Made by a program: the position numbers and the translations under genes. A stretch of 64,000 nucleotides of DNA. Source: Teichococcus aestuarii. Its GTDB lineage: Bacteria > Pseudomonadota > Alphaproteobacteria > Acetobacterales > Acetobacteraceae. Positions 1 to 64,000 of the stretch are shown here, in pieces (position 1 is the first letter of the stretch; every line of letters starts with the position of its first letter). The DNA lies in contig NZ_PDOA01000001.1 of NCBI RefSeq assembly GCF_003116135.1, forward strand, positions 248,001-312,000. Reading direction: 5' to 3'. The notes below the pieces were generated by a model that did not search any database, was not told where the DNA came from, and was given only the letters and a program-made list of their open reading frames with translations.

Positions 1-1
1 C

Positions 2-1120
<1,119 letters not shown>

Positions 1121-1157
1121 CGCATAGCGCCGCCCCTCCGGGGCGGATGGAGGCCGT

Positions 1158-2021
1158 GTGATCCGTCTCAGCATTCCGCTGCGTCAGGCCCTGGCGCGCC
1201 TGTCCATGCCCGTCCTGGTGGCGGCCGCCTTCGGCACCATGCTGCTCGGCAAGGCCGACACGGTGCTGGTGGAGCGTGCCCGCATGACCCTGGCCGACGC
1301 CCTGGCGCCGATCTACGGCGTCATCGCCGAGCCGATGGGCACGGTGCGGGACGCGGTGCAGGAGCTGCGCTTCCTGGCGGCCATGCGGGAGGAGAATGCC
1401 CGGCTGCGCGCCGAGAACGAGCGCCTGCACCGCTGGCAGGCCGCCGCCCTGGCGCTGGAGACGGAGAACGCCCTGCTGCGACGCCAGCTCCGCTACGTGC
1501 CGGAAGGGGCGGCGAGCTTCCAGACCGCCCGCGTGGTGGCCGATGCCGGCGGCACCTATGCCCGTGCCGTGCTGCTCTCCCTCCAGCCCGGCCAGACCCC
1601 GCGCAAGGGTCAGGTGGCGCTGGACGAGCGGGGCCTCGCCGGGCGCGTCAGCGAGGTGGGCAGCCGCTCGGCCCGCGTGCTGCTGGTGACCGACATGAAC
1701 AGCCGCATCCCCGTGGTGCTGGAGGGCAGCCGCTCCCGCGCCCTGATGGTGGGCACCAATGGCGAGCGCCCGCGCCTGCAGCACTGGCCGGAGGGCGCGC
1801 CGCCGCAGGAAGGCGAGCGGGTGGTGACCAGCGCCGAGGCCAATGTGTTCCCCGCCGGCCTGCCGGTGGGCATGGTGCGCTGGACGGAGGGCGGCGTGGC
1901 CGAGGTGGAGCTGTTCGCCCGTCTGGACCGGCTGGATCTGCTGCGCATCTTCGAGTTCGGCCTCTCCGGCATCCTGCCGCCGGAGGCGGTGGCCCGCCCC
2001 GAGCCGCGCGCGCGGCGCTGA
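1158..2021 (+). CDS. mreC: Rod shape-determining protein MreC
   Basis: 287 aa. MreC is the bitopic periplasmic scaffold linking MreB to PBP2 and RodA. Seen: one N-terminal membrane segment (about residues 12-32), a coiled coil rich in Glu/Arg/Leu around residues 65-105 (MREENARLRAENERLH), then the beta-rich domain with RVVADAGGTYARAVLL, GQVALDERGLAGRVSEVG and ARVLLVTDMNSRIPV. The start is GTG at 1158, with GGATGGAGG just upstream; no ATG fits. It lies 58 bp after mreB and 18 bp before mreD, clearly in one operon. The arginine-rich C-terminus (ARPEPRARR) is not informative. Confidence 0.95.
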   Translation: MIRLSIPLRQALARLSMPVLVAAAFGTMLLGKADTVLVERARMTLADALAPIYGVIAEPMGTVRDAVQELRFLAAMREENARLRAENERLHRWQAAALALETENALLRRQLRYVPEGAASFQTARVVADAGGTYARAVLLSLQPGQTPRKGQVALDERGLAGRVSEVGSRSARVLLVTDMNSRIPVVLEGSRSRALMVGTNGERPRLQHWPEGAPPQEGERVVTSAEANVFPAGLPVGMVRWTEGGVAEVELFARLDRLDLLRIFEFGLSGILPPEAVARPEPRARR

Positions 2022-2039
2022 GCCGGGCCGGACCCCCGC

Positions 2040-2573
2040 ATGAAAGGGCGGCCGCAGCCACCCATGGGCCTGCTGCGCCGGCTGGACGCGCTGGCGCGCG
2101 CCGCCTTCCCCGCCGTGAGCACGGCGCTGCTGATGGTGCTGGTCTCGACCCCGGTGGGCCTGCCCTCGGCGCTGCCGGCGGTGACGCTGGGCTGCGTGTT
2201 CTTCTGGTCGGTGTTCCGCCCCGGCACGATGGGGCCGCCGCTCTGCTTCCTGCTCGGGCTGCTGCAGGATCTGCTGGGCTTCGCGCCGCCCGGCATCGCC
2301 GTGCTGACGCTGCTGCTGACGCATGGGCTGGTGCTGCGCATCCGCCGCTTCCTGGCGCGGCAATCCTTCTGGGTGGTGTGGCTGGTCTATGCGGGGGTCG
2401 CGGCGGCGGCGGCGGCGCTGGGCTTCGTGCTGCAGGCCGTGCTCTCCTGGCGGCTGCCCGCCCTGGCGCCCGCCCTGGTGCAGTTCGCCCTCAGCGCCGG
2501 CTTCTACCCGGGCGTCGCGGCGCTGCTGACCGGCATGCACAAGGCGATGCGCCGGGCGGAGGATCTGGCCTGA
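2040..2573 (+). CDS. mreD: Rod shape-determining protein MreD
   Basis: 177 aa integral membrane protein, the third Mre component, which associates with MreC and PBP2. Seen: five to six hydrophobic segments, for example around residues 28-50 (STALLMVLVSTPVGLP), 52-60, 70-90 (FLLGLLQDLLGFAPPG) and 115-140, with the family-like FLLGLLQDLL stretch. Sequence conservation in MreD is low, so the assignment leans on position between mreC and mrdA as well as topology. The stop codon is one base before the mrdA start, indicating translational coupling. Confidence 0.92.
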   Translation: MKGRPQPPMGLLRRLDALARAAFPAVSTALLMVLVSTPVGLPSALPAVTLGCVFFWSVFRPGTMGPPLCFLLGLLQDLLGFAPPGIAVLTLLLTHGLVLRIRRFLARQSFWVVWLVYAGVAAAAAALGFVLQAVLSWRLPALAPALVQFALSAGFYPGVAALLTGMHKAMRRAEDLA

Positions 2574-2574
2574 G

Positions 2575-4509
2575 ATGAGCAAGCGGGACGAGGAACGCCG
2601 CCGCGGCGTGTTCACCCGGCGGGCGCTGCTGCTGGGGGCGGGGCAGCTCGGGCTGTTCGGCTTCCTGGGCTACCGGCTGCAGAAGCTGCAGCTCGAGGAG
2701 GGCGAGCGCTACGCGACGCTGGCCGAGGAGAACCGCGTCTCCACCCGCCTCATCGCGCCGCCGCGCGGCCGCATCCTGGACCGCGACGGGCGGGTGGTGG
2801 CGGCCAACGACCTGAACTGGCGCGTGCTGCTGACCGCCGAGCAGACCGAGGATGTCGGCGCCACGCTGGAGACCTTCAGCCACCTCGTGCCGCTGAGCGA
2901 GGCGGAGCGCGCCCGCATCGAGCGCGACATCCGCCGCCGCCGCCGCTTCGTCCCCGTCGTGGTGCGCGAGTTCCTTTCCTGGGAGGAGATGGCCCGCATC
3001 GAGGTGAACGCGCCGGACCTGCCGGGCATCAGCGTCGATGTCGGCACCACGCGCCACTACCCCTATGCCGAGCACCTGGCGCATGTGGTGGGCTATGTGG
3101 CGCCGCCCGCCGACACGGAGGAGGACGACGACCCGCTGCTGCTGCTGCCCGGCATCCGCGTCGGCCGCAGCGGCATCGAGCGGCACCACGACCGGCTGCT
3201 GCGCGGCCGCGCCGGCACGGTGCAGATGGAGGTCAACGCCGTCGGCCGCGTCATCCGCGAGCTGGACCGGCGCGAGGGCGTGCGCGGCCAGGACCTGCAG
3301 GTCTCGATCGATGCCGAGTTGCAGAAGGCGGTGCGCAACCGGATCGAGGAGGGCACCAGCGTTGTCGTGCTCGATGCCCGAAACGGCGAGGTGCTGGCCA
3401 TGGCCAGCCAGCCCTCCTTCGACCCGAACCTGTTCAGCTCCGGCATCTCCTCGGCACAGTGGCGGGTATGGACGCGCAGCCGCGCCACGCCGCTGATCAA
3501 CAAGACCACCAACGGCCTCTACGCCCCCGGCTCCACCTTCAAGATGGTGGTGGGCCTCGCCGCGCTGGAGGCCAAGGTGGTGACGCCCACCGAGCGCATC
3601 TTCTGCCCCGGCCATTACGACCTGGGCGACAGCCGCTTCCATTGCTGGCAGCGGCGCGGCCACGGCAACATGGACCTGCGCGCGGCGCTGAAGAATTCCT
3701 GCGACGTCTATTTCTACGAGGTGGCGCGCCGCATGGGCATCGACCGCATCGCCGCCATGGCGAAGCGCCTCGGCCTCGGCGTCGATCTGGAGCTGGAGCT
3801 GCCCGGCACCCGCGCCGGCTTCGTGCCCACGCGCGAATGGCGCACCCGCCAGGGCAAGGCCTGGAACCTGGGCGACACGGTGGTGCATGGCATCGGCCAG
3901 GGCTTCTACCAGCTCACGCCCCTCTCGCTCGCCACCATGGCGGCGCGGCTGGCCACGGGGCGGGCGGTGCAGCCGCACCTGACCCATGCCGTCTCCGGCC
4001 GCGCCGTGCGCGGCGTGCGCGCCGAGGACTGGCCGGGCCTCGGCCTGCCGGAGCGCGACCTGCGGCTGATCCGCGAGGCGATGTGGTCGGTGGTGAATGA
4101 GGAGGGCGGCACCGCGCGCGTGGCGCGCCTGCCCGCCGCCATGGGCAGCATGGCCGGCAAGACCGGCACCACCCAGGTGCGCCGCGTCTCGCGCGAGCAG
4201 CGCGAGCGCGGCTTCCGGGTGGAGAGCCTGCCGCGCGAGTGGCGGCCGCACGCGCTGTTCGTCGCCTTCGCGCCCTATGAGAACCCGCAATACGCCATCT
4301 CCGTCGTCGTCGAGCACGGCACCAGCGGCTCCGGCGCCGCCGCGCCGCTGGCGCGCGACGTGATGGTGGAGGTGATGAACCGCCTCCGCCCCGTGGTGGC
4401 CGCGGCGCCCGCGCCGCCGCAGCAGCAGGCCGCCGCCCCGCCAGATCCCCCGCCACCCGGTCCCCCACCACCCGATCCCCCGCCACCCGAACGGGAGCGC
4501 CGCCGATGA
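2575..4509 (+). CDS. mrdA: Penicillin-binding protein 2 (elongasome transpeptidase)
   Basis: 644 aa. PBP2 cross-links peptidoglycan during side-wall elongation, working with RodA. Seen: a short cytoplasmic tail, one membrane anchor (about residues 13-30), a pedestal/dimerisation domain (ENRVSTRLIAPPRGRILDRDG), then the transpeptidase with active-site STFK at S320, the SxN-type motif as Ser375-Cys-Asp377, and Lys529-Thr-Gly. The SCD variant of SxN is common in PBP2. The last 35 residues are an unusual proline-rich extension built from DPPPP/GPPPP units and ending in a run of basic residues. Its TGA overlaps the rodA ATG by four bases. Confidence 0.97.
   Translation: MSKRDEERRRGVFTRRALLLGAGQLGLFGFLGYRLQKLQLEEGERYATLAEENRVSTRLIAPPRGRILDRDGRVVAANDLNWRVLLTAEQTEDVGATLETFSHLVPLSEAERARIERDIRRRRRFVPVVVREFLSWEEMARIEVNAPDLPGISVDVGTTRHYPYAEHLAHVVGYVAPPADTEEDDDPLLLLPGIRVGRSGIERHHDRLLRGRAGTVQMEVNAVGRVIRELDRREGVRGQDLQVSIDAELQKAVRNRIEEGTSVVVLDARNGEVLAMASQPSFDPNLFSSGISSAQWRVWTRSRATPLINKTTNGLYAPGSTFKMVVGLAALEAKVVTPTERIFCPGHYDLGDSRFHCWQRRGHGNMDLRAALKNSCDVYFYEVARRMGIDRIAAMAKRLGLGVDLELELPGTRAGFVPTREWRTRQGKAWNLGDTVVHGIGQGFYQLTPLSLATMAARLATGRAVQPHLTHAVSGRAVRGVRAEDWPGLGLPERDLRLIREAMWSVVNEEGGTARVARLPAAMGSMAGKTGTTQVRRVSREQRERGFRVESLPREWRPHALFVAFAPYENPQYAISVVVEHGTSGSGAAAPLARDVMVEVMNRLRPVVAAAPAPPQQQAAAPPDPPPPGPPPPDPPPPERERRR
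4444..4488 (+). repeat. Three 15-bp units encoding the proline-rich PBP2 tail
   Basis: Three tandem 15-bp units (4444-4458, 4459-4473, 4474-4488); the first and third are GATCCCCCGCCACCC and the middle one differs at three positions. They encode DPPPP-GPPPP-DPPPP. This tail lies after the last transpeptidase motif and would sit in the periplasm. Confidence 0.85.
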
Positions 4510-5654
4510 TGGTGTTCGAGCGCCGCCTGCTGCTGCGCGACCGCGGCACCGGCGTGCTGGAGAAGCTCTGGCTGATCCCGTGGAGCTTCGTGCTGCTGCT
4601 CTGCGCCGTGGCGGCGGTGGGCTATGTGGCGCTGTACTCGGCCGGGGGCGGCGCGCCGGAGCCCTATGCCAGCCGCCACGCGCTGCGCTTCGGCTTCGGC
4701 CTGGTGATGATGCTCTCCATCGCCATGATCGACATCCGCCTGATCGCGAGGCTCTCCTGGCTGGGCTACCTGGCGGGGGTGGGGCTGCTGGTGCTGGTGG
4801 CGCTGCACGGGCAGGTGGGCAAGGGCGCGCAGCGCTGGATCGAGCTCGGGCCGATCCAGCTGCAGCCCTCGGAGCTGATGAAGATCATGCTGGTGCTGGC
4901 GCTGGCCCACTGGTTCCACCGCGCCAGCTGGGAGCGCGCCGGCAACCCGCTCTTCCTGCTGCCGCCGATCCTGGCGACGCTGATCCCGGTCGGGCTGATC
5001 CTGAAGCAGCCCAATCTCGGCACCGGGCTGATCACGCTGATGATCGGCGGCGCGGTGTTCTGGGCCGCCGGGGTGCGCTGGTGGAAATTCGCCATCCTGA
5101 TCGGCGCCGCGGCCGTCATCGCGCCGATCGCCTATGAGCATCTGCACGACTACCAGCGCGCCCGCATCAACACCTTCCTCGACCCGGAGAGCGACCCGCT
5201 GGGCGCGGGCTACAACATCATCCAGTCCAAGATCGCGCTCGGCTCGGGCGGCATCTGGGGCAAGGGCTTCCTCCAGGGCACGCAGGGCCACCTGAACTTC
5301 CTGCCCGAGAAGCAGACCGACTTCATCTTCACCATGCTGGCCGAGGAGTTCGGCCTGGTCGGCGCCATGACGACGCTGGTGCTGCTTTCCCTGGTGGTGT
5401 TCTTCGCGCTGGCCGTGGCGCTGCGCTGCCGGCACCAGTACGGGCGGCTGGTCGCGCTCGGGCTTGGCGTGAACTACTTCATGTATGTCTTCGTCAACAT
5501 CGCCATGGTCACGGGCAGCATTCCCGTGGGCGGCGTGCCGCTGCCGCTGATCAGCCATGGCGGCTCGGCCATGCTCACCTCGATGCTGGGCTTCGGCCTG
5601 CTGATGTCGGTGCATGTGCATCGCGACGCCGAGTTCGGTGCCGCGCGGGAGTGA
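4506..5654 (+). CDS. rodA: SEDS peptidoglycan glycosyltransferase RodA
   Basis: 382 aa. RodA polymerises lipid II into glycan strands and pairs with PBP2. Seen: about ten transmembrane segments; the SEDS motifs GAQRWIELGPIQLQPSELMK, the catalytic-loop region KQPNLGTGLIT, the signature GGIWGKGFLQGTQGHLNFLPEKQTDFIF, and near the end GGVPLPLISHGGSAMLTS. Length and motif order match RodA rather than FtsW, and the neighbour is mrdA rather than ftsI. ATGA overlap with mrdA indicates coupling. It is the last gene of the operon; the next gene is tRNA-Lys. Confidence 0.96.
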   Translation: MMVFERRLLLRDRGTGVLEKLWLIPWSFVLLLCAVAAVGYVALYSAGGGAPEPYASRHALRFGFGLVMMLSIAMIDIRLIARLSWLGYLAGVGLLVLVALHGQVGKGAQRWIELGPIQLQPSELMKIMLVLALAHWFHRASWERAGNPLFLLPPILATLIPVGLILKQPNLGTGLITLMIGGAVFWAAGVRWWKFAILIGAAAVIAPIAYEHLHDYQRARINTFLDPESDPLGAGYNIIQSKIALGSGGIWGKGFLQGTQGHLNFLPEKQTDFIFTMLAEEFGLVGAMTTLVLLSLVVFFALAVALRCRHQYGRLVALGLGVNYFMYVFVNIAMVTGSIPVGGVPLPLISHGGSAMLTSMLGFGLLMSVHVHRDAEFGAARE

Positions 5655-5672
5655 AAAAGTCACGAAAGAGGG

Positions 5673-5700
5673 TTGCCTTCGCGGGCGGATCGGCTAAAAG
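5673..5700 (+). promoter_or_regulatory. Possible sigma70-type promoter for tRNA-Lys
   Basis: TTGCCT at 5673-5678 and TAAAAG at 5695-5700 are separated by 16 bp and lie about 45 bp upstream of the tRNA. The -35 is a good match and the -10 is moderate. Inferred from sequence alone. Confidence 0.35.
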
Positions 5701-5745
5701 CCCGCCCACGGATGCGGCCGGCGGAGACGCCGTTTCATCCCGGTG

Positions 5746-5821
<76 letters not shown>

Positions 5822-5849
5822 TTCCCACCCTCCCTTGCGGGATCTGCGG

Positions 5850-5881
5850 AAGCCGGAGCCGGATGGTTGCCGGCTTTTTTT
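5850..5881 (+). terminator. Intrinsic terminator after tRNA-Lys
   Basis: AAGCCGG (5850-5856) pairs perfectly with CCGGCTT (5870-5876) around a 13-nt loop and runs into seven T residues (5875-5881). It starts 29 bp after the tRNA, a textbook Rho-independent terminator. Confidence 0.9.
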
Positions 5882-5905
5882 GCGTCCTTCCTCCGGGCGC
5901 TTCCG

Positions 5906-6133
5906 TCACGCCGTACTGCCGGACAGCGCCCGTTCCATCATCGCATCCCACTCGGCGGCGCTGCACATCGCGTCGTGACGGGCGAGCGCGAGCGAGGAAT
6001 AGGCCCGCGGGGCGGTGCCATCGACCTCCAGCGTATAGGGTCGTGGCCGGCCGATATGCAGCCGGATGCGGATGGGATAGCCGCTGAGGCAGAGGGTAAG
6101 GTCTTCGGCCTTGGGGATCCAGCCTTCGGGCAT
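5906..6133 (-). CDS. Small hypothetical protein
   Basis: 75 aa, not recognised. Seen: starts MPEGWIPKAEDLTLCLSGYP; mixed alpha/beta-like composition with no membrane segment or signal peptide. ATG at 6133 is preceded by GAAGGG about 9 nt upstream; a TTG at 6178 would add 15 residues but has no better ribosome binding site. Its stop is 25 bp beyond the tRNA terminator, so the terminator separates it from the opposing tRNA transcript. The even codon composition supports a real gene, but no function can be given. Confidence 0.6.
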   Translation of the reverse strand: MPEGWIPKAEDLTLCLSGYPIRIRLHIGRPRPYTLEVDGTAPRAYSSLALARHDAMCSAAEWDAMMERALSGSTA

Positions 6134-6342
6134 CAGGGGCGCCCTTCTCGGAAAACCGGTGACGACCGTGCCAGACAATCAACCCCGTCCGGGCGCGACA
6201 AGGCAAAACTCGTGAAGCCTTTGCAACGGTTCCGTTGCGCCTGGATGGCGGCTTGCCAGGGCGCTGCAGGACCACCCGGCAAGCCCTTGTCGAGACTGGG
6301 GGGCGGAGCCGATCCCCGGCTGCCGCCCCTGGTCATCACGAA

Positions 6343-6362
6343 GCCGCGCGCCGGCGCGCGGC
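6343..6362. terminator. 20-bp perfect GC palindrome after rfbB
   Basis: GCCGCGCGCC (6343-6352) is followed directly by its reverse complement GGCGCGCGGC (6353-6362). It lies 7 bp beyond the rfbB stop on the transcribed (minus) side. There is no T-run, so it would be a non-canonical or Rho-assisted terminator, or an mRNA 3' protective hairpin. Confidence 0.5.
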
Positions 6363-6368
6363 GCCGGA

Positions 6369-7442
6369 TCAGCCGGCCTTGGCTCCGGTCTCCAGCAGGC
6401 CGAGGCGCTGGCCGGCATAGCGGCCCTCGCGCAGCGGCTGCCACCACCAGGCATTCTCCAGGTACCAGCGCACCGTCTTCTCGATGCCGGTGGCGAAGGT
6501 CTCCTGCGGCTGCCAGCCCAGCTCGCGCCCGATCTTCTCCGGGTTGATGGCGTAGCGGCGGTCATGCCCGGGGCGGTCGGTGACGAAGGTGATGAGGCGG
6601 CGGCGCGGGCCGGCCGGGTCCGGGCGCAGCCGGTCCAGCAGGTCGCACACCGCCTCGACCACGTCGATGTTCCGCATCTCGGCCTTGCCGCCGATGTTGT
6701 AGGTCTCGCCCGGGCGGCCCTGGCGCACCACCGTGGCCAGCGCCTTCACATGGTCCTCGACGAACAGCCAGTCCCGCACGTTGCTGCCATCGCCGTAGAC
6801 GGGCAGGGGCTTGCCCTCCAGTGCGTTGAGGATGATCAGCGGGATCAGCTTCTCGGGGAAATGGTACGGCCCATAATTGTTCGAGCAGTTGGTGACCATG
6901 GTGGGCAGGCCGTAGGTCTCGTGCCAGGCGCGCGCCAGATGGTCGGAGGAGGCCTTGGTCGCCGAGTAGGGCGAGCGGGGGTCGTAGGGCGTGGTCTCGC
7001 TGAAGGCGGGGTCGTTCGGCCCAAGCGAGCCATACACCTCGTCGGTGGAGACGTGCAGGAAGCGGAAGGCGGCCTTGGCCTCGCCCTCCAGCGTGTTCCA
7101 GTAGCCGCGCGCCGCCTCCAGCAGGGCGAAGGTGCCGACCACGTTGGTGTGCACGAAGGGCGCCGCGCCGGCGATCGAGCGGTCCACATGGCTCTCGGCC
7201 GCCAGGTGCATCACCGCATCGGGGCGGAACGCGTCGAAGGCGGCGCGCATGGCGGCGCCGTCGGCGATGTCGGCCTCCAGGAAGGCGAAGCCCGGCTTGT
7301 CCTCGCAGGCGGCGATGGAGCGGCGGTCGCCGGCATAGGTCAGCTTGTCCACCACCAGAACGGCGGCGCCCAGATCCAGCGCCAGATGGCGCACCAGCGC
7401 CGAGCCGATGAAGCCCGCGCCGCCCGTTACAACGATACGCAC
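6369..7442 (-). CDS. rfbB: dTDP-glucose 4,6-dehydratase
   Basis: 357 aa. It converts dTDP-glucose to dTDP-4-keto-6-deoxyglucose, the entry step to rhamnose and other deoxysugars of the cell envelope. Seen: the Rossmann motif TGGAGFIGS at residues 6-14, the active-site HVSTDEVYG (Thr-Asp-Glu triad), YSATKASSD (catalytic Tyr and Lys), and [17 protein letters not shown] typical of RfbB. The start is GTG at 7442 or TTG at 7445; GAGGG lies 9 and 6 nt upstream respectively, so the two cannot be separated. Oddly, rfbA, rfbC and rfbD are not adjacent, so the rest of the pathway must be elsewhere. Confidence 0.95.
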
Positions 7443-7586
7443 CAAGTCATTCCCTCACAGACAATGGGGCCGAAAGACGCGGGTAGGAGCCGTTCCATGG
7501 AATCCCGCGTCAGCTCACGCCCCTATGGAGGGCAGAGAATGGCGGCTTCATGGCGTCGCCGCCAGAGAAGCCGGCCGGATTGCCGC

Positions 7587-7790
7587 TCAGCCGGCCTGGC
7601 GCACCGGCGGCAGGCCGGTTTCCTGCAGGGCGGCGCGCACGCGGCGCTGCATGGCGGCCGGGGTGGGAAAGATGATTCCCTCCGCGCCCCGTGCGGCGGG
7701 ATCGATGGCGATGAAGCGCAGCGAGCCGTCCTGGGTCACCGCGACGCCGACGAAGCGGCCGTCGATTTCGACGGGCCGGGATCTGATCAT
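7587..7790 (-). CDS. Small hypothetical protein
   Basis: 67 aa, not recognised. Seen: MIRSRPVEIDGRFVGVAVTQ then DGSLRFIAIDPAARGAEGI, which reads like a short beta-strand-rich unit followed by a helix (TPAAMQRRVRAALQETG). I chose the ATG at 7790; upstream in-frame extensions are proline/arginine rich and look non-coding. It lies 144 bp upstream of rfbB on the same strand but is not clearly in one operon with it. Confidence 0.6.
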   Translation of the reverse strand: MIRSRPVEIDGRFVGVAVTQDGSLRFIAIDPAARGAEGIIFPTPAAMQRRVRAALQETGLPPVRQAG

Positions 7791-8034
7791 GGAAGGCGGT
7801 CCTGGGTCGGCCGTTCCAGGCCGGGCTGAAGGGGTATCCGGCGGCTCAGGCCCTGCGCGCAGCCGGGCGGACCGGGTACCGCGCCCAGGGCAGTCAGAAC
7901 ACGCCGGCGCCCTCCATGACGGGACGTACACGGCAAAGCAACAAGCTTTTGCGTGGGGTCTGGTCTGTCAAGCAGTTGTGTGGAAAGCACGGCGCGGCAG
8001 GCTTTTCCGGCCGCGGACGTGCTGAAGGCGCGGG

Positions 8035-8718
8035 CTACATCTCCACCCACTGCCGCAGCAGGTTGTGGTAGGCGGCCGTCATGCCGAGCACGCCGGGGTG
8101 GTTGTCCGGCAGGTCGGCGCGGGTGCGCATGATGGCGAGGTCCATCTCGTAGAGCAGGCGGCGCTGGCCGTCATCCTTCACCATGGACTGGGTCCAGAAG
8201 AAGGAGGACCAGCGGCTGCCGCGCGTCACCGGCTCCACGCGGTGCAGGCTGGTGGCGGGGTAGAGAACCATGTCGCCGGCCGGCAGCTTCACGCTCTGCG
8301 TGCCGTAGGTGTCCTCGATCACCAGCTCGCCGCCCTCATACTCCTCGGGCGGGGTGAGGAAGAGGGTGGAGGAGACATCCGTGCGGATGCGCTGCATGGC
8401 GCCGGGGAGGAAGCGGATGGCGTTGTCCACATGGGCGTGGAAGGTCATGCCCACGTCGTAGCGGTTGAACAGCGGCGGAAACACGCGCAGCGGCAGCGCC
8501 GCCGTGGTGAAGAGCGGGTTGCGGCCGAGGGCGCGCAGGATGATGTCGCCCAGCTCGCGCGCCTGCGGCGAATCCTCCGGCACCTGGAGGTTGTGCTTGG
8601 CCTTGCCGGATTGCTCGCCGGCGGTGACGCGGCCATCCACCCAGGCGGCGCGCTCCAGCACCTGGCGGCAATGGGCGACTTCCTCGGGGGTCAGGACCTG
8701 GGGGATGCGGACCAGCAT
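8035..8718 (-). CDS. piuC: Fe(II)/2-oxoglutarate-dependent PKHD-type hydroxylase
   Basis: 227 aa. Known: the PiuC/YbiX family sits beside TonB siderophore receptors and is induced by iron limitation; its exact substrate is unsettled. Seen: the iron-binding HxD motif in [10 protein letters not shown] (residues 94-96 region), the distal His in [15 protein letters not shown] followed by the 2-oxoglutarate Arg in GSRWSSFFW, and the family start [14 protein letters not shown]. It lies 74 bp downstream of the siderophore receptor on the same strand, with a large palindrome between them, so it is probably co-transcribed from the Fur-controlled promoter. Confidence 0.93.
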
Positions 8719-8749
8719 GATGATGTCGTTTCAGCGGGAGGGTGGGGGA

Positions 8750-8775
8750 GGGGCGCCGCCGCGCGGCGGCGCCCC
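8750..8775. repeat. 26-bp perfect palindrome between receptor and piuC
   Basis: The arm GGGGCGCCGCCGC (8750-8762) is followed immediately by its exact reverse complement (8763-8775). It lies in the 74-bp gap after the receptor stop and before the piuC ATG. In RNA it would form a very stable hairpin and could uncouple expression of the two genes by partial termination or RNase protection. There is no T-run. Confidence 0.75.
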
Positions 8776-8792
8776 GGACGCGCCGGCGCGGC

Positions 8793-11006
8793 TCAGAAAT
8801 CCGCCGCCAGGGTGAACAGGATGGTGCGCCCGGCCGAGGGGATCACGCGGTTGGCCCACAGCCCGTCATAGTTCAGCGCGTTGCCGAGGTTGTAGCCGTT
8901 CACCTGCACCCGCAGATTGTCGTTGATGCGGTGCGAGACCAGCGCGTCGACGGTGAGGGCGGCGGGCACCTCGGCGGTGTTGGCGGCGTTGAGGAACACC
9001 TTGTCGCGCCAGGTGACGCCGCCGCCCAGGGTCAGGTTCCAGGGCGTCTGGGCGCCCAGCTCGTAGGTGGTCCAGAGCGAGGCCGCGTGGTCGGGCACGA
9101 ACTGCACCTTCTTGCCCACATTGGCGGCGGTGGTGGACTTGGTGGTCTCGCTGTCCATGGCCGTGTAGCTGGCGTTGATCATCCAGGCGGGGGTGACCTG
9201 CCCGGTCAGGCCGATCTCGATGCCCTGGTTGCGCTGCTCGTCGCTGGTCTGGATGAAGGTGCTGCCGTCGCCGTTCGGGTCGGGGGTCTGCGAGTTCTTC
9301 TTGTCGATCCGGTAGAGCGAGCCGTACAGGCCGAGCCGGTTCTCCAGGAAGCCGACCTTGGCGCCAACTTCGTAGAGCGTGTTCCGCTCCGGGTCGAAAT
9401 TGCTGTTGAAGCCGCTGGCCGTGAAGGGCTGCGTGCTGAACAGGAAGCCCGGCGGCGTGGTCGAGGTGGAGTAGGTGGCGTAGTAGGTCTGGTTCGGCGC
9501 CGGCTCCCACACCAGCGAGGCGCGGGGGTCGACCACGGTGTGGCTGGGCTTGGCCTCGGCGCGCACGCCGGTGGAGTAGGTGACGGTGTCGTATTCCACC
9601 TCGAAGCGGCTGACGCGCACGCCGCCGATGATGGAGAATTCCGGCGTCAGCCACAGCCGGTCGCTCAGGAAGGCGGCGTAGGTGGTGTTGCTGCCGTTGC
9701 GCTGGTAGCTGGGCGCGCCGCGGTCCAGCGCGATGTCGCCCTGGCCGCCGAAGACCGACAGCGCCGGGCGGGTGCCGGTGTAGCCGTAGCCGGTGCGCTC
9801 GAAATCCTCGTACATCAGGTCGATGCCGCCCACCAGCTCGTGCCGCAGCGGGCCGGTGGTGAAGCGCGCCGTGGCGGTGGCGACGTTCTGCACCGCCCAG
9901 CTTTCCTGATGGTACGGGTTGCCGGCGCCGCTCGCCGTCACCGTGCCGCTGCGGTTGCGGAACCAGGGGGTCACGCAGCTCGCCGCCGCGCAGCTGACGA
10001 TCGAGCTGGCGTAGTCGCGGTCGATGAAGCTCACCCGCGTGTCGTTGGCCAGGGTCAGCCAGTCATTCACCGTGTGGTTCAGGCGTGCGGTGAAGACGTC
10101 CGTAGTCACCTCGTCGCGGTCGCTGCTGAGGCCGTACCAGGTGCCGCGCGGCAGGCCGTACTCGGTCAGCGGACGGCCGATGGTGCTGCCGGGCGCCGTC
10201 ACCACCGGGATGCCGGAATCGGTGGCGTTGTCATACTCGTAGTGCTGGTAGTGCAGCGTCAGGGTGGTGTCGGTGCCGAGGCCGAAGGCGATCGAGGGGG
10301 CGATGCCCCAGCGGCGGCTGTCCACCCCGTCGCGGCCGACCACCTCGCTCGACTGGCCCATCAGGTTCAGCCGCAGCGCGGTGGTCTCGCCGATCTGCTG
10401 GTTGATGTCGAGCGTGCCGCGGGCATAGGGGCCGCTGCCGCCGGTGGCGGTGGCCGAGTAGCTGTTGCCGAGGCGCGGCGTGCGCAGCCCCACCGCGACG
10501 GCGCCGCCCACCGTGCCATTGCCCAGCGCGAAGCCCGAGGGTCCCTTGATGACGGAGACATCCTCGTAGGTGAAGGCGTCGCGCGTGTAGGCGCCGAAAT
10601 CGCGCAGCCCGTCGGTGTAGATGTCGTTCTGCGCCGCGAAGCCGCGGATGCGGAACTGGTCGCCGTTCACGCCGCCATTGCCTTCGCCGATCGAGGCGGT
10701 GATGCCGGGGACGTTGCGCAGCGCCTGCTCCAGCGTGGTGACGTTCTGCTGCTCCAGCACCTCGCGCGGGATGACGTTGATGACCTGCGGCGTGTCCTGC
10801 ACCGAGCCGGGCAGGCGGGAGACGGGCGCGGCGCGTTGCAGCGTGTTGGCCGGCGCGGTGCCCTGCACATCGACGGTGGGGAGCACCAGCCCGCCCTCGG
10901 GCGCCGCGGCGCCCTGGGCCAGGGCCGCGCCAGGGAGGCCCATGGCGAGGCCCGCCATCCAGGCGGCATGCGATGTCGGGGGCTTGGTCCCGCTCTGGGT
11001 CGTCAT
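8793..11006 (-). CDS. TonB-dependent siderophore receptor (Fiu-like)
   Basis: 737 aa outer-membrane beta-barrel that imports ferric siderophores using TonB energy. Seen: a signal peptide ending about AALAQ (residue 31), a plug domain around residues 60-170 (DTPQVINVIPREVLEQQN, ALRNVPGITAS, FRIRGF, DVSVIKGPSGFALG), then alternating aromatic beta-strands to a terminal Phe (LFTLAADF). The plug motifs place it with catecholate-type receptors beside PiuC, like Fiu or PiuA; the ligand cannot be read from sequence. A Fur-type box lies 15 bp before the ATG. It shares an intergenic region with the divergent imelysin operon. Confidence 0.95.
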   Translation of the reverse strand: MTTQSGTKPPTSHAAWMAGLAMGLPGAALAQGAAAPEGGLVLPTVDVQGTAPANTLQRAAPVSRLPGSVQDTPQVINVIPREVLEQQNVTTLEQALRNVPGITASIGEGNGGVNGDQFRIRGFAAQNDIYTDGLRDFGAYTRDAFTYEDVSVIKGPSGFALGNGTVGGAVAVGLRTPRLGNSYSATATGGSGPYARGTLDINQQIGETTALRLNLMGQSSEVVGRDGVDSRRWGIAPSIAFGLGTDTTLTLHYQHYEYDNATDSGIPVVTAPGSTIGRPLTEYGLPRGTWYGLSSDRDEVTTDVFTARLNHTVNDWLTLANDTRVSFIDRDYASSIVSCAAASCVTPWFRNRSGTVTASGAGNPYHQESWAVQNVATATARFTTGPLRHELVGGIDLMYEDFERTGYGYTGTRPALSVFGGQGDIALDRGAPSYQRNGSNTTYAAFLSDRLWLTPEFSIIGGVRVSRFEVEYDTVTYSTGVRAEAKPSHTVVDPRASLVWEPAPNQTYYATYSTSTTPPGFLFSTQPFTASGFNSNFDPERNTLYEVGAKVGFLENRLGLYGSLYRIDKKNSQTPDPNGDGSTFIQTSDEQRNQGIEIGLTGQVTPAWMINASYTAMDSETTKSTTAANVGKKVQFVPDHAASLWTTYELGAQTPWNLTLGGGVTWRDKVFLNAANTAEVPAALTVDALVSHRINDNLRVQVNGYNLGNALNYDGLWANRVIPSAGRTILFTLAADF

Positions 11007-11020
11007 CGGCGAATCCTGCG

Positions 11021-11039
11021 AATGAGAATGCTTCGCATT
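11021..11039. promoter_or_regulatory. Fur-type operator (iron box)
   Basis: AATGAGAATGCTTCGCATT is a 9-1-9 inverted repeat with 7 of 9 positions pairing across the centre. It differs from the proteobacterial Fur-box form AATGAGAATnATTCTCATT at only two positions. It sits 15 bp from the receptor ATG and about 105 bp from the imelysin ATG, so it may control both directions. The assignment to Fur rather than another iron regulator is inference. Confidence 0.8.
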
Positions 11040-11090
11040 TCCTTTAGGACGTGCGGTTACTTTTCGTCAACAAGCCGTGCGGTGATTCTT

Positions 11091-11105
11091 GCAAGTGCGA
11101 CTTGC
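11091..11105. promoter_or_regulatory. Inverted repeat upstream of imelysin gene
   Basis: GCAAG-TGCGA-CTTGC (11091-11105) is a perfect 5-bp inverted repeat 38 bp before the imelysin ATG, flanked by TTG/TTGC copies that extend the symmetry loosely. It could be a second operator serving the rightward operon or a leader hairpin. Confidence 0.35.
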
Positions 11106-11143
11106 TTGCAATACCAGCAGGGCCCGCACCCGGAGCATCGACC

Positions 11144-12424
<1,281 letters not shown>

Positions 12425-12435
12425 CCGCGCCGGCG

Positions 12436-13773
12436 GTGGCGGCGTTTCCCTGGCGGCGCGGCGTGTGGCGCCGCGCCCGGCTGCTGGTGGTTCCCGCCCT
12501 GGCCGCGCTGGCCCTGCCGGCCGGGGCAGCCTTGTCCGCCGACCGGGATTCCCGCCTGGAATTCCGCCTGGGCGAGAGCGTGTTCCAGCGCCTCTGGGTG
12601 CCGGCGCCCGCCTCGACCCGCTCGGCCGATGGGCTCGGCCCCCTCTACAACGCCCGGGCCTGCGAAAGCTGCCACCCGCGCGCCGGGCGCGGTCCTTCTC
12701 CCCCCGGCACGGGCGAGGTGCCGGCGGGGCTGGTGGCGCGCCTGTCCATCCCCGCCGCCACGCCGCCGCAGCGGGCGCTGCTGGAGGAGGGGCGCCTCGG
12801 CCTGATCCCCGACCCGCGCTATGGCGCGCAGCTGCAGCCTCTCTCCGCGCCGGGCCTGCCGGGGGAGGGGCGGCTCGCGCCGCGCTGGCAGGAGCACCGC
12901 GTCACCCTGGCCGACGGGCTGGTGGTGGCGCTGCGCCAGCCGCGCCCCCGGCTGGAGGAACCTGGCCATGGCCCGCCCGATCCGGGTCTGCGCCTTTCGC
13001 TCCGGCTCTCGCCGCCTCTGCTCGGCCTCGGCCTGCTGGAGCAGGTGCCGGAGGCGGAGATCCTCGCCGCCGCCGATCCGCAGGACCGCGATGGCGACGG
13101 CATCCGCGGCCGGCCCAACCGCGTCGCCGGCGGGCGGCTCGGCCGCTTCGGGTGGAAGGCGACGGAGCCGGACCTGCCGGAACAGGCCGCCGCCGCCTTC
13201 GCGCTCGACCTTGGCCTCTCGACGCCGCCGCGCCCGGACCCCTGGGGCGACTGCACCCCGGCCCAGCCCGCCTGCCGGCAGGCGCCGCATGGCGGGGCAG
13301 CGCCCCACCAGCCCGAGGTGGCGCCGGCATTGTTCGCCCTGACCGTGTTCTATGCCCGCAACCTCGCTCCTCCGCCCCGCCGTGCCGTGGAGGCGCCCGG
13401 GGTGCGCCAGGGCGAGGCGCTGTTCGGCGCGCTGGGCTGCGCCGCCTGCCACCGCCCGCGGCTGGCGACGGCCGGCGGCGCGCCCATCGCCCCCTATACC
13501 GACCTGCTGCTGCACGACATGGGGGAAGGCCTCGCCGATGGCCACGCCGAGTGGCAGGCGGGCGGGCAGGACTGGCGCACCGCGCCGCTCTGGGGCCTTG
13601 GCCTGGCCACCGCCCGCCCCGGCGGTGCCGGGCTGCTGCATGACGGCCGCGCGCGCTCGGCGCCGGAGGCCATCCTGTGGCATGGTGGCGAGGCCCGGCA
13701 GGCCCGCGACCGGGTGCTGGGCCTTCGCGCCGAGGACCGCGCCGCCCTGCTGACCTTTCTGGATTCCCTCTGA
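12436..13773 (+). CDS. Di-heme c-type cytochrome oxidoreductase (DUF1111/DHOR)
   Basis: 445 aa exported redox protein. Seen: a signal-like segment (RARLLVVPALAALALPAGA), two heme-binding motifs CESCH (C76-H80) and CAACH (C335-H339), DPQDRDGDGIRGRPNRV (a calcium-loop-like Asp-rich segment), GRFGWKATEPDL, and LLLHDMGEGLADG near the end. This matches the conserved two-CxxC family always seen with imelysins. Start is uncertain: GTG at 12436 gives a basic N-region before the hydrophobic core, and a later GTG at 12463 is possible; neither has a good ribosome binding site. Its TGA overlaps the next ATG by one base. Confidence 0.9.
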   Translation: MAAFPWRRGVWRRARLLVVPALAALALPAGAALSADRDSRLEFRLGESVFQRLWVPAPASTRSADGLGPLYNARACESCHPRAGRGPSPPGTGEVPAGLVARLSIPAATPPQRALLEEGRLGLIPDPRYGAQLQPLSAPGLPGEGRLAPRWQEHRVTLADGLVVALRQPRPRLEEPGHGPPDPGLRLSLRLSPPLLGLGLLEQVPEAEILAAADPQDRDGDGIRGRPNRVAGGRLGRFGWKATEPDLPEQAAAAFALDLGLSTPPRPDPWGDCTPAQPACRQAPHGGAAPHQPEVAPALFALTVFYARNLAPPPRRAVEAPGVRQGEALFGALGCAACHRPRLATAGGAPIAPYTDLLLHDMGEGLADGHAEWQAGGQDWRTAPLWGLGLATARPGGAGLLHDGRARSAPEAILWHGGEARQARDRVLGLRAEDRAALLTFLDSL

Positions 13774-14882
13774 TGCCGCTCGCTCGCCGCGCCCTCCTGT
13801 CCTTCGGCATCCTGGCCGTGCCGCTGCGGCTGCTCGCCCCCGGCACGGCGCGCGCCGCGCCGGACGAGGCCGCCTTCCGCGCCCTCAACCGCGCGGCGGT
13901 GGAGCAGGTGCTGCTGCCCGCCTACCGGCGCTTCGCCGAGGCCACGGCCAACCTCGCCGCGCGGCTGGACGCGCTGGCCCGGACCCCGCAGGAGCAGCCG
14001 GCGCTGGAGGCGGCGCGGGAAGGCTTCGCCCGCGCCATGCTGGCCTGGCAGGAGATCCAGCATGTGCGGGTGGGGCCGGCGGAGCTGTTCAGCCGCCACC
14101 CGCGCATCCAGTTCTGGCCCGACCCGCGCAACGCCATCGGGCGGGACCTCTCCGCCGCCATCGCGGCGCGCGACCCGGCGGCGCTGGAGGCCCGCGCCAA
14201 CGCGCTGGGGCAGGTGACGACGCAGGGCCTGCCGGCGCTGGAGCGGCTGCTCTATGGCGAGGAGGCGGTGGCGCGGCTGCGCGCCGGCGATGCCGAGGCA
14301 GCCTATAGGGGCGCCCTGCTGCGCGCCATCGGCGGCAATCTCTCCACCCTGGCGCAGGACATGCTGGCCGGCTGGACCGGCGGCGAGACCCCCTACGGCG
14401 CCGCGCTCGCCGAGCCGCGCCCGCCCTACGCCACGCCGCAGGAGGCGACGCTGGAGCTGTTCAAGGCGCTGCACGCGGCGGTGGAGATGGTGGCAGACCG
14501 CAAGCTGACGCGTGCTCTCGGCAGCTCGGCCGGCACGGCGCGGGCGCAGCTGCTGGAGGCATGGCGCAGCGGCCTTTCGGGGCAGGCGGTGCAGGCCAAC
14601 CTCGCGGCGGCGCGCGCACTCTATGAGAGGGCCTTCGCCCCCGCCCTGGCGGCCGGCGGCGAGGCGGAGCTGAAAGGGCTGCTGGACCGTGCCTTCGCCC
14701 AGCTCGGCGCCTCGGCCGCGGCGATGCCGCTGCCGCTGGAGGCGGCCATCGGCGACCCGGCCCGGCGCGAGGCGGTGGCGGTGGTGCAGCGGGAGGCGGC
14801 GGCGCTGAAGGCGCTGCTGGCCCAGCGGCTGGCGCCGGCGCTCGGCATCCCGCTCGGCTTCAACGCGCTGGACGGGGACTGA
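13773..14882 (+). CDS. Second imelysin-like periplasmic protein
   Basis: 369 aa. Seen: signal peptide (RALLSFGILAVPLRLLAPGTARA), then a helical protein with WQEIQHVRVGPAELFSRHPRIQFWPDPRN, QGLPALERLLYGEE and LELFKALHAAVEMVADRKL. The GxHxxE of the first imelysin is replaced by GLPALE, so the His of the motif is absent here, as is typical of the second imelysin-like member in this gene set. Starts by one-base overlap with the cytochrome gene. Inferred role: iron binding or scaffold partner of the first imelysin. Confidence 0.88.
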   Translation: MPLARRALLSFGILAVPLRLLAPGTARAAPDEAAFRALNRAAVEQVLLPAYRRFAEATANLAARLDALARTPQEQPALEAAREGFARAMLAWQEIQHVRVGPAELFSRHPRIQFWPDPRNAIGRDLSAAIAARDPAALEARANALGQVTTQGLPALERLLYGEEAVARLRAGDAEAAYRGALLRAIGGNLSTLAQDMLAGWTGGETPYGAALAEPRPPYATPQEATLELFKALHAAVEMVADRKLTRALGSSAGTARAQLLEAWRSGLSGQAVQANLAAARALYERAFAPALAAGGEAELKGLLDRAFAQLGASAAAMPLPLEAAIGDPARREAVAVVQREAAALKALLAQRLAPALGIPLGFNALDGD

Positions 14883-14886
14883 CCGG

Positions 14887-15984
14887 GTGCGCCGCCGCGA
14901 CCTGCTGCTGGGCGCCCTGCTGGCCTCCGATCTCGCCTCCTGGCCGCGGCGCCCGGCGCGCGGCGCCTCGCCCCTGGTGCTGGGCGCCTGGCGCGTGCCG
15001 GGGGAGGGGGACCATGCCGGCGCCTTCGCCCCCGGCGATGGCGGCGTGCCGCTCGACCTGCGGCTCACGGCCCGCGCGCATGGCTTCGCCGCGCATCCCG
15101 CCCGGCCGCTGGTGGTGGTGTTCGGCCGCCGCCCGGGCTGGGAGGCGCTGGTGGCCGACCTCGCCACGGGCACGCTGCGGCAGGGCTTCGCGCCCCCGGA
15201 GGACCGGCATTTCAACGGGCATGGCCTGTTCGCGCCGGATGGCAGGCTGCTCTACGCCACCGAGACGCGGGTGGCGGACGGCGCCGGGCTGATCGGCGTC
15301 TACGACGCCACGGACGGCTTCCGCCGCGTGGCCGAGTTCGCGACCGGCGGGCGGGACCCGCACGACATGCGCCTCGCGCCCGGGGGCGCGGCGCTGGTGG
15401 TGGCCAATGGCGGCATCCTGACCCACCCCGATGCGCCCCGGGCGAATCTCGACCCGGCGGGCATGGACCCGTCCCTGGTGCATCTCGACCCGCGCGACGG
15501 GCGCGTGCTGTCCACGGCGCGCTTTGCGCCGGCGATGAACCGGCTCTCCATCCGCCATCTGGCGCCGGTGCCGGGCGGCACGGCGGTGGCCATGCAGTTC
15601 GAGGGCGACGAGGCGGAGGCCGTGCCGCTGCTGGCGGTGCAGCGGGGCGAGGGGGCGCTGCGTCCGCTGGCGCTGCCGGAGACGCTGCGCGCCGCCTGCC
15701 GCAACTATATCGGCAGCGTCGCCACCGACTCCGCCGGGGCGGTGCTGGCGGCCACCAGCCCGCGCGGCGGCGTGGCGCTGTTCTGGGATCTGGCGGCGGG
15801 GCGCGCGCTGGGCTCGGTGCCGCTGGGCGATGTCTGCGGCGTGGCGCCGGCCGGCGCGCCGGGGCGCTTCATCCTGGCCAGCGGCCATGGCGCGCTGCTG
15901 GAGGCCGATGCCCGCAGCGGCGCCACGCGCCCGCTGCCGGGGCCGCGCGGCGCCTGGGACAACCACCTGCTGCGTGTCGGGTGA
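14887..15984 (+). CDS. DUF1513 periplasmic beta-propeller-like protein
   Basis: 365 aa. Seen: a twin-arginine-like start (RRRDLLLGALLASDLASWPRR) followed by repeated strands with HFNGHGLFAPDGRLLYATE, GRDPHDMRLAPGGAALVVANGG, LDPAGMDPSLVHLDPRDGRV and WDNHLLRVG, consistent with a WD/NHL-like propeller. Known: DUF1513 genes are consistently fourth after imelysin, di-heme oxidoreductase and imelysin, but the function is unknown. GTG start at 14887, 4 bp after the previous stop; last gene of the operon. Confidence 0.88.
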   Translation: MRRRDLLLGALLASDLASWPRRPARGASPLVLGAWRVPGEGDHAGAFAPGDGGVPLDLRLTARAHGFAAHPARPLVVVFGRRPGWEALVADLATGTLRQGFAPPEDRHFNGHGLFAPDGRLLYATETRVADGAGLIGVYDATDGFRRVAEFATGGRDPHDMRLAPGGAALVVANGGILTHPDAPRANLDPAGMDPSLVHLDPRDGRVLSTARFAPAMNRLSIRHLAPVPGGTAVAMQFEGDEAEAVPLLAVQRGEGALRPLALPETLRAACRNYIGSVATDSAGAVLAATSPRGGVALFWDLAAGRALGSVPLGDVCGVAPAGAPGRFILASGHGALLEADARSGATRPLPGPRGAWDNHLLRVG

Positions 15985-16069
15985 GCGGGGCGGCTGTTGA
16001 CACGGGCCGCAAACCGCGCATCTCCCCGCGCGAGGAAACGGCCAATTCACCTGCCACCAGGGATGCCTC

Positions 16070-16735
16070 ATGGAAAACCCGCCGAATCAGCCGCCCGCCG
16101 GCAAGCCGGATGACCTCGACACGCTGTTCGATGGCTACCGCCGCTTCCGCGCCGAGGTGTGGCCGGAGCGCCGCCGGCTGTTCCAGGACCTGGCGCGGGA
16201 CGGGCAGAGCCCGCGGGCCCTGGTGATTGCCTGCTCCGACAGCCGCGTCGATCCGGGCATGGTGTTCAACGCCGCGCCGGGAGAGCTGTTCATCGTCCGC
16301 AACGTGGCCAACCTCGTGCCGCCCTATGAGCCGGACCGCTCCTACCACGGCACCAGCGCGGCGCTGGAATTCGGCGTCTGCGTGCTGAAGGTGCCGCGCA
16401 TCATCGTGCTGGGGCATGCCATGTGCGGCGGCGTGCAGGCGCTGCTGCGCGGCTTTCCACCCGGGGCGCAGGATTTCGTCGAGCCGTGGATGACCGGCAT
16501 CGCGCAGGAGGCGCGCCGCCGCACCCTGGCCTGCGAGCCGACCGACGCCGAGGCCGCCCAGGCGCAGTGCGAGCTGGAGACCGTGAAGCTCTCCCTGCGC
16601 AACCTGATGACCTTTCCGTGGGTTGCCAGCCGGGTGGCGGAAGGGACGCTGGCGCTGCATGGCGGCTCCTTCGACATCCGCACCGGCGTTCTCTCCTATC
16701 TGGCCGAGGATGGCAGCTTCACGGCGGTGGCTTGA
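16070..16735 (+). CDS. Beta-class carbonic anhydrase
   Basis: 221 aa. Interconverts CO2 and bicarbonate. Seen: zinc ligands C55 in ACSDSRVDP, H116 and C119 in GHAMCGG, with the Asp57-Arg59 dyad of beta enzymes; FIVRNVANLVPPYEPD and TSAALEFGVCVLKV are also characteristic. Length is normal for the bacterial clade. It stands alone, 85 bp after DUF1513 and about 125 bp before opgG, so it probably has its own promoter. Confidence 0.95.
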   Translation: MENPPNQPPAGKPDDLDTLFDGYRRFRAEVWPERRRLFQDLARDGQSPRALVIACSDSRVDPGMVFNAAPGELFIVRNVANLVPPYEPDRSYHGTSAALEFGVCVLKVPRIIVLGHAMCGGVQALLRGFPPGAQDFVEPWMTGIAQEARRRTLACEPTDAEAAQAQCELETVKLSLRNLMTFPWVASRVAEGTLALHGGSFDIRTGVLSYLAEDGSFTAVA

Positions 16736-16861
16736 AAAAGGCCGAATTTAACCGCATTCGCGGCGCCTGATCGGGGCCGGTCAGCGTCAGCGGGGCCGGG
16801 CGCGCAACCCGCCGCCCCCCCGCGCGTTCGCTGGTCGCCGCCGGAAAGGGAGTTGCCTGCT

Positions 16862-18391
16862 GTGAACCGCCGCGACGCCATGCTCGCCGCCTTGTCCCTC
16901 TCCACCGTCTTCCTGGCGGAGGAGACGACCCATCTGTCCGAGGCCCAGGCGGCAAGTCCCGACGAGACGCCCTTCGACCCCGGCACGGTGCGCGAGACGG
17001 CGCGGCGCCTGGCGCAGCAGCCCTACAAGGCGCCGCCCGACGGCCTGCCCTCGGGCCTCACCGACCTGACCTACGACCAGTACCGCGACATCCGCTACCG
17101 CCCGGCGCAGGCGCTGTGGCGCGAGGGCGGGCTGCCCTTCCAGGCGCAGATGTTCCACCGCGGCTTCCTCTACAAGTCGCGCGTGGACATGTACGAGGTG
17201 GCGGGCGGCATGGCGCGGCCCATCCGCTACAGCCCCGAGCTGTTCGACTTCCAGAACATGCCGCGCCCGGCGGCGGAGGATCTCGGCTTCGCCGGCTTCC
17301 GCCTGCACGCGCCGATCAACAGGGCGGAGTATTACGACGAGGTCTGTGCCTTCCTCGGCGCCAGCTATTTCCGCGCCGTGGCGCGCGGCCAGATCTACGG
17401 CCTCTCGGCGCGTGGCCTGGCGATCGGCACGGCTGACCCGAAGGGCGAGGAGTTCCCGCTCTTCCGCGCCTTCTGGATCGAGCGCCCGCGCGAGGGGGTG
17501 AACGCCATCACCGTCCACGCGCTGCTCGACAGCCCCTCCTGCGCCGCGGCCTTCCGCTTCGGCATCCGCCCCGGCCGCGTCACGCTGTTCGACGTGGAAT
17601 CCACCATCTTCCCGCGCGTGGACATGGCGACGGCCGGCGTCGCGCCGCTGACCAGCATGTTCTGGTTCTCGCCGCTGAACCGTGCGGGGCGCGACGACTG
17701 GCGCCCGGCGGTGCATGATTCCGACGGGCTGCTGATGTTCACGGGCCGCGGCGAGCGCGTCTGGCGCCCGCTGAACAACCCGCGCGACCTGCAGCTCTCC
17801 GCCTTCGGCGATGTCAACCCGCGCGGCTTCGGCCTGATGCAGCGGCGGCGGGATTTCGACAGCTACGAGGACCTGGAGGCACGCTACGAGAAGCGCCCGA
17901 GCCTCTGGGTGGAGCCGATCGGCGACTGGGGGGAGGGGGCGGTGCAGCTGGTCGAGATTCCGACCAGCGGCGAGATCCACGACAACATCGTCGCCTTCTG
18001 GCGCCCGAAGGACCCGCTGCGCGCCAAGGGCGAGTACCGCTACACCTTCCGCCTGCACTGGTGCGACGAGGCGCCGGGCAGCCCGGAGCTGGGCCGGCTG
18101 ATGTCCACCCGCTCCGGCGCTTCCTGGACACAGGGCGGGCGGCTCTTCGTCATCGACGCCACCGGCGGCGCGCTGGACAACCTGGCGCCGGATGCGAAGC
18201 CCGAGGCGCTGGTGACGGCCAGCCGCGGCGAGGTCCGCAACGTGGTGGTGCAGCGCAACCCGGAGACCCAGGGCTGGCGCATCAGCTTCGACCTGTTCCC
18301 CGGCGATGCGCGCGCCGTCGAGCTGCGCGCCGAGCTGAAGGCCGGCCCCGAGGCGGTGGCCGAGACGCTGCTGTACCGATGGACGGCGTGA
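16862..18391 (+). CDS. opgG: Periplasmic glucan biosynthesis protein OpgG
   Basis: 509 aa exported protein for osmoregulated periplasmic glucan synthesis; it modifies or branches the beta-glucan chain delivered by OpgH. Seen: a Tat-like N-terminus (NRRDAMLAALSLSTVFLAEE), the OpgG/D core with LTYDQYRDIRYRP, MFHRGFLYKSRVDMYEV, YFRAVARGQIYGLSARGLAI, and FDSYEDLEARYEKRPSLWVEP, then the C-terminal Ig-like domain (RNVVVQRNPETQGWRISFDL). GTG at 16862 has GGAAAGGGAG 10 nt upstream; the TTG at 16853 is too close to it. It overlaps opgH by 13 bp. Confidence 0.93.
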   Translation: MNRRDAMLAALSLSTVFLAEETTHLSEAQAASPDETPFDPGTVRETARRLAQQPYKAPPDGLPSGLTDLTYDQYRDIRYRPAQALWREGGLPFQAQMFHRGFLYKSRVDMYEVAGGMARPIRYSPELFDFQNMPRPAAEDLGFAGFRLHAPINRAEYYDEVCAFLGASYFRAVARGQIYGLSARGLAIGTADPKGEEFPLFRAFWIERPREGVNAITVHALLDSPSCAAAFRFGIRPGRVTLFDVESTIFPRVDMATAGVAPLTSMFWFSPLNRAGRDDWRPAVHDSDGLLMFTGRGERVWRPLNNPRDLQLSAFGDVNPRGFGLMQRRRDFDSYEDLEARYEKRPSLWVEPIGDWGEGAVQLVEIPTSGEIHDNIVAFWRPKDPLRAKGEYRYTFRLHWCDEAPGSPELGRLMSTRSGASWTQGGRLFVIDATGGALDNLAPDAKPEALVTASRGEVRNVVVQRNPETQGWRISFDLFPGDARAVELRAELKAGPEAVAETLLYRWTA

Positions 18392-20544
18392 CGCGGCCGG
18401 CTGCCGCCCCTCCGGCGCCTGGAGAGGAGGGCTGGCGGGCCCTGCCGCCGGAGGCGCCGCTGGCGATGCCGGTGCAGTCGCTCCGCGCCCGCCCCACGGT
18501 GCGGCCGGGCGGCCGCCCCTCGCAGCTGACGCTGGTCTGGCTGCGGCGGCTGCTGGTGATCGGCGCGGCGATCGCGCTCACCGCCTTCGCCGCGCGCGAG
18601 ATGTGGCTGGTGCTGGGCAGCGGCAAGCCCACCGCCCTGCAGGGCATCGTGCTGGTGCTGTTCGTGGTGCTGTTCGCCTGGATCGCGCTGTCCTTCAGCA
18701 GCGCGGTGTGCGGCTTCCTGCGCCTGCTGGCGGGGCCGGACCGGCGGCTCGGCATCGCCCCCGATGGCCCGCCGCCGATGCCCGGCGTGAAGACCGCGCT
18801 GCTGATGCCGACCTACAACGAGGACCCCTCCCGCGTCATGGCGGGCCTCCAGGCGATCCATGAATCGCTTGCCGCCGCCGGCGCGCTGGAGCGGTTCGAC
18901 ATCTTCATCCTCAGCGACACCACCCAGCCCGAGATCTGGGTGGCCGAGGAGGCCGCCTTCCTGGCGCTCCGCGAGCGCACGGGCGACCATGGCCGCATCT
19001 TCTACCGCCGCCGCGCGAAGAACACGGAGCGCAAGGCCGGCAATATCGCCGACTGGGTTCGCCGCTGGGGCGATGCCTACCCGCAGATGCTGGTGCTCGA
19101 CGCCGACAGCGTCATGGAGGCCGACACCATCCTGCGCCTGGCCGACGCCATGGAGCGCCACCCGGATGTGGGGCTGATCCAGACCCTGCCGATCATCGCC
19201 GGCGGCAACACGCTGTTCGCGCGGATGCAGCAATTCGCCGGCCGCGTCTATGGCCCGCTGATCGCCGAGGGCATCGCCTGGTGGCACGGGGCGGAGGGCA
19301 ATTACTGGGGCCACAACGCCATCATCCGCACCCGCGCCTTCGCCGATGCGGCCGGCCTGCCGGAGCTGCACGGCCGCAAGCCCTTCGGCGGCCACATCAT
19401 GAGCCACGATTTCGTCGAGGCGGCGCTGATGCGGCGCGCCGGCTGGGCCATCCACATGGTGCCCTGGCTGCGCGGCACCTATGAGGAGAGCCCGCCCTCG
19501 CTGATGGACCTCGCCATCCGCGACCGGCGCTGGTGCCAGGGCAATCTGCAGCACGCGTCGGTGCTGCCGGCGCGCGGGCTGCACTGGGTCAGCCGGCTGC
19601 ACCTGCTCACCGGCATCGGCAGCTACATCACCGCGCCGATCTGGCTGCTGTTCCTGGTGATGGGCGTGGTGCTGGCCATCCAGGCGCGCTTCATCCGCCC
19701 CGAATACTTCCCCGCCGGCCCCAGCCTCTTCCCCGACTGGCCGGTGGTCGATCCGGTGCGCGCCATGTGGGTGTTCATCGGCACCATGGCGCTGCTGCTG
19801 GCGCCGAAGCTGATGGCGTGGTTCGCGCTGCTGTTCCATGCGCGGGACCGGCGCGGCAGCGGCGGCGCCATCCGCGCCTTCCTCTCGATACTGGTGGAGA
19901 CGCTGGTGGCCGGCCTGCTGGCGCCGGTGACGATGCTGACCCAGTCGGTCGATGTGGTGGGCATCCTGCTCGGCCGCGACTCCGGCTGGAACGCGCAGCG
20001 GCGGGACGATGGCAGCCTGCCGCTGGGGCAGGTGGCGCGGCTCTACTGGCGGCACACGCTGTTCGGCCTGGCCTTCGGCGGCGCCGCCTGGCTGGTCTCG
20101 CCCTATCTGGCGCTGTGGATGTCGCCCGTCGTGCTGGGGCTGGCGCTGGCCATCCCGCTGGCAGCGCTGACGGCGCGGCGCGACATCGGCGTCGGGCTGC
20201 GGCGCCTCGGCCTGCTGCTGACGCCGGAGGAGCGGGAGACCCCAGTCGTGCTGGCCCGCGCCCGCCAGCTTCAGCAGGAACTGACGGCGGCGGCGCCGGA
20301 GCCGGATGTGCTGCGCCTGTTCCGCGAGCCGGCGCTGCTGGAGGCGCACCGGGGCATGCTGCCGCCGCCACGCCGCCCGCGCCTCGACCCGCTGGACACG
20401 GCGCTGCTGCTGGGCCTCGCGCGGCTGGAGGAAGCGGAGAGCCTGGCGGAGGCCACCCGCCTGCCGCGGGCCGAGCTGGCCGCCGTGCTGGCCGATGCGC
20501 GCGGCCTGCGCCGGCTGGAGGCCCTGGCCGCCGGCGGGGCCTGA
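18379..20544 (+). CDS. opgH: Glucan glucosyltransferase OpgH
   Basis: 721 aa inner-membrane GT2 synthase of the beta-1,2-glucan backbone, using UDP-glucose. Seen: two N-terminal membrane segments (about residues 55-75 and 90-112), the GT2 domain with LLMPTYNEDPSRV, DADSVM (DxD), the acceptor Asp in MSHDFVEAAL and the RRW motif of IRDRRWCQGNLQHA (QxxRW equivalent), followed by about five C-terminal membrane segments. The start overlaps the end of opgG, so the two are translated together. The C-terminal 100 residues are cytosolic and helical. Confidence 0.94.
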   Translation: MDGVTRPAAAPPAPGEEGWRALPPEAPLAMPVQSLRARPTVRPGGRPSQLTLVWLRRLLVIGAAIALTAFAAREMWLVLGSGKPTALQGIVLVLFVVLFAWIALSFSSAVCGFLRLLAGPDRRLGIAPDGPPPMPGVKTALLMPTYNEDPSRVMAGLQAIHESLAAAGALERFDIFILSDTTQPEIWVAEEAAFLALRERTGDHGRIFYRRRAKNTERKAGNIADWVRRWGDAYPQMLVLDADSVMEADTILRLADAMERHPDVGLIQTLPIIAGGNTLFARMQQFAGRVYGPLIAEGIAWWHGAEGNYWGHNAIIRTRAFADAAGLPELHGRKPFGGHIMSHDFVEAALMRRAGWAIHMVPWLRGTYEESPPSLMDLAIRDRRWCQGNLQHASVLPARGLHWVSRLHLLTGIGSYITAPIWLLFLVMGVVLAIQARFIRPEYFPAGPSLFPDWPVVDPVRAMWVFIGTMALLLAPKLMAWFALLFHARDRRGSGGAIRAFLSILVETLVAGLLAPVTMLTQSVDVVGILLGRDSGWNAQRRDDGSLPLGQVARLYWRHTLFGLAFGGAAWLVSPYLALWMSPVVLGLALAIPLAALTARRDIGVGLRRLGLLLTPEERETPVVLARARQLQQELTAAAPEPDVLRLFREPALLEAHRGMLPPPRRPRLDPLDTALLLGLARLEEAESLAEATRLPRAELAAVLADARGLRRLEALAAGGA

Positions 20545-20567
20545 GCCGGCGGCCTTCCGCGCCCCGC

Positions 20568-20918
20568 TTATCCCAGGATGTCGAGGCTGTCCTCCACCCG
20601 CTCCTGGCTTTCATGGCCGGCGCTGCCGTTGGCCTCGTAGCGGTGCTGGATCGTGGCGAAGGCGGTGGGCGGGGTCGCCTCGGCGGGGTTCTCCCCGCCA
20701 TCCGGCGCTTCCGGCATCGGGAAGGTGGCGCCGGCCGGGGCGCGCCCGCCGGTGTCGGCGCCCGCATTGCCGCCGCCCCCATGCTCGCCATCCGTGTGGC
20801 TGGTGGCGGCGACGTGCCGGGCCGCCAGGGCGCGGCGCTGCTCGGCGCGCCGCATCTCGGCGCCAGCGGCATGGCCGGCGGCGACGAAGCCATGGGCCCG
20901 GATGGCGATGTCGAACAT
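20568..20918 (-). CDS. Hypothetical protein, low complexity
   Basis: 116 aa, not recognised. Seen: an N-terminal helical, His/Ala-rich part (MFDIAIRAHGFVAAGHAAGA) followed by a Gly/Thr/Pro-rich region and an acidic end (ERVEDSLDILG). No membrane segment. The ATG at 20918 has GGGGAG 8 nt upstream, which supports a real gene. It is convergent with opgH (23 bp between stops) and divergent from the M20 gene. Confidence 0.6.
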   Translation of the reverse strand: MFDIAIRAHGFVAAGHAAGAEMRRAEQRRALAARHVAATSHTDGEHGGGGNAGADTGGRAPAGATFPMPEAPDGGENPAEATPPTAFATIQHRYEANGSAGHESQERVEDSLDILG

Positions 20919-21103
20919 GAGGAAGCTCCCCGCTCTGCGGCCCCCGGGCCGGTCGTCTCAGGAACTGGCGTTGGCGCAGCCTACGAGAACGCGGTTAGGA
21001 AAGGATGAACCGCCGCCGGTCCCGCCCGGGCGGGGCGGGGGCCTCGACAAGCCGCCGCCCCGGACGCAGTTTGACGGCCACCAATCGGAACGAGGGGGTG
21101 GCG

Positions 21104-22528
21104 ATGCACAACACCGAGGAAATCTGGCGCCTGGTCGAGGCGCATCAGGACGCCTTCATCGAGCTGAGCGACCGCGTCTGGGGCATGCCGGAGCTGGCCT
21201 ATGCCGAGTTCCGCTCCGCCGCCGAGCACAAGGCGGCGCTGGAGGCGCATGGCTTCCGCGTCACCACCGAGCTCGCCGGCATCCCGACCGCAGTGATGGG
21301 AGAGGCGGGCGAGGAAGGCCCGGTCATCGCCATCCTCGGCGAGTATGACGCGCTGCCGGGCCTCAGCCAGGAAGCCGGCGTGGCCGAGCATCGCCCGCTG
21401 CCCGGCGACGGGGTGGGCCATGGCTGCGGCCACAACCTGCTGGGCGCCGGCGCCATGCTGGCGGCGACCGCAGTGAAGGACTACCTGGAGAAGAACGGCA
21501 TCAAGGGCCGCGTGCGCTACTATGGCTGCCCGGCCGAGGAGGGCGGCGCCGCCAAGGCCTTCATGGTGCGCGAGGGCTGCTTCCGGGACGTGGACATCGC
21601 CATCTCCTGGCACCCGGCGCCCTTCGCCGCGGTGAACGAGGCGAACTCGCTGGCCAATTGCCGCATCGACTTCTCCTTCGTCGGCCGCTCCAGCCACGCC
21701 GCCGCCGCGCCGCATCTCGGGCGCTCGGCGCTCGATGCCGTCGAGCTGATGAATGTCGGCGTCAACTACATGCGCGAGCACATGCCGAGCGACGCGCGCA
21801 TCCACTACGCCTATCTCGACGCTGGCGGCATCGCGCCGAACGTGGTGCAGGGCACGGCCAAGGTGCGCTACCTGATCCGCGCCACCGACCTGCCGGGGCT
21901 GCAGGCGCTGATCGCCCGCGTGCGCAAGATCGGCGACGGCGCGGCGCTGATGACCGAGACCAGCGTGACCACCAAGGTGGTCTCCGCCGTCTCCAACCTG
22001 CTGGCCAACACGCCGCTGGAGCGCGCCATGCAGGACCAGCTGGAGCATCTCGGCCCGCCGCCCTTCGACGACGAGGACCGCGCTCTGGCCGCCGAGTTCC
22101 AGAAGACCCTCTCGGACGAGGACATCGCCAGCGCCTTCAAGCGGATGGGCGTGCCGGTGCGCAAGGGCGTGCCGCTGGCCGACCAGATCATCCCGCTCGA
22201 GGCCAAAGGCGCGGCCATGGTGGGCTCCACCGATGTGGGCGACGTCTCCTGGGCGGTGCCCACCGTGCAGGCGCGCGGCGCCACCTATGCCATCGGCACG
22301 CCGGGGCATAGCTGGCAGCTCACGGCGCAGGGCAAGTCGGGCATCGCGCACAAGGGCATGGTGCATGTGGCGAAGGTGATGGCGGGCGTCGCCGTCGAGG
22401 CGCTGCGCGACCCGGGCCTGATCGCCCGTGCCAAGGCCGACCACGCCGCGCGCACCGAGGCGACCCCCTATGTCTGCCCGCTGCCGCCGGAGCTGAAGCC
22501 GCCGGTGAAGATGGCCATGCCCGGCTGA
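21104..22528 (+). CDS. M20D family amidohydrolase, AbgB-like
   Basis: 474 aa metallo-amidohydrolase. Seen: metal-binding GHGCGHNLLGAGAM, GCPAEEGGAAKAFMV (catalytic Glu pair), ISWHPAP, the dimerisation insert around FSFVGRSSHAAAAPHLGRSAL, and GSTDVGDVSWAVPT near the end. This pattern fits p-aminobenzoyl-glutamate hydrolase subunit B or indole-acetyl-amino acid hydrolase relatives; the substrate is not determinable. ATG at 21104 follows a GAGGGGG ribosome site; an upstream in-frame ATG at 21005 would add an Arg/Gly-rich non-conserved leader. No transporter gene is adjacent. Confidence 0.88.
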   Translation: MHNTEEIWRLVEAHQDAFIELSDRVWGMPELAYAEFRSAAEHKAALEAHGFRVTTELAGIPTAVMGEAGEEGPVIAILGEYDALPGLSQEAGVAEHRPLPGDGVGHGCGHNLLGAGAMLAATAVKDYLEKNGIKGRVRYYGCPAEEGGAAKAFMVREGCFRDVDIAISWHPAPFAAVNEANSLANCRIDFSFVGRSSHAAAAPHLGRSALDAVELMNVGVNYMREHMPSDARIHYAYLDAGGIAPNVVQGTAKVRYLIRATDLPGLQALIARVRKIGDGAALMTETSVTTKVVSAVSNLLANTPLERAMQDQLEHLGPPPFDDEDRALAAEFQKTLSDEDIASAFKRMGVPVRKGVPLADQIIPLEAKGAAMVGSTDVGDVSWAVPTVQARGATYAIGTPGHSWQLTAQGKSGIAHKGMVHVAKVMAGVAVEALRDPGLIARAKADHAARTEATPYVCPLPPELKPPVKMAMPG

Positions 22529-22666
22529 AGCCGGGCGGCAAGGTCCGGCGGCCACGCGCTGCCGGATCGCTCCAGGCGCGATAAGCACGCATCGTAATAA
22601 AATCTAAAGGTTCGATCCAGCCCTTCGCTTCGGATATGGTGGCCGCACCATTCACCGGCGGAGACG

Positions 22667-25129
22667 ATGCCCGTGGCATCAACCCTCACCTACAGCGTGT
22701 CCAACCAGTGGAGCGGCGGCTTCATCGGCAATCTTGCGGTGCAGGGCGGGGCAGGAGGGCTGAATGGCTGGACCATCGCCTTCGATGCCGGATTCGAGAT
22801 CACCAATCTCTGGGGCGCCGAGATCGTCAGCCATGTCGGCACCCGGTATGTGCTGCGCAGCCTGAGCTGGAACGCGGTGGTGCCGCCCGATGGCACCGTC
22901 AGCCTGGGCTTCCAGGCGGCCGGCAGCGCCGCCAGCCTGCCCCAGGGCCTGAGCCTGAACGGCATGCCCACGACGGGTGGCGACACGCCGCCCGCCCTCT
23001 CCATCACCGATGCCAGCGTGATGGAAGGCGGGGATGGCACGCGGGAGCTGGTCTTCACCGTGACGCTGGACCGCGCCGCCGCAACGGCGGTGACGGTGAA
23101 CTACGCCACCACCGATGGCACCGCGGCCGCCGGCGTGGACTACACCGCGCTGCAAGGGCAGCTGACCTTCGCTGCCGGCGAGACCAGTAGGACCATCCGG
23201 GTGAAGGTGCTGGGCGACACGGCGGTGGAGGCGGACGAGACGCTGCTGCTGCGCCTCTCCGCCCCCTCCGGCGCGACGCTGGCCGATGCCGAGGCCACCG
23301 GCACCATCCGCAACGACGACACCGCCCCGCCGCCGCCCCGCATCGCCATCGGCGACGCCAGCGTGGTGGAGGGCGACCCGGCCGGCACGGGCGGAGGCGG
23401 CGGGGCGGCCGGCGCCCTCAGCACGCGGGGCAACCAGATCGTCGACGCCGGCGGGCAGGCGGTGAAGCTGGCGGGGGTGAACTGGTTCGGCCTGGAATCG
23501 GCCAACCTGGCGCCGCACGGCCTCTGGGCGCGCGGCTACAAGGAGATGATGGACCAGATGAAGGCGGAGGGCTTCAACACCATCCGCCTGCCTTTCTCCT
23601 CCGAGCTGCTGCACAGCAACGCCGCGCCCAACGGCATCGACTTCTCGAAGAGCCCCGAGCTGCAGGGCCTCTCCGGCCTGCAGGTGATGGACCGCATCAT
23701 CGACTACGCCGGCCAGATTGGGCTGCGCATCATCCTCGACCACCACCGCAACAGCGCCGGCGCCGGCACCTCCGGCAACGGGCTGTGGTACGAGGCGGGC
23801 TATTCTGAGGCGCAGTGGATCGCCGACTGGTCGATGCTGGCGGCCCGCTATGCGGGCAAGCCGGCCGTGGTCGGCGCCGACCTGCACAACGAGCCCTACA
23901 ACGGCAACTGGGGCGGCGGCGGCGCCAATGACTGGGCGGCGGCGGCCGAGCGGGCGGGCAATGCCGTGCTCGCCGCCAATCCGGACTGGCTGATCATCGT
24001 CGAGGGCATCGGCACCTACCAGGGCAGCAACTACTGGTGGGGCGGCAACCTGATGGGCGCCCGGGACCGGCCGATCCAGCTCTCCGTGGCCGACAAGCTG
24101 GTCTATTCGGCGCATGACTACCCGAATTCCATCCATGCCCAGCCCTGGTTCCAGCAGCCCGGCTTCGAGGGCCAGCTGGCGGCCAAGTTCGACCAGATGT
24201 GGGGCTATCTCTACCGCGAGAACATCGCCCCCGTGCTGCTCGGCGAATTCGGCACCAAGCTGCAGGACCCGAAGGACCTGCTCTGGCTGGAGGCGATCAC
24301 CGGCTACCTCTCGGGCGACCTCGACCTGGATGGCGACCGCGACATCGCCGCCGGCCAGCAGGGTGCGAGCTGGACCTGGTGGTCCTGGAACCCGAATTCC
24401 GGCGATACGGGCGGCATCCTCGCCGATGACTGGCGCACGGTGATCGAGGCCAAGATGCAATGGCTCGAGCCGTTGCAGTTCGACCTTGGCGACCTGCCGG
24501 CCGGCGGGGAGACGGATGGCTGCGGCCGGACCATGCTCTTCACTGTCACGCTTTCCGCCCCGGCGGCGGAGGCGGTGCTGGTGGACTGGACCACGCAGCC
24601 CGGCACCGCGGGCCTGGCCGACTTCACCGCCGCCGCGGGCACGCTGCGCTTCGAGGCGGGGGAGACCAGCAGGACCATCGCCGTCGCCATCGCCGCCGAT
24701 GTGCTGCATGAGGCGGATGAGACTTTTTCGGTCGTCCTCTCCAACCCGCGCGGCGCCACGGCCGGCGACATGAGCGGCACCGGCACCATCCTGGATGACG
24801 ATGCGGTGGCGCCGCCACCCCCGCCGCCGGTCGAGGATGGCGGGCTGGAGGGCAGCGTCTCGGTGGTGAACGCCTGGGCCGGCGGCTTCCAGGCCAGCGT
24901 CGCGCTGACCAACGAGGGCAGCGGCGCGGTGCAGGGCTGGCAGTTGCGGATCGACACGCCCTACGAGATCACGCAGATCTGGAACGCCGAGATCGTCTCG
25001 CACGATGCCGCCGGCTACGTGATCCGCAACGCCGCCTGGAATGGCGGCATCGCCGAGGATGCCACGGTCAGCTTCGGCTTCCTGGGCCAGGGCGCCGGTG
25101 CCCTGGCCTCGCTCGACCTGGTGCTCTGA
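22667..25129 (+). CDS. GH5 endoglucanase with CBM2 and Calx-beta domains
   Basis: 820 aa. Domains in order: CBM2-like cellulose-binding (residues about 5-100, VSNQWSGGFIGNLAVQ, GWTIAFDAGFEITNLWGAEI), Calx-beta (about 110-222), a strand RIAIGDASVVEGD (225-237) that begins a second Calx-beta, a GH5 catalytic domain (about 250-610) resembling the actinobacterial E1 endoglucanase, with acid/base E409 in DLHNEPYN and nucleophile E527 in LGEFGT, then the rest of a Calx-beta from about 620 (TMLFTVTLSAP) to 722, and a C-terminal CBM2 (about 735-820). The GH5 thus appears nested in the second Calx-beta. No signal peptide: the first CBM begins at residue 6 or so, suggesting type I or other leaderless export. 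The near E1-like catalytic core suggests transfer. Confidence 0.92.
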   Translation: MPVASTLTYSVSNQWSGGFIGNLAVQGGAGGLNGWTIAFDAGFEITNLWGAEIVSHVGTRYVLRSLSWNAVVPPDGTVSLGFQAAGSAASLPQGLSLNGMPTTGGDTPPALSITDASVMEGGDGTRELVFTVTLDRAAATAVTVNYATTDGTAAAGVDYTALQGQLTFAAGETSRTIRVKVLGDTAVEADETLLLRLSAPSGATLADAEATGTIRNDDTAPPPPRIAIGDASVVEGDPAGTGGGGGAAGALSTRGNQIVDAGGQAVKLAGVNWFGLESANLAPHGLWARGYKEMMDQMKAEGFNTIRLPFSSELLHSNAAPNGIDFSKSPELQGLSGLQVMDRIIDYAGQIGLRIILDHHRNSAGAGTSGNGLWYEAGYSEAQWIADWSMLAARYAGKPAVVGADLHNEPYNGNWGGGGANDWAAAAERAGNAVLAANPDWLIIVEGIGTYQGSNYWWGGNLMGARDRPIQLSVADKLVYSAHDYPNSIHAQPWFQQPGFEGQLAAKFDQMWGYLYRENIAPVLLGEFGTKLQDPKDLLWLEAITGYLSGDLDLDGDRDIAAGQQGASWTWWSWNPNSGDTGGILADDWRTVIEAKMQWLEPLQFDLGDLPAGGETDGCGRTMLFTVTLSAPAAEAVLVDWTTQPGTAGLADFTAAAGTLRFEAGETSRTIAVAIAADVLHEADETFSVVLSNPRGATAGDMSGTGTILDDDAVAPPPPPPVEDGGLEGSVSVVNAWAGGFQASVALTNEGSGAVQGWQLRIDTPYEITQIWNAEIVSHDAAGYVIRNAAWNGGIAEDATVSFGFLGQGAGALASLDLVL

Positions 25130-25164
25130 GCCGGCCTGCCGGCCTCGGCGCGGAAGGGAGGGGA

Positions 25165-25195
25165 GGGAGCCGGGGAGGGACTCCCTCCGGCTCCC
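25165..25195. terminator. Bidirectional hairpin between cellulase and DUF1491
   Basis: GGGAGCCGG (25165-25173) pairs perfectly with CCGGCTCCC (25187-25195), and further inner bases pair after a bulge. It lies 35 bp after the cellulase stop and 5 bp from the stop of the opposing gene, so it can serve both. No T-run. Confidence 0.65.
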
Positions 25196-25199
25196 GCTG

Positions 25200-25532
25200 T
25201 CAGAGGATCTTCGCCTCGAAGGGCGGCTGCAGGTCCGGCGTCTCGAACTCCAGCACCCAGAGATCCGGGTCGCGCTTCACCTGCCGCTCCACATAGGCTT
25301 CCGCCACCGGCTCCGGCACCGGCGCGGGGCCGGTGCCGCGCATCCAGGCCGGGCGGCCCTCGCCGTCGCGCGCCTGGCTCAGCACCACGCAGCCCTCCCG
25401 CCCCCGCAGCACGCACAGGATGCCGCCCGAATCCGGGTCTCCCTTGCGCAGCACCATGCCGGGCTGCCCGGCCATGTCGGCCAGCCGCAGCGCCATCTGG
25501 GCCCAGAGGCCGGCTTTGACTTTTGCTTCCAT
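25200..25532 (-). CDS. DUF1491 family protein
   Basis: 110 aa small soluble protein of unknown function found widely in alphaproteobacteria. Seen: the family pattern LWAQMALRLADMAGQPGMVL, RKGDPDSGGILCVLRG, RPAWMRGTGP, and AEAYVERQVKRDPDLWVLEF. ATG at 25532. It is monocistronic between the cellulase (convergent) and a divergent small gene 140 bp away. Confidence 0.88.
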   Translation of the reverse strand: MEAKVKAGLWAQMALRLADMAGQPGMVLRKGDPDSGGILCVLRGREGCVVLSQARDGEGRPAWMRGTGPAPVPEPVAEAYVERQVKRDPDLWVLEFETPDLQPPFEAKIL

Positions 25533-25672
25533 GGCGGCAGAGGGTCATGCCTCGCCATGCTCATGCAAGCCCCTTTGCGGGGGGCGCGGGGGAAGCGCTT
25601 GCGGGCCGGCGCGCGGCGCGGCATTCACCCCCCGGCGGCAGGCCGGGATGGCCGGGGCAAGAGGAACAGGAC

Positions 25673-25894
25673 ATGACGGGCAAGGTGCAGCAGCCGGTGC
25701 GGATGACCGAGGGGCAGCGGGCCTATGAGGCGAAGCGCGCCGCCAAGGCGGGCGTGAGCCTGGAGAAGTGGCTGTCGATGAAGACGCAGGACCGCGAGGC
25801 CCTGGCCGCGCGCACGGCCAAGGCCGCCGAGCCGGTGAAGAAGCCCGGCTTCTTTGCCCGCCTGCTGGAGCGGGCGCAGAAGCCGATCGGCTGA
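25673..25894 (+). CDS. Small basic hypothetical protein
   Basis: 73 aa, not recognised by function. Seen: MTGKVQQPVRMTEGQRAYEA, KRAAKAGVSLEKWLSMKTQD and a C-terminal GFFARLLERAQKPIG; lysine/arginine rich, predicted helical, soluble. Similar short Lys-rich proteins are common beside DUF1491-type genes in this order. ATG at 25673 has GAGGAACAGG just upstream. Confidence 0.65.
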   Translation: MTGKVQQPVRMTEGQRAYEAKRAAKAGVSLEKWLSMKTQDREALAARTAKAAEPVKKPGFFARLLERAQKPIG

Positions 25895-25913
25895 GCCGCC
25901 GCGCGGGCGGCCT

Positions 25914-26480
25914 TCAGCCCCGGGCCGCCGGTCGCGTGCCGCCGGGCGGGGGCAGGCCCGGCAGCATGCGCCGCAGCGTGTCGTCGCCCCGGCCCCAGTG
26001 GTGCCAGAGGGCGGCGGCGGCGTGCAGCGCCACCAGCAGGCCCAGCGCCAGGGCCATCCAGCCATGCAGGGCGGTCAGCAGCGGGGCCAGGGCCTCGTGC
26101 CGGCCGAGCGGGCTGGGGAGGGGGACGAGCCCGAACCAGCGCAGCGGGAAGCCCCAGGCATTGGTGGCCAGGAACCCCACCACCGGCATGGCCAGCAGCA
26201 GCGCGTAGAGCGCGGCATGGGTGGCGAAGGCGGCGCGGTGCAGCAGCGCCGGCGGCGGCGGGCGGATCGGCGGCGGCGGGTGGCGGCGGCGCCAGACCAG
26301 GCGCAGCAGCGTCAGCAGCAGGACGCTGATGCCGAGGCTCTCGTGAATGTTGTAGAGACGGAGCTTGAGGGCCTCCTCCTGCGGCGGCGCCCAGGCGATC
26401 CAGAGGCCCAGCACGGCGATGGCCAGCACAGCCAGCGCGGTGGCCCAGTGCAGCAGGCGTGCGGTGCGGGTGTAGGGCAT
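25914..26480 (-). CDS. Cytochrome b561 family protein
   Basis: 188 aa, four-helix membrane di-heme cytochrome that passes electrons across or within the inner membrane. Seen: four hydrophobic helices, with candidate heme-ligand His in ARLLHWATAL, YNIHESLGIS, FATHAALYAL and TALHGWMALAL/LLVALHAAAALWHH. The loop after helix 2 is a Pro/Arg-rich stretch (HPPPPIRPPPPALLHR). ATG at 26480 is the natural start; the upstream in-frame extension is not conserved in character. It is divergent from the DUF429-like gene 31 bp away. Confidence 0.9.
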   Translation of the reverse strand: MPYTRTARLLHWATALAVLAIAVLGLWIAWAPPQEEALKLRLYNIHESLGISVLLLTLLRLVWRRRHPPPPIRPPPPALLHRAAFATHAALYALLLAMPVVGFLATNAWGFPLRWFGLVPLPSPLGRHEALAPLLTALHGWMALALGLLVALHAAAALWHHWGRGDDTLRRMLPGLPPPGGTRPAARG

Positions 26481-26511
26481 GCGGCTTTCTCCGGCGAACG
26501 ACGATACCTCA

Positions 26512-27489
26512 ATGATCGCGGCGCATGCGGATTGGAGCATCGATCCGCGCAAGCGCTGGGTCAGCATCGCGCGACGGCGCGGCGGGCAGTGGCGCGCCGA
26601 GGCGCCGCGCCCGGTGGGCGACCCCGCCGGGCTGGTGGCCGGGCTGCTGGCCGAGGGCGTGCCGCTGGCGCTCGGGCTCGACCTGCCGCTGGGCCTGCCG
26701 CGCGGCTTCGCCGCCGGGCGGCCGGAGCGGGATTTCTGCCACTTCCTGCGCGGGCTGCACGCCTCGCCGGATTTCTTCCTGGTCAGCCCGACGCTGGAGA
26801 CCGTCTCGCCCGAGCGCCCCTTCTACCCGGCGCGCGGGCTGAAGGGCATGACGCGGCTGGCCCATGCCCGCGCCCTCGGCCTGCCGGACGCCGCCGGCCT
26901 CTGCCGGCTGTGCGACCTGGCCACGGCCGAGCGCCCGGCCGGCGCGCCGGTGTTCTGGACGCTGGGGGCCAACCAATCCGGCAAGGCGGCCATCGCCGCC
27001 TGGCGGGACTGGCTGGCGCCGGCCCTGGCGGTGGGCGCGCGGCTGCGCTTCTGGCCGTTCCAGGGCGGGCTGCTGGAATTGCTGGAGCCCGGCCACGCCG
27101 TGCTGGCCGAGGTGTACCCGGCCGAGGCGATGCGGCATCTCGGCATCGTCCTGCCCGGCAGCAAGCGCGACCACGAGGCGCGGCGCGCCACCGGGCCCTC
27201 CCTCCTGCTCGCCATGGCGCGGCGCGGCATGCGGCCCTCCCGCGTGCTGGAGCAGGTGGTGCTGGGCGGCTGCGGCACCGATGCCGCCGGCGAGGACCGG
27301 TTCGACAGCCTGCTCGGCCTGCTCTGCCTGATCGGCGTGCTGGATGGCGCGCGGCCGGATTTCGTGCCGGAGGACCCCTGGGTGCGGCGCTGGGAAGGCT
27401 GGGTGCTGGGGCAGACGGCCCTGCCGGCCGCCGCCACCCCGGCCGGAGTGGCGGCGGGGCCGGCGCCTCAGCCGGCGGGCGGCGCGTAG
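26512..27489 (+). CDS. DUF429-like (RNase H-fold) protein
   Basis: 325 aa soluble protein. Seen: HADWSIDPRKRWVSIA near the start (first Asp of an RNase H-like fold), LALGLDLPLGLPRGF (second strand with acidic residue), and AEVYPAEAMRHLGIVLPGSK and CGTDAAGEDRFDSLLGLLCL, which resemble the VYPAE and DalDAl motifs of DUF429 predicted nucleases. I cannot assign a substrate. Its last 22 bases overlap the end of the opposing ketopantoate reductase gene. Confidence in the family is moderate. Confidence 0.7.
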   Translation: MIAAHADWSIDPRKRWVSIARRRGGQWRAEAPRPVGDPAGLVAGLLAEGVPLALGLDLPLGLPRGFAAGRPERDFCHFLRGLHASPDFFLVSPTLETVSPERPFYPARGLKGMTRLAHARALGLPDAAGLCRLCDLATAERPAGAPVFWTLGANQSGKAAIAAWRDWLAPALAVGARLRFWPFQGGLLELLEPGHAVLAEVYPAEAMRHLGIVLPGSKRDHEARRATGPSLLLAMARRGMRPSRVLEQVVLGGCGTDAAGEDRFDSLLGLLCLIGVLDGARPDFVPEDPWVRRWEGWVLGQTALPAAATPAGVAAGPAPQPAGGA

Positions 27490-28454
27490 AGCCCGGCGGC
27501 CGTGGCGGCCTGGGTGGCCAGCGCCACGGAGAGGTCGAGCGTCGGCGTCTCCACCCCCGCCATGCGGGCGAGTTCCAGCGGCGTGCGGAACAGCGCCTCC
27601 ACCTCCATCGGCCGCCCCAATTCCAGGTCCTGCAGGATGGAGGGCTTGTGGGCGAGCTTGGAGGAGGCGGCGACGCGCTTCTCCAGGTCGTACTCGAAGG
27701 GGTGGCCGAGCGCTGCGGCGACCGCCATCGATTCGCGCATCGCCCGCAGGATGGCGGCGCGCACCGCCGGGTCCGCCAGCGTGCCGCCGATGCCCTGGCG
27801 GGAGAGGATGGTAAAGGGACCCTGGCTGAGATTGCCCATCAGCTTCGCCCACACCTCGCGCCGGATGGCCTCCGTCACCTCGCCCGAGATGCCGCCCCGC
27901 GTCAGCACGTCGGCAATGGCCTGGGCGCGCGGGGAAGGGCTGCCATTCACCTCGCCCAGGATCACCCGGTTGTTGGCGTGCTCCACCTTGATCACGCCGG
28001 GGCGGATGACGGTGCAGGCGGAATAGACCACGCCGCCCAGGGTGCGCTCCACGCCGATGGCCTCGCGCACCGCGTCGCCCGGATCGATGGCGGGCAGGCG
28101 GCGGCCGTCCAGCGGGCCGCCATGGCGGTCGAAATACCACCAGGGGATGCCGTTCATGACGAAGGCCACCGTGGTCTCCGGCCCGAGCAGCGGCCCGATC
28201 GCCTCGGCCACCTGCGGCAGGGAGGGGCCCTTGACGGTGACGATCACCGCGTCCTGCGGGCCGAGCTCGGCGGCGGTGCCGGCGGCGACGCGCACCGTGC
28301 GGGCACCGTCCGGCGCCTCGATGGTCAGCCCGTCGCGCTGGATGGCGGCAAGCTGCGGCCCGCGCGCCACCACGCTGGTCTCGGCGCCGCCCAGCGCCAG
28401 GCGGGCGGCGACATGGCCACCGATGGCGCCGGCGCCGAATACACAGATCTTCAT
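27468..28454 (-). CDS. Ketopantoate reductase family oxidoreductase
   Basis: 328 aa NADP-dependent reductase of the PanE/ApbA family. Seen: the dinucleotide motif GAGAIGGHVAARL at residues 7-19, VTVKGPSLPQV with the Lys of the family, MNGIPWW, the catalytic Lys/Asn region AKLMGNLSQGP, and KPSILQDLELGRPMEVEAL. It may be true panE, but several paralogs of this family act on other 2-oxoacids, and no other pantothenate gene is near. It lies 18 bp after the M20D gene on the same strand, so the two form an operon. The 3' end overlaps the opposing DUF429-like gene by 22 bp. Confidence 0.88.
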   Translation of the reverse strand: MKICVFGAGAIGGHVAARLALGGAETSVVARGPQLAAIQRDGLTIEAPDGARTVRVAAGTAAELGPQDAVIVTVKGPSLPQVAEAIGPLLGPETTVAFVMNGIPWWYFDRHGGPLDGRRLPAIDPGDAVREAIGVERTLGGVVYSACTVIRPGVIKVEHANNRVILGEVNGSPSPRAQAIADVLTRGGISGEVTEAIRREVWAKLMGNLSQGPFTILSRQGIGGTLADPAVRAAILRAMRESMAVAAALGHPFEYDLEKRVAASSKLAHKPSILQDLELGRPMEVEALFRTPLELARMAGVETPTLDLSVALATQAATAAGLYAPPAG

Positions 28455-28472
28455 GTCGATTTTAGCTCCGGT

Positions 28473-29672
28473 TCACGCAGGGCGCGACAGCAGGTCGAGC
28501 GCGATGCGCGAGAGCGCCTCGACTCCGGCGGGGATGCAGCCTTCGTCCGGCTGGTAGCCGGCATTGTGCAGGGCATCGCTGCGGCCCGGCGCGCCGGAGC
28601 CGATGCGCAGCTGGAAGGCCGGCACACGGCTGGCGAAGGCGGAGAAATCCTCCGACCCCATGCTCGGCTCGCCCTCCGCGACCAGACCGTCGCCGAACTG
28701 CGCGCCGAGCGCGGCGAGCGCCGGGTCCAGCACCCGGTCGTCGTTCACCAGGGCGGGCACCATGCGCTGGTAGTCCATGCTGGCCTGCACGCGGAAGCCG
28801 GTCTCGAGGCCCTGCGCCAGCCGGCGCAACGCCGCCTCGGCGGTGTCGCGCGCCGCGGCGTGCAGGGTGCGGACGGAGCCCTTCAGCGCCACGCGCTCGG
28901 GGATGATATTATAGGTGGTGCCGCCCACCGACTGCCCGATGGTGACCACCGCCGGGTGCAGCGGCTTCACCTCGCGCGAGACCACGGTCTGCGCCTGGGT
29001 GACGAAATGCGCTGCCGCCACGATCGGGTCCACCGCCGCGTAGGGGTGCGCCGCGTGGCCGGACTTGCCGCGGATGACGAGGTCGAAGCGGTCGGCCGCC
29101 GCCAGGCAGGCACCCCGCACATAGCCGAAGCGGCCGACCGGCATGTCCGGGTGGTTGTGGAAGCCCAGCGCCATGTCGATGCCATCCGCCGCGCCGTCGG
29201 CGATCATGGCGGCGGCGCCTTCCAGCGTCTCCTCGGCCGGCTGGAACACCAGCACCACGCGCCCCGCCAGGCGCGGCGCCAGCTCCTTCAGCAGCCCGGC
29301 GACGCCGAGCAGGGTGACGGTGTGGATGTCGTGCCCGCAGGCATGCATCTTGCCCGCCACGGTGCTGGCATAGGCCAGGCCCGTCTCCTCATGGATCGGC
29401 AGCGCGTCCATGTCGGCGCGGATGGCCAGCGTCGGGCCGGGCCGCTCACCCTCGATCACGCCCAGCACGCCGGTGCGGCCCACGCCGGTGCGGTGGGTGA
29501 TGCCGAGGCGGCTCAACTCCGCCGCGACAAGGCCTGCCGTGCGTGTCTCTTCAAAGGCGAGTTCGGGGTGGGCGTGAATATCGCGCCGCAAAGCGATGAG
29601 GCGGCCGCTCTGCTCCAGGGCCCGCTCATGTAGCCACTGCCCCGGGTCATTGAACAGAAATTCGTTTGTCAT
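28473..29672 (-). CDS. M20D amidohydrolase (hippurate hydrolase-like)
   Basis: 399 aa zinc/manganese amidohydrolase that removes acyl groups from N-acyl amino acids. Seen: RADMDALPIHEET, the metal ligands in MHACGHDIHTVTLLG, FQPAEETLEGAAAMI (catalytic Glu pair), GFHNHPDMPVG, and the insert domain with GKSGHAAHPYAAVDPI; MGSEDFSAF supplies the last ligand region. ATG at 29672. It is first in an operon with the ketopantoate reductase-like gene and divergent from the tctBA transporter, which suggests that the transported acid or amide is its substrate (inference). Confidence 0.92.
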   Translation of the reverse strand: MTNEFLFNDPGQWLHERALEQSGRLIALRRDIHAHPELAFEETRTAGLVAAELSRLGITHRTGVGRTGVLGVIEGERPGPTLAIRADMDALPIHEETGLAYASTVAGKMHACGHDIHTVTLLGVAGLLKELAPRLAGRVVLVFQPAEETLEGAAAMIADGAADGIDMALGFHNHPDMPVGRFGYVRGACLAAADRFDLVIRGKSGHAAHPYAAVDPIVAAAHFVTQAQTVVSREVKPLHPAVVTIGQSVGGTTYNIIPERVALKGSVRTLHAAARDTAEAALRRLAQGLETGFRVQASMDYQRMVPALVNDDRVLDPALAALGAQFGDGLVAEGEPSMGSEDFSAFASRVPAFQLRIGSGAPGRSDALHNAGYQPDEGCIPAGVEALSRIALDLLSRPA

Positions 29673-30086
29673 GCTCTGGATTGTCCCATTTTGCCAGCGG
29701 GCCGGCACTCTTCCGGAAGTATATTGCGCTGCAACATTCATGAACTTTTATTAATGAATATCTGGTGCCTTGCCCCGATGTGTTCCGGTGCCATAGGTTG
29801 CCGCTCCATTCAGCGCCTGGGGGGAGGATGCGAGGGGCAGGCCATAACCGCAATGCGGACTGAGGAGGCCGCTGGCTGGAAATGCCGACGGCCTTGCTCG
29901 CAAAGATGCTGCAAGCCGGCTGGCATGATGGCCTGACCATCGTCCCGCCCGCGTGCGGCCCTGTCCCGGCTCCGGCGGAGGCAGGGCACCCGCGTATCCA
30001 GCGGCAGCCCTCGCGGCTCGCTTATTCCGCTCTCCGAAGAAACAAGGGCGCGTGCCTGCGGCGCGTGGGTTCAAGAAGGAATCGGC
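29673..30086. other. 414-bp divergent intergenic region (M20D / tctB)
   Basis: Separates the M20D gene from tctB. The part nearest the M20D gene (about 29710-29770) is conspicuously AT-rich for this genome and holds the inverted repeat listed separately; it probably carries divergent promoters. The remaining 300 bp up to tctB contains no convincing reading frame on either strand. AAGGA 8 nt before the tctB ATG is a good ribosome site. Confidence 0.6.
29736..29759. promoter_or_regulatory. AT-rich inverted repeat, likely operator
   Basis: ATTCAT (29736-29741) and ATGAAT (29754-29759) form an inverted repeat with a 12-bp AT-rich spacer, in the AT-rich patch between the M20D gene and tctB. The half-site spacing would suit a LysR-type or similar dimeric regulator. 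No regulator gene is adjacent. Confidence 0.4.
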
Positions 30087-30680
30087 ATGAGGATCAATGC
30101 GAAAGACCTCGCCTCCGGTCTGTTACTGGTGGCGCTGGCAGTTATTGGCTTATGGCTGAACACCGAGCACACGCTTGGCTCGGCGCGGCGCATGGGCCCC
30201 GGCTACATGCCGATGCTGGTGTTCTGGCTGGAACTGGGCCTCGGCGCGATCGTGCTGGCGATCTCGCTGCGCGGCGGCTCGGATCCGCTGGAGAAGTGGA
30301 CCAAGCTTGATTTCGTCACCCTGGCCATCGCCATCGGCGTCGTGCTGGTGGCCTACCCCTTCCTGGCGGCGATGCCGGCCCTCTCGGCCAACTGGTACGC
30401 GCTGGGTATCTCGCTGCTCATCGGCTTCGCGGTCGCGGCCGTCAGCCCGGGCTGGCGCAAGCTGGCGCTGGTGCTGGCGGGCATGACGGTCTTCGGCGTG
30501 CTGCTGGAGCAGGGCGGCCTGTTCCTGGCCATCACCGCGATGGTGGTGGTGGCGGCCCTGGCCGAGCCCAAGCACCGTCCGCTCGGCGTGCTGGGCTGTG
30601 TCGTCTTCCTGCTCGCGCTCTGCTGGTGGGTGTTCATCTACGAGCTGGACATCCGCGTCAGCGTTTGGCCGACCTTCTGA
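30087..30680 (+). CDS. tctB: Tripartite tricarboxylate transporter, small subunit TctB
   Basis: 197 aa. Small four- to five-helix membrane subunit of the secondary TTT carrier. Seen: MRINAKDLASGLLLVALAVIGL, TLGSARRMGPGYMPMLVFWL (the GPGYFP-like TctB signature) and three further hydrophobic segments. It is 15 bp upstream of tctA. No TctC binding protein is adjacent; the nearest one is at 62496, over 30 kb away. Confidence 0.92.
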   Translation: MRINAKDLASGLLLVALAVIGLWLNTEHTLGSARRMGPGYMPMLVFWLELGLGAIVLAISLRGGSDPLEKWTKLDFVTLAIAIGVVLVAYPFLAAMPALSANWYALGISLLIGFAVAAVSPGWRKLALVLAGMTVFGVLLEQGGLFLAITAMVVVAALAEPKHRPLGVLGCVVFLLALCWWVFIYELDIRVSVWPTF

Positions 30681-30695
30681 GGCGCCCGGAAACCC

Positions 30696-32198
30696 ATGGA
30701 ACTGCTTTTCGCCAATCTGGCCCACGGCTTCAGCGTCGCGCTCAGCATCGACAACGTGCTGTTCGCGCTGCTCGGCGCCCTGATCGGCACGGCCATCGGC
30801 GTGCTGCCGGGCATCGGCCCGGTGGCCACCATCTCGCTGCTGCTGCCGATCACCTTCGGCCAGCCGGCCACCACCGCCATGATCATGCTCGCCGGCATCT
30901 ACTACGGCGCGCAGTATGGCGGCTCGACCACGGCCATCCTGCTGAACCTGCCGGGCGAGGTCTCCTCGGTGGTGACAACGCTGGAAGGCTACAAGATGGC
31001 GCGCAACGGCCGCGCCGGCGCGGCGCTGGCCATCTCGGCGCTGGGTTCCTTCTTCGCCGGTTCCATCGCCACCATTCTGGTCGCCGCCTCCGGCCCGCTG
31101 CTGACGAGCATCGCGCTTTCCTTCGGCCCGGCGGACTACTTCTCGCTGATGCTGCTCGGCCTCGTCATCTCCTCGGTGCTGGCACAAGGGTCGGTCATCA
31201 AGTCGATCGGCATGGTGGTGCTGGGCGTGGCGCTCGGCCTGGTCGGCACCGACGTGCAGACCGGCCAGCAGCGCTTCACCTTCGGCATTCCTGAGCTGTC
31301 GGACGGGCTGGACTTCGCCGCCATGGCGATGGGCGTCTTCGGCATCGCCGAGATCATCCTGAACCTGGAGCGTCCCGAGGTCCGCAGCGTGCTCTCCACC
31401 AAGGTGGGCAGCCTGTTCCTCACCAAGGAGGAGTGGAAGCGCGCCACCCCGTCGGTGCTGCGCGGCACGGTGCTGGGCTCGGCGCTGGGCATCCTGCCCG
31501 GTGGCGGCGCCTCGCTGGCCTCCTTCGGCTCCTACATGATGGAGCGGAAGATGTCGCGCGGTAAGGCCGACTTCGGCAACGGCGCCATCGAGGGCGTGGC
31601 CGGGCCGGAAGCCGCCAACAACGCCGCGGCGCAGACCTCCTTCATCCCGCTGCTGACGCTCGGCATCCCCTCCAACGCCGTCATGGCGCTGATGGTGGGC
31701 GCGCTGATCATCCAGGGCATCCAGCCGGGCCCCCGCATGGTGGAGAGCCAGCCGGACCTGTTCTGGGGCCTGATCTGCTCCATGTGGATCGGCAACCTGA
31801 TGCTGCTGGTCATCAACCTGCCGCTGATCGGCATGTGGGTGAAGCTGCTGCAGGTGCCCTACAAGTACATGTACCCGGCGATCCTGACTTTCTGCGCGAT
31901 CGGCGTGTATTCGATCAACAACAGCGTCTTCGGCGTCTATCAGACGGTGTTCTTCGCGATCCTTGGCTACATCTTTGCCAAGATCAAGATGGAGCCGGCG
32001 CCGCTGCTGGTGGGCTTCGTGCTCGGCCCGATGATGGAGGAGCACCTGCGCCGCGCCATGCTGCTCTCCCGCGGCGACCCGATGGTCTTCGTCGAGCGCC
32101 CGATCAGCGGCGTGCTGCTGGCGATCTGCGCCCTGGCCCTCGGCCTGATGCTGCTGCCCGGCCTGCGCAAGAAGAAAGAAGAGGCGATGGCCGGCTGA
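30696..32198 (+). CDS. tctA: Tripartite tricarboxylate transporter, large subunit TctA
   Basis: 500 aa, about 12 transmembrane segments; the ion-coupled permease of the TTT system. Seen: the duplicated signature IGVLPGIGPVATISLLLPIT (near residue 30) and LGILPGGGASLASFGSYMME (near residue 265), the GxxYGAQYGGSTTAILLN motif, and NNAAAQTSFIPLLTLGIPSNAVMALM. All are hallmark TctA features. It is followed at once by tandem terminators, so the operon is tctBA only. Confidence 0.96.
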   Translation: MELLFANLAHGFSVALSIDNVLFALLGALIGTAIGVLPGIGPVATISLLLPITFGQPATTAMIMLAGIYYGAQYGGSTTAILLNLPGEVSSVVTTLEGYKMARNGRAGAALAISALGSFFAGSIATILVAASGPLLTSIALSFGPADYFSLMLLGLVISSVLAQGSVIKSIGMVVLGVALGLVGTDVQTGQQRFTFGIPELSDGLDFAAMAMGVFGIAEIILNLERPEVRSVLSTKVGSLFLTKEEWKRATPSVLRGTVLGSALGILPGGGASLASFGSYMMERKMSRGKADFGNGAIEGVAGPEAANNAAAQTSFIPLLTLGIPSNAVMALMVGALIIQGIQPGPRMVESQPDLFWGLICSMWIGNLMLLVINLPLIGMWVKLLQVPYKYMYPAILTFCAIGVYSINNSVFGVYQTVFFAILGYIFAKIKMEPAPLLVGFVLGPMMEEHLRRAMLLSRGDPMVFVERPISGVLLAICALALGLMLLPGLRKKKEEAMAG

Positions 32199-32200
32199 TC

Positions 32201-32221
32201 CTGTAAACAGTTACAGCTTTT
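32201..32221 (+). terminator. First of two tandem terminators after tctA
   Basis: CTGTAA (32201-32206) pairs with TTACAG (32211-32216) around a 4-nt loop, followed by CTTTTAT. It starts 2 bp after the tctA stop. Confidence 0.65.
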
Positions 32222-32224
32222 ATG

Positions 32225-32264
32225 GCCGTTCTGGGTCAATTGCTCAGGACGGCTTTTCTTTTCT
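32225..32264 (+). terminator. Second tandem terminator after tctA
   Basis: GCCGTTCT (32225-32232) pairs with AGGACGGC (32246-32253), with one G-T pair, and is followed by TTTTCTTTTC. A strong intrinsic terminator separating tctBA from the downstream sugar-nucleotide gene. Confidence 0.85.
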
Positions 32265-32311
32265 AGGCCGTTCCTTATGCTGGCCTCACATTGACGAACG
32301 GAGCGGCGCAA

Positions 32312-33745
32312 ATGGCGGAAACGGGGCAGCATCGGATCGTGCCGGTGGTGTTGTGCGGCGGGACGGGCAGCCGTCTCTGGCCGCTGTCCCGCGAAGGGTT
32401 TCCCAAGCAGTTCTGGCCCCTGCTGTCACAGCAGACGATGCTGCAGGAGACGGCGAGGCGTGCCGTCGGCCCGGCCTTTGCCGATCCGCTGATCATCTCC
32501 AACCAGGAGCATCGCTTCCTGGTGGCCGAGCAGCTGCGCGAGGCGCGGATCGAGAATCCGCGCATCGTGCTCGAGCCGATGGCCCGCAACAGCGCCCCCG
32601 CCATCGCCGCCGCGGCGCTGCTGGCGCATGAGGACGACACGCGCAGCGTGCTGTGGCTGATGCCGGCTGATGCCGCCATCGGCGACACCCCCGCCATGCA
32701 CGCCGCCCTCGCCAGGGCCGCCGAGGCCGCGCGGGCCGGCCGTATCGTCACCTTCGGCATGAAGCCGACCACGCCCGAGACCGGCTACGGCTACATCGAG
32801 AGCGGCGCCCCGCTGGAGGGGCTCGACGGCGTCTCCGCCGTGAGCCGCTTCGTCGAGAAGCCCGACGCCGAGACCGCCGCCCGCTTCCTGGCCGGCGGCA
32901 GCCATCTCTGGAACTCGGGCATGTTCGTGGCCACCGCGGCCACCCTGCTGGCCGAGCTGGAGCGCTTGGCGCCCGAGCTGCTGGCGGCGGTGCGCGGCGC
33001 GGTCGAAGGCGCCACGCGCGATCTCGACTTCATCCGCCTCGACCCCGCGGCCTTCGCCCGCGCGCCGGACATCTCCATCGACTACGCGGTGATGGAGAAG
33101 ACCAGCCACGCCGCCGTGGTGCCCGCCGATCTCGGCTGGTCCGATGTCGGCTCCTGGGCGGCGCTGTGGGAGGTCTCGCCCAAGGATGCCCAGGGCAACG
33201 CCACCCATGGCCCGGTGGAGCTGTACCAGGCCCGCAACTGCTACGTCCGCACCGAGGGCATCCTGACCGGCGTCGTCGGGCTGGAGGATGCGGTGGTGGT
33301 GGTGACGGACGACGCCGTGCTGGCCATGCACCGCGACCGCGCCCAGGACGTGAAGAAGCTGCTGGAGCAGCTCAAGGCGGCCAACCGCAAGGAGGCCACC
33401 GAGCACCGCCGCATGTACCGCCCCTGGGGCCACTATGAGGGGCTGATCCAGGGCGACCGCTTCCAGGTGAAGAAGATCTCGGTCAAGCCCGGCGCCAAGC
33501 TTTCCCTGCAGAAGCACTTCCACCGCGCCGAGCACTGGGTGGTGGTGGCCGGCACCGCCATCGTCGAGCGCGACGCGGAGCGGATCATGCTGCGCGAGAA
33601 CGAATCCATCTACCTGCCGCTCGGCTGCGTGCACCGCATGGAGAACCCGGGCATGATCCCGCTCACCCTGATCGAGGTGCAGTCGGGCTCCTATCTCGGC
33701 GAGGACGACATCGTCCGCTTCGAGGACACCTACGGCCGCACCTGA
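32312..33745 (+). CDS. manC: Mannose-1-P guanylyltransferase / mannose-6-P isomerase
   Basis: 477 aa bifunctional enzyme (AlgA/XanB/CpsB type) making GDP-mannose for envelope polysaccharides. Seen: N-terminal nucleotidyltransferase with VVLCGGTGSRLWPLSREGFPKQFW, the metal/sugar motifs FVEKPDAETAARFL and WNSGMFVATA, then a C-terminal cupin isomerase domain (about residues 365-470) with RPWGHYEGLIQGDRFQVKKI, the metal motif SLQKHFHRAEHWVVVAGTA and ESIYLPLGCVHRMENPG. ATG at 32312 has GGAG upstream; a TTG at 32291 is less likely. Confidence 0.95.
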   Translation: MAETGQHRIVPVVLCGGTGSRLWPLSREGFPKQFWPLLSQQTMLQETARRAVGPAFADPLIISNQEHRFLVAEQLREARIENPRIVLEPMARNSAPAIAAAALLAHEDDTRSVLWLMPADAAIGDTPAMHAALARAAEAARAGRIVTFGMKPTTPETGYGYIESGAPLEGLDGVSAVSRFVEKPDAETAARFLAGGSHLWNSGMFVATAATLLAELERLAPELLAAVRGAVEGATRDLDFIRLDPAAFARAPDISIDYAVMEKTSHAAVVPADLGWSDVGSWAALWEVSPKDAQGNATHGPVELYQARNCYVRTEGILTGVVGLEDAVVVVTDDAVLAMHRDRAQDVKKLLEQLKAANRKEATEHRRMYRPWGHYEGLIQGDRFQVKKISVKPGAKLSLQKHFHRAEHWVVVAGTAIVERDAERIMLRENESIYLPLGCVHRMENPGMIPLTLIEVQSGSYLGEDDIVRFEDTYGRT

Positions 33746-33773
33746 GGGCCGGCTTCCGGCGGCGCGGGGCGGA

Positions 33774-34643
33774 TCAGCCCGGCGCCGCCCCTTCGGCCAT
33801 CGCCCGCACCGCCGCCGGGCTGTGGCCCGCCTCGCGCAGCGCCGCCAGGGTGGGGGCGTTGTCGCGTTTCGAGAGGCGCTTTCCGTCCGGCCCCGTGAGC
33901 AGCGGGTGGTGGCGGTAGCGCGGCGCCGGCCAGCCCAGCAGCGCCTGCAGCAGCCGGTGCAGGTCGGTCGCCGGCCGCAGGTCTTCCGCCCGTGTCACCA
34001 GCGTCACGCCCTGCAGCGCGTCGTCCTGCGTCACGCAGAGATGGTAGGAGGCGGGGATGTCCTTGCGCGCCAGCACCACGTCGCCGAAGCGCGCCGGGTC
34101 GCAGCGCAGCCGGCGCGGGCCGCCCTCCAGGCCCAGCTCCAGGAAGGCGAGGGGGCGCGCCACCCGCCGCAGCGCCGCCGCCATGTGCAGCCGCAGCGCA
34201 TAGGGCTCGCCGGCGGCGATTCGCGCCGCCCGCTCGGCCGCGCCCAGGCGGCGGCAGGTGCCGGGGTAGAGCAGCCCGTCCGGCCCGTGCGGCGCGTGGC
34301 CGATCGCCGCCACCTCGCGGGCGATGTCGGCGCGGGTGCAGAAGCAGGGGTAGAGCAGGCCCATCCCCGAGAGCCGCGCCAGCGTGGCGCCATATTCCGG
34401 CAGGTGGGCGGATTGCACCCGCACCGGCCCGTCCCAGTCCAGCCCCAGCCAAGCCAGATCCTCCAGGATGCCGGCGGTGAAGTCCGGGCGGCAGCGCACG
34501 GGGTCGATATCCTCGATGCGCAGCAGGAAGCGCCCGCCCGATTCGCGGGCGATGCGCCAGCCCAGCAGGGCGCTGTGCGCGTGGCCGAGATGCAGGCGCC
34601 CCGTGGGGCTGGGCGCGAAGCGGGTGACGGTGGTTGCGGCCAT
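33774..34643 (-). CDS. gluQ: Glutamyl-Q tRNA(Asp) synthetase
   Basis: 289 aa. Attaches glutamate to queuosine at position 34 of tRNA(Asp). Seen: RFAPSPTGRLHLGHAHSAL (the HIGH-type motif as HLGH), a zinc site in LLYPCFCTR with the later YPGTCRR, DVVLARKDIPASYHLCVTQDD and the KMSKS equivalent KRLSKRDNAPTL. It lacks the anticodon-binding half of GltX, as expected for GluQRS. ATG at 34643. It is divergent from the esterase gene 50 bp away, and its stop lies 28 bp from that of manC. Confidence 0.94.
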   Translation of the reverse strand: MAATTVTRFAPSPTGRLHLGHAHSALLGWRIARESGGRFLLRIEDIDPVRCRPDFTAGILEDLAWLGLDWDGPVRVQSAHLPEYGATLARLSGMGLLYPCFCTRADIAREVAAIGHAPHGPDGLLYPGTCRRLGAAERAARIAAGEPYALRLHMAAALRRVARPLAFLELGLEGGPRRLRCDPARFGDVVLARKDIPASYHLCVTQDDALQGVTLVTRAEDLRPATDLHRLLQALLGWPAPRYRHHPLLTGPDGKRLSKRDNAPTLAALREAGHSPAAVRAMAEGAAPG

Positions 34644-34693
34644 GGCCGATCGCGCGTAGCGGATGCGGCCGGATCGCAGCAAGGGGATGCCGC

Positions 34694-35362
34694 ATGGCCG
34701 CACTCGATGGACCGCGTTGGGGACCGAAGGCAGGGGGCGCGCCGAAGCTGCTCGTGCTGCTGCTGCACGGCTACGGCGCCGATGGCAACGACCTGATCGA
34801 CCTGGCGCCGCACTGGGCGCAGGCGGTGCCGGAGGCGCTGTTCGTCTCGCCGCACGCGCCGCAGCCCTGCGAGGGCGGGCCCTATGGCCGCCAGTGGTTC
34901 AGCCTGGCCGACCGCCGCCCGGCGCCGCTGCTGGCCGGCGCCCAGGCCGCCCGCCCGCTGCTCGACGAGCTGATCGCCCGCGAGGCCGCCGCCGCCGGCC
35001 TGCCGGAGAGCGCCGTGGTGCTGATGGGCTTCAGCCAGGGCGCGATGATGGCGCTGTTCACCGGGCTGCGCCGCAAGGCCGCGCCGGCCGGCATCATGGC
35101 CTATTCCGGCCGGCTGATCGGCGAGGAGCTGTTGCCGGACGAGATCGCCGGCCGGCCCGAGGTGCTGCTGGTGCATGGCGAGGTGGACGAGGTGGTGCCC
35201 GCCGCCAGCAGCCGCGCCGCCGAATCCGCCCTCAAGGCCGCCGGCGTGCCGGTGGAGGCGCTCTATTGCCCGCGCCTGGCGCATGGCATCGACGATGCGG
35301 GGCTCTCCGCCGGCGCCCTGTTTTTGCAGCGCGCCGCGGCCCGGCTCGGCCCCGGCGCATGA
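34694..35362 (+). CDS. Carboxylesterase/phospholipase-type alpha/beta hydrolase
   Basis: 222 aa serine esterase of the small COG0400 family. Seen: LLLHGYGADGNDLIDLAPHW (oxyanion region), SPHAPQPCEGGPYGRQWF, the nucleophile in MGFSQGAMMAL, Asp in VHGEVDEVVP and His in RLAHGIDDAG. Cytosolic, no signal peptide. ATG at 34694 preceded by AAGGGG. A strong hairpin follows it. Confidence 0.92.
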   Translation: MAALDGPRWGPKAGGAPKLLVLLLHGYGADGNDLIDLAPHWAQAVPEALFVSPHAPQPCEGGPYGRQWFSLADRRPAPLLAGAQAARPLLDELIAREAAAAGLPESAVVLMGFSQGAMMALFTGLRRKAAPAGIMAYSGRLIGEELLPDEIAGRPEVLLVHGEVDEVVPAASSRAAESALKAAGVPVEALYCPRLAHGIDDAGLSAGALFLQRAAARLGPGA

Positions 35363-35375
35363 CAGCGTGGTGAAA

Positions 35376-35409
35376 CCCGCGCGGCCGGAGGTTGCACCGG
35401 CCGCGCGGG
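35376..35409 (+). terminator. 13-bp-stem hairpin after the esterase gene
   Basis: CCCGCGCGGCCGG (35376-35388) pairs perfectly with CCGGCCGCGCGGG (35397-35409) around an 8-nt loop, beginning 13 bp after the stop. Very stable; no T-run follows. Confidence 0.7.
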
Positions 35410-35512
35410 GCTGGCATGAATCCCGTGCACACCGGCGGCGCCACGATATCTGGGGCCTGCCCGCCCGGTCCGGCCCCAGCGGTTGATGCGCGCAGCTTGA
35501 AAGGAGCGGCGC

Positions 35513-36100
35513 TTGCCTGACGGGATGTCTGCGGGAAGCCTGGGAGGATCTCCCGGCGGCTTCCCGGCCTTGGTGCTGAACGCGGATTTTCGTCCGCTGT
35601 CCTATTTTCCGCTCTCGCTGTGGTCCTGGCAGGACGCGGTGAAGGCGGTCTATCTCGACCGCGTCTCGGTGCTGTCGGAATACGAGACCTCGGTGCGCTC
35701 GCCGCGCCACACCATCCGCCTGCCCAGCGTCATCGCCCTGAAGGATTACATCCCCTCGGCGCGGCGCCCGGCCTTCACGCGGTTCAACGTCTTCCTGCGC
35801 GACGGTTTCTCCTGCGTCTACTGCGGCGAGGAGCGGCCGACCCAGGAGCTGACCTTCGACCATGTGATCCCGCGCAGCCGGGGCGGCCGCACCAGCTGGG
35901 AGAACGTCGTCACCGCCTGCGGCCCGTGCAACCTGCGCAAGGGCTCGAAGCTGCCGCAGGAGATCCGCATGTTCCCCCGCTGCACGCCGCGCCAGCCGAC
36001 AGGGTGGGAATTGCAGGACAACGGGCGGATGTTCCCGCCCAACTACCTGCATGAGAGCTGGCGCGACTACCTCTACTGGGACACCGAGTTGGAGAGCTGA
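35513..36100 (+). CDS. HNH endonuclease domain protein
   Basis: 195 aa. Seen: an N-terminal domain with LVLNADFRPLSYFPLSLWSW and VYLDRVSVL typical of the alphaproteobacterial HNH family, then the nuclease with zinc-type CVYCGEE and CGPCNLRKG flanking LTFDHVIPRSRGGRTSWENV (the H-N-N/H core). Known: these standalone genes are chromosomal housekeeping-like in this class, with no proven role. TTG at 35513 has AAGGAG 6 nt upstream; the ATG at 35525 would leave 18 nt, so TTG is preferred. No intron, toxin or phage gene is near. Confidence 0.88.
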   Translation: MPDGMSAGSLGGSPGGFPALVLNADFRPLSYFPLSLWSWQDAVKAVYLDRVSVLSEYETSVRSPRHTIRLPSVIALKDYIPSARRPAFTRFNVFLRDGFSCVYCGEERPTQELTFDHVIPRSRGGRTSWENVVTACGPCNLRKGSKLPQEIRMFPRCTPRQPTGWELQDNGRMFPPNYLHESWRDYLYWDTELES

Positions 36101-36110
36101 GCGGCGCGCC

Positions 36111-36791
36111 TCAAAGCCGCTGCAGCGGGCCGGACAACGGCGCCTCGGGCGTGCCTGTGGCCGGCCGCGCGGGCGGGCCGCTCTCCGCCGCCGTGGGCTG
36201 CGCCGCCCCGCGCATAAGCTCCGTCACCCGGCCGGAGAAGCCGCTGAGGTAGAGATGCGCCGGGTCCATATCCTTCGGATTGTGCCGGACAGTGGCACGG
36301 ACGCGCACCAGCATCCCCTCGACGCCGCTGCTGCACACCATCTCGCGCTTCAGCACGGGGATCTGCGGGGTTCCCATCCGGAACTCGGCGCAACGCAGGC
36401 TGGGCACCGCCTTGCCCTGCGCGGTCATGCTGAAATCCGGGCCGCGCTCGATCCGGGTGCCAGGCTGGGCGGCGGCGTAGAGGCTGATGACAAGGGCGGC
36501 CTCCGCGACATCCCGCCGCACCGCCTCCGAGCCGGCACCGTCGGGCAGCGGCGCGCCGGGCGGCCTCAGCACGAACACCGAGGCCCAGGCCCCCTGCGCC
36601 TGCTCGGCGTAGCGGATGCGCAGATTGCCGGAATTGCCGTCGATCGCCGCCACCTCCTGCCGCGCGAAGTCGCCGATGCGCGGCGGCAGCCGGTCCGCGA
36701 GGCGCTGCTGCGGCAGGGTGCCCTGCGTCCCCGCCACGGCGCAGCCCTGCAACAGCATCACCAGGGCGGGGAGGAAAAGGTAGCGCAACAT
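36111..36791 (-). CDS. Hypothetical outer-membrane-type lipoprotein
   Basis: 226 aa, function unknown. Seen: a lipoprotein signal with lipobox LLQGC (C17), then a mixed alpha/beta body containing AIDGNSGNLRIRYAEQ, SVFVLRPPG, MTAQGKAVPSLRCAEFRMG and VRVRATVRHNPKDMDPAHLY, and a disordered Pro/Ala-rich end. Two further cysteines (in LRCAEF and MVCSSG) could form a disulfide, fitting the dsbB neighbour on the same strand 53 bp upstream. Convergent with the HNH gene (10 bp between stops). Confidence 0.7.
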   Translation of the reverse strand: MLRYLFLPALVMLLQGCAVAGTQGTLPQQRLADRLPPRIGDFARQEVAAIDGNSGNLRIRYAEQAQGAWASVFVLRPPGAPLPDGAGSEAVRRDVAEAALVISLYAAAQPGTRIERGPDFSMTAQGKAVPSLRCAEFRMGTPQIPVLKREMVCSSGVEGMLVRVRATVRHNPKDMDPAHLYLSGFSGRVTELMRGAAQPTAAESGPPARPATGTPEAPLSGPLQRL

Positions 36792-36844
36792 GGAACGCCC
36801 CGGTGGTATGGAGGAAATCTTTCTCGCACTTCGCGGGAGACGTG

Positions 36845-37321
36845 TCAGCCCCGCTGCCGCGCCCCGGCGAAGGCCAGCCCCGCCAGCCCCAGCGCGTAGA
36901 TCAGGTTCATCCCGGCCATCGAGACCGGCAGGCCGGGGATGAGATAGGTCGGCTCGTCGCAGGGCTTGGCGGGCGCGGCGGCGAGGCTGTTCATCAGCTC
37001 CTCCACGCTGCGGGCGCCGCCGGCGGTGGGCGCGGCGCAGCCGGGCAGGGGGGAGGGCCACCACTTCGCCTCCACCCCCACATGCACGGCCGCCGCGGCG
37101 GCGGAGCCGAGGATGGCCAGCCCCGCCAGCGCCAGCATCAGCCGGCGCGGCAGCAGCAGGCCGAGCAGCGCCAGCGCGGCGCCCAGCCAGTAGGGCCAGC
37201 GCTGCCACAGGCAGAGCAGGCAGGGGTTCAGCCCGCCCCAGCGCTCGGTGGCCATGGCGAGGAGCGGCGCAGCGGCGGACAGCGCCGCCACGGCCAGCGG
37301 GGTCGGCAGGAGGCGGCGCAT
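36845..37321 (-). CDS. dsbB: Disulfide bond formation protein B
   Basis: 158 aa, four transmembrane helices; re-oxidises DsbA using quinone. Seen: the first periplasmic Cys pair PCLLCLWQRWPYWLG (with the conserved Arg after CxxC), helices around residues 8-24, 45-60, 65-85 and 130-150, and the second pair C in PLPGCAAP and PCDEPTYLIPG. Its ATG shares one base with the cysE stop, so it is translationally coupled to cysE, an apt pairing of cysteine synthesis with disulfide chemistry. Confidence 0.9.
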   Translation of the reverse strand: MRRLLPTPLAVAALSAAAPLLAMATERWGGLNPCLLCLWQRWPYWLGAALALLGLLLPRRLMLALAGLAILGSAAAAAVHVGVEAKWWPSPLPGCAAPTAGGARSVEELMNSLAAAPAKPCDEPTYLIPGLPVSMAGMNLIYALGLAGLAFAGARQRG

Positions 37322-38154
37322 CAATCCTCGGCGGGGTCCAGCATCTGGTCCATGGCGCGGGCCGGCTCGGCGCAGCCCGCCTGGCCCACCACGCGGGCCG
37401 GCACCCCCGCCACGGTGGTGCAGGAGGGCACCGGCTTCAGCACCACCGAGCCGGCGGCGATGCGGGCGCAGGCGCCCACCTCGATATTGCCCAGCACCTT
37501 GGCGCCGGCGCCGATCATCACGCCGCGGCGAATCTTGGGGTGGCGGTCGCCCCCCTCCTTGCCGGTGCCGCCGAGCGTCACGCCTTGCAGCAGCGAGACA
37601 TCGTCCTCGATCAGCGCCGTCTCGCCCACCACGAGGCCCGTGGCGTGGTCGAGGAAGATGCCGCGGCCGATCCGCACCGCCGGGTGGATGTCCGTCTGGA
37701 ACACCACGGAGGCGCGCGATTGCAGCCACAGCGCCATGTCCCGCCGCCCCTGCCGCCACAGGATATGCGCCATGCGGTGCGTGGTGAGGGCGTGGAAGCC
37801 CTTGTAGTAGAGCAGCGGCTCCAGCGCGCGGGAGGTGGCCGGGTCGCGGTCCACCACCGCCATGATGTCGCTGCGCACCGCCTCGCGCAGCGCCGGGTCC
37901 TCTTCCAGGAAGCGCTCCAGGCTGCGGCGCAGCAGGGCGGTGGGCAGGTCGGCATGGTCGAGCCGGGCGGCGACGCGGCTGGCCAGGGCGGATTCCAGGC
38001 TCTCGTGCTGCAGCACGGCGGCGTGCAGGAAGCCGGCCAGCTCCGGCTCCTGCGCCGCGGCCGCCTCCGCCTCCTGCCGGATTCGGCTCCAGACAGGGTC
38101 CAGCAGGCCGGCCGCGTCACGGAGGGGGAAGGGCTGGGGGACGGACTGGTTCAT
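37321..38154 (-). CDS. cysE: Serine O-acetyltransferase
   Basis: 277 aa. Makes O-acetylserine for cysteine synthesis. Seen: the N-terminal helical domain (LDPVWSRIRQEAEAAAAQEP, FLEEDPALREAVRSDI), then the left-handed beta-helix hexapeptides HPAVRIGRGIFLDHATGLVV, GETALIEDDVSLLQGVTLGG and GAKVLGNIEVGACARIAAGS. The His-Asp pairs HPAV and DHATG match the active site. ATG at 38154 has AGGAG 6 nt upstream. First gene of the cysE-dsbB-lipoprotein cluster. Confidence 0.95.
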   Translation of the reverse strand: MNQSVPQPFPLRDAAGLLDPVWSRIRQEAEAAAAQEPELAGFLHAAVLQHESLESALASRVAARLDHADLPTALLRRSLERFLEEDPALREAVRSDIMAVVDRDPATSRALEPLLYYKGFHALTTHRMAHILWRQGRRDMALWLQSRASVVFQTDIHPAVRIGRGIFLDHATGLVVGETALIEDDVSLLQGVTLGGTGKEGGDRHPKIRRGVMIGAGAKVLGNIEVGACARIAAGSVVLKPVPSCTTVAGVPARVVGQAGCAEPARAMDQMLDPAED

Positions 38155-38336
38155 GCGGGCTCCTGGGCGGGCGGGCCGCCGCCTGGGCACCGCCGGAAGG
38201 GCGCCGGGACGGAGGGGGGCCTGGAGCCGGAACGTCGCGCCGCCGACGCCCGGGGTCAAGCGCCGTGCGGGCTGGACCGGCTGGCGTGCCACGCATACCG
38301 TGCCGCCCCGCATCATCCGGGGAGGGGAAGCACCGC

Positions 38337-38963
38337 ATGCCGATCATCTGGGGCCGCGCCAACAGCAGCAACGTCATGAAGCTGCTCTGGTTCTGCGCGG
38401 AGACGGGGCTGGATTACGAGCGGCGGGACGCCGGCGGCGCCTTCGGCGTGACGCGGGAGGCCGGCTACACCGCGAAGAACCCCATGTCCCTGGTGCCGAC
38501 GCTGGAGGAGCCGGATGGCTGGGCGGTGTGGGAGAGCAACACCATCCTGCGCTACCTGGCCAGCACCACGCCGGCCGCGGCCGCCCTCTACCCGGACGCG
38601 CCACGCGCCCGCGCTGGCATCGAGCGCTGGATGGACTGGCAGCTCGCGCATCTCTCGAAGCCGATGACCACGCTGTTCTTCACCCATGTCCGCATCCCCG
38701 AGCCGGAGCGGGACTGGTCCGCCGCCGAGGCGGCGCGGCGGCAGGCGGCGGAGCTGTGGGCCCTGCTGGACCGCCAGCTGGAGGGCCGCGCCTTCATCGA
38801 GGGCGACACCTTCACCCTGGCCGACATCGTGCTCGGCATCTTCGCGCATCGCTGGCACGCCCTGCCGATCGAGCGGCCGGAGCTGCCGGAGCTGCGCCGC
38901 TGGTACGGCACCCTGGCCGGGCGCCCCGGCTTCGCGCGGCACGTGATGGTGCCGATGACCTGA
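38337..38963 (+). CDS. Glutathione S-transferase family protein
   Basis: 208 aa. Seen: a thioredoxin-like N-terminal domain with IWGRANSSNVMKLLWFCAET (Ser-type GSH region), NPMSLVPTLEEPDGWAVWES (cis-Pro and Glu-Ser motif) and a helical C-terminal domain with FIEGDTFTLADIVLGIFAHR (the N-capping box). ATG at 38337, after GGAGGGG. Substrate unknown. It is divergent from cysE (182 bp) and just upstream of tRNA-Leu. Confidence 0.92.
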   Translation: MPIIWGRANSSNVMKLLWFCAETGLDYERRDAGGAFGVTREAGYTAKNPMSLVPTLEEPDGWAVWESNTILRYLASTTPAAAALYPDAPRARAGIERWMDWQLAHLSKPMTTLFFTHVRIPEPERDWSAAEAARRQAAELWALLDRQLEGRAFIEGDTFTLADIVLGIFAHRWHALPIERPELPELRRWYGTLAGRPGFARHVMVPMT

Positions 38964-39046
38964 GGCGCGCCGCCTGAAGCGTGACGGCAGCGCGCAACCG
39001 CGTGACGCCGCCGCCGGCTTGCGCTACAGGAGGGGCCGCACCGCGC

Positions 39047-39128
39047 GCGAGAGTGGCGGAACGGTAGACGCAGACGACTCAAAATCGTCCGACCTCAGGT
39101 CATGCGGGTTCGAGTCCCGCCTCTCGCA
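39047..39128 (+). tRNA. tRNA-Leu (anticodon CAA)
   Basis: 82 nt, class II. Acceptor GCGAGAG (39047-39053) pairs with CTCTCGC (39121-39127), discriminator A at 39128. The anticodon stem GACGA/TCGTC encloses CTCAAAA with anticodon CAA at 39080-39082 (codon TTG). There is a long variable arm with GACCTCAGGTC, and the T arm contains GGTTCGAGTCC. CCA is not encoded, unlike the tRNA-Lys in this window. Confidence 0.96.
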
Positions 39129-39160
39129 ATCAGGTTCTTCCCAGTCTCGGCGGCCGGGCC

Positions 39161-41005
39161 TCAGCGGTCTGTCAGGCGCAGCTCGATGCGGCGGTTGCGG
39201 GCCATCGCCTCGGCCGAATCGCCCTCGTCGATCGGCTGGTGCTCGCCGAAGGCGGTCGCCGCCACCCGGTTGGCCGGCAGGCCCTCGGCGATCAGCAGCT
39301 GCGCCACGGCGATGGCGCGCGCCGCCGACAGCTCCCAGTTGCTGGCGAAGCGCCCGCCGCGGATCGGGTTGCGGTCGGCATGGCCATCGACGCGCAGCAC
39401 CCAGGGCAGGTCGGGCGGGAAGCGGCGGCTGACGTCGAGCAGCACCTGCGCCAGGGCGCGGAGCTGCTGCTGCCCGGCGCCGGAAAGCTCGGCGCTGCCC
39501 ACGGGGAAGAGCACCTCGCTCTGGAACACGAAGCGGTCGCCGACGGTGCGGATCTCCGGGCGGTCGCCCAGGACCTCGCGCAGGCGGCCGAAGAAGTCGC
39601 TGCGGTAGCGCTGCAATTCCTCCACCCGCGCGGCGAGGGCGGCGTTCAGCCGCTGGCCGAGCTGGCTGATCTGCGCGTCCTTGTCGCGCCCCGACTGCTC
39701 CTCGGCATCCAGCAGCGCGGCGATGCGGGACAGTTCCGCGCGCAGCGTGGCGAGCTGCTGGGTCAGCAGCGCCACCTGGGCGCGCGCGCTCTCGGCCAGC
39801 CGGACATGCTCGCCGCTGGCGGCCTCGGCCTGCTGGCGGGCCTGGGCGGCCTGGGCGGCGGCGGCCTCGGCCTGCTGGCGGGCCTGGTTAGCCTGGGCGG
39901 CGGTGGCCTCGGCCTGCTGGCGTGCCTGGACGGCCTGGGCGGCGGTGGCCTCCGCCTGCTGGCGTGCCTGGTTGGCCTGGGCTGCGGTGGCCTCGGCCTG
40001 TTGGCGGGCCTGGTTGGCCTGGGCGGCGGTGGCTTCGGCCTGCTGGCGGGCCGCCTCGGCGGCGCGGGTGGCCGCCTCGGCGCGCTGGCGCTGCTCGGCC
40101 TCGCCGCGCGCAAGCTGTTCGGCGGCGCTGCGCGCGCGCTCCTCGGCGCCCGCCCGTGCCAGGGCCTCGGCGGCACGGCGTTCCAGCTCGTCGCGCAGCG
40201 CCGTCAGCTGCTGGATCTGCTGTGTCAGGCGGGCAAGATCGGCCAGCCTTGCCTCGATGGTGGCGCGGTCGGCCGCCACGGTGCGGTTGAGCGCCTCCAT
40301 CTCCTGGCGCAGCGTGGCCACGGCCTGCTGCGTTTCCGCAAGCTGGCGGCGCGCCTCGGCCAGCTCGGCGGCGTTGCGGTCGCGTGCCTGCTCGGCGCCG
40401 CCGGCACGCGCCTGGGCCTCGGCCAGCTGGGCGCGGGTGGCCTCCAGCATGCCACGCTCGGTGGCCAGGGCACGGCGGGCCGCGGTCAGGTCGCGCAGTG
40501 TCTGCGCGGTGTTGCCGCCCATCGCCTCGGCGCGGGACAGCGCCTCGGCCAGCCGCTCCTCCAGGCTGGCGATGCGGCTGGCGGCGCCGCCGGCGGAAAG
40601 CTCCAGGTCGGCCAGCCGGGCGGCGAGGCGGTCGCGCTCGGCACGCAGCGCCTCGCGGTCGGCCGTGCCGCGCTCGCGCTCGTCGCGCAGGCCGGAGAGC
40701 TGCGAGAGGGCGGCGTCGCGCGCCGTGGCGGCGAGGCGGAGCTCCTCGGTCAGCCGGCCGAGATTGGCGCGCAGCTCCTCGCCCTGGCCGCGCTCCAGCG
40801 CCAGCATCTCGGCCAGCTCGGCCACCTGCCGGTTCAGGCGGTCCAGCGCCTGGTCGCGCGAGGAGAGGGCGACGGAGAGGAAGCCCTGCGCCAGCACGAA
40901 GACCAGCAGCACGAAGATGATGACCATCAGCAGGGTGGAGAGCGCGTCCACATAGCCGGGCCAGGCGTTCATGCCCTCGCGCGGGCCGCGCCGTCCGAGC
41001 GCCAT
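39161..41005 (-). CDS. MotB/OmpA-like stator protein with long coiled coil
   Basis: 614 aa. Seen: an N-terminal single membrane helix of MotB type, PGYVDALSTLLMVIIFVLLV, with D20 at the place of the proton-carrying Asp; a coiled coil of about 400 residues; then an OmpA-like peptidoglycan-binding domain (about 480-614) with SEVLFPVGSAELS, VDGHADRNPI and LSAARAIAVAQLLIAEGLPA. Residues about 318-400 consist of six 14-residue units like ARQQAEATAAQANQ. Known: MotA/MotB and related pairs turn proton flow into mechanical work. Last of three co-directional genes; no flagellar gene is near. The coiled coil is much longer than in flagellar MotB. Confidence 0.88.
   Translation of the reverse strand: MALGRRGPREGMNAWPGYVDALSTLLMVIIFVLLVFVLAQGFLSVALSSRDQALDRLNRQVAELAEMLALERGQGEELRANLGRLTEELRLAATARDAALSQLSGLRDERERGTADREALRAERDRLAARLADLELSAGGAASRIASLEERLAEALSRAEAMGGNTAQTLRDLTAARRALATERGMLEATRAQLAEAQARAGGAEQARDRNAAELAEARRQLAETQQAVATLRQEMEALNRTVAADRATIEARLADLARLTQQIQQLTALRDELERRAAEALARAGAEERARSAAEQLARGEAEQRQRAEAATRAAEAARQQAEATAAQANQARQQAEATAAQANQARQQAEATAAQAVQARQQAEATAAQANQARQQAEAAAAQAAQARQQAEAASGEHVRLAESARAQVALLTQQLATLRAELSRIAALLDAEEQSGRDKDAQISQLGQRLNAALAARVEELQRYRSDFFGRLREVLGDRPEIRTVGDRFVFQSEVLFPVGSAELSGAGQQQLRALAQVLLDVSRRFPPDLPWVLRVDGHADRNPIRGGRFASNWELSAARAIAVAQLLIAEGLPANRVAATAFGEHQPIDEGDSAEAMARNRRIELRLTDR
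39821..40050 (-). repeat. 42-bp minisatellite in the MotB-like gene
   Basis: Units begin at 39821, 39863, 39905, 39947, 39989 and 40031, an exact 42-bp spacing. Five are full and the sixth decays after about 20 bp. Each codes for a 14-residue coiled-coil unit (ARQQAEATAAQANQ with N/V/A changes). Fourteen residues equal two heptads, so copy changes would keep coiled-coil phase. Confidence 0.92.
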
Positions 41006-41038
41006 GGCCTCAGCGCCCGCCGCGCGGGAGGGTCGGGG

Positions 41039-42202
41039 TCATCGCGGGCCTTCCTCGGCCAGGGCGGCGATGGTGCGGGCGAGGATCTTGATCTCGCCGC
41101 GGATCTCGGCGGTGGACTGGGCGCGGCCCTGGGCCAGGTCCTCCACCAGCCGGGCCATGTAGACCTCCAGGTTGCGCAGATGCGCGCGCGAGGCATCGTC
41201 CAGCGCCCCGTGCGTCTGCGCATGAGTCTGCGCCTCGGCCAGGCGCGCCAGGGTGGGGGCGAGGCCGGACTGCGCCTCGGCCATGCGCTGCATCAGCACC
41301 TGGTTGGCACGCATCTGCTCGGCCATGATCGAGAGCCGCTCGGTCAGCGTGTGCAGCGCCTGGGAGGAGGCGGCCCGGCTTTCCTCGCCGCGCGCCATGA
41401 TGCGCTGCAGGTTCTCGAGGTTCTCGGCATTCTGCTCCAGCAGCGCCTGCACATAGGCGGGCACGGCGCCGCCCGCCTCGCCATCGCCGCCCAGCACGCC
41501 GGAGGAGAGGCGGGTGACGCCGGCCAGCCATTCCTCCAGCTCGGAGTAGAAGCGGCTCTGCGCCTGCCCGGCGGTGAGGTCGAGGAAGCCCAGCACCAGC
41601 GCGCCGGCAAGGCCCAGCATGGAGGAGGAGAACGCCACCCCCATGCCGGTGAGCGGCTGCGCCAGCCCCGATTTGAGCTGGTTGAACAGCTGGTTCAGGT
41701 CGCCCGAGCCCACCGACATCGAGTTGATGACATCGGCCACCGCGCCGATCGTCAGGATCAGGCCCCAGAAGGTGCCGAGCAGGCCGAGGAAGATCGACAG
41801 CCCCGTCATGTAGCGCGACAGCTCGCGGCTTTCGTCGAGGCGGGAGGCGATGCCGTCCAGCACGCTGCGCATGGCCGTGGCGGAGAGCGAGAGGCGCTCC
41901 CCGCGCCGCGCCGCGAACATCGAGGCCATCGGCGCCAGCAGGCGCGGCGCGGGGCGGTTGGCGCCGCCGGCGCCGGGGCGCGGGGCACGGAAGCCCTCCA
42001 GCCACTCCACCTCCGGCTTCAGCGCCAGCACCTGCCGAATGTTCCAGGCCACGCCGATCAGCAGCACCGCCAGGATGACGCCGTTCAGCAGCGGGTTGGC
42101 GGCGAAGGCGCGCGCCAGCTCGGCCGAGAGCAGCGCCGCCAGCGCCACGACCGCCGCCAGGAAGGCGAGCATTCGCAGCAGGTAGTGGGTTGGGCGGGTC
42201 AT
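41039..42202 (-). CDS. MotA/TolQ/ExbB-family proton channel protein
   Basis: 387 aa. Seen: membrane segments around residues 10-28, 39-56, 133-155 and 190-212; the family motif LGLLGTFWGLILTIGAV in the third and GMGVAFSSSMLGLAGALVLG in the fourth; and a long C-terminal helical region (about 230-387) that is unusual for ExbB/TolQ. Known: five such subunits surround two MotB/ExbD-type helices to form a proton-driven rotor. Start overlaps the upstream gene's stop by ATGA. The MotB-like partner is 33 bp downstream. Whether it drives transport, motility or envelope remodelling is open. Confidence 0.9.
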   Translation of the reverse strand: MTRPTHYLLRMLAFLAAVVALAALLSAELARAFAANPLLNGVILAVLLIGVAWNIRQVLALKPEVEWLEGFRAPRPGAGGANRPAPRLLAPMASMFAARRGERLSLSATAMRSVLDGIASRLDESRELSRYMTGLSIFLGLLGTFWGLILTIGAVADVINSMSVGSGDLNQLFNQLKSGLAQPLTGMGVAFSSSMLGLAGALVLGFLDLTAGQAQSRFYSELEEWLAGVTRLSSGVLGGDGEAGGAVPAYVQALLEQNAENLENLQRIMARGEESRAASSQALHTLTERLSIMAEQMRANQVLMQRMAEAQSGLAPTLARLAEAQTHAQTHGALDDASRAHLRNLEVYMARLVEDLAQGRAQSTAEIRGEIKILARTIAALAEEGPR

Positions 42203-42798
42203 GGGCGGGCCTGGCTCTGGGTCTGTCGGTTGGCGCTGGGCGGCAGCAGCACGATGCTGTCGCGCGCCTCCTCGGTGCGGCCGAGGGGCCGGATGTCGAT
42301 GCGGGTGCCGTCCAGCCCCGCGGCTTCCAGGATCTGGCGCAGCGCCAGGCCGTTGGCCAGCGAATCGCGCCGCGCGGCCGAGGCATCCTCGGCCGGGCCG
42401 GCCACCTGCGCCAGCAGGGTCACGCGCCCCTCGGTGCGCCCGGCCAGCCAGCGGCCGATCTCGGTGAGGGCGGCGCGGCTGGCGGCCTCGGGCCGGCCGC
42501 GCGCGGCCTCGCCATTCAGGCGCCATCCGCCGCCGGCCAGGGCTTCCATGCCGCGCGGCAGGGCGATGGCCGGCTGCGGCAGGGCCTCGGCCGGCTGGGG
42601 CGGGCGGCTGAGGTCCGGCGGCTGGGGCGCGCTGGGGGGCGGATCGGCGGGCAGGGGCTGGGTGGCAGGCTGCTGGGTGGCAGACTGCTGGGTGGCAGGC
42701 TGCTGAGCCTGGGCCGGGCCCAACAGGGCAGGCTGCGCCAGGGCCAGCGGCACGGCCAGCAGCAGGAGGGGGCGGAGCAAGCGGAAGCGGGGGCGCAT
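42199..42798 (-). CDS. Exported OmpA-like domain protein
   Basis: 199 aa. Seen: a signal peptide (LLRPLLLLAVPLALAQPALLG) cleaved about AQAQ, a Gln/Pro/Thr-rich linker with QQPATQQSATQQPATQ, then a domain at about 105-195 (LTEIGRWLAGRTEGRVTLLA, SLANGLALRQILEAAGLDGT, RIDIRPLG) that resembles an OmpA C-terminal fold. It heads the three-gene unit with the MotA- and MotB-like genes. ATG at 42798 gives the cleaner signal peptide; one at 42822 is possible. Inferred to act in the periplasm with the stator. Confidence 0.75.
   Translation of the reverse strand: MRPRFRLLRPLLLLAVPLALAQPALLGPAQAQQPATQQSATQQPATQPLPADPPPSAPQPPDLSRPPQPAEALPQPAIALPRGMEALAGGGWRLNGEAARGRPEAASRAALTEIGRWLAGRTEGRVTLLAQVAGPAEDASAARRDSLANGLALRQILEAAGLDGTRIDIRPLGRTEEARDSIVLLPPSANRQTQSQARP
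42658..42702 (-). repeat. Three 15-bp units in the OmpA-like linker
   Basis: CTGGGTGGCAGGCTG at 42658-42672 is repeated at 42673-42687 (one change) and 42688-42702. It encodes the QQPAT/QQSAT units of the linker on the minus strand. Confidence 0.85.
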
Positions 42799-42943
42799 TG
42801 TATCGCGCAGCCTAGCCGACATCCTCGTGCAGGGGAAACGCGGCCGCGGGAGAAAGGGCATGGCCGCCCGGCCCGGCGCGCGCCCGGCCGGTGCCGGAGA
42901 GAGGCCGCGGCCCATGGCGCCGCCCGCCCCCCTGATCCGGGCT

Positions 42944-43789
42944 TCAGCCCTCGCCGCGGGCGCGGCCGACCAGGGCGATGCCTTCCTGCACCACCTCGCG
43001 CAGCTTCGGCTGCAGGTGCGGGTTGCCGGCCACCACATGGCCGTTGGCGTAGCAGTCGCCGCCCTCGGGATCGGTGGCGTAGCCGCCGGCTTCCTTCAGG
43101 ATGACCAGCCCGGCGGCGATATCCCACTTCGCCATGCCCAGCTCCCAGTAGCCCTCGTAGCGGCCGGCGGCGGTCCAGCAGAGGTCGAGCGCGGCGGCGC
43201 CCATGCGGCGGACGCCCGCCACCTGCGGCATCAGCCGGGCCAGGGTGGCGCTGAACTCCGCCTTGCGCTGCACCTTGGCGAAGGGGATGCCGGTGGCGAA
43301 CACCGCGTGCAGCATGTCGCGCCGGCCGGAGACGCGCAGGCGGCGGTCGTTGAGGAAGGCGCCGTTGCCCTTCTCGGCCCAGAACAGCTCGTCGGCGGCG
43401 GGGTTGTAGACGACGCCGGCGACGACCTCGCTCGTGGTCTCGGTCAGCCGCTTCTCGATGCCGATGGACACCGCCCAGTGCGGGATGCCGTGCAGGAAGT
43501 TGGTGGTGCCGTCCAGCGGGTCGATCACCCAGCGCCATTCCCAGTCATTGCCGCCGCTCTCGCCCTGCTCCTCGCCGAGGAAGGCGAAGTTGGGGCGGGC
43601 GCGGCCGAGCTCGGCGCGCAGCGTCTCCTCGGCGCGGAGATCGGCCTGGGAGACGAAGTCCCCGGGGCCCTTCATGCTGACCTGCAGCTGCTCCACCTCG
43701 CCGAAATCGCGCAGCAGGCGGCGGCCCGCCTTCTGGGCGGCGGCCACGACGACGTTGAGGGCGGGGGAGAGGCGGGCGGATGCGGCCAC
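42944..43789 (-). CDS. suhB: Inositol monophosphatase family protein
   Basis: 281 aa Mg-dependent phosphatase. Seen: DFVSQADLRAEE, FLGEEQGESGG (metal Glu), the signature VIDPLDGTTNFLHGIPHWA, and the second motif ELGMAKWDIAAGLVILKEAGG. The order and length fit SuhB/IMPase. Besides inositol or glycerol phosphate hydrolysis, SuhB can act in rRNA transcription antitermination in other bacteria. GTG start at 43789 with GGAG about 9 nt upstream. It is downstream of efp on the same strand, but two hairpins lie between them. Confidence 0.93.
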   Translation of the reverse strand: MAASARLSPALNVVVAAAQKAGRRLLRDFGEVEQLQVSMKGPGDFVSQADLRAEETLRAELGRARPNFAFLGEEQGESGGNDWEWRWVIDPLDGTTNFLHGIPHWAVSIGIEKRLTETTSEVVAGVVYNPAADELFWAEKGNGAFLNDRRLRVSGRRDMLHAVFATGIPFAKVQRKAEFSATLARLMPQVAGVRRMGAAALDLCWTAAGRYEGYWELGMAKWDIAAGLVILKEAGGYATDPEGGDCYANGHVVAGNPHLQPKLREVVQEGIALVGRARGEG

Positions 43790-43858
43790 GGCGGGGGGAA
43801 CTCCGGCAAAACGGAAGGCGCTGCTCCGCGGAAGGGAGAGCCCTTCCGCGCCTCATCT

Positions 43859-43910
43859 GCCAGGGCAGGAGGCCCTGGCCCCGCCGACGGCCCCGGGCAG
43901 CAGGGGGCCG
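43859..43910 (-). terminator. Two hairpins downstream of efp
   Basis: CGGCCCC (43888-43894) pairs with GGGGCCG (43904-43910), and GCCAGGGC (43859-43866) pairs with GCCCTGGC (43872-43879). Both lie in the 139-bp gap between efp and suhB. No T-run on the transcribed side, so they may be Rho-assisted. Confidence 0.55.
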
Positions 43911-43928
43911 GCGGCGGGTGGCGGGCGA

Positions 43929-44495
43929 TCAGCCCTTGGCGCGCTCGACGTAGGAGGCGTCCTCGGTCTTCACCACGATCTTCTCGCCGGCGGTGACGAA
44001 GGGCGGCACCATGGTCTTCACGCCGTTGGAGAGCACGGCCGGCTTGTAGGAGGAGGAGGCGGTCTGCCCCTTCACCACCGGGTCGGCCTCGGCCACCTCC
44101 AGCGTCACGGTCTGCGGCAGCTCCATGGCCACCGGGTCGCCCTCGATCAGCTTGACCGAGACCGTCATGTTCTCGGCCAGGAAGGGCAGGCGGTCGCCCA
44201 GGATCGCGCCGGGGACGATCGTCTGCTCGAAGGTCTCGGGGTCCATCAGCACGAGGTTCTCGCCATCGGCGTAGGAGTAGGTGAACTCCTTGTCCTCGGT
44301 CATCAGGCGCTCGACCGTGTCGGCGGTGCGCCAGCGGTCGTCCTTCTTGGTGCCGGTCTTGATGTCGCGCATCTCGACCTGGATGAAGGCGCCGCCCTTG
44401 CCCGGGGTGATGATCTGGATCTTCAGGACCGTCCAGCGCCGGCCCTCATACTCGATGACCTGACCGGGCCGCATCTGGTTGGCCTGCTGCTTCAT
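43929..44495 (-). CDS. efp: Elongation factor P
   Basis: 188 aa. Rescues ribosomes stalled on polyproline; several proteins here, such as the PBP2 tail, carry such stretches. Seen: KOW-like N-domain MRPGQVIEYEGRRWTVLKIQ, the loop TPGKGGAFIQVEMRDI with K33 at the modification position, then two OB domains (YSYADGENLVLMDPETFEQT, ELPQTVTLEVAEADPVVKGQ, GVKTMVPPFVTAGEKIVV). ATG at 44495 fits the family start; an extension to 44555 is not needed. The Lys modification genes are not in the window. Confidence 0.97.
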   Translation of the reverse strand: MKQQANQMRPGQVIEYEGRRWTVLKIQIITPGKGGAFIQVEMRDIKTGTKKDDRWRTADTVERLMTEDKEFTYSYADGENLVLMDPETFEQTIVPGAILGDRLPFLAENMTVSVKLIEGDPVAMELPQTVTLEVAEADPVVKGQTASSSYKPAVLSNGVKTMVPPFVTAGEKIVVKTEDASYVERAKG

Positions 44496-44634
44496 GGGCT
44501 TGGCACCTGCTTCATCGGGCTGAAGGAACGAATGGGCAGGCGGCATGACCGCCACGGCCCGGGCGGCGGGCGTTTAACGCTCCGCGCGGCGGGAAGCAAC
44601 CTTGGCGGCACGGCCCGCATGGCGCGGGCGGCCC

Positions 44635-44874
44635 TCATGCGGCGCCCGGGCCGCTCCTGCCCGGCGCGGCGGGGCGGGATGCCTCGGCCCGCAAGCAACG
44701 CAGCACCGCCTCGAACTCGGCCAGCAGCAGCGCCTGGCTTTCCTGCTCCGCGCCGGCCAGGACCGAAGCCAGTTCCCCCTGCACGTCGGCCAGGAAGGCG
44801 GCGGGGTCCTGCGCGTCGCCCATCATGTGCCGCAGGGCGCGCCGGATGGCGGAATGCAGCAGCTCGCGCTCCAT
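44635..44874 (-). CDS. Small helical hypothetical protein
   Basis: 79 aa, not recognised. Seen: MERELLHSAIRRALRHMMGD, AAFLADVQGELASVLAGAEQ and ESQALLLAEFEAVLRCLRAE form an amphipathic, acidic helical protein with a disordered Pro/Gly tail. The start is uncertain: the reading frame stays open upstream, but that part is Pro/Cys-rich and unlike the rest. It lies 139 bp upstream of efp. Confidence 0.5.
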   Translation of the reverse strand: MERELLHSAIRRALRHMMGDAQDPAAFLADVQGELASVLAGAEQESQALLLAEFEAVLRCLRAEASRPAAPGRSGPGAA

Positions 44875-45272
44875 CGCGGCGAGGGCGCGAAGATCCGCCG
44901 GTGCAGCCGGGGCGCAGGAAGGGCCGCCTGCCTGGCCGGGCGGTGGGCAGCTCCGGTCCGGGCAAGGCGGAGGCGAATCAGCGTCGTGCAAATCTCGACC
45001 CGTTCTTGCGCGGGGCACAGGAGCGATGCCGCCATGGCTGGCGCATAATTGTCATGCTGCAGATGCAGGTCTTTCCCGGAGCTCGCAAGAAGAATTTTCC
45101 GGCAGCCGACAGGGCGAAACAATTGGTCCCGCGACAGCACGGGCGACACCTGGAAAAACCGGCGCTAACAGAAAATGATAATATTCTTATTTTTCGTATT
45201 CATGGCGAAATAATAATCTCTCGTCGCCGGCAGGATAGATGGGCAAGAGGCGCCTGCACCTGCGGAAAACCC
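44875..45272. other. 398-bp intergenic region with AT-rich island
   Basis: Between two divergently read small hypothetical genes. About 45165-45235 is an AT-rich island that contrasts with the rest of the window and holds the dyad listed separately plus an AATAATAAT tract at 45210-45218 region. No convincing coding sequence is seen; it probably carries regulated promoters. Confidence 0.6.
45172..45193. promoter_or_regulatory. 22-bp dyad operator in AT-rich island
   Basis: The arms AAAATGATAAT (45172-45182) and ATTCTTATTTT (45183-45193) are inverted repeats matching at 9 of 11 positions. The left arm contains the TGATAAT half-site typical of Fur-family operators. It lies 79 bp upstream of the small gene at 45273 and may act on either side. 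Identity of the regulator is inference. Confidence 0.5.
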
Positions 45273-45494
45273 ATGCCTCTGCCTTCCAGAACCACCCGGG
45301 AGACTGCGCCCCAGCGCATGGACACCGTCATCCGCTCCGTGGCGGAGGCGCAGGATGCCGCCTGGGCGACGGGCCAGATGCTGGCCGCCATGGTACTGTC
45401 CATGGTGGAGGCCGATCTGCGGGTGCTGGTCGAGCACAACCCCTGGCTGCGTGCGCAGGGCGCGGAGCCGCGGCCGGCTCCCGAGCGGCGCTGA
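45273..45494 (+). CDS. Small hypothetical protein
   Basis: 73 aa, not recognised. Seen: a basic N-terminus (MPLPSRTTRETAPQR) then a helix-rich body MDTVIRSVAEAQDAAWATGQ, MLAAMVLSMVEADLRVLVEH. The second ATG (45318) would give 58 aa with the same core and may be the true start. It follows the AT-rich dyad and is convergent with the DUF445 gene (11 bp between stops). Confidence 0.5.
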   Translation: MPLPSRTTRETAPQRMDTVIRSVAEAQDAAWATGQMLAAMVLSMVEADLRVLVEHNPWLRAQGAEPRPAPERR

Positions 45495-45505
45495 GCCGCG
45501 CCGGG

Positions 45506-46819
45506 TCAATGCGCCACGCGGCCGAACACCGCCGTGAGCAGCATGAACAGCGCGCCCCCCGCCAGGAAGCCCACCAGCGTCCCGTTCACCCGCACGAACT
45601 GCAGGTCGCGCCCGACGCGGAGCTCGATCTTCTCCACCACCGTCGCCGTGTCCCAGCGCGCCACCACGCCGGCGATGAAGTCGGCCAGCTGGCCCTGGGC
45701 GGCGCCCAGCGTGCCGCGCACCGCCTGCTGCGCCAGCGTGTTCACCCGCTCCCGCGCTGCCGGGTCCTCCTCCAGCAGGGTGCCGAGATTGGCGAACAGC
45801 CCTTCCATCATCGCCGCGGCGCGGCTGTCCGGGGCGGCGGCGTCGGCGGCCAGGCTGCGCTTGAGGCGGCCCCACACATCCATCAGCCAGGCCGCCACGG
45901 TGGGGTGGGAGGCCGCCTCGCGCAGCGCGCGGCCGATGGCGGCGGCGCGCTCCGGGTCGGTCTCCAGCTTCTCGATCTCGGTGTTCAGCCAGGCCTCGAA
46001 GGCGATCCGCAGCGTGCTGTCGCCCGGCTCCGTGCGGTCCAGCTCCTGGTTGATGGTGCCGAGGATGCGGCGGGCCACGGCGGCGCCGGCCAGCCAGCCC
46101 ACCAGCGCGCCGCCCTCGGCCCGCACCCGCGCCTGGATGGCGGCGCGCAAATCGTCCTCCTTCGCCGCCAGCAGGGCCTTGAGCTGCTCCAGCGCCAGGC
46201 CGAACACCGCCTGGTGCTGGCCGCCCGCCATCAGTGCCCGCAGCATGCGGGCCAGCAGCCGCGCCGCGCCGGGGCCGGAGACCATGCGTGGCAGCAGCCG
46301 CTGGATCAGGCGGCGGGCGCGGCCATCCTCCACCGCGTTCAGCAGGGCGGGCAGGCTGGCGGCCAGCGCCTCGGCGGCGGGGCGGGCGGTGGCCGGGTCG
46401 GCCAGCACGCGGCGCAGCAGCCCGGCCACGTCCACCCGCGCCATCACCCGCTGCAACTCCGCCTCGGTGAAGACGTGGTTGGCCACGAAGCGCCCGAGGC
46501 CGCGCCCCAGCCGCGCCTTCTGGTTGGGGATGATGGCGGTGTGCGGGATGGGCAGGCCGAGCGGCCGGCGGAACAGCGCGGTGACGGCGAACCAGTCCGC
46601 CAGCCCGCCCACCAGCCCCGCCTTGGCCGAGGCCTGCAGCAGCTCCGCCCAGTAGCCGGGCGGCAGCTGGTAGGCGCCCAGCATCAGCGCCGCCATCAGC
46701 ACCAGCAGGCCGGTGGCGAAGCGCCGGTGGCGGACGAGGTTGCGGCGCAGCTCGGCGTCGGGGTCCGGGAGGAGGGAGTCCGGGGGAAGGGAAGCCGGGG
46801 GAGGGGGCGTGGCAGGCAT
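45506..46819 (-). CDS. DUF445 family membrane-anchored protein
   Basis: 437 aa. Seen: a first hydrophobic segment (ATGLLVLMAALMLGAYQL, about 36-53), the family signature GLVGGLADWFAVTALFRRPL followed by GLPIPHTAIIPNQKARLGRG, a long helical middle part with alternating charged residues, and a C-terminal anchor (GTLVGFLAGGALFMLLTAVF). Known: DUF445 (YjiN/YheB-like) has no firmly established function; it is an inner-membrane protein with a large helical domain. ATG at 46819. Divergent from the Zur-controlled zinc operon. Confidence 0.88.
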   Translation of the reverse strand: MPATPPPPASLPPDSLLPDPDAELRRNLVRHRRFATGLLVLMAALMLGAYQLPPGYWAELLQASAKAGLVGGLADWFAVTALFRRPLGLPIPHTAIIPNQKARLGRGLGRFVANHVFTEAELQRVMARVDVAGLLRRVLADPATARPAAEALAASLPALLNAVEDGRARRLIQRLLPRMVSGPGAARLLARMLRALMAGGQHQAVFGLALEQLKALLAAKEDDLRAAIQARVRAEGGALVGWLAGAAVARRILGTINQELDRTEPGDSTLRIAFEAWLNTEIEKLETDPERAAAIGRALREAASHPTVAAWLMDVWGRLKRSLAADAAAPDSRAAAMMEGLFANLGTLLEEDPAARERVNTLAQQAVRGTLGAAQGQLADFIAGVVARWDTATVVEKIELRVGRDLQFVRVNGTLVGFLAGGALFMLLTAVFGRVAH

Positions 46820-46926
46820 CCCGCCGAAGGTAGTGCGCCACACCCCCTGGCGGGAGGCGGCACGCCCGACAATACGCCGTGCCTGGCCACGATCCCCCGG
46901 TGTGCGGCTTGTCTGCGCCGGAGAAG

Positions 46927-46943
46927 ATGTTATTTCATAACAT
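46927..46943. promoter_or_regulatory. Zur box
   Basis: ATGTTAT-TTC-ATAACAT is a perfect 7-3-7 inverted repeat and matches the core of the proteobacterial Zur operator (ATGTTAT-N3-ATAACAT). It ends at the base before the ATG of the small ORF at 46944 and precedes znuCB, so it should repress zinc uptake when zinc is ample. Confidence 0.88.
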
Positions 46944-47075
46944 ATGGCGATGCTCCCCACCCTTCCACTGGCCGACCCCCTGGCCCTTTCCTCCGGCGCC
47001 CTGGCGCGCCTCGTGCTGGCGGCGCTGCTGCTGGCGCTGCTGTGGGGCGGCGTGTTCTGGGCCCTGGCGGCATGA
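46944..47075 (+). CDS. 43-aa single-helix membrane peptide before znuC
   Basis: Reading from ATG 46944: MAMLPTLPLADPLALSSGAL followed by a strong hydrophobic helix (RLVLAALLLALLWGGVFWAL) and a TGA that overlaps the znuC ATG as ATGA. No ribosome site fits because the Zur box directly abuts the start; it would be leaderless or start at the second ATG (46950). The overlap suggests it couples translation of znuC. It could be a real small membrane subunit or a leader peptide; no homolog is known to me. Confidence 0.5.
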   Translation: MAMLPTLPLADPLALSSGALARLVLAALLLALLWGGVFWALAA

Positions 47076-47833
47076 GCGGCGTGGACGCGGCGGGCATCAC
47101 CCTCACCGACCTGACGCTGACGCATGGGCGCCGGCCGGCGGTGCACCACATCTCCGGCCGCTTCGCGCCCGGCAGCCTGACCGCCATCGTCGGCCCCAAC
47201 GGCGCCGGCAAGTCCACCCTGCTGCGCGCCATCGCCGGGCTGCACCCGGCGCGGGAGGGCGGGCTGCGCGCGCCGCGCCACGCCATCGCGCTGCTGCCGC
47301 AGGCCGCGGCGCTGGACCGCGCCTTTCCCATCTCCTGCCTCGACGTGGTGATGTTCGGCCACTGGTCGCGCGCCGGCGCCTTCCGCGCCCTGCGCCCGGC
47401 CGAGAAGCGCGCGGCGCGCGAGGCCCTCTCGGCGGTGGGTCTGGAGGGGTTCGAGGGGCGCCCGGTGGGCAGCCTCTCCACCGGCCAGTTCCAGCGCGTT
47501 CTGTTCGCCCGCCTGCTGGTGCAGGACGCGCCGGTGATCCTGCTGGACGAGCCGTTCAACGCCGTCGATTCCCGCACCGCAGCCGACCTGCTGGCGCTGG
47601 TGCACCGCTGGCATGGCGAGGGCCGCACCATCCTGGCCGTGCTGCACGACCTCGAGCTGGTGCGGCAGCAATTCCCGCGCACGCTGCTGCTGGCGCGCGA
47701 GCCCATCGCCTGGGGCCCGACCGCCGAGGTGCTGACCGCCGCCAACCGGCTGAAGGCCCGCATGATGTCCGAGGGCTGGGATGCCGACGCCGAGGCCTGC
47801 GGCCTGCCGCCGGACGCGCGCAGCGCCGCCTGA
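47072..47833 (+). CDS. znuC: Zinc ABC transporter ATPase ZnuC
   Basis: 253 aa ATP-binding subunit of a metal ABC importer. Seen: Walker A GPNGAGKSTLLRAIAGL, Q-loop LLPQAAALDRAFPIS, the signature as LSTGQFQRVLFARLL (LSTGQ variant), Walker B VILLDEPFNAVD and switch His in AVLHDLELV. The Zur box upstream makes zinc the likely metal. Overlaps both neighbours by ATGA-type junctions, so translation is coupled. No znuA binding-protein gene is in the window. Confidence 0.92.
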   Translation: MSGVDAAGITLTDLTLTHGRRPAVHHISGRFAPGSLTAIVGPNGAGKSTLLRAIAGLHPAREGGLRAPRHAIALLPQAAALDRAFPISCLDVVMFGHWSRAGAFRALRPAEKRAAREALSAVGLEGFEGRPVGSLSTGQFQRVLFARLLVQDAPVILLDEPFNAVDSRTAADLLALVHRWHGEGRTILAVLHDLELVRQQFPRTLLLAREPIAWGPTAEVLTAANRLKARMMSEGWDADAEACGLPPDARSAA

Positions 47834-48729
47834 TGAGCGGGCTTTCCCTCTACGGCCTGCCCCTCTACGACCTGCTGTGGGCGCCCTTCGCCGAGTTCGG
47901 CTTCCTGCGCCGGGCGCTGGTGGGCTGCCTCGCCCTCTCGCTGGCGGCGCCGCCGCTCGGCGTGTTCCTGGTGCTGCGGCGGATGAGCCTGACGGCCGAC
48001 GTGCTGGCGCATGGCATCCTGCCCGGCATCGCCGCCGGCTTCCTGGTGGCGGGGCTCTCCGTCACCGCCATGTCGGTGGGCGGGCTGGTGGCTGGGCTGG
48101 TGGTGGCGGTGGGGGCGGGGGCCATCTCCCGCGCCACCGGCGGGCGGGAGGATGCGGCGCTGGCCGCGCTCTACCTGCTGGCGCTGGCGCTCGGCGTCAC
48201 GCTCATCTCCACCCGCGCCGGCTCGGTGGAGCTGTCCCACCTGCTGTTCGGCAGCGTGCTGGGGGTGGACGACCCGGCGCTGTTCATGATGGCCGGCATC
48301 TCCAGCCTGACGCTGCTGGCGCTGGCCTTCGCCTGGCGGCCGCTGGTGCTGGAGTGCTTCGACCCCGGCTTCGCCGCCGCCGCGAGGGCGCGGGGCGGGC
48401 TGTGGCACCTGCTGTTCCTGGTGCTGGTGGTGCTGAACGTGCTGGCCGCCTTCCAGGCGCTGGGCACGCTGATGGCGGTCGGGCTGATGATGCTGCCCGC
48501 CGTGGCCTCCCGCCACTGGGGCCGCAGCGTCGGCGGCATGGCGTATGCGGCGGTGGGCATCGCGCTCGCCGCCAGCCTCAGCGGGTTGCTGCTCTCCTAC
48601 CACCTCGACCTGCCGACGGGGCCGTCCATCGTGCTGGTGGCAGGCGGCGTCTGGGTGCTGTCCGCCCTGGCCGGGCCGGTGGACGGCATCCTGCCCCGGC
48701 TGCTGCGCCGGCCGCACCTGACGGGCTGA
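47833..48729 (+). CDS. znuB: Zinc ABC transporter permease ZnuB
   Basis: 298 aa, about eight membrane helices of the ABC-3 permease family. Seen: PLGVFLVLRRMSLTADVLAHGILPGIAAGF (split here: LRRMSLTADVLAHG is the coupling region), ELSHLLFGSVLGV, FQALGTLMAVGLMMLPAVAS and DLPTGPSIVLVAGGVWVLSAL. The ATG overlaps the znuC stop by one base. It ends the operon, convergent with exoD. Confidence 0.92.
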   Translation: MSGLSLYGLPLYDLLWAPFAEFGFLRRALVGCLALSLAAPPLGVFLVLRRMSLTADVLAHGILPGIAAGFLVAGLSVTAMSVGGLVAGLVVAVGAGAISRATGGREDAALAALYLLALALGVTLISTRAGSVELSHLLFGSVLGVDDPALFMMAGISSLTLLALAFAWRPLVLECFDPGFAAAARARGGLWHLLFLVLVVLNVLAAFQALGTLMAVGLMMLPAVASRHWGRSVGGMAYAAVGIALAASLSGLLLSYHLDLPTGPSIVLVAGGVWVLSALAGPVDGILPRLLRRPHLTG

Positions 48730-48738
48730 GCCGCCCCC

Positions 48739-49455
48739 TCAGAACAGGAACAGGCTGCCCAGCGTGCCCACCAGCGCCAGGCTCAGCCCGTAGCCGAGCA
48801 GCGCCATCAGCCCGTCATTGGAGACCAGCGCCAGGGCGAAGACGCTGATCACGCCCGCCACGATGCTGGTGGTGAAGGGCACCATCTCCATGGGCGGCAT
48901 CAGCAGCGCCAGCAGCAGGCAGGCAAGCGCGATGATGTGGGTGCCCACCCCCTGCGTCAGCGCCACGAGGCGCGGCTTCAGCACGCGGTCGATGATCCGC
49001 GCCGGCGGCCGCAGGAAGCCCAGCGCCTGGTGCACGCGGCGGCAGGGCACGCTGCGTCCGGTCACGGCGCGCGGCACCCAGAATTCGCGCCGGCCCAGCA
49101 GCATCTGCCCGCAGATCGCCACGATGATCACCGTCATCACCGTGGGCAGGAAGATGATGCCGGAGAGCGGCGAGACCACGATGATCGCCGGCAGCAGCAG
49201 CAGCGCACCGAAGGAGCGCTGGCCGATCTGGTTCAGGATCGCCTGGCCGGAGACGGTCTCGGCATTGGCGCAGGCCTCCTCGATGCAGTCGAGCAGCCCG
49301 CCGAGGTTGCAGGGGGGCGGCTGCGGCACGGTGGGGCGCCGCCGCATCGTGCCCTGGAAGGCGCGGGCGATCAGGTCGCGGCTGAGGCCACGCCGGGCCT
49401 GGGACGGGCCGTCGCCATCCCCGGCCGCCACCTCTCGCCGCATCCACACACCCAT
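48739..49455 (-). CDS. exoD: Exopolysaccharide synthesis protein ExoD
   Basis: 238 aa membrane protein. Known: ExoD affects exopolysaccharide production and alkaline tolerance in rhizobia; mechanism unknown. Seen: a soluble N-terminal part with GGLLDCIEEACANAETVSGQ, then hydrophobic segments GALLLLPAIIVVSPLSGIIF, LPTVMTVIIVAICGQMLLG, and two more at the C-terminus; the central REFWVPRAVTGRSVPCRR-like stretch is typical. ATG at 49455 with GGGAG upstream; ATG at 49443 is an alternative. Divergent from ridA. Confidence 0.88.
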   Translation of the reverse strand: MGVWMRREVAAGDGDGPSQARRGLSRDLIARAFQGTMRRRPTVPQPPPCNLGGLLDCIEEACANAETVSGQAILNQIGQRSFGALLLLPAIIVVSPLSGIIFLPTVMTVIIVAICGQMLLGRREFWVPRAVTGRSVPCRRVHQALGFLRPPARIIDRVLKPRLVALTQGVGTHIIALACLLLALLMPPMEMVPFTTSIVAGVISVFALALVSNDGLMALLGYGLSLALVGTLGSLFLF

Positions 49456-49494
49456 GCCACGCTTTCTCCCATCCGATTCGAGAAGGACCTGCCC

Positions 49495-49863
49495 ATGAAC
49501 GAGACGAACACGCCCATCCGCCGGCTGGCGGAGGAGGAACGCCTCTGCGGTGCCACCGTTGCCAATGGCTTCGTCTTCCTGGCCGGCCAGGTGGCCGACG
49601 ACGCCTCGCTCGACGCCGAGGGGCAGACGGCCGACATCCTGGCGCAGATCGACGCGCTGCTGGCCGAGGCGGGCACCGACAAGCGCGCCCTGCTGCAGGT
49701 GAACATCGTGCTGGCCGACATCGCCGACGCCCCCGCCATGAACCGCGCCTGGGACCGTTGGCTGGACCGCGGGCACAAGCCGGCGCGCATGACCATCCAG
49801 GGCGCGCTGGTGGATCCGCGCTGGAAGGTGGAGATCACCGGCGTGGCCCTGGCGCCACGCTGA
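49495..49863 (+). CDS. RidA family protein (YjgF/YER057c/UK114)
   Basis: 122 aa. RidA family members deaminate reactive enamine/imine intermediates. Seen: VANGFVFLAGQVADDA, GQTADILAQIDALLAEAGTD, VNIVLADIADAPAMNRAWDR and PARMTIQGALVDPRWKVEIT. The usual catalytic Arg region is present in a variant form (PARMTIQGAL rather than PARxxxxxxxLP), so this may be a RidA subfamily member rather than archetypal RidA. ATG at 49495 with AAGGA upstream. Confidence 0.9.
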   Translation: MNETNTPIRRLAEEERLCGATVANGFVFLAGQVADDASLDAEGQTADILAQIDALLAEAGTDKRALLQVNIVLADIADAPAMNRAWDRWLDRGHKPARMTIQGALVDPRWKVEITGVALAPR

Positions 49864-50046
49864 CGGCCAACCCGCGCCCGGCGGCAGCTGGCGCTTGCGC
49901 GTCAATCGCGGAAATGTGAACGTCCGCGCCGTCCTGGTGGCCGGGGAGCGGCTGGGGCGGAAACCGGGGCCATGCTGCCATGGCGCGGCCCCGCTTCCGC
50001 CGCAATCCCCGGCCAGCCTTGGCTTCCGCTGACAGAGAATCACCCC

Positions 50047-51072
50047 ATGCCTGTTCCGGCCGGCCCCGTTTCCGCCTCTGCCCCCTCCGGGGGACGCGCC
50101 GATTTCTGGCGGGGCCGGCGCGTGCTGGTCACCGGGGGCGCGGGCTTCCTCGGCAGCGGGCTGTGCCACGCCCTGTGCCGCCTCGGCGCCGAGGTGACGG
50201 CGCTGGACGCGCTGCTGCCCGAGGGTGGCGCCAACCGCGCCAACCTGGCGGAGAGCGGCGTCCGGCTGGTCGAGGCCGACCTGCGCGACGCCGACCTCGC
50301 CCCGCATGTCGCGGGCATCGACGTGCTGTTCAACATGGCGGCCCAGACCAGCCATGCCGGCAGCATGGCCGACCCCTTCACCGACCTCGCCATCAACGCC
50401 ACGGCGCAGCTGCGCCTGATCGCGGCGCTGCGCGCGGGGGCGCCCAAGGCCACCGTGGTGCATGCCTCCACCCGCCAGTTCTACGGCCGCCCGCACTACC
50501 TGCCGGTGGACGAGAAGCACCCCATCAACCCGCCCGACGCCAATGGCGTCTCGAAGCTGGCGGGCGAGCAGTACTGGCTGATGGAGGGCCGCGTGCAGGG
50601 CCGCCCCGTCGTCTCGCTGCGGCTGACCAATTGCTACGGCCCGCGGCTGCGGGTGAAGGATGCGCGGCAGACCTTCCTCGGCATCTGGTTCCGCCGCCTG
50701 CTGGAGGGCGAGCCCTTCGAGGTGTGGGGCGGCGCCCAGCTGCGCGACCTCGCCTATCTGGACGACGTGGTGGCGGCCTTCCTGGCGGCGGCCGAGACCC
50801 CCGCCTGCGCCGGCCGCGCCTTCAACCTCGGCGGCGCCAGCCCGGTCTCCCTCACCGAGCTGGCCGAGGCCGCCATCGCCGCCAATGGCGGCGAGGGCCG
50901 CTACGTGACGCGGGAATTCCCCGCCGAGCGCGCCTCCATCGACATCGGCAGCTTCCACGCCGACGACACGAGCTTCCGCAGCGCGACCGGATGGGCCCCG
51001 GCCGTGACCCTGCCGGAGGGGCTGCGCCGCAGCCTCGAATGGTTCCGCCCGCGTCTCACCGATTACCTCTGA
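50047..51072 (+). CDS. NAD-dependent sugar epimerase/dehydratase
   Basis: 341 aa extended SDR. Seen: Rossmann VLVTGGAGFLGSGL (residues about 25-38), DVLFNMAAQTSHAGSM, HASTRQFYGRPHYLPVDEKH, LRLTNCYGPRLR and LRDLAYLDDVVAAFL. The canonical catalytic YxxxK reads NGVSK here, so the Tyr position is Asn while Lys is kept; a Tyr two motifs earlier (RQFYG) is present. It is followed 30 bp later by a DegT aminotransferase, implying NDP-aminosugar synthesis. Substrate is not determinable. Confidence 0.9.
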   Translation: MPVPAGPVSASAPSGGRADFWRGRRVLVTGGAGFLGSGLCHALCRLGAEVTALDALLPEGGANRANLAESGVRLVEADLRDADLAPHVAGIDVLFNMAAQTSHAGSMADPFTDLAINATAQLRLIAALRAGAPKATVVHASTRQFYGRPHYLPVDEKHPINPPDANGVSKLAGEQYWLMEGRVQGRPVVSLRLTNCYGPRLRVKDARQTFLGIWFRRLLEGEPFEVWGGAQLRDLAYLDDVVAAFLAAAETPACAGRAFNLGGASPVSLTELAEAAIAANGGEGRYVTREFPAERASIDIGSFHADDTSFRSATGWAPAVTLPEGLRRSLEWFRPRLTDYL

Positions 51073-51102
51073 CTGGCGATACCGCTCCAAGGAGAAGGGC
51101 AG

Positions 51103-52239
51103 ATGGACATGCCCGTGATCACCGTTCCGCAGGCCGACCCGGGCGCCGCCTACCGCGCCCACCAGCCGGCGATCGACGCGGCGCTCTCGCGCGCGCTCAG
51201 CTCCGGCTGGTACATCCTGGGCGCCGAATGCGCCGCCTTCGAGCGTGAGTTCGCCGAATGGGCGGGGCTCTCCCGCGCCGTGGGCTGCGCCAACGGCACC
51301 GATGCGCTGATGCTGATCCTGCGCGGCCTCGGCATCGGGCCCGGCATGACGGTGGCGACCGTCTCGCACACCGCCGTCGCCACCGTGGCGGCGATCGAGA
51401 TGGTCGGCGCCACGCCGCTGCTGCTCGATATCGACCCCGACACCTTCACCATGGACCCGGACGAGCTGGCCGCCGTGCTGGAGGACCCGCCGCCGGGCCT
51501 GCCGCCGATCCGCGCCGTCATCCCGGTGCATCTCTACGGCCAGGGCTGCGACATGGCCCGTATCATGACCGCCTGCCGCGCGGCGGGCGTGCATGTCATC
51601 GAGGATTGCGCCCAGGCGCATGGCGCGATGCAGGCGGGCCGCATGCTCGGCACCTTCGGCGACGCCGCGGCCTACAGCCTCTACCCGACCAAGAACCTGG
51701 CCGCGCTGGGCGATGCCGGCATTCTCGCCACGCCGGACGAGGCGCTGGCCGAGCGCATCGCCGCCATCCGGCAATATGGCTGGAAGCACCGCTACCTCTC
51801 GGACAGCGTCGGCGTGAACAGCCGGCTGGACGAGATCCAGGCCGCCGTGCTGCGGGTGCGGCTGCCGCTGCTGGCGGCCAGCAATGCCCGCCGGCAGAGC
51901 ATCGCCGCCGCCTATGACGCGGCGCTGGCCGGCACCGCGCTGGCGCCGCCCTTCCGCCGGGCGGGGGATATCCATGTGTTCCACCAGTATGTGGTGCGCA
52001 GCCCGGAGCGCGACGAGCTGGCGGCGCGGCTGCGTGCCCAGGGCGTGGCCACCGGCATCCACTACCCGGTGCCGGTGCACCAGCAGGAGGCCTACCGCGG
52101 CCGCACCCCCACCGGCCCGGCCGGCTGCGCCGAGACGGAGGTGGCCAGCCGCGAGGTGCTCAGCCTGCCGATCTACCCCGAGCTGACCGACGCGCAGGTG
52201 GAGACGGTCTGCGCCGCGCTGCGCGTCGCCGCCGGCTGA
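51103..52239 (+). CDS. DegT/DnrJ/EryC1 family aminotransferase
   Basis: 378 aa PLP-dependent sugar aminotransferase. Seen: GCANGTDALMLILRGLGIGP, the PLP-contact VHLYGQGCDM and EDCAQAHGA, Schiff-base K197 in SLYPTKNLAALGDAG, and SRLDEIQAAVLRVRLP. AAGGAGAAGGG before ATG 51103 is a strong ribosome site. Adjacent to the epimerase, it most likely aminates a keto-sugar nucleotide made by it and by an RfbB-type dehydratase (inference). Confidence 0.94.
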   Translation: MDMPVITVPQADPGAAYRAHQPAIDAALSRALSSGWYILGAECAAFEREFAEWAGLSRAVGCANGTDALMLILRGLGIGPGMTVATVSHTAVATVAAIEMVGATPLLLDIDPDTFTMDPDELAAVLEDPPPGLPPIRAVIPVHLYGQGCDMARIMTACRAAGVHVIEDCAQAHGAMQAGRMLGTFGDAAAYSLYPTKNLAALGDAGILATPDEALAERIAAIRQYGWKHRYLSDSVGVNSRLDEIQAAVLRVRLPLLAASNARRQSIAAAYDAALAGTALAPPFRRAGDIHVFHQYVVRSPERDELAARLRAQGVATGIHYPVPVHQQEAYRGRTPTGPAGCAETEVASREVLSLPIYPELTDAQVETVCAALRVAAG

Positions 52240-52297
52240 AGCCCGGCGGCCCGGGAAGGGGAGGGGTGCGGGGGAGGCCATTCCTCCGCGCCGGGCG

Positions 52298-52317
52298 GGC
52301 GCGCTATACAGCGCGCC
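52298..52317. promoter_or_regulatory. Inverted repeat spanning a -10-like element
   Basis: GGCGCGCT-ATAC-AGCGCGCC: perfect 8-bp arms (52298-52305 and 52310-52317) enclose CTATAC, a plausible -10. It lies 31 bp before the ATG of the FAD-dependent dehydrogenase. A repressor binding here would block that promoter. Confidence 0.5.
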
Positions 52318-52348
52318 TTCGCTCACCCTGGTGGATAACAACCTCCCG

Positions 52349-53986
52349 ATGCTGCGACTGACCGAACTGAAGCTGCCGCTCGACCATGCGCCGGAGGCGC
52401 TGCGCGAGGCCGCGCTGGCGCGCCTCGGCATTCCCGATTCCGACCTGCTGCACCTGCACGTCTTCCGCCGCGGCTACGACGCGCGCCGGAAGAGCGCCAT
52501 CCACCTCATCTACACGCTGGACCTGCTGCTGCGGGACGAGGCCGCGCTGCTGCGCCGCTTCGCCGCCGACCCGCATGTGAACCCGACGCCCGACATGCGC
52601 TACCGCTTCGTCGGCCACGCGCCGGCGGGGTTCACGCGCCGGCCGGTGGTGGTCGGCGCCGGGCCCTGCGGGCTGCTGGCCGGGCTGGTGCTGGCGCAGA
52701 TGGGCTTCCGCCCCATCATCCTGGAGCGCGGCAAGGTGGTGCGGGAGCGCACCAAGGACACCTGGGGCCTGTGGCGGCGCGGCGTGCTGCACCCGGAATC
52801 CAACGTGCAGTTCGGCGAGGGCGGCGCCGGCACCTTCTCCGACGGCAAGCTCTACAGCCAGATCAAGGACCCGCTGCACCATGGCCGCAAGGTGCTGGAG
52901 GAGTTCGTCAAGGCCGGCGCGCCGGAGGAGATCCTGCACGTCTCCAAGCCGCATATCGGCACCTTCCGCCTGGTGACGATGGTGGAGAGCATGCGCCGGA
53001 CCATCGAGGAGCTTGGCGGCGAGTACCGCTTCGAGAGCCGCGTCACCGACCTGCTGATCGACACCGCGCCGGACGGCAGCCGCGCCATGCGCGGCGTGGC
53101 GCTGGCCGATGGCAGCGTCATCGAGGCGGACCACGTGGTGCTGGCGGTGGGCCACAGCGCGCGCGACACCTTCGACCTGCTGGCCGCGCGCGGCGTCTAT
53201 ATCGAGGCCAAGCCCTTCTCCATCGGCTTCCGCATCGAGCACCCGCAGGGGATGATCGACCGCTGCCGCTTCGGCGAGCACGCCGGCAACAAGACGCTGG
53301 GCGCGGCCGACTACAAGCTGGTGCACCATTGCGCCAATGGCCGCTCGGTCTACAGCTTCTGCATGTGCCCAGGGGGCACGGTGGTGGCGGCGGCCTCCGA
53401 GCCGGGCCGCGTCGTCACCAACGGCATGAGCCAGTATTCGCGGGCCGAGCGCAACGCCAACGCCGCCATCGTCGTCGGCATCACGCCGGAGGACTACCCG
53501 GGTGGGCCGCTGGCCGGCATCGATCTGCAGCGCCGGCTGGAGGAGGCCGCCTTCCACGCCGGCGGCGCCGACTACCGGGCGCCGGCCCAGACGGTGGGCG
53601 ACTTCCTGGCCGGCCGCCCCTCCACCACGCTGGGCGAGGTCATCCCCTCCTACAAGCCGGGCGTGACGCCGACCGACCTCGCCGCCTGCCTGCCCGACTA
53701 TGCCATCGCCGCCATCCGCGAGGCGCTGCCCGCCTTCGACCGGCAGATCCGCGGCTATGCCCGGCCGGACGCGGTGATGACGGGGGTGGAGACGCGCACC
53801 TCCTCGCCCGTGCGGGTGAAGCGCGGCGCCGACGGCCACAGCCTGAACACGCGCGGCCTGTTCCCGGCCGGCGAGGGGGCGGGCTATGCCGGCGGCATCC
53901 TCTCGGCGGGCGTGGACGGCATCAAGACCGCCGAGGCGGTGGCGCGCAGCCTCCTGGGGGTGGAACCCGCCGCGCGCGCAGCCTGA
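52349..53986 (+). CDS. FAD-dependent dehydrogenase (COG2509 type)
   Basis: 545 aa. Seen: an N-terminal domain MLRLTELKLPLDHAPEALRE (small RNA-fold-like region, residues 1-85), FAD motif VVVGAGPCGLLAGLVLAQMG starting near G103, QFGEGGAGTFSDGKLYSQIK, a second dinucleotide-type segment (HVVLAVGHSARDTFDLLAAR) and the FAD tail GEGAGYAGGILSAGVDGIKT. Known as uncharacterised FAD-dependent dehydrogenases. ATG at 52349 is preferred; GTG at 52331 would add six residues and neither has an obvious ribosome site. Confidence 0.88.
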   Translation: MLRLTELKLPLDHAPEALREAALARLGIPDSDLLHLHVFRRGYDARRKSAIHLIYTLDLLLRDEAALLRRFAADPHVNPTPDMRYRFVGHAPAGFTRRPVVVGAGPCGLLAGLVLAQMGFRPIILERGKVVRERTKDTWGLWRRGVLHPESNVQFGEGGAGTFSDGKLYSQIKDPLHHGRKVLEEFVKAGAPEEILHVSKPHIGTFRLVTMVESMRRTIEELGGEYRFESRVTDLLIDTAPDGSRAMRGVALADGSVIEADHVVLAVGHSARDTFDLLAARGVYIEAKPFSIGFRIEHPQGMIDRCRFGEHAGNKTLGAADYKLVHHCANGRSVYSFCMCPGGTVVAAASEPGRVVTNGMSQYSRAERNANAAIVVGITPEDYPGGPLAGIDLQRRLEEAAFHAGGADYRAPAQTVGDFLAGRPSTTLGEVIPSYKPGVTPTDLAACLPDYAIAAIREALPAFDRQIRGYARPDAVMTGVETRTSSPVRVKRGADGHSLNTRGLFPAGEGAGYAGGILSAGVDGIKTAEAVARSLLGVEPAARAA

Positions 53987-54116
53987 GGTTGCGGCCTGAA
54001 AATCAACATGAATTTTTGGTCACGCTGTCGCTTTGTGGCAGGCCTTGCCGCAATCTCACCGGAATGCGAGCCCATCCTGAGAAATGGGCCGCTGGGCTGG
54101 TTCGAGGGGGATTCGC

Positions 54117-55691
54117 GTGAGTCACAGCCTTCCGGGAGCGCCGCATAACCTCGCTCCCGTCCGCCGCCGGCTGCGTCCCGAGACGCGGCTGACGGTGCTG
54201 AGCCTGGGTGTCGTCGGCGTCACGCTGGCGGTGGTGCTGTTCACCCTGCTGCGCGCGCCGATGAAGGACGATGTCGCCTGGCTGCTCTGGGTGGCGCGGC
54301 AATGGCTGCGCGGGCAGGAGCTGTATGTCGACCTCGTCGAGGTCAACCCGCCGCTGATCATCTGGCTCAGTGCCGTGCCGGTCATGATCGCCGACGCGCT
54401 GGGGCTGACGGCCAAGCAGGTGGCGCTGCCGATGGTGGCGGCGGGCGCGCTGCTCTCCGCCTGGGCCAGCGCGCGCTGGCTGCGCGGCACATCGCCGGTG
54501 TTCGAGCGGCCGCCCGCCACCTTCGCGGCCATCTCCTGCGTGCTGCTGGCCATGCCGGGGGTGGAGTTCGCGCAGCGCGAGCACCTGCTGGTCATCGCCG
54601 TGCTGCCGCACCTGGCGCTGCTGATCCGCGCGCTGGAGGGGCTGCCCGTCTCGCCCCGCGCCCTCATCGGCAGCGGCGTGCTGGCCGGGCTTGGCTGCGC
54701 GCTGAAGCCGCGCTACCTGCTCGGCCTCGCCGCCATCGAGTTGGCCGGCTGGCTGCACCGTGGCTTCCGCATCCGCATCGCGCCGGTCATCGCCTTCCTG
54801 GCGGCGGTGCTCTATGTCATCAGCATCCTGGTGCTGGAGCCGGCCTTCATCCAGCGCGCCGTGCCGCTGGCTGTCACCCTCTATGGCGGCACCGATACCG
54901 GGCTGTGGCAGCTCGTGCAGGAATCCTGGCTGCTGCTGCTGGGCCTCGGCACCGCCGCGCTGCTGACGCTGTGCACGCCGCGCGGCACGCCCGCCTCCGG
55001 CATCATGCTGGTGCTGACGGCCTTCGCCGCCGCCGCCACCATCGCCATGTTCCTCGATGGCAAGAACTGGTTCTACCACCGCATCCCGGCGATGATGACG
55101 GTGGTCTTCGCCCTGCTGTTCTGGTGCGCCGAGGCCGCCCGCCAGCAGGCCCGGCCGATCCGCTGGCGCGCCGCGCTGATGGGGCTGGCGATGGTGCCGC
55201 TGGCCCTCTACGTGCAGAAGACCTCCCACCGCCTCTACGAGCGCGTGGTGCTGGCCGTCGAGCCCGACCTCTCCACCGAGGTGCGGCTGGAGAAGCTGAT
55301 CAAGCGCGAGAAGGTGCGCAGCTACGTGGCCTTCTCGGAGTGGATCGGCCTCGGCTTCCCGGTGCTGAACGACACCAACGTCACCTGGGCCTCGCGCTTC
55401 GACTCGATGTGGGCGCTGCGCGGCGAGCTGTGGCGCGCCCGGCAGGACGGGCAGGCGCCGGCCGAATGGCCGATCCGCCACTGGGTGGTGCAGGACTTCA
55501 TGGAAGGCTGCCCCGACCTCGTGGTGGTGGACCGCCGCGGCGAGGCGATGAACTACCCCGCCATCCTCTCCCAGGCCAATCCGGGCTTCGCCGCCGTCTG
55601 GGCGCGCTACCGGCAGATCGGCGTGGTGGACGGGCTGCAGGTCTATCGCCGGCAGGGCGAGGGCTGCGGCCAGCAGGCGGGGCTGGGCTGA
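54117..55691 (+). CDS. GT-C type membrane glycosyltransferase-like protein
   Basis: 524 aa, about ten hydrophobic segments followed by a soluble C-terminal domain from about residue 400. Seen: APMKDDVAWLLWVARQWLRG with the paired acidic residues of the first outer loop, VEVNPPLIIWLSAVP, EFAQREHLLVIAVLPHLALL and KNWFYHRIPAMM, all like PMT/ArnT-type polyprenyl-sugar transferases. GTG at 54117 is preceded by GAGGGGG. No partner polyprenyl transferase is adjacent. The acceptor is unknown. Confidence 0.75.
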   Translation: MSHSLPGAPHNLAPVRRRLRPETRLTVLSLGVVGVTLAVVLFTLLRAPMKDDVAWLLWVARQWLRGQELYVDLVEVNPPLIIWLSAVPVMIADALGLTAKQVALPMVAAGALLSAWASARWLRGTSPVFERPPATFAAISCVLLAMPGVEFAQREHLLVIAVLPHLALLIRALEGLPVSPRALIGSGVLAGLGCALKPRYLLGLAAIELAGWLHRGFRIRIAPVIAFLAAVLYVISILVLEPAFIQRAVPLAVTLYGGTDTGLWQLVQESWLLLLGLGTAALLTLCTPRGTPASGIMLVLTAFAAAATIAMFLDGKNWFYHRIPAMMTVVFALLFWCAEAARQQARPIRWRAALMGLAMVPLALYVQKTSHRLYERVVLAVEPDLSTEVRLEKLIKREKVRSYVAFSEWIGLGFPVLNDTNVTWASRFDSMWALRGELWRARQDGQAPAEWPIRHWVVQDFMEGCPDLVVVDRRGEAMNYPAILSQANPGFAAVWARYRQIGVVDGLQVYRRQGEGCGQQAGLG

Positions 55692-55696
55692 GAAGG

Positions 55697-55727
55697 CGCC
55701 GGGGAGGGAGCCACTCCCCCCCCGGCG
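55697..55727. terminator. Hairpin between convergent genes
   Basis: CGCCGGGG (55697-55704) pairs with CCCCGGCG (55720-55727). It lies in the 45-bp gap between the stops of the glycosyltransferase and the M20 peptidase genes, so it can terminate both. No T-run. Confidence 0.6.
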
Positions 55728-55736
55728 TGGACCCGC

Positions 55737-56921
55737 TCAGAGCCCGGCGGCGTCCAGCTTCAGGATGGCGCGGGCAAGCGCCTGGGCGCGCGGCACCAGC
55801 GAGGCCACCTCCAGATATTCCTCCGGGCTGTGCGCCTTGCCGCCCACCGGGCCCACGGCGCAGAGCGTCGGCGCGCCCATGGCGGCGGTGAAGCCGCTGT
55901 CGGCGCAGCCGCCGGCGAACTCGCCCTCGGTGGCGAAGCCGCTCTCCGCCGCCGCCGCCTGGTAGGCCGCCAGAACCGCCTCGGTGCCGGGGTTCTTCGC
56001 CAGCGGCAGGAACTCGCCCTTGATCGTCAGCCGCGCCTTCGTGCCGGGCAGGAAGCTCCGCTCCACGATGGCGTGGATGCGGCCCATCACCTCGTCGCGG
56101 TCCTCGGGGTGGACGTAGCGCAGATCGATCTGCCCCTGCGCCCAGGGCGCCACGGTGTTCACGCTCTGCCCGCCGGAGACGAGGCCGACATTCAGCGTGA
56201 TGCCGCGCGGCAGGTCGGTCAGCGCGTGCAGCGCCTGCACCTTGCGCGCCAGCTCCTCGATGGCGCTGATACCCGCCTCGAAATTGGCGCCCGAATGCGC
56301 CGCCTTGCCCTCGATGTCCATCACCATGAACACGCCGCCCTTGCGGCCCATCACCACATTGCCGGTGGGCCGCCCCGGCTCGCTGTTGAACACCACGCGC
56401 GCCGCCCGCGCCTCGCGCTCGATCACCGGCCGGCCCTCGGGCGAGCCGATCTCCTCATCTCCCGTGAACAGCCCGACCAGCGGCCCCGGCGCGCCGCCGC
56501 AGGCCTGGAAGGCGGCGAGGACGAACATGTTCTGCACCAGCCCCGCCTTCATGTCGGCGACACCCGGCCCGGTGGCGATGCCGCCCTCCACCCGGAAGGG
56601 CCGGCGCTGCGGCTCGCCCTTGGGGAAGACGGTGTCGCGGTGGCCCATCAGCACGATGTTGCGGCGCGCATTGCCGCTGCCGGCCGTGGCCTCGCCGCCC
56701 TCGACCAGGGCGCGCAGGCAGTCGCCATGCTGCGCGCCCGGCACCGTCTCCACGCGGATGCCGTGGCGGGCGCAGAAATCGGCGATGCGCGCGCCCACCG
56801 CATCGACGCCGGCCTTGTCGTAGCTGCCGCCATCCGTGTTCACCATCGCCTCCAGCTCGGCCAGCATCTCGGGCTGCCGCGTGGCGAGCCAGGCGGCGAT
56901 CTTTTCCTCGGTGGCGCTCAT
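55737..56921 (-). CDS. M20 family peptidase (CPG2/ArgE-like)
   Basis: 394 aa. Seen: the metal motif MGHRDTVFPKGE with His-x-Asp, GPGVADMKAGLVQNM (bridging Asp), GDEEIGSPEGR (catalytic Glu and ligand), FNSEPGRPTGN, the lid domain KAAHSGANFEAGISAIEELA, and GGKAHSPEEYLEV as last ligand. This is nearest to glutamate carboxypeptidase-like enzymes of the M20A group. ATG at 56921 has GGAGAGG upstream. Part of the amide/amino-acid catabolism neighbourhood. Confidence 0.92.
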   Translation of the reverse strand: MSATEEKIAAWLATRQPEMLAELEAMVNTDGGSYDKAGVDAVGARIADFCARHGIRVETVPGAQHGDCLRALVEGGEATAGSGNARRNIVLMGHRDTVFPKGEPQRRPFRVEGGIATGPGVADMKAGLVQNMFVLAAFQACGGAPGPLVGLFTGDEEIGSPEGRPVIEREARAARVVFNSEPGRPTGNVVMGRKGGVFMVMDIEGKAAHSGANFEAGISAIEELARKVQALHALTDLPRGITLNVGLVSGGQSVNTVAPWAQGQIDLRYVHPEDRDEVMGRIHAIVERSFLPGTKARLTIKGEFLPLAKNPGTEAVLAAYQAAAAESGFATEGEFAGGCADSGFTAAMGAPTLCAVGPVGGKAHSPEEYLEVASLVPRAQALARAILKLDAAGL

Positions 56922-57244
56922 GTGCCTCTCCATTCTCCTGTCCGGGGGAGCAGGGTGGCGAAATTGACGCCGCGCGTGAAGCCCGCCCCTGGACGAGCCC
57001 CCGTGGGCCGGCGCATGGCCGACCTTCCCGAGGCTTCCCTGGACGGGACCCGCTCCGGCTGTCATGTGGGGCGAAGCCAGGCACGGATCCGGCCGGCTGT
57101 TCGCAGGACAGGGTTGGGCATGGTCCCGGGCACGCCAAGGAGCGGCCCCGGACCGTTACCCGCCGCGCCCGGCTTGTCGCGGGGTTATTGAAGCATGAAG
57201 CAATCGGGGGCGATGTGAGGATTTACAGCGAGCCTGGGCAGGAC
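56922..57244. other. 323-bp divergent intergenic region
   Basis: Separates the M20 peptidase gene from the receiver-protein gene. GC-rich throughout; no clear dyad operator, RNA gene or coding frame is seen. The receiver frame stays open upstream to a TTG at 57188, so its start may lie inside this region. Confidence 0.5.
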
Positions 57245-57769
57245 ATGACGGCGGGGCTCCAGCGGCCGCGCTCCCCGCAGCCAGAGGCGGTGCCTGGCGT
57301 GGTGCGTCCCGCGCTCCAGGCGGCGCCCTCCTCCCCGCCGCCCGCCACGCCCGGCAAACCGGCCGGCGAGGCGGGGGAGGAAGGCTGGCCGGAAGGCAGC
57401 ACCGTGCTGGTGGTCGAGGACGACCTGCTGATCCGCATGAACCTGGCGCAGATGATCGAGATCCTCGGCTTCAGCCCGGCCGAGGCGGGGCGGGCGGAGG
57501 AGGCGCTGGATTGGCTGCGGTCCAACCCGGCCCCGGCGCTGATGCTCACCGATCTCAGCCTGCCGGGGATGGATGGCATGGCGCTGGCGGTGGAGGCGCG
57601 CAACATCCATCCGCGCCTGCCGGTGCTGCTGGTGACCGGCCACAACGAGGCCTCGGTGAAGGTGCCGCCCGAGCTGCGGCCGGGCCTGGGCTTCCTCGGC
57701 AAGCCCTTCGCCATGCGGCAGCTGGAAGAGGCGGTGCGCGCCCTCTGGCGCCAGAGGGTGGCGCAGTAA
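57245..57769 (+). CDS. Single-domain response regulator (receiver)
   Basis: 174 aa. Seen: an unstructured Pro-rich leader (residues 1-50) and one receiver domain with VLVVEDDLLIRMNLAQMIEI (acidic pair), phospho-acceptor D103 in MLTDLSLPGMDG, Thr in VLLVTGHNEAS and Lys in LGKPFAMRQLEEAV. No output domain, so it would act like CheY/Spo0F-type relay or be a histidine-kinase partner. No histidine kinase is in the window. TTG at 57188 is an alternative start. Confidence 0.88.
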   Translation: MTAGLQRPRSPQPEAVPGVVRPALQAAPSSPPPATPGKPAGEAGEEGWPEGSTVLVVEDDLLIRMNLAQMIEILGFSPAEAGRAEEALDWLRSNPAPALMLTDLSLPGMDGMALAVEARNIHPRLPVLLVTGHNEASVKVPPELRPGLGFLGKPFAMRQLEEAVRALWRQRVAQ

Positions 57770-57782
57770 GGGAGGGGAAGGC

Positions 57783-58946
57783 TCAGCCTTCTCCCACCAG
57801 CCGGGCGTAGAGGGTCGGGTCGGTCGCGCCCTCGGTGCCGAACAGCAGCACGCGGCTGCCGCCATCCAGCCCCAGCGCGGCCCGCGCGGCGGGGTCGGCG
57901 GACGCCAGCAGCAGCCCGGCCAGCCCCGCCACGGCGCTCTCGCCCGCGGTGATGGGCGAGTCGCGGCGGGCCAGCAGGCGCATCACGTCCACCGCGCTGT
58001 CGTCCGAGACGGCCATGAAGGCGAAGGCGGCGCGCTCCAGCTCCTGCCAGGCCAGCAGGCTCGGCTCGCCACAGGCCAGGCCGGCCATCAGCGTGTCCAG
58101 CTCGCCGGGCACGGCCACGGCGTGCCCGGCCTCGGCGCTGGCCAGCAGGCAGGCGGCGCGCTCCGGCTCCACCACGACGAGGCGCGGCGCCTCCCCGAAG
58201 CGGGCGCGAAGCTGCACCGAGACAGCGGCCGCCACGCCGCCGACGCCGCCCTGGATGAACACATGGCTGGGCGGCGCGGGCAGGGCGGCGAGGGCCTCCT
58301 CGGCCATCAGCCGGTAGCCCTGCATCACGTCGCGCGGCACCTCGGTGTAGCCGGGCCAGGAGGTGTCGGAGACGACGAACCAGCCCTCCCGCTCCGCCAC
58401 GGAAGCGGCCTCGCGCACGGCGTCGTCGTAATGGCCCGGCACCACGCGGATCTCGGCGCCATAGGCGGCGATGGCATCCCGCCGCCCCTGGCTGACATGC
58501 TCGTGCACGAAGATGACGCAGCGCGCGCCGAAGCGCCGCGCGCCCCAGGCGACCGAGCGGCCATGGTTGCCATCCGTCGCGCAGGTGACGGTGATGGCGG
58601 CGGTGGCCTCGGCGTGGCGCCCGCCGATCAGATCGGCCACGCTCGCGGCCTGTGCCACGCCGCGCCGCGCCAGCTCGGCCACCAGCAGCCGGGCCACGGC
58701 ATAGGCCCCGCCCAGCGCCTTGAAGCTGCCCAGGCCGAAGCGGCCGCCCTCGTCCTTGTAGTGCAGCGCCGCCACGCCGGCCGAGGCGGCCAGTTCCGGC
58801 AGGGCGTGCAGCGGCGTCTCGGCATGGCCGGGCCAGGAGCGGATCTCGGCGGCGGCGCGGCGGAAGCCGCTCTCGGGCAGGATCACCACGCCGGGCGTGC
58901 CGTGGCGCGGATTGGGGAGGAGGCGGAAGGGGCGGGCGGGGATCAT
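57783..58946 (-). CDS. dpaL: Diaminopropionate ammonia-lyase
   Basis: 387 aa PLP fold-type II enzyme; splits 2,3-diaminopropionate to pyruvate and ammonia. Seen: YKDEGGRFGLGSFKALGGAY with the Schiff-base K76, TCATDGNHGRSVAWGARRFG, the family-specific DTSWPGYTEVPRDVMQGY, FIQGGVGGVAAAVSVQLRAR and LLFGTEGATDP. The GHY and DTSW motifs favour this over threonine dehydratase. It is downstream of the deacetylase (82 bp) on the same strand. Confidence 0.93.
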   Translation of the reverse strand: MIPARPFRLLPNPRHGTPGVVILPESGFRRAAAEIRSWPGHAETPLHALPELAASAGVAALHYKDEGGRFGLGSFKALGGAYAVARLLVAELARRGVAQAASVADLIGGRHAEATAAITVTCATDGNHGRSVAWGARRFGARCVIFVHEHVSQGRRDAIAAYGAEIRVVPGHYDDAVREAASVAEREGWFVVSDTSWPGYTEVPRDVMQGYRLMAEEALAALPAPPSHVFIQGGVGGVAAAVSVQLRARFGEAPRLVVVEPERAACLLASAEAGHAVAVPGELDTLMAGLACGEPSLLAWQELERAAFAFMAVSDDSAVDVMRLLARRDSPITAGESAVAGLAGLLLASADPAARAALGLDGGSRVLLFGTEGATDPTLYARLVGEG

Positions 58947-59028
58947 GCCCCCAGAGTGCGGAAACGCCGCCGCCGAAGGAAGGGCGGGGGAAGGAATTCC
59001 CCCGCACCCCCATCTTTTTTCTGTCGGT

Positions 59029-59934
59029 TCAGAGGGCCGACTGGTCCTTGCACCACTGCGCCAGCTCGGCATGGGTGGCGAACCACACGCCCTCATGGCC
59101 CTTGATGTGCTCGATCACCCGCTCCAGCAGCGTGATGCGGCTGCGGTGGCCGATGACATGCGGGTGCATGGTCAGCAGGAAGGTGCCGCCCTCGGCATAG
59201 GCGCCGTCGAACTCCGCCTTGAAGATCTCCTCCACCGCCGAGGGCGGCGTGTAGGGGCGCAGGCCGGAGAAGCGGACCATGTTGAAATAGACCGCGTCGT
59301 CGCGGATCCACTCGGGCGGCAGCTCGACGATGCCGGTGGGCTCGCCATCCGCCATCAGCTCGTAGGGCTCGTCATCGGCCATCAGCGAGGAATCGTAGAG
59401 CAGCCCCATCTCGCGGATGATCGACATGGTGTCGACCGAGAAGTCCCAGCTCGCGGTGCGGATGCCGACGGGGCGGGTGCCGGAGACCTTCTCCAGCGTC
59501 TCGGCGGCGCGCAGCGTCAGCTCGCGCTCCATGCCGGGGGGCAGGGTGGTGTTGGCCTCGTGGATCCAGGAATGGATGCCGATCTCATGCCCGGCCTCGG
59601 CCACGCCGCGCACCTCCTCCGGGTGCAGCAGGGCGGAGACGGCGGGGTAGAAGAAGCTGGCCTTGATACCCTGCCGCTCCAGCAGGCGCCGGATGCGCGG
59701 CACGCCCTGGCGCGCGCCGTACTGGCCCTGGCTGATGCGCATCGGGCTTTCGTCGGAGTCGCGCAGCGGGATGGTCTCGTGGTCGGCGTCGAAGGAGAGC
59801 GCCACGGCGCAGCGCGCGCCATTCGGCCAGGATCTCGGCGCCAGGCTGCGGCCGCCATAGGCGCGGCCGACGATCCTGCGCCAATGCTCCTCGGGCCATT
59901 CCCAGGGTTTCTGCGGGTTTTCGGATGCGCTCAT
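59029..59934 (-). CDS. Polysaccharide deacetylase family (NodB fold)
   Basis: 301 aa. Seen: the NodB motifs ALSFDADHETIPL (Asp-Asp-type metal pair) and HSWIHEANTTLPPGMERELT (HxxxH variant), then GIRTASWDFSVDTM, ELPPEWIRDDAVYF, and TFLLTMHPHVIGHRSRI (catalytic His). This pattern is that of the PuuE-like/allantoinase-type group acting on amides rather than chitin. ATG at 59934 with AGGAG 8 nt upstream. Divergent from the amidase gene. Confidence 0.9.
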   Translation of the reverse strand: MSASENPQKPWEWPEEHWRRIVGRAYGGRSLAPRSWPNGARCAVALSFDADHETIPLRDSDESPMRISQGQYGARQGVPRIRRLLERQGIKASFFYPAVSALLHPEEVRGVAEAGHEIGIHSWIHEANTTLPPGMERELTLRAAETLEKVSGTRPVGIRTASWDFSVDTMSIIREMGLLYDSSLMADDEPYELMADGEPTGIVELPPEWIRDDAVYFNMVRFSGLRPYTPPSAVEEIFKAEFDGAYAEGGTFLLTMHPHVIGHRSRITLLERVIEHIKGHEGVWFATHAELAQWCKDQSAL

Positions 59935-60115
59935 GGCGGGGCTCCTGCGCGTGTGGCCGGCCGATCCTGCGCCGCCCCGCGCCCGCCGCAAACCCCCCTC
60001 CCGGATGCCTGCCACCCCGGCCGCTGGCGCGCGGCGCCCGGCCGGGGCAATCTGCGCCATCCTGCCGGCGCGCCCCGTGCCCGGTCCTGCCTTACCGACC
60101 ACAGCGGAATCCAGC

Positions 60116-61552
60116 ATGTCCGATACCGATCCGGCCCTGATGTCGGCCGAGCAGCTCCTCGCCCTCTATGCCCGCCGCCGCCTCTCGCCGGTGGAGGCGT
60201 TGCAGGCGGTGATGGAGCGGGTGGCGCGCTACAACCCCTGGGTCAACGCCTTCGCCATGCTGAACCCGCGCGCCCTGGCCCAGGCCGGCGAGTCGGAGGC
60301 GCGCTGGTCCGCCGGCCGCCCGATGGGGCCGCTGGACGGCGTGCCGGTGACGGTGAAGGACCTGCTGAACGTGCAGGGCATGCCGACCCGCCGCGGCAGC
60401 AAGACCACCGACGCCACCCCCGCCACGGAGGACGCGCCGGCCGTCATCGGCCTGAAGGCGGCGGGCGCCGTCATTTTCGGCAAGACCACCACCACCGAGT
60501 TCGGCTGGAAGACGCCGGGCGACTGCCCGCTGCACGGCATCAGCCGCAACGCCTGGAACCCGCAGCGCACAGTGGGCGGCTCCTCCTCCGGCGCGGGCGC
60601 GGCGGGGGCGGCGGGCTTCGGCCCGATGCATATCGGCACCGATGCCGGCGGCTCCATCCGCATCCCCGCCGCCTATTGCGGGCTGGTGGGGATGAAGCCG
60701 AGCTATGGCCGCATCCCGCAATGGCCGCACAGCGCCTTCGGCCAGGTCTCCTGCGCCGGGCCGATGACGCGCAGCGTGCGCGACGCGGCGCTGATGATGT
60801 CCGCCATGGCCATCCCCGACCTGCGCGACCCGTTCTGCGTGCAGGAGGAGCCGCGCGACTGGCGCGCCGGCATCGAGGACGGCGTGGCCGGGCTGCGCGT
60901 GGCCGTGGTGCGCCGCCTGGGCTACGCGCCGCCGATCGATGCCGAGGGCGAGGCGGCGGTGCTGGCCGCCGCCCGCGTGCTGTCCGAGCACGGCGCCATC
61001 GTCGAGGATGCCGACCCCGAGCTGCCGGATACGCGCCACATCTTCGGCCGCGTCTGGGGCGTGGCGCTGGCGCGGCTGGTCAACACCATGGCCCCCGAGA
61101 AGCGCGCCCTGCTGGACAAGGGCCTCGAGGAAGTGGCGGAGCGCGAGGGCGGCATGTCTGCCATCGACTTCCTCGGCGCCGAGGCGATGCGCACCGAGGC
61201 GGCGCACGCCACGGCGCGCTTCCACCTGAAATACGACCTGGTGCTCTGCCCCACCACGCCGACCGCCGCCTTCGACGCCGACGCGCCCACCATCAAGCCC
61301 ACCGAGGCGCTGTGGCGCGACTGGGCGCCCTGGACCTTCGCCTTCAACCTGACCCGCCAGCCCGCCATCACCGTGCCCTTCGGCCTGGACGAGGAGGGGA
61401 TGCCGCGCGGCGTGCAGCTCGCCGCCGCGCAGCTGCGCGACGATCTCTGCTTCCGTGCCGCCCGGGTGCTCGAGCGCGCCGTGGCGGTGCCGGTGGCGCG
61501 GCCGGAGGCGCAGGGGAGCGGGGCTTCCTGCGCGAACCACCACCACCATTGA
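60116..61552 (+). CDS. Amidase signature family enzyme
   Basis: 478 aa. Seen: catalytic triad K81 in VPVTVKDLLN, the cis-Ser region VGGSSSGAGA (156-158) and nucleophile S180 in GTDAGGSIRIPAAYCG; MKPSYGRIP and GVQLAAAQLRDD complete the family. Substrate unknown (amides or carbamates). The protein ends in a natural NHHHH tail. TGA overlaps the downstream start. Divergent from the deacetylase (181 bp). Confidence 0.94.
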   Translation: MSDTDPALMSAEQLLALYARRRLSPVEALQAVMERVARYNPWVNAFAMLNPRALAQAGESEARWSAGRPMGPLDGVPVTVKDLLNVQGMPTRRGSKTTDATPATEDAPAVIGLKAAGAVIFGKTTTTEFGWKTPGDCPLHGISRNAWNPQRTVGGSSSGAGAAGAAGFGPMHIGTDAGGSIRIPAAYCGLVGMKPSYGRIPQWPHSAFGQVSCAGPMTRSVRDAALMMSAMAIPDLRDPFCVQEEPRDWRAGIEDGVAGLRVAVVRRLGYAPPIDAEGEAAVLAAARVLSEHGAIVEDADPELPDTRHIFGRVWGVALARLVNTMAPEKRALLDKGLEEVAEREGGMSAIDFLGAEAMRTEAAHATARFHLKYDLVLCPTTPTAAFDADAPTIKPTEALWRDWAPWTFAFNLTRQPAITVPFGLDEEGMPRGVQLAAAQLRDDLCFRAARVLERAVAVPVARPEAQGSGASCANHHHH

Positions 61553-62427
61553 GCGGATCTCGGCCTACCCGCCGCGCCCTGGCGCCGCTGCTGGCGCTGC
61601 CGGGGGCGGCGGCCCTGGCGGGGTGCAGCCCGGCGGCGCTGGTCAACGCGCTGGTGCCCTCGGGCGGCTTCACGCGGCGGCGGGACATCGCCTCCGGTAG
61701 CCTGCCGCGCCAGCGCCTCGACCTCTACGAGCCCGCCGAGCCGGCGCCGGGCGCGCCGCTGGTGGTGTTCTTCTATGGCGGCGGCTTCCGCAGCGGCGCG
61801 AAGGCCGATTACGTCTTCGTCGCCGAGGCGCTGGCCGGGCTTGGCTGCCCCGTCGCCATTCCCGACTACCGGCTGATGCCGGAGGGGCCGTGGCCGCTCT
61901 TCCTGGAGGATGGCGCGGCGGCGGTCGCCTGGCTGCGGCAGGCGCCGGCGGCGGCGGGTCGGCGTCTGGTGCTGATGGGGCATTCGGCCGGCGCCTTCAT
62001 CGCCATCGCCCTGGCCACCGATCCGCGCTGGCTGGGGCCGGACGGGCGGGAGGCCCTGGCCGGCGCCATCGGCCTCGCCGGGCCTTACGACTTCCAGCCG
62101 GACTCGCCGCTGCTGCGCGCCGCCTTCGCCGCCGCGCCGGGGGGGCGCGCCACGGCGGCCCCGGCCGCGGAGGCGGCGCTGCGCGGCGCCCCGCCGCTGC
62201 TGCTGCTGCACGGGCTGGCGGACGACACGGTGAGCCCCGACCGCTCGCGCGAGCTGGCGGCGCGGCCGGGCGCGCGGGCGCGGCTGGTGCTCTATCCGGG
62301 GCTCGGCCATGTCGGCATCGTCGGCGCGCTGGCGCGGCCGGTGCGCGGCCTGGGGCTGGCCGGCGCGCCGGTGCTCGAGGACGTGGCGGGCTTCCTGGCG
62401 CCGCTCGGCGCCCGCCCGGCGGGCTGA
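61549..62427 (+). CDS. Lipoprotein alpha/beta hydrolase (carboxylesterase)
   Basis: 292 aa. Seen: lipobox ALAGC with C26 after a short basic N-region, VVFFYGGGFRSGAK (oxyanion), RLMPEGPWPLFLED, nucleophile in MGHSAGAFIAI, Asp in GLADDTVSP and His in YPGLGHVGIV. A TTG at 61549 overlapping the amidase TGA is the only start that gives the lipoprotein signal. Predicted to be anchored to a membrane facing the periplasm. Confidence 0.8.
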   Translation: MSGSRPTRRALAPLLALPGAAALAGCSPAALVNALVPSGGFTRRRDIASGSLPRQRLDLYEPAEPAPGAPLVVFFYGGGFRSGAKADYVFVAEALAGLGCPVAIPDYRLMPEGPWPLFLEDGAAAVAWLRQAPAAAGRRLVLMGHSAGAFIAIALATDPRWLGPDGREALAGAIGLAGPYDFQPDSPLLRAAFAAAPGGRATAAPAAEAALRGAPPLLLLHGLADDTVSPDRSRELAARPGARARLVLYPGLGHVGIVGALARPVRGLGLAGAPVLEDVAGFLAPLGARPAG

Positions 62428-62495
62428 TCGGGGCTGGACGAGAGCCCCCCCGCGCCACGATATAGGCCGCACTTCTAGGAACCGGGAAACGAGAC

Positions 62496-63485
62496 ATGCA
62501 TCTGAACCGTCGGAACCTGATGGGTCTGGGCGCCGCCCTGGCCGCGCCCGCCCTGGTCCCCGGCCTGGCGCGTGCCCAGGGCAACTGGCCGAACCAGCCC
62601 ATCCGCCTCGTGGTGCCGTTCTCCGCCGGCGGTCCGACCGACATCCCCGCCCGCCTCATTGCCGATGAGCTGTCCAAGCTGTTGCCGCAGCGCGTCATCG
62701 TCGAGAACCGCACCGGCGCCGGCACGGTGGTGGGCGCCGACGCGGTGGCCAAGGCGCCGAAGGACGGCCACACCTTCCTCTACACCACCATCGCCCAGGC
62801 GGCGATCCGCGCCATCTACCCGACGCTGCCCTTCGACCCGGTGAAGGATTTCACCCCCGTCGCGCTGGCCGGCACCATCCCGATGCTGATGATGGTGAAC
62901 AAGGACGTGCCGGTGAACTCGCTGCAGGAGCTGATCGCGCTCCTCAAGAAGGACCCGGGCAAGTACGACTATGCCAGCACCGGCAACGGCGCGGCGCTGC
63001 ACCTGGCCAGCGAGCTGTTCCTGAAGCAGGCGGGCGGGCTGAAGGTGAACCATGTGCCCTACCGCGGCTCGGCGGCGGCGATGCCGGACCTGCTGAACGG
63101 CACCGTGACGATGATGCTCGACGTCGCCAACAGCGCGCTGCCCTTCGTGCAGCGCGGCGAGGTGAAGGGGCTGGCCATCTCCTCGGCGCAGCGCATCCCG
63201 CAGCTGCCCGACATGCCGACCTTCCAGGAAGCGGGCGTGCCCGGTTACGAGGCCTATACCTGGCACATGGTGCTGGCGCCCGCCGGCACGCCGGAGCCGG
63301 TCGTCACCCGCATGAACGCCCTCATCAACCAGGTGATGGCAATGGACACGGTGAAGGCGCGCCTGGCCGACCTGACCATGCAGACCCGCAGCGACACCAC
63401 GCCGGAGACGACCCGGAAGTGGCTGACCGACGAGATCGCCAAGTGGGAGCCGATCATCAAGGAAGCCGGCATCAAGGCCGACTGA
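62496..63485 (+). CDS. Bug-type tricarboxylate-transporter binding protein
   Basis: 329 aa TctC-family periplasmic receptor. Seen: signal peptide NRRNLMGLGAALAAPALVPG (Tat-like pair Arg) cut near ARAQ, then WPNQPIRLVVPFSAGGPTDI, RVIVENRTGAGTVVGADAVA, YDYASTGNGAALHLASELFL and VPYRGSAAAMPDLLNG. No tctAB is adjacent; the tctBA at 30087 lies far off. The neighbouring amidase and hydrolase suggest an amide or carboxylate ligand (inference). Confidence 0.95.
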   Translation: MHLNRRNLMGLGAALAAPALVPGLARAQGNWPNQPIRLVVPFSAGGPTDIPARLIADELSKLLPQRVIVENRTGAGTVVGADAVAKAPKDGHTFLYTTIAQAAIRAIYPTLPFDPVKDFTPVALAGTIPMLMMVNKDVPVNSLQELIALLKKDPGKYDYASTGNGAALHLASELFLKQAGGLKVNHVPYRGSAAAMPDLLNGTVTMMLDVANSALPFVQRGEVKGLAISSAQRIPQLPDMPTFQEAGVPGYEAYTWHMVLAPAGTPEPVVTRMNALINQVMAMDTVKARLADLTMQTRSDTTPETTRKWLTDEIAKWEPIIKEAGIKAD

Positions 63486-63524
63486 CGAGAGGCTGCGCCG
63501 GGGCGGCAGGCCTCCCCGGCGCCC

Positions 63525-64000
63525 TCATCCCATCTCGCCGCGCGGCAGCGCCGCCGCGGCGCTGTCGGGGAACACGGCCTGCGCCTGCCCGGCCTGCCAT
63601 TGCGCCAGCACGGGCTGGGCGCGCAGGTTCTGCCCCGTCTCGTCGAAGGCCGCGCCCCAGCCGAAGGGCGCGTCGCGCTCCTCGATCGTGGTGGCGAGCA
63701 CGGCGGCGCGGATCCTCTCCTTGTCGGCCGAGCCGGCGCGGTGCAGCGCGTCGAGGAAGATGCGCGCCCCCGCATGGTTGGCGAGGCTGTGGCAGGAACG
63801 CGGGTCGTGCCCGTACTTGGCGCGGTAGGCCTCAGCGAGCTGCCGCGCATCGGCTCCCATGCGCCCGGTGGTGGCGTAGGGCGGGAAATCCACCACCATC
63901 ACCCCCTCGAAGCCCGAGCCCAGGCTGCGCGCCGTGTCCACCATGCTGTAGGCGCCGCCGCCGCCGATCACCATGCGCGGCCGCCAGCCGGCCTCCTTCA
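63525..64000 (-). CDS. Branched-chain amino acid ABC binding protein (partial)
   Basis: C-terminal part of a type I periplasmic binding protein; the gene runs past the right edge. Seen: the stretch KEAGWRPRMVIGGGGAYSMV, then AEAYRAKYGHDPRSCHSLAN, GARIFLDALHRAGSADKERI and RAAVLATTIEERDAPFGWGA, which match the LivK-type end. The N-terminus and signal peptide are outside the window. Convergent with the Bug protein gene, 39 bp between stops. Confidence 0.85.
   Translation of the reverse strand, partial: KEAGWRPRMVIGGGGAYSMVDTARSLGSGFEGVMVVDFPPYATTGRMGADARQLAEAYRAKYGHDPRSCHSLANHAGARIFLDALHRAGSADKERIRAAVLATTIEERDAPFGWGAAFDETGQNLRAQPVLAQWQAGQAQAVFPDSAAAALPRGEMG

Follow-up and report, generated by a model that had tools for sequence, protein, structure and literature searches.

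We analysed a 64,000-nucleotide stretch of the Teichococcus aestuarii genome (the window, whose positions are used throughout) and describe one gene in it, an open frame on the forward strand (22667..25129) that encodes 820 amino acids plus a stop; all features below lie on this + strand. Three genomes of the same genus hold a match across nearly the full length of the protein (85, 74 and 60% identity), with no inner stops. From the N terminus, the protein consists of a CBM2, a complete Calx-beta unit, strand A of a second Calx-beta unit, a GH5 catalytic domain, strands B-G of that second unit, and another CBM2. No Sec-type signal is evident by eye in the 820-residue protein, and among the 10 neighbouring genes scanned we found no functional link.

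The CBM2 that the initial annotation had placed at each end is recovered as two stretches of Pfam CBM_2 (111.6 bits over both; cut-off 24). The N-terminal one (about residues 5-103; 22679..22975) also matches PDB 6f7e (residues 7-92) and 1exg (residues 13-103), and the C-terminal one (residues 732-814; 24860..25108) is the best Pfam stretch. The GH5 domain (residues 251-605; 23417..24481) scores 167.6 bits against the Pfam Cellulase profile (cut-off 23.5), carries the catalytic glutamates E409 and E527 at the positions first proposed for them, and matches the structures 8fc0 and 1ece. Calx-beta (PF03160) reaches 122.7 bits for the whole protein in two stretches, above its cut-off of 27.

The split Calx-beta unit

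We built a Calx-beta HMM from 244 complete units of related proteins. Its positions 1-110 cover residues 109-218 with 151 bits, and unit 1 (residues 109-219; 22991..23323) is therefore complete, as the initial annotation had it. The second unit is found in two pieces on either side of the enzyme: HMM positions 1-15 fall on residues 224-238, a match that is weak alone (1.1 bits, E 2.5), and positions 12-111 fall on residues 615-713. The first piece is strand A/A' (residues 225-238, including E235; 23339..23380), and the second is strands B-G (residues 621-713; 24527..24805), which share 53% identity (49/93) with the same strands of unit 1. The strand-B motif TMLFTVTL is indeed present after GH5, as claimed earlier, but starts at residue 622 rather than 623. 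Scored separately, unit 2 reaches 101-106 bits; with the two flanks joined in silico, the score rises from 106.4 to 120.8 bits and the match widens from HMM 19-111 to HMM 1-111. Two linkers bound the enzyme, a Gly-rich one after strand A (residues 239-250; 23381..23416), gappy and variable across 48 nested sequences, and a second one, likewise variable, before strand B (residues 606-620; 24482..24526).

The reading of segment 225-237 as the opening strand of the second unit is further borne out by a 14-column strand-A score, which is 33.1 in this protein; 3780 shuffled flanks reach 2.9 at the 99th percentile, 7.5 at the 99.9th and 17.7 at most. Joining the flanks gains a mean of 5.9 bits in 72 proteins, against -0.0 in 720 shuffled flanks and -0.2 in 720 flanks from non-nested enzymes. 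This joined-flank test is weaker than the motif test, perhaps owing to stray linker residues left by the cut: the gain tops all 20 controls in just 47 of the 72 proteins, and is zero or negative in some.

Even for unit 1, which is complete, the Pfam match enters the profile only at position 16. In each of ten proteins, the best PF03160 stretch starts at profile position 16-24, including in units outside the split. Strand A thus tends to fall outside the Pfam hit, which may be why the nesting has been overlooked so far.

We predicted the fold of residues 222-714 (493 residues) with AlphaFold2 from 48 alignment rows, all of them nested proteins: the window protein (representing L001), 46 more of the 59 non-plasmid representatives that pass the strand-A score, and L002. 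No ordinary Calx-beta unit, which would have dictated the outcome, is among the rows. The best of five models has a mean pLDDT of 88.4 and a pTM of 0.77, with a pLDDT of 91 over the first ten residues and values below 50 at model residues 19-27 and 387-398, the linkers on either side of GH5. It gives the composite unit 2 a full predicted strand set A-G, with strands at model residues 4-7 and 10-13 followed by those from 401-408 to 482-488. When the same rows are cut after GH5 (388 residues), the first two ten-residue blocks fall to pLDDT 47 and 34 and both strands are gone, while the GH5 elements are retained (pTM 0.89). Strand A is therefore ordered in the prediction only with B-G present, as the structural check proposed in the initial annotation anticipated, and from this contrast between model summaries we deduce that strand A would pair with B-G.

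In section 4.2 of a recent survey (PMC13114784), a nested (A1-B-A2) insertion is one in which a stretch of 30 or more residues containing a second domain interrupts the first, with both parts joining the host fold. Here the split is of ~380 residues and holds GH5, and the truncation control points to a joint host fold. A Foldseek search of the PDB was uninformative on the composite unit, since only glycoside hydrolase barrels appear among the 50 matches listed. In a viral library we met GH5 proteins along with some short matches of Calx-like type; judged by name or length, none of them extends across the insertion.

Recurrence among related GH5 enzymes

We took the best 80 of at least 591 relatives from a scan of one genome per species and added 7 plasmid loci and whole-genome searches, for a total of 198 loci with 189 GH5 frames. 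Clustering at 90% identity left 125 representatives, and 123 once two with runs of N were set aside. At a strand-A score threshold of 5, strand A precedes and B-G follow GH5 in 64 of the 123, neither is found in 51, and strand A alone is found in none (Fisher's p 1.7e-26, kinship ignored). B-G are present with a strand-A score below 5 in 8; by eye, L095, L117 and L138 show the motif lengthened by one residue, with its Glu retained, and L009, L036, L152, L153 and L165 have weaker variants without it. These proportions vary with the source of the loci: the scan, made with an alignment of nested proteins and so favouring nested rows, gave 49 nested and 3 not, the whole-genome searches 17 and 49, and the plasmids 6 and 1.

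The profile search for the same nested order suggested in the initial annotation thus shows that the layout recurs in three phyla: it is common among E1/CelE2-like GH5 enzymes and no peculiarity of the window protein. The named loci comprise, in Alphaproteobacteria, Acetobacteraceae, Roseomonadaceae, Reyranella, Xanthobacteraceae, Methylobacteriaceae and Chelatococcaceae, and further Mycobacterium and Mycolicibacterium (Mycobacteriaceae) and Planctomycetota; Azospirillum, Microvirga and Roseibium have plasmid-borne ones. Enzymes of this family are sparse: genomes with any GH5 of this kind, counted at E 1e-40, number 7 of 385 drawn evenly from the window's class, 33 of 249 from its family, 28 of 246 from the mycobacterial class (mostly without Calx-beta) and 5 of 246 from the planctomycete phylum, where the sole nested one is the genome used to choose that phylum. 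A contig labelled Bifidobacterium breve (L055, a metagenome bin) has enzyme flanks that resemble mycobacterial ones, and the bin may be mislabelled.

Among the frames up to L198, 107 of the 108 Calx-beta units (redundant copies counted) without an adjacent strand A but with one at a greater distance upstream are nested around GH5. The sole candidate for another guest is likely spurious, its upstream motif being part of a complete unit. Viral contigs gave no match in a first scan with a single protein and 9 loci in an alignment-based scan, of which, with B-G judged by HMM and strand A by eye, one (L203) has both parts and the other 8 neither. L203, on an IMG/VR contig, has its GH5 at residues 173-500 and a nearly complete Calx-beta unit before the nested part; this viral-classed contig could carry the flank of a provirus.

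Several individual loci differ in their surroundings. Falsiroseomonas stagni (L087, 987-3494 and 3560-6019) and Roseomonas ponticola (L095, 3569-6088 and 6153-8612) each have two adjoining nested genes on the same strand, and in both pairs the strand A of the first gene has an extra residue and a low score. On a Roseibium aggregatum plasmid (L032), a nested GH5 is part of an annotated CDS roughly 3,275 codons long (62122-71949), adjoined by the relaxase gene traI on the opposite strand. The T. aestuarii genome itself holds a second GH5 of the same family (L026; G000:C63:200799-201857) at 61% identity, which lacks a Calx-beta match on either side and has C-terminal repeats of another kind; two sister species (G005 and G009) also hold both kinds (L002 with L027, and L003 with L028). 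In seven loci (L005, L025, L111, L134, L139, L140 and L142), a Calx-beta unit lies a short way ahead of GH5 and none follows it, both split halves missing together. In L197, outside the representatives, strand A is present and the frame ends inside GH5.

Origin of the layout and rival readings

The composite unit fills an ordinary slot in the chain of CBM and Calx-beta modules. Strand A follows the end of the preceding unit by a median of 4 residues (n=43), as do complete tandem units (n=57). The composite B-G halves have their best match in the composite half of another protein in 60 of 71 cases and in a tandem unit elsewhere in 11; in none of 56 is the best match a tandem unit of their own protein. 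This resemblance among composite halves suggests a single origin with joint inheritance.

On a quick GH5 tree, in which L116 (with runs of N) was entered as lacking Calx-beta, the nested label takes 11 changes, 4 of them forced by starred branches, against a mean of 40.5 when shuffled. The independent contrasts (10 on the best tree, 3 on the starred branches) are too few for significance; in the three, strand A tracks B-G in 2.5 on average, opposes it in 0 and shows no difference in 0.5. Mycobacterial and alphaproteobacterial rows share a starred branch, a grouping suggestive of transfer across phyla. A single origin of the layout is probable, with inheritance alongside its GH5 and, later, joint loss of both halves in places and spread between phyla.

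We conclude that, very probably, a GH5 TIM barrel of about 355 residues is inserted in the A-B loop of a Calx-beta beta-sandwich of ~110 residues, whose two parts are predicted to fold as one unit. The initial annotation had already read the enzyme as dropped into this loop, and the HMM split, the truncation control and the co-occurrence in 64 of 123 representatives all uphold it.

A deletion could have produced the same order, if in an ancestor GH5 was surrounded by several Calx-beta units and the central part was lost, so that the beginning of one unit and the tail of a different one remained. Such a deletion competes with insertion as a history, and with the nested fold only if the pieces fail to pack. 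Repeats invite deletions, and tandem Calx-beta arrays are plentiful in these proteins. We nevertheless consider this origin unlikely: the composite halves mostly resemble one another and not the tandem units of their own protein, and none of the 72 representatives with a Calx-beta unit after GH5 has the arrangement expected of such an ancestor, in which that unit would be complete with a strand A of its own (own-A scores at or below -5.7), a result that also answers the refuting case named in the initial annotation, homologs with two independent Calx-beta domains.

It is far less probable still that the modules stand in line, with a separate Calx-beta after GH5 that dispenses with strand A and a leftover or look-alike linker before the enzyme. 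The Azospirillum genome paper gives the plain order GH_5 - CalX-beta in its available text (PMC3245306), PF03160 barely demands strand A, its match starting so late in unit 1 too, the strand-A piece scores so little by itself, and strand A is weak in 8 of 72 proteins. Yet a leftover ought to decay, and instead the motif is above threshold in 64 of the 72, never occurs without B-G in the 123 representatives, keeps its Glu in nearly every aligned row, and is ordered by AlphaFold2 solely with B-G present. About as improbable is a strand swap, of which Ig-like strands are capable, with strand A joining an adjacent Calx-beta unit or a second molecule: the segment modelled without neighbouring units already gives strand A its high pLDDT, lost on cutting B-G, and an Azospirillum protein without a complete upstream Calx-beta unit (L033) keeps strand A with a score of 28.7.

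With GH5 nested in the composite unit, strand A comes before the enzyme and B-G after it, and the two parts would join as a single Calx-beta unit. Both ends of the enzyme may well be anchored at a single point of the rod, from which it would project as a side arm. Neighbouring modules could quite plausibly stay linked via the host domain, such that pull or flexing of the chain would bypass the barrel.

The conserved acids raise a more speculative possibility. The position of E235 is Glu in 46 of the 48 rows, a count biased upward by the choice of rows from proteins with a good strand-A score. After GH5, D652 is conserved in 47 rows, D678 in 43, E682 and E685 in 44 each, and the final triplet D710-D712 in 34-37. 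Acids of this kind bind calcium in NCX1. A PDB search with the joined flanks gave one weak alignment, to the second domain of 3rb5 (19.9 bits), that sets E235, within SVVEGD, on the Glu of SVFEIT; most of the other NCX alignments printed start after strand A. Calcium bound by acids of both flanks might close the split unit as a clasp, but we hold this to be rather doubtful. In that tentative scheme, drawn from residue conservation, calcium in the habitat would set whether GH5 stands as a rigid side arm of a cellulose-binding rod or hangs loose, and an enzyme family in three phyla would have gained calcium-controlled positioning by one ancient insertion. One relative (L050) has RTX repeats, a hint of export by a type I system to a calcium-rich environment in which Calx-beta would fold.

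Comparison with known systems

The nearest solved relative is CelE2 (PDB 8fc0), a metagenome-derived GH5 endoglucanase (phmmer E 2.7e-168; Foldseek TM 0.97-0.98 on the target). The letters from its residue 2 onward, SISDASATEPGSGG, spell out a strand A resembling the one in the nested mycobacterial protein L081, and the deposited chain stops after GH5, leaving strand A orphaned and the composite unit absent. For its eight chains the structure library lists 346-364 residues, compared with 381 in the sequence, which suggests that 17-35 residues are unmodelled. Endocellulase E1 of Acidothermus cellulolyticus (1ece), a member of subfamily GH5_1, has the same catalytic domain family (E 2.4e-116), and the match to its solved chain is limited to the catalytic domain. 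We also take 8fc0 to be the structure of Pimentel et al. 2023. The title of that paper, the part of it given in the citing text (PMC12120621), names GH5 and Calx-beta domains.

In the available part of the Azospirillum genome paper (PMC3245306), the combination of GH_5 and CalX-beta is called unique. The plasmid loci of A. brasilense, A. lipoferum, A. thermophilum and Azospirillum sp. B510, probably among the proteins meant there, likewise have strand A before and B-G after GH5, strand A being below threshold in sp. B510 (L036). Unlike the window protein, they have no complete Calx-beta unit upstream, and the one scanned for its binding module (L033) has CBM60 instead of CBM2.

For cellulases described as GH5 then Calx-beta, the true unit would be one domain inside another. 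Constructs cut between the two, as the CelE2 fragment apparently is, would leave one strand attached to the enzyme and its Calx-beta partner incomplete, and such cuts could affect reported stability and calcium effects.

Our literature search, which mostly covered journals outside subscription, found no paper on a glycoside hydrolase inside a Calx-beta domain. Domain insertion as a kind and the pairing of GH5 with Calx-beta are known already. One parallel is a 2026 paper on a GH26 mannanase with an inserted CBM, which, from the part of the text available (PMC13357471), is likewise a carbohydrate enzyme with one domain interrupting another; there a small beta-sandwich is the guest in an enzyme, whereas in the window protein the enzyme is the guest in a beta-sandwich one third its size. 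The 2026 survey of domain insertions reports, in its accessible sections (PMC13114784), that a guest is as a rule the smaller partner (median 115 residues, compared with 199 for hosts) and apparently counts TIM barrels among the preferred hosts; in the window protein, by contrast, the TIM barrel is the guest and is three times larger than its host, the reverse of the usual size relation. The nested protein would also offer a ready-made natural scheme by which a beta-sandwich loop can present an enzyme, and as far as the searchable literature goes, the pair of guest and host, the direction of the nesting and its breadth are new.
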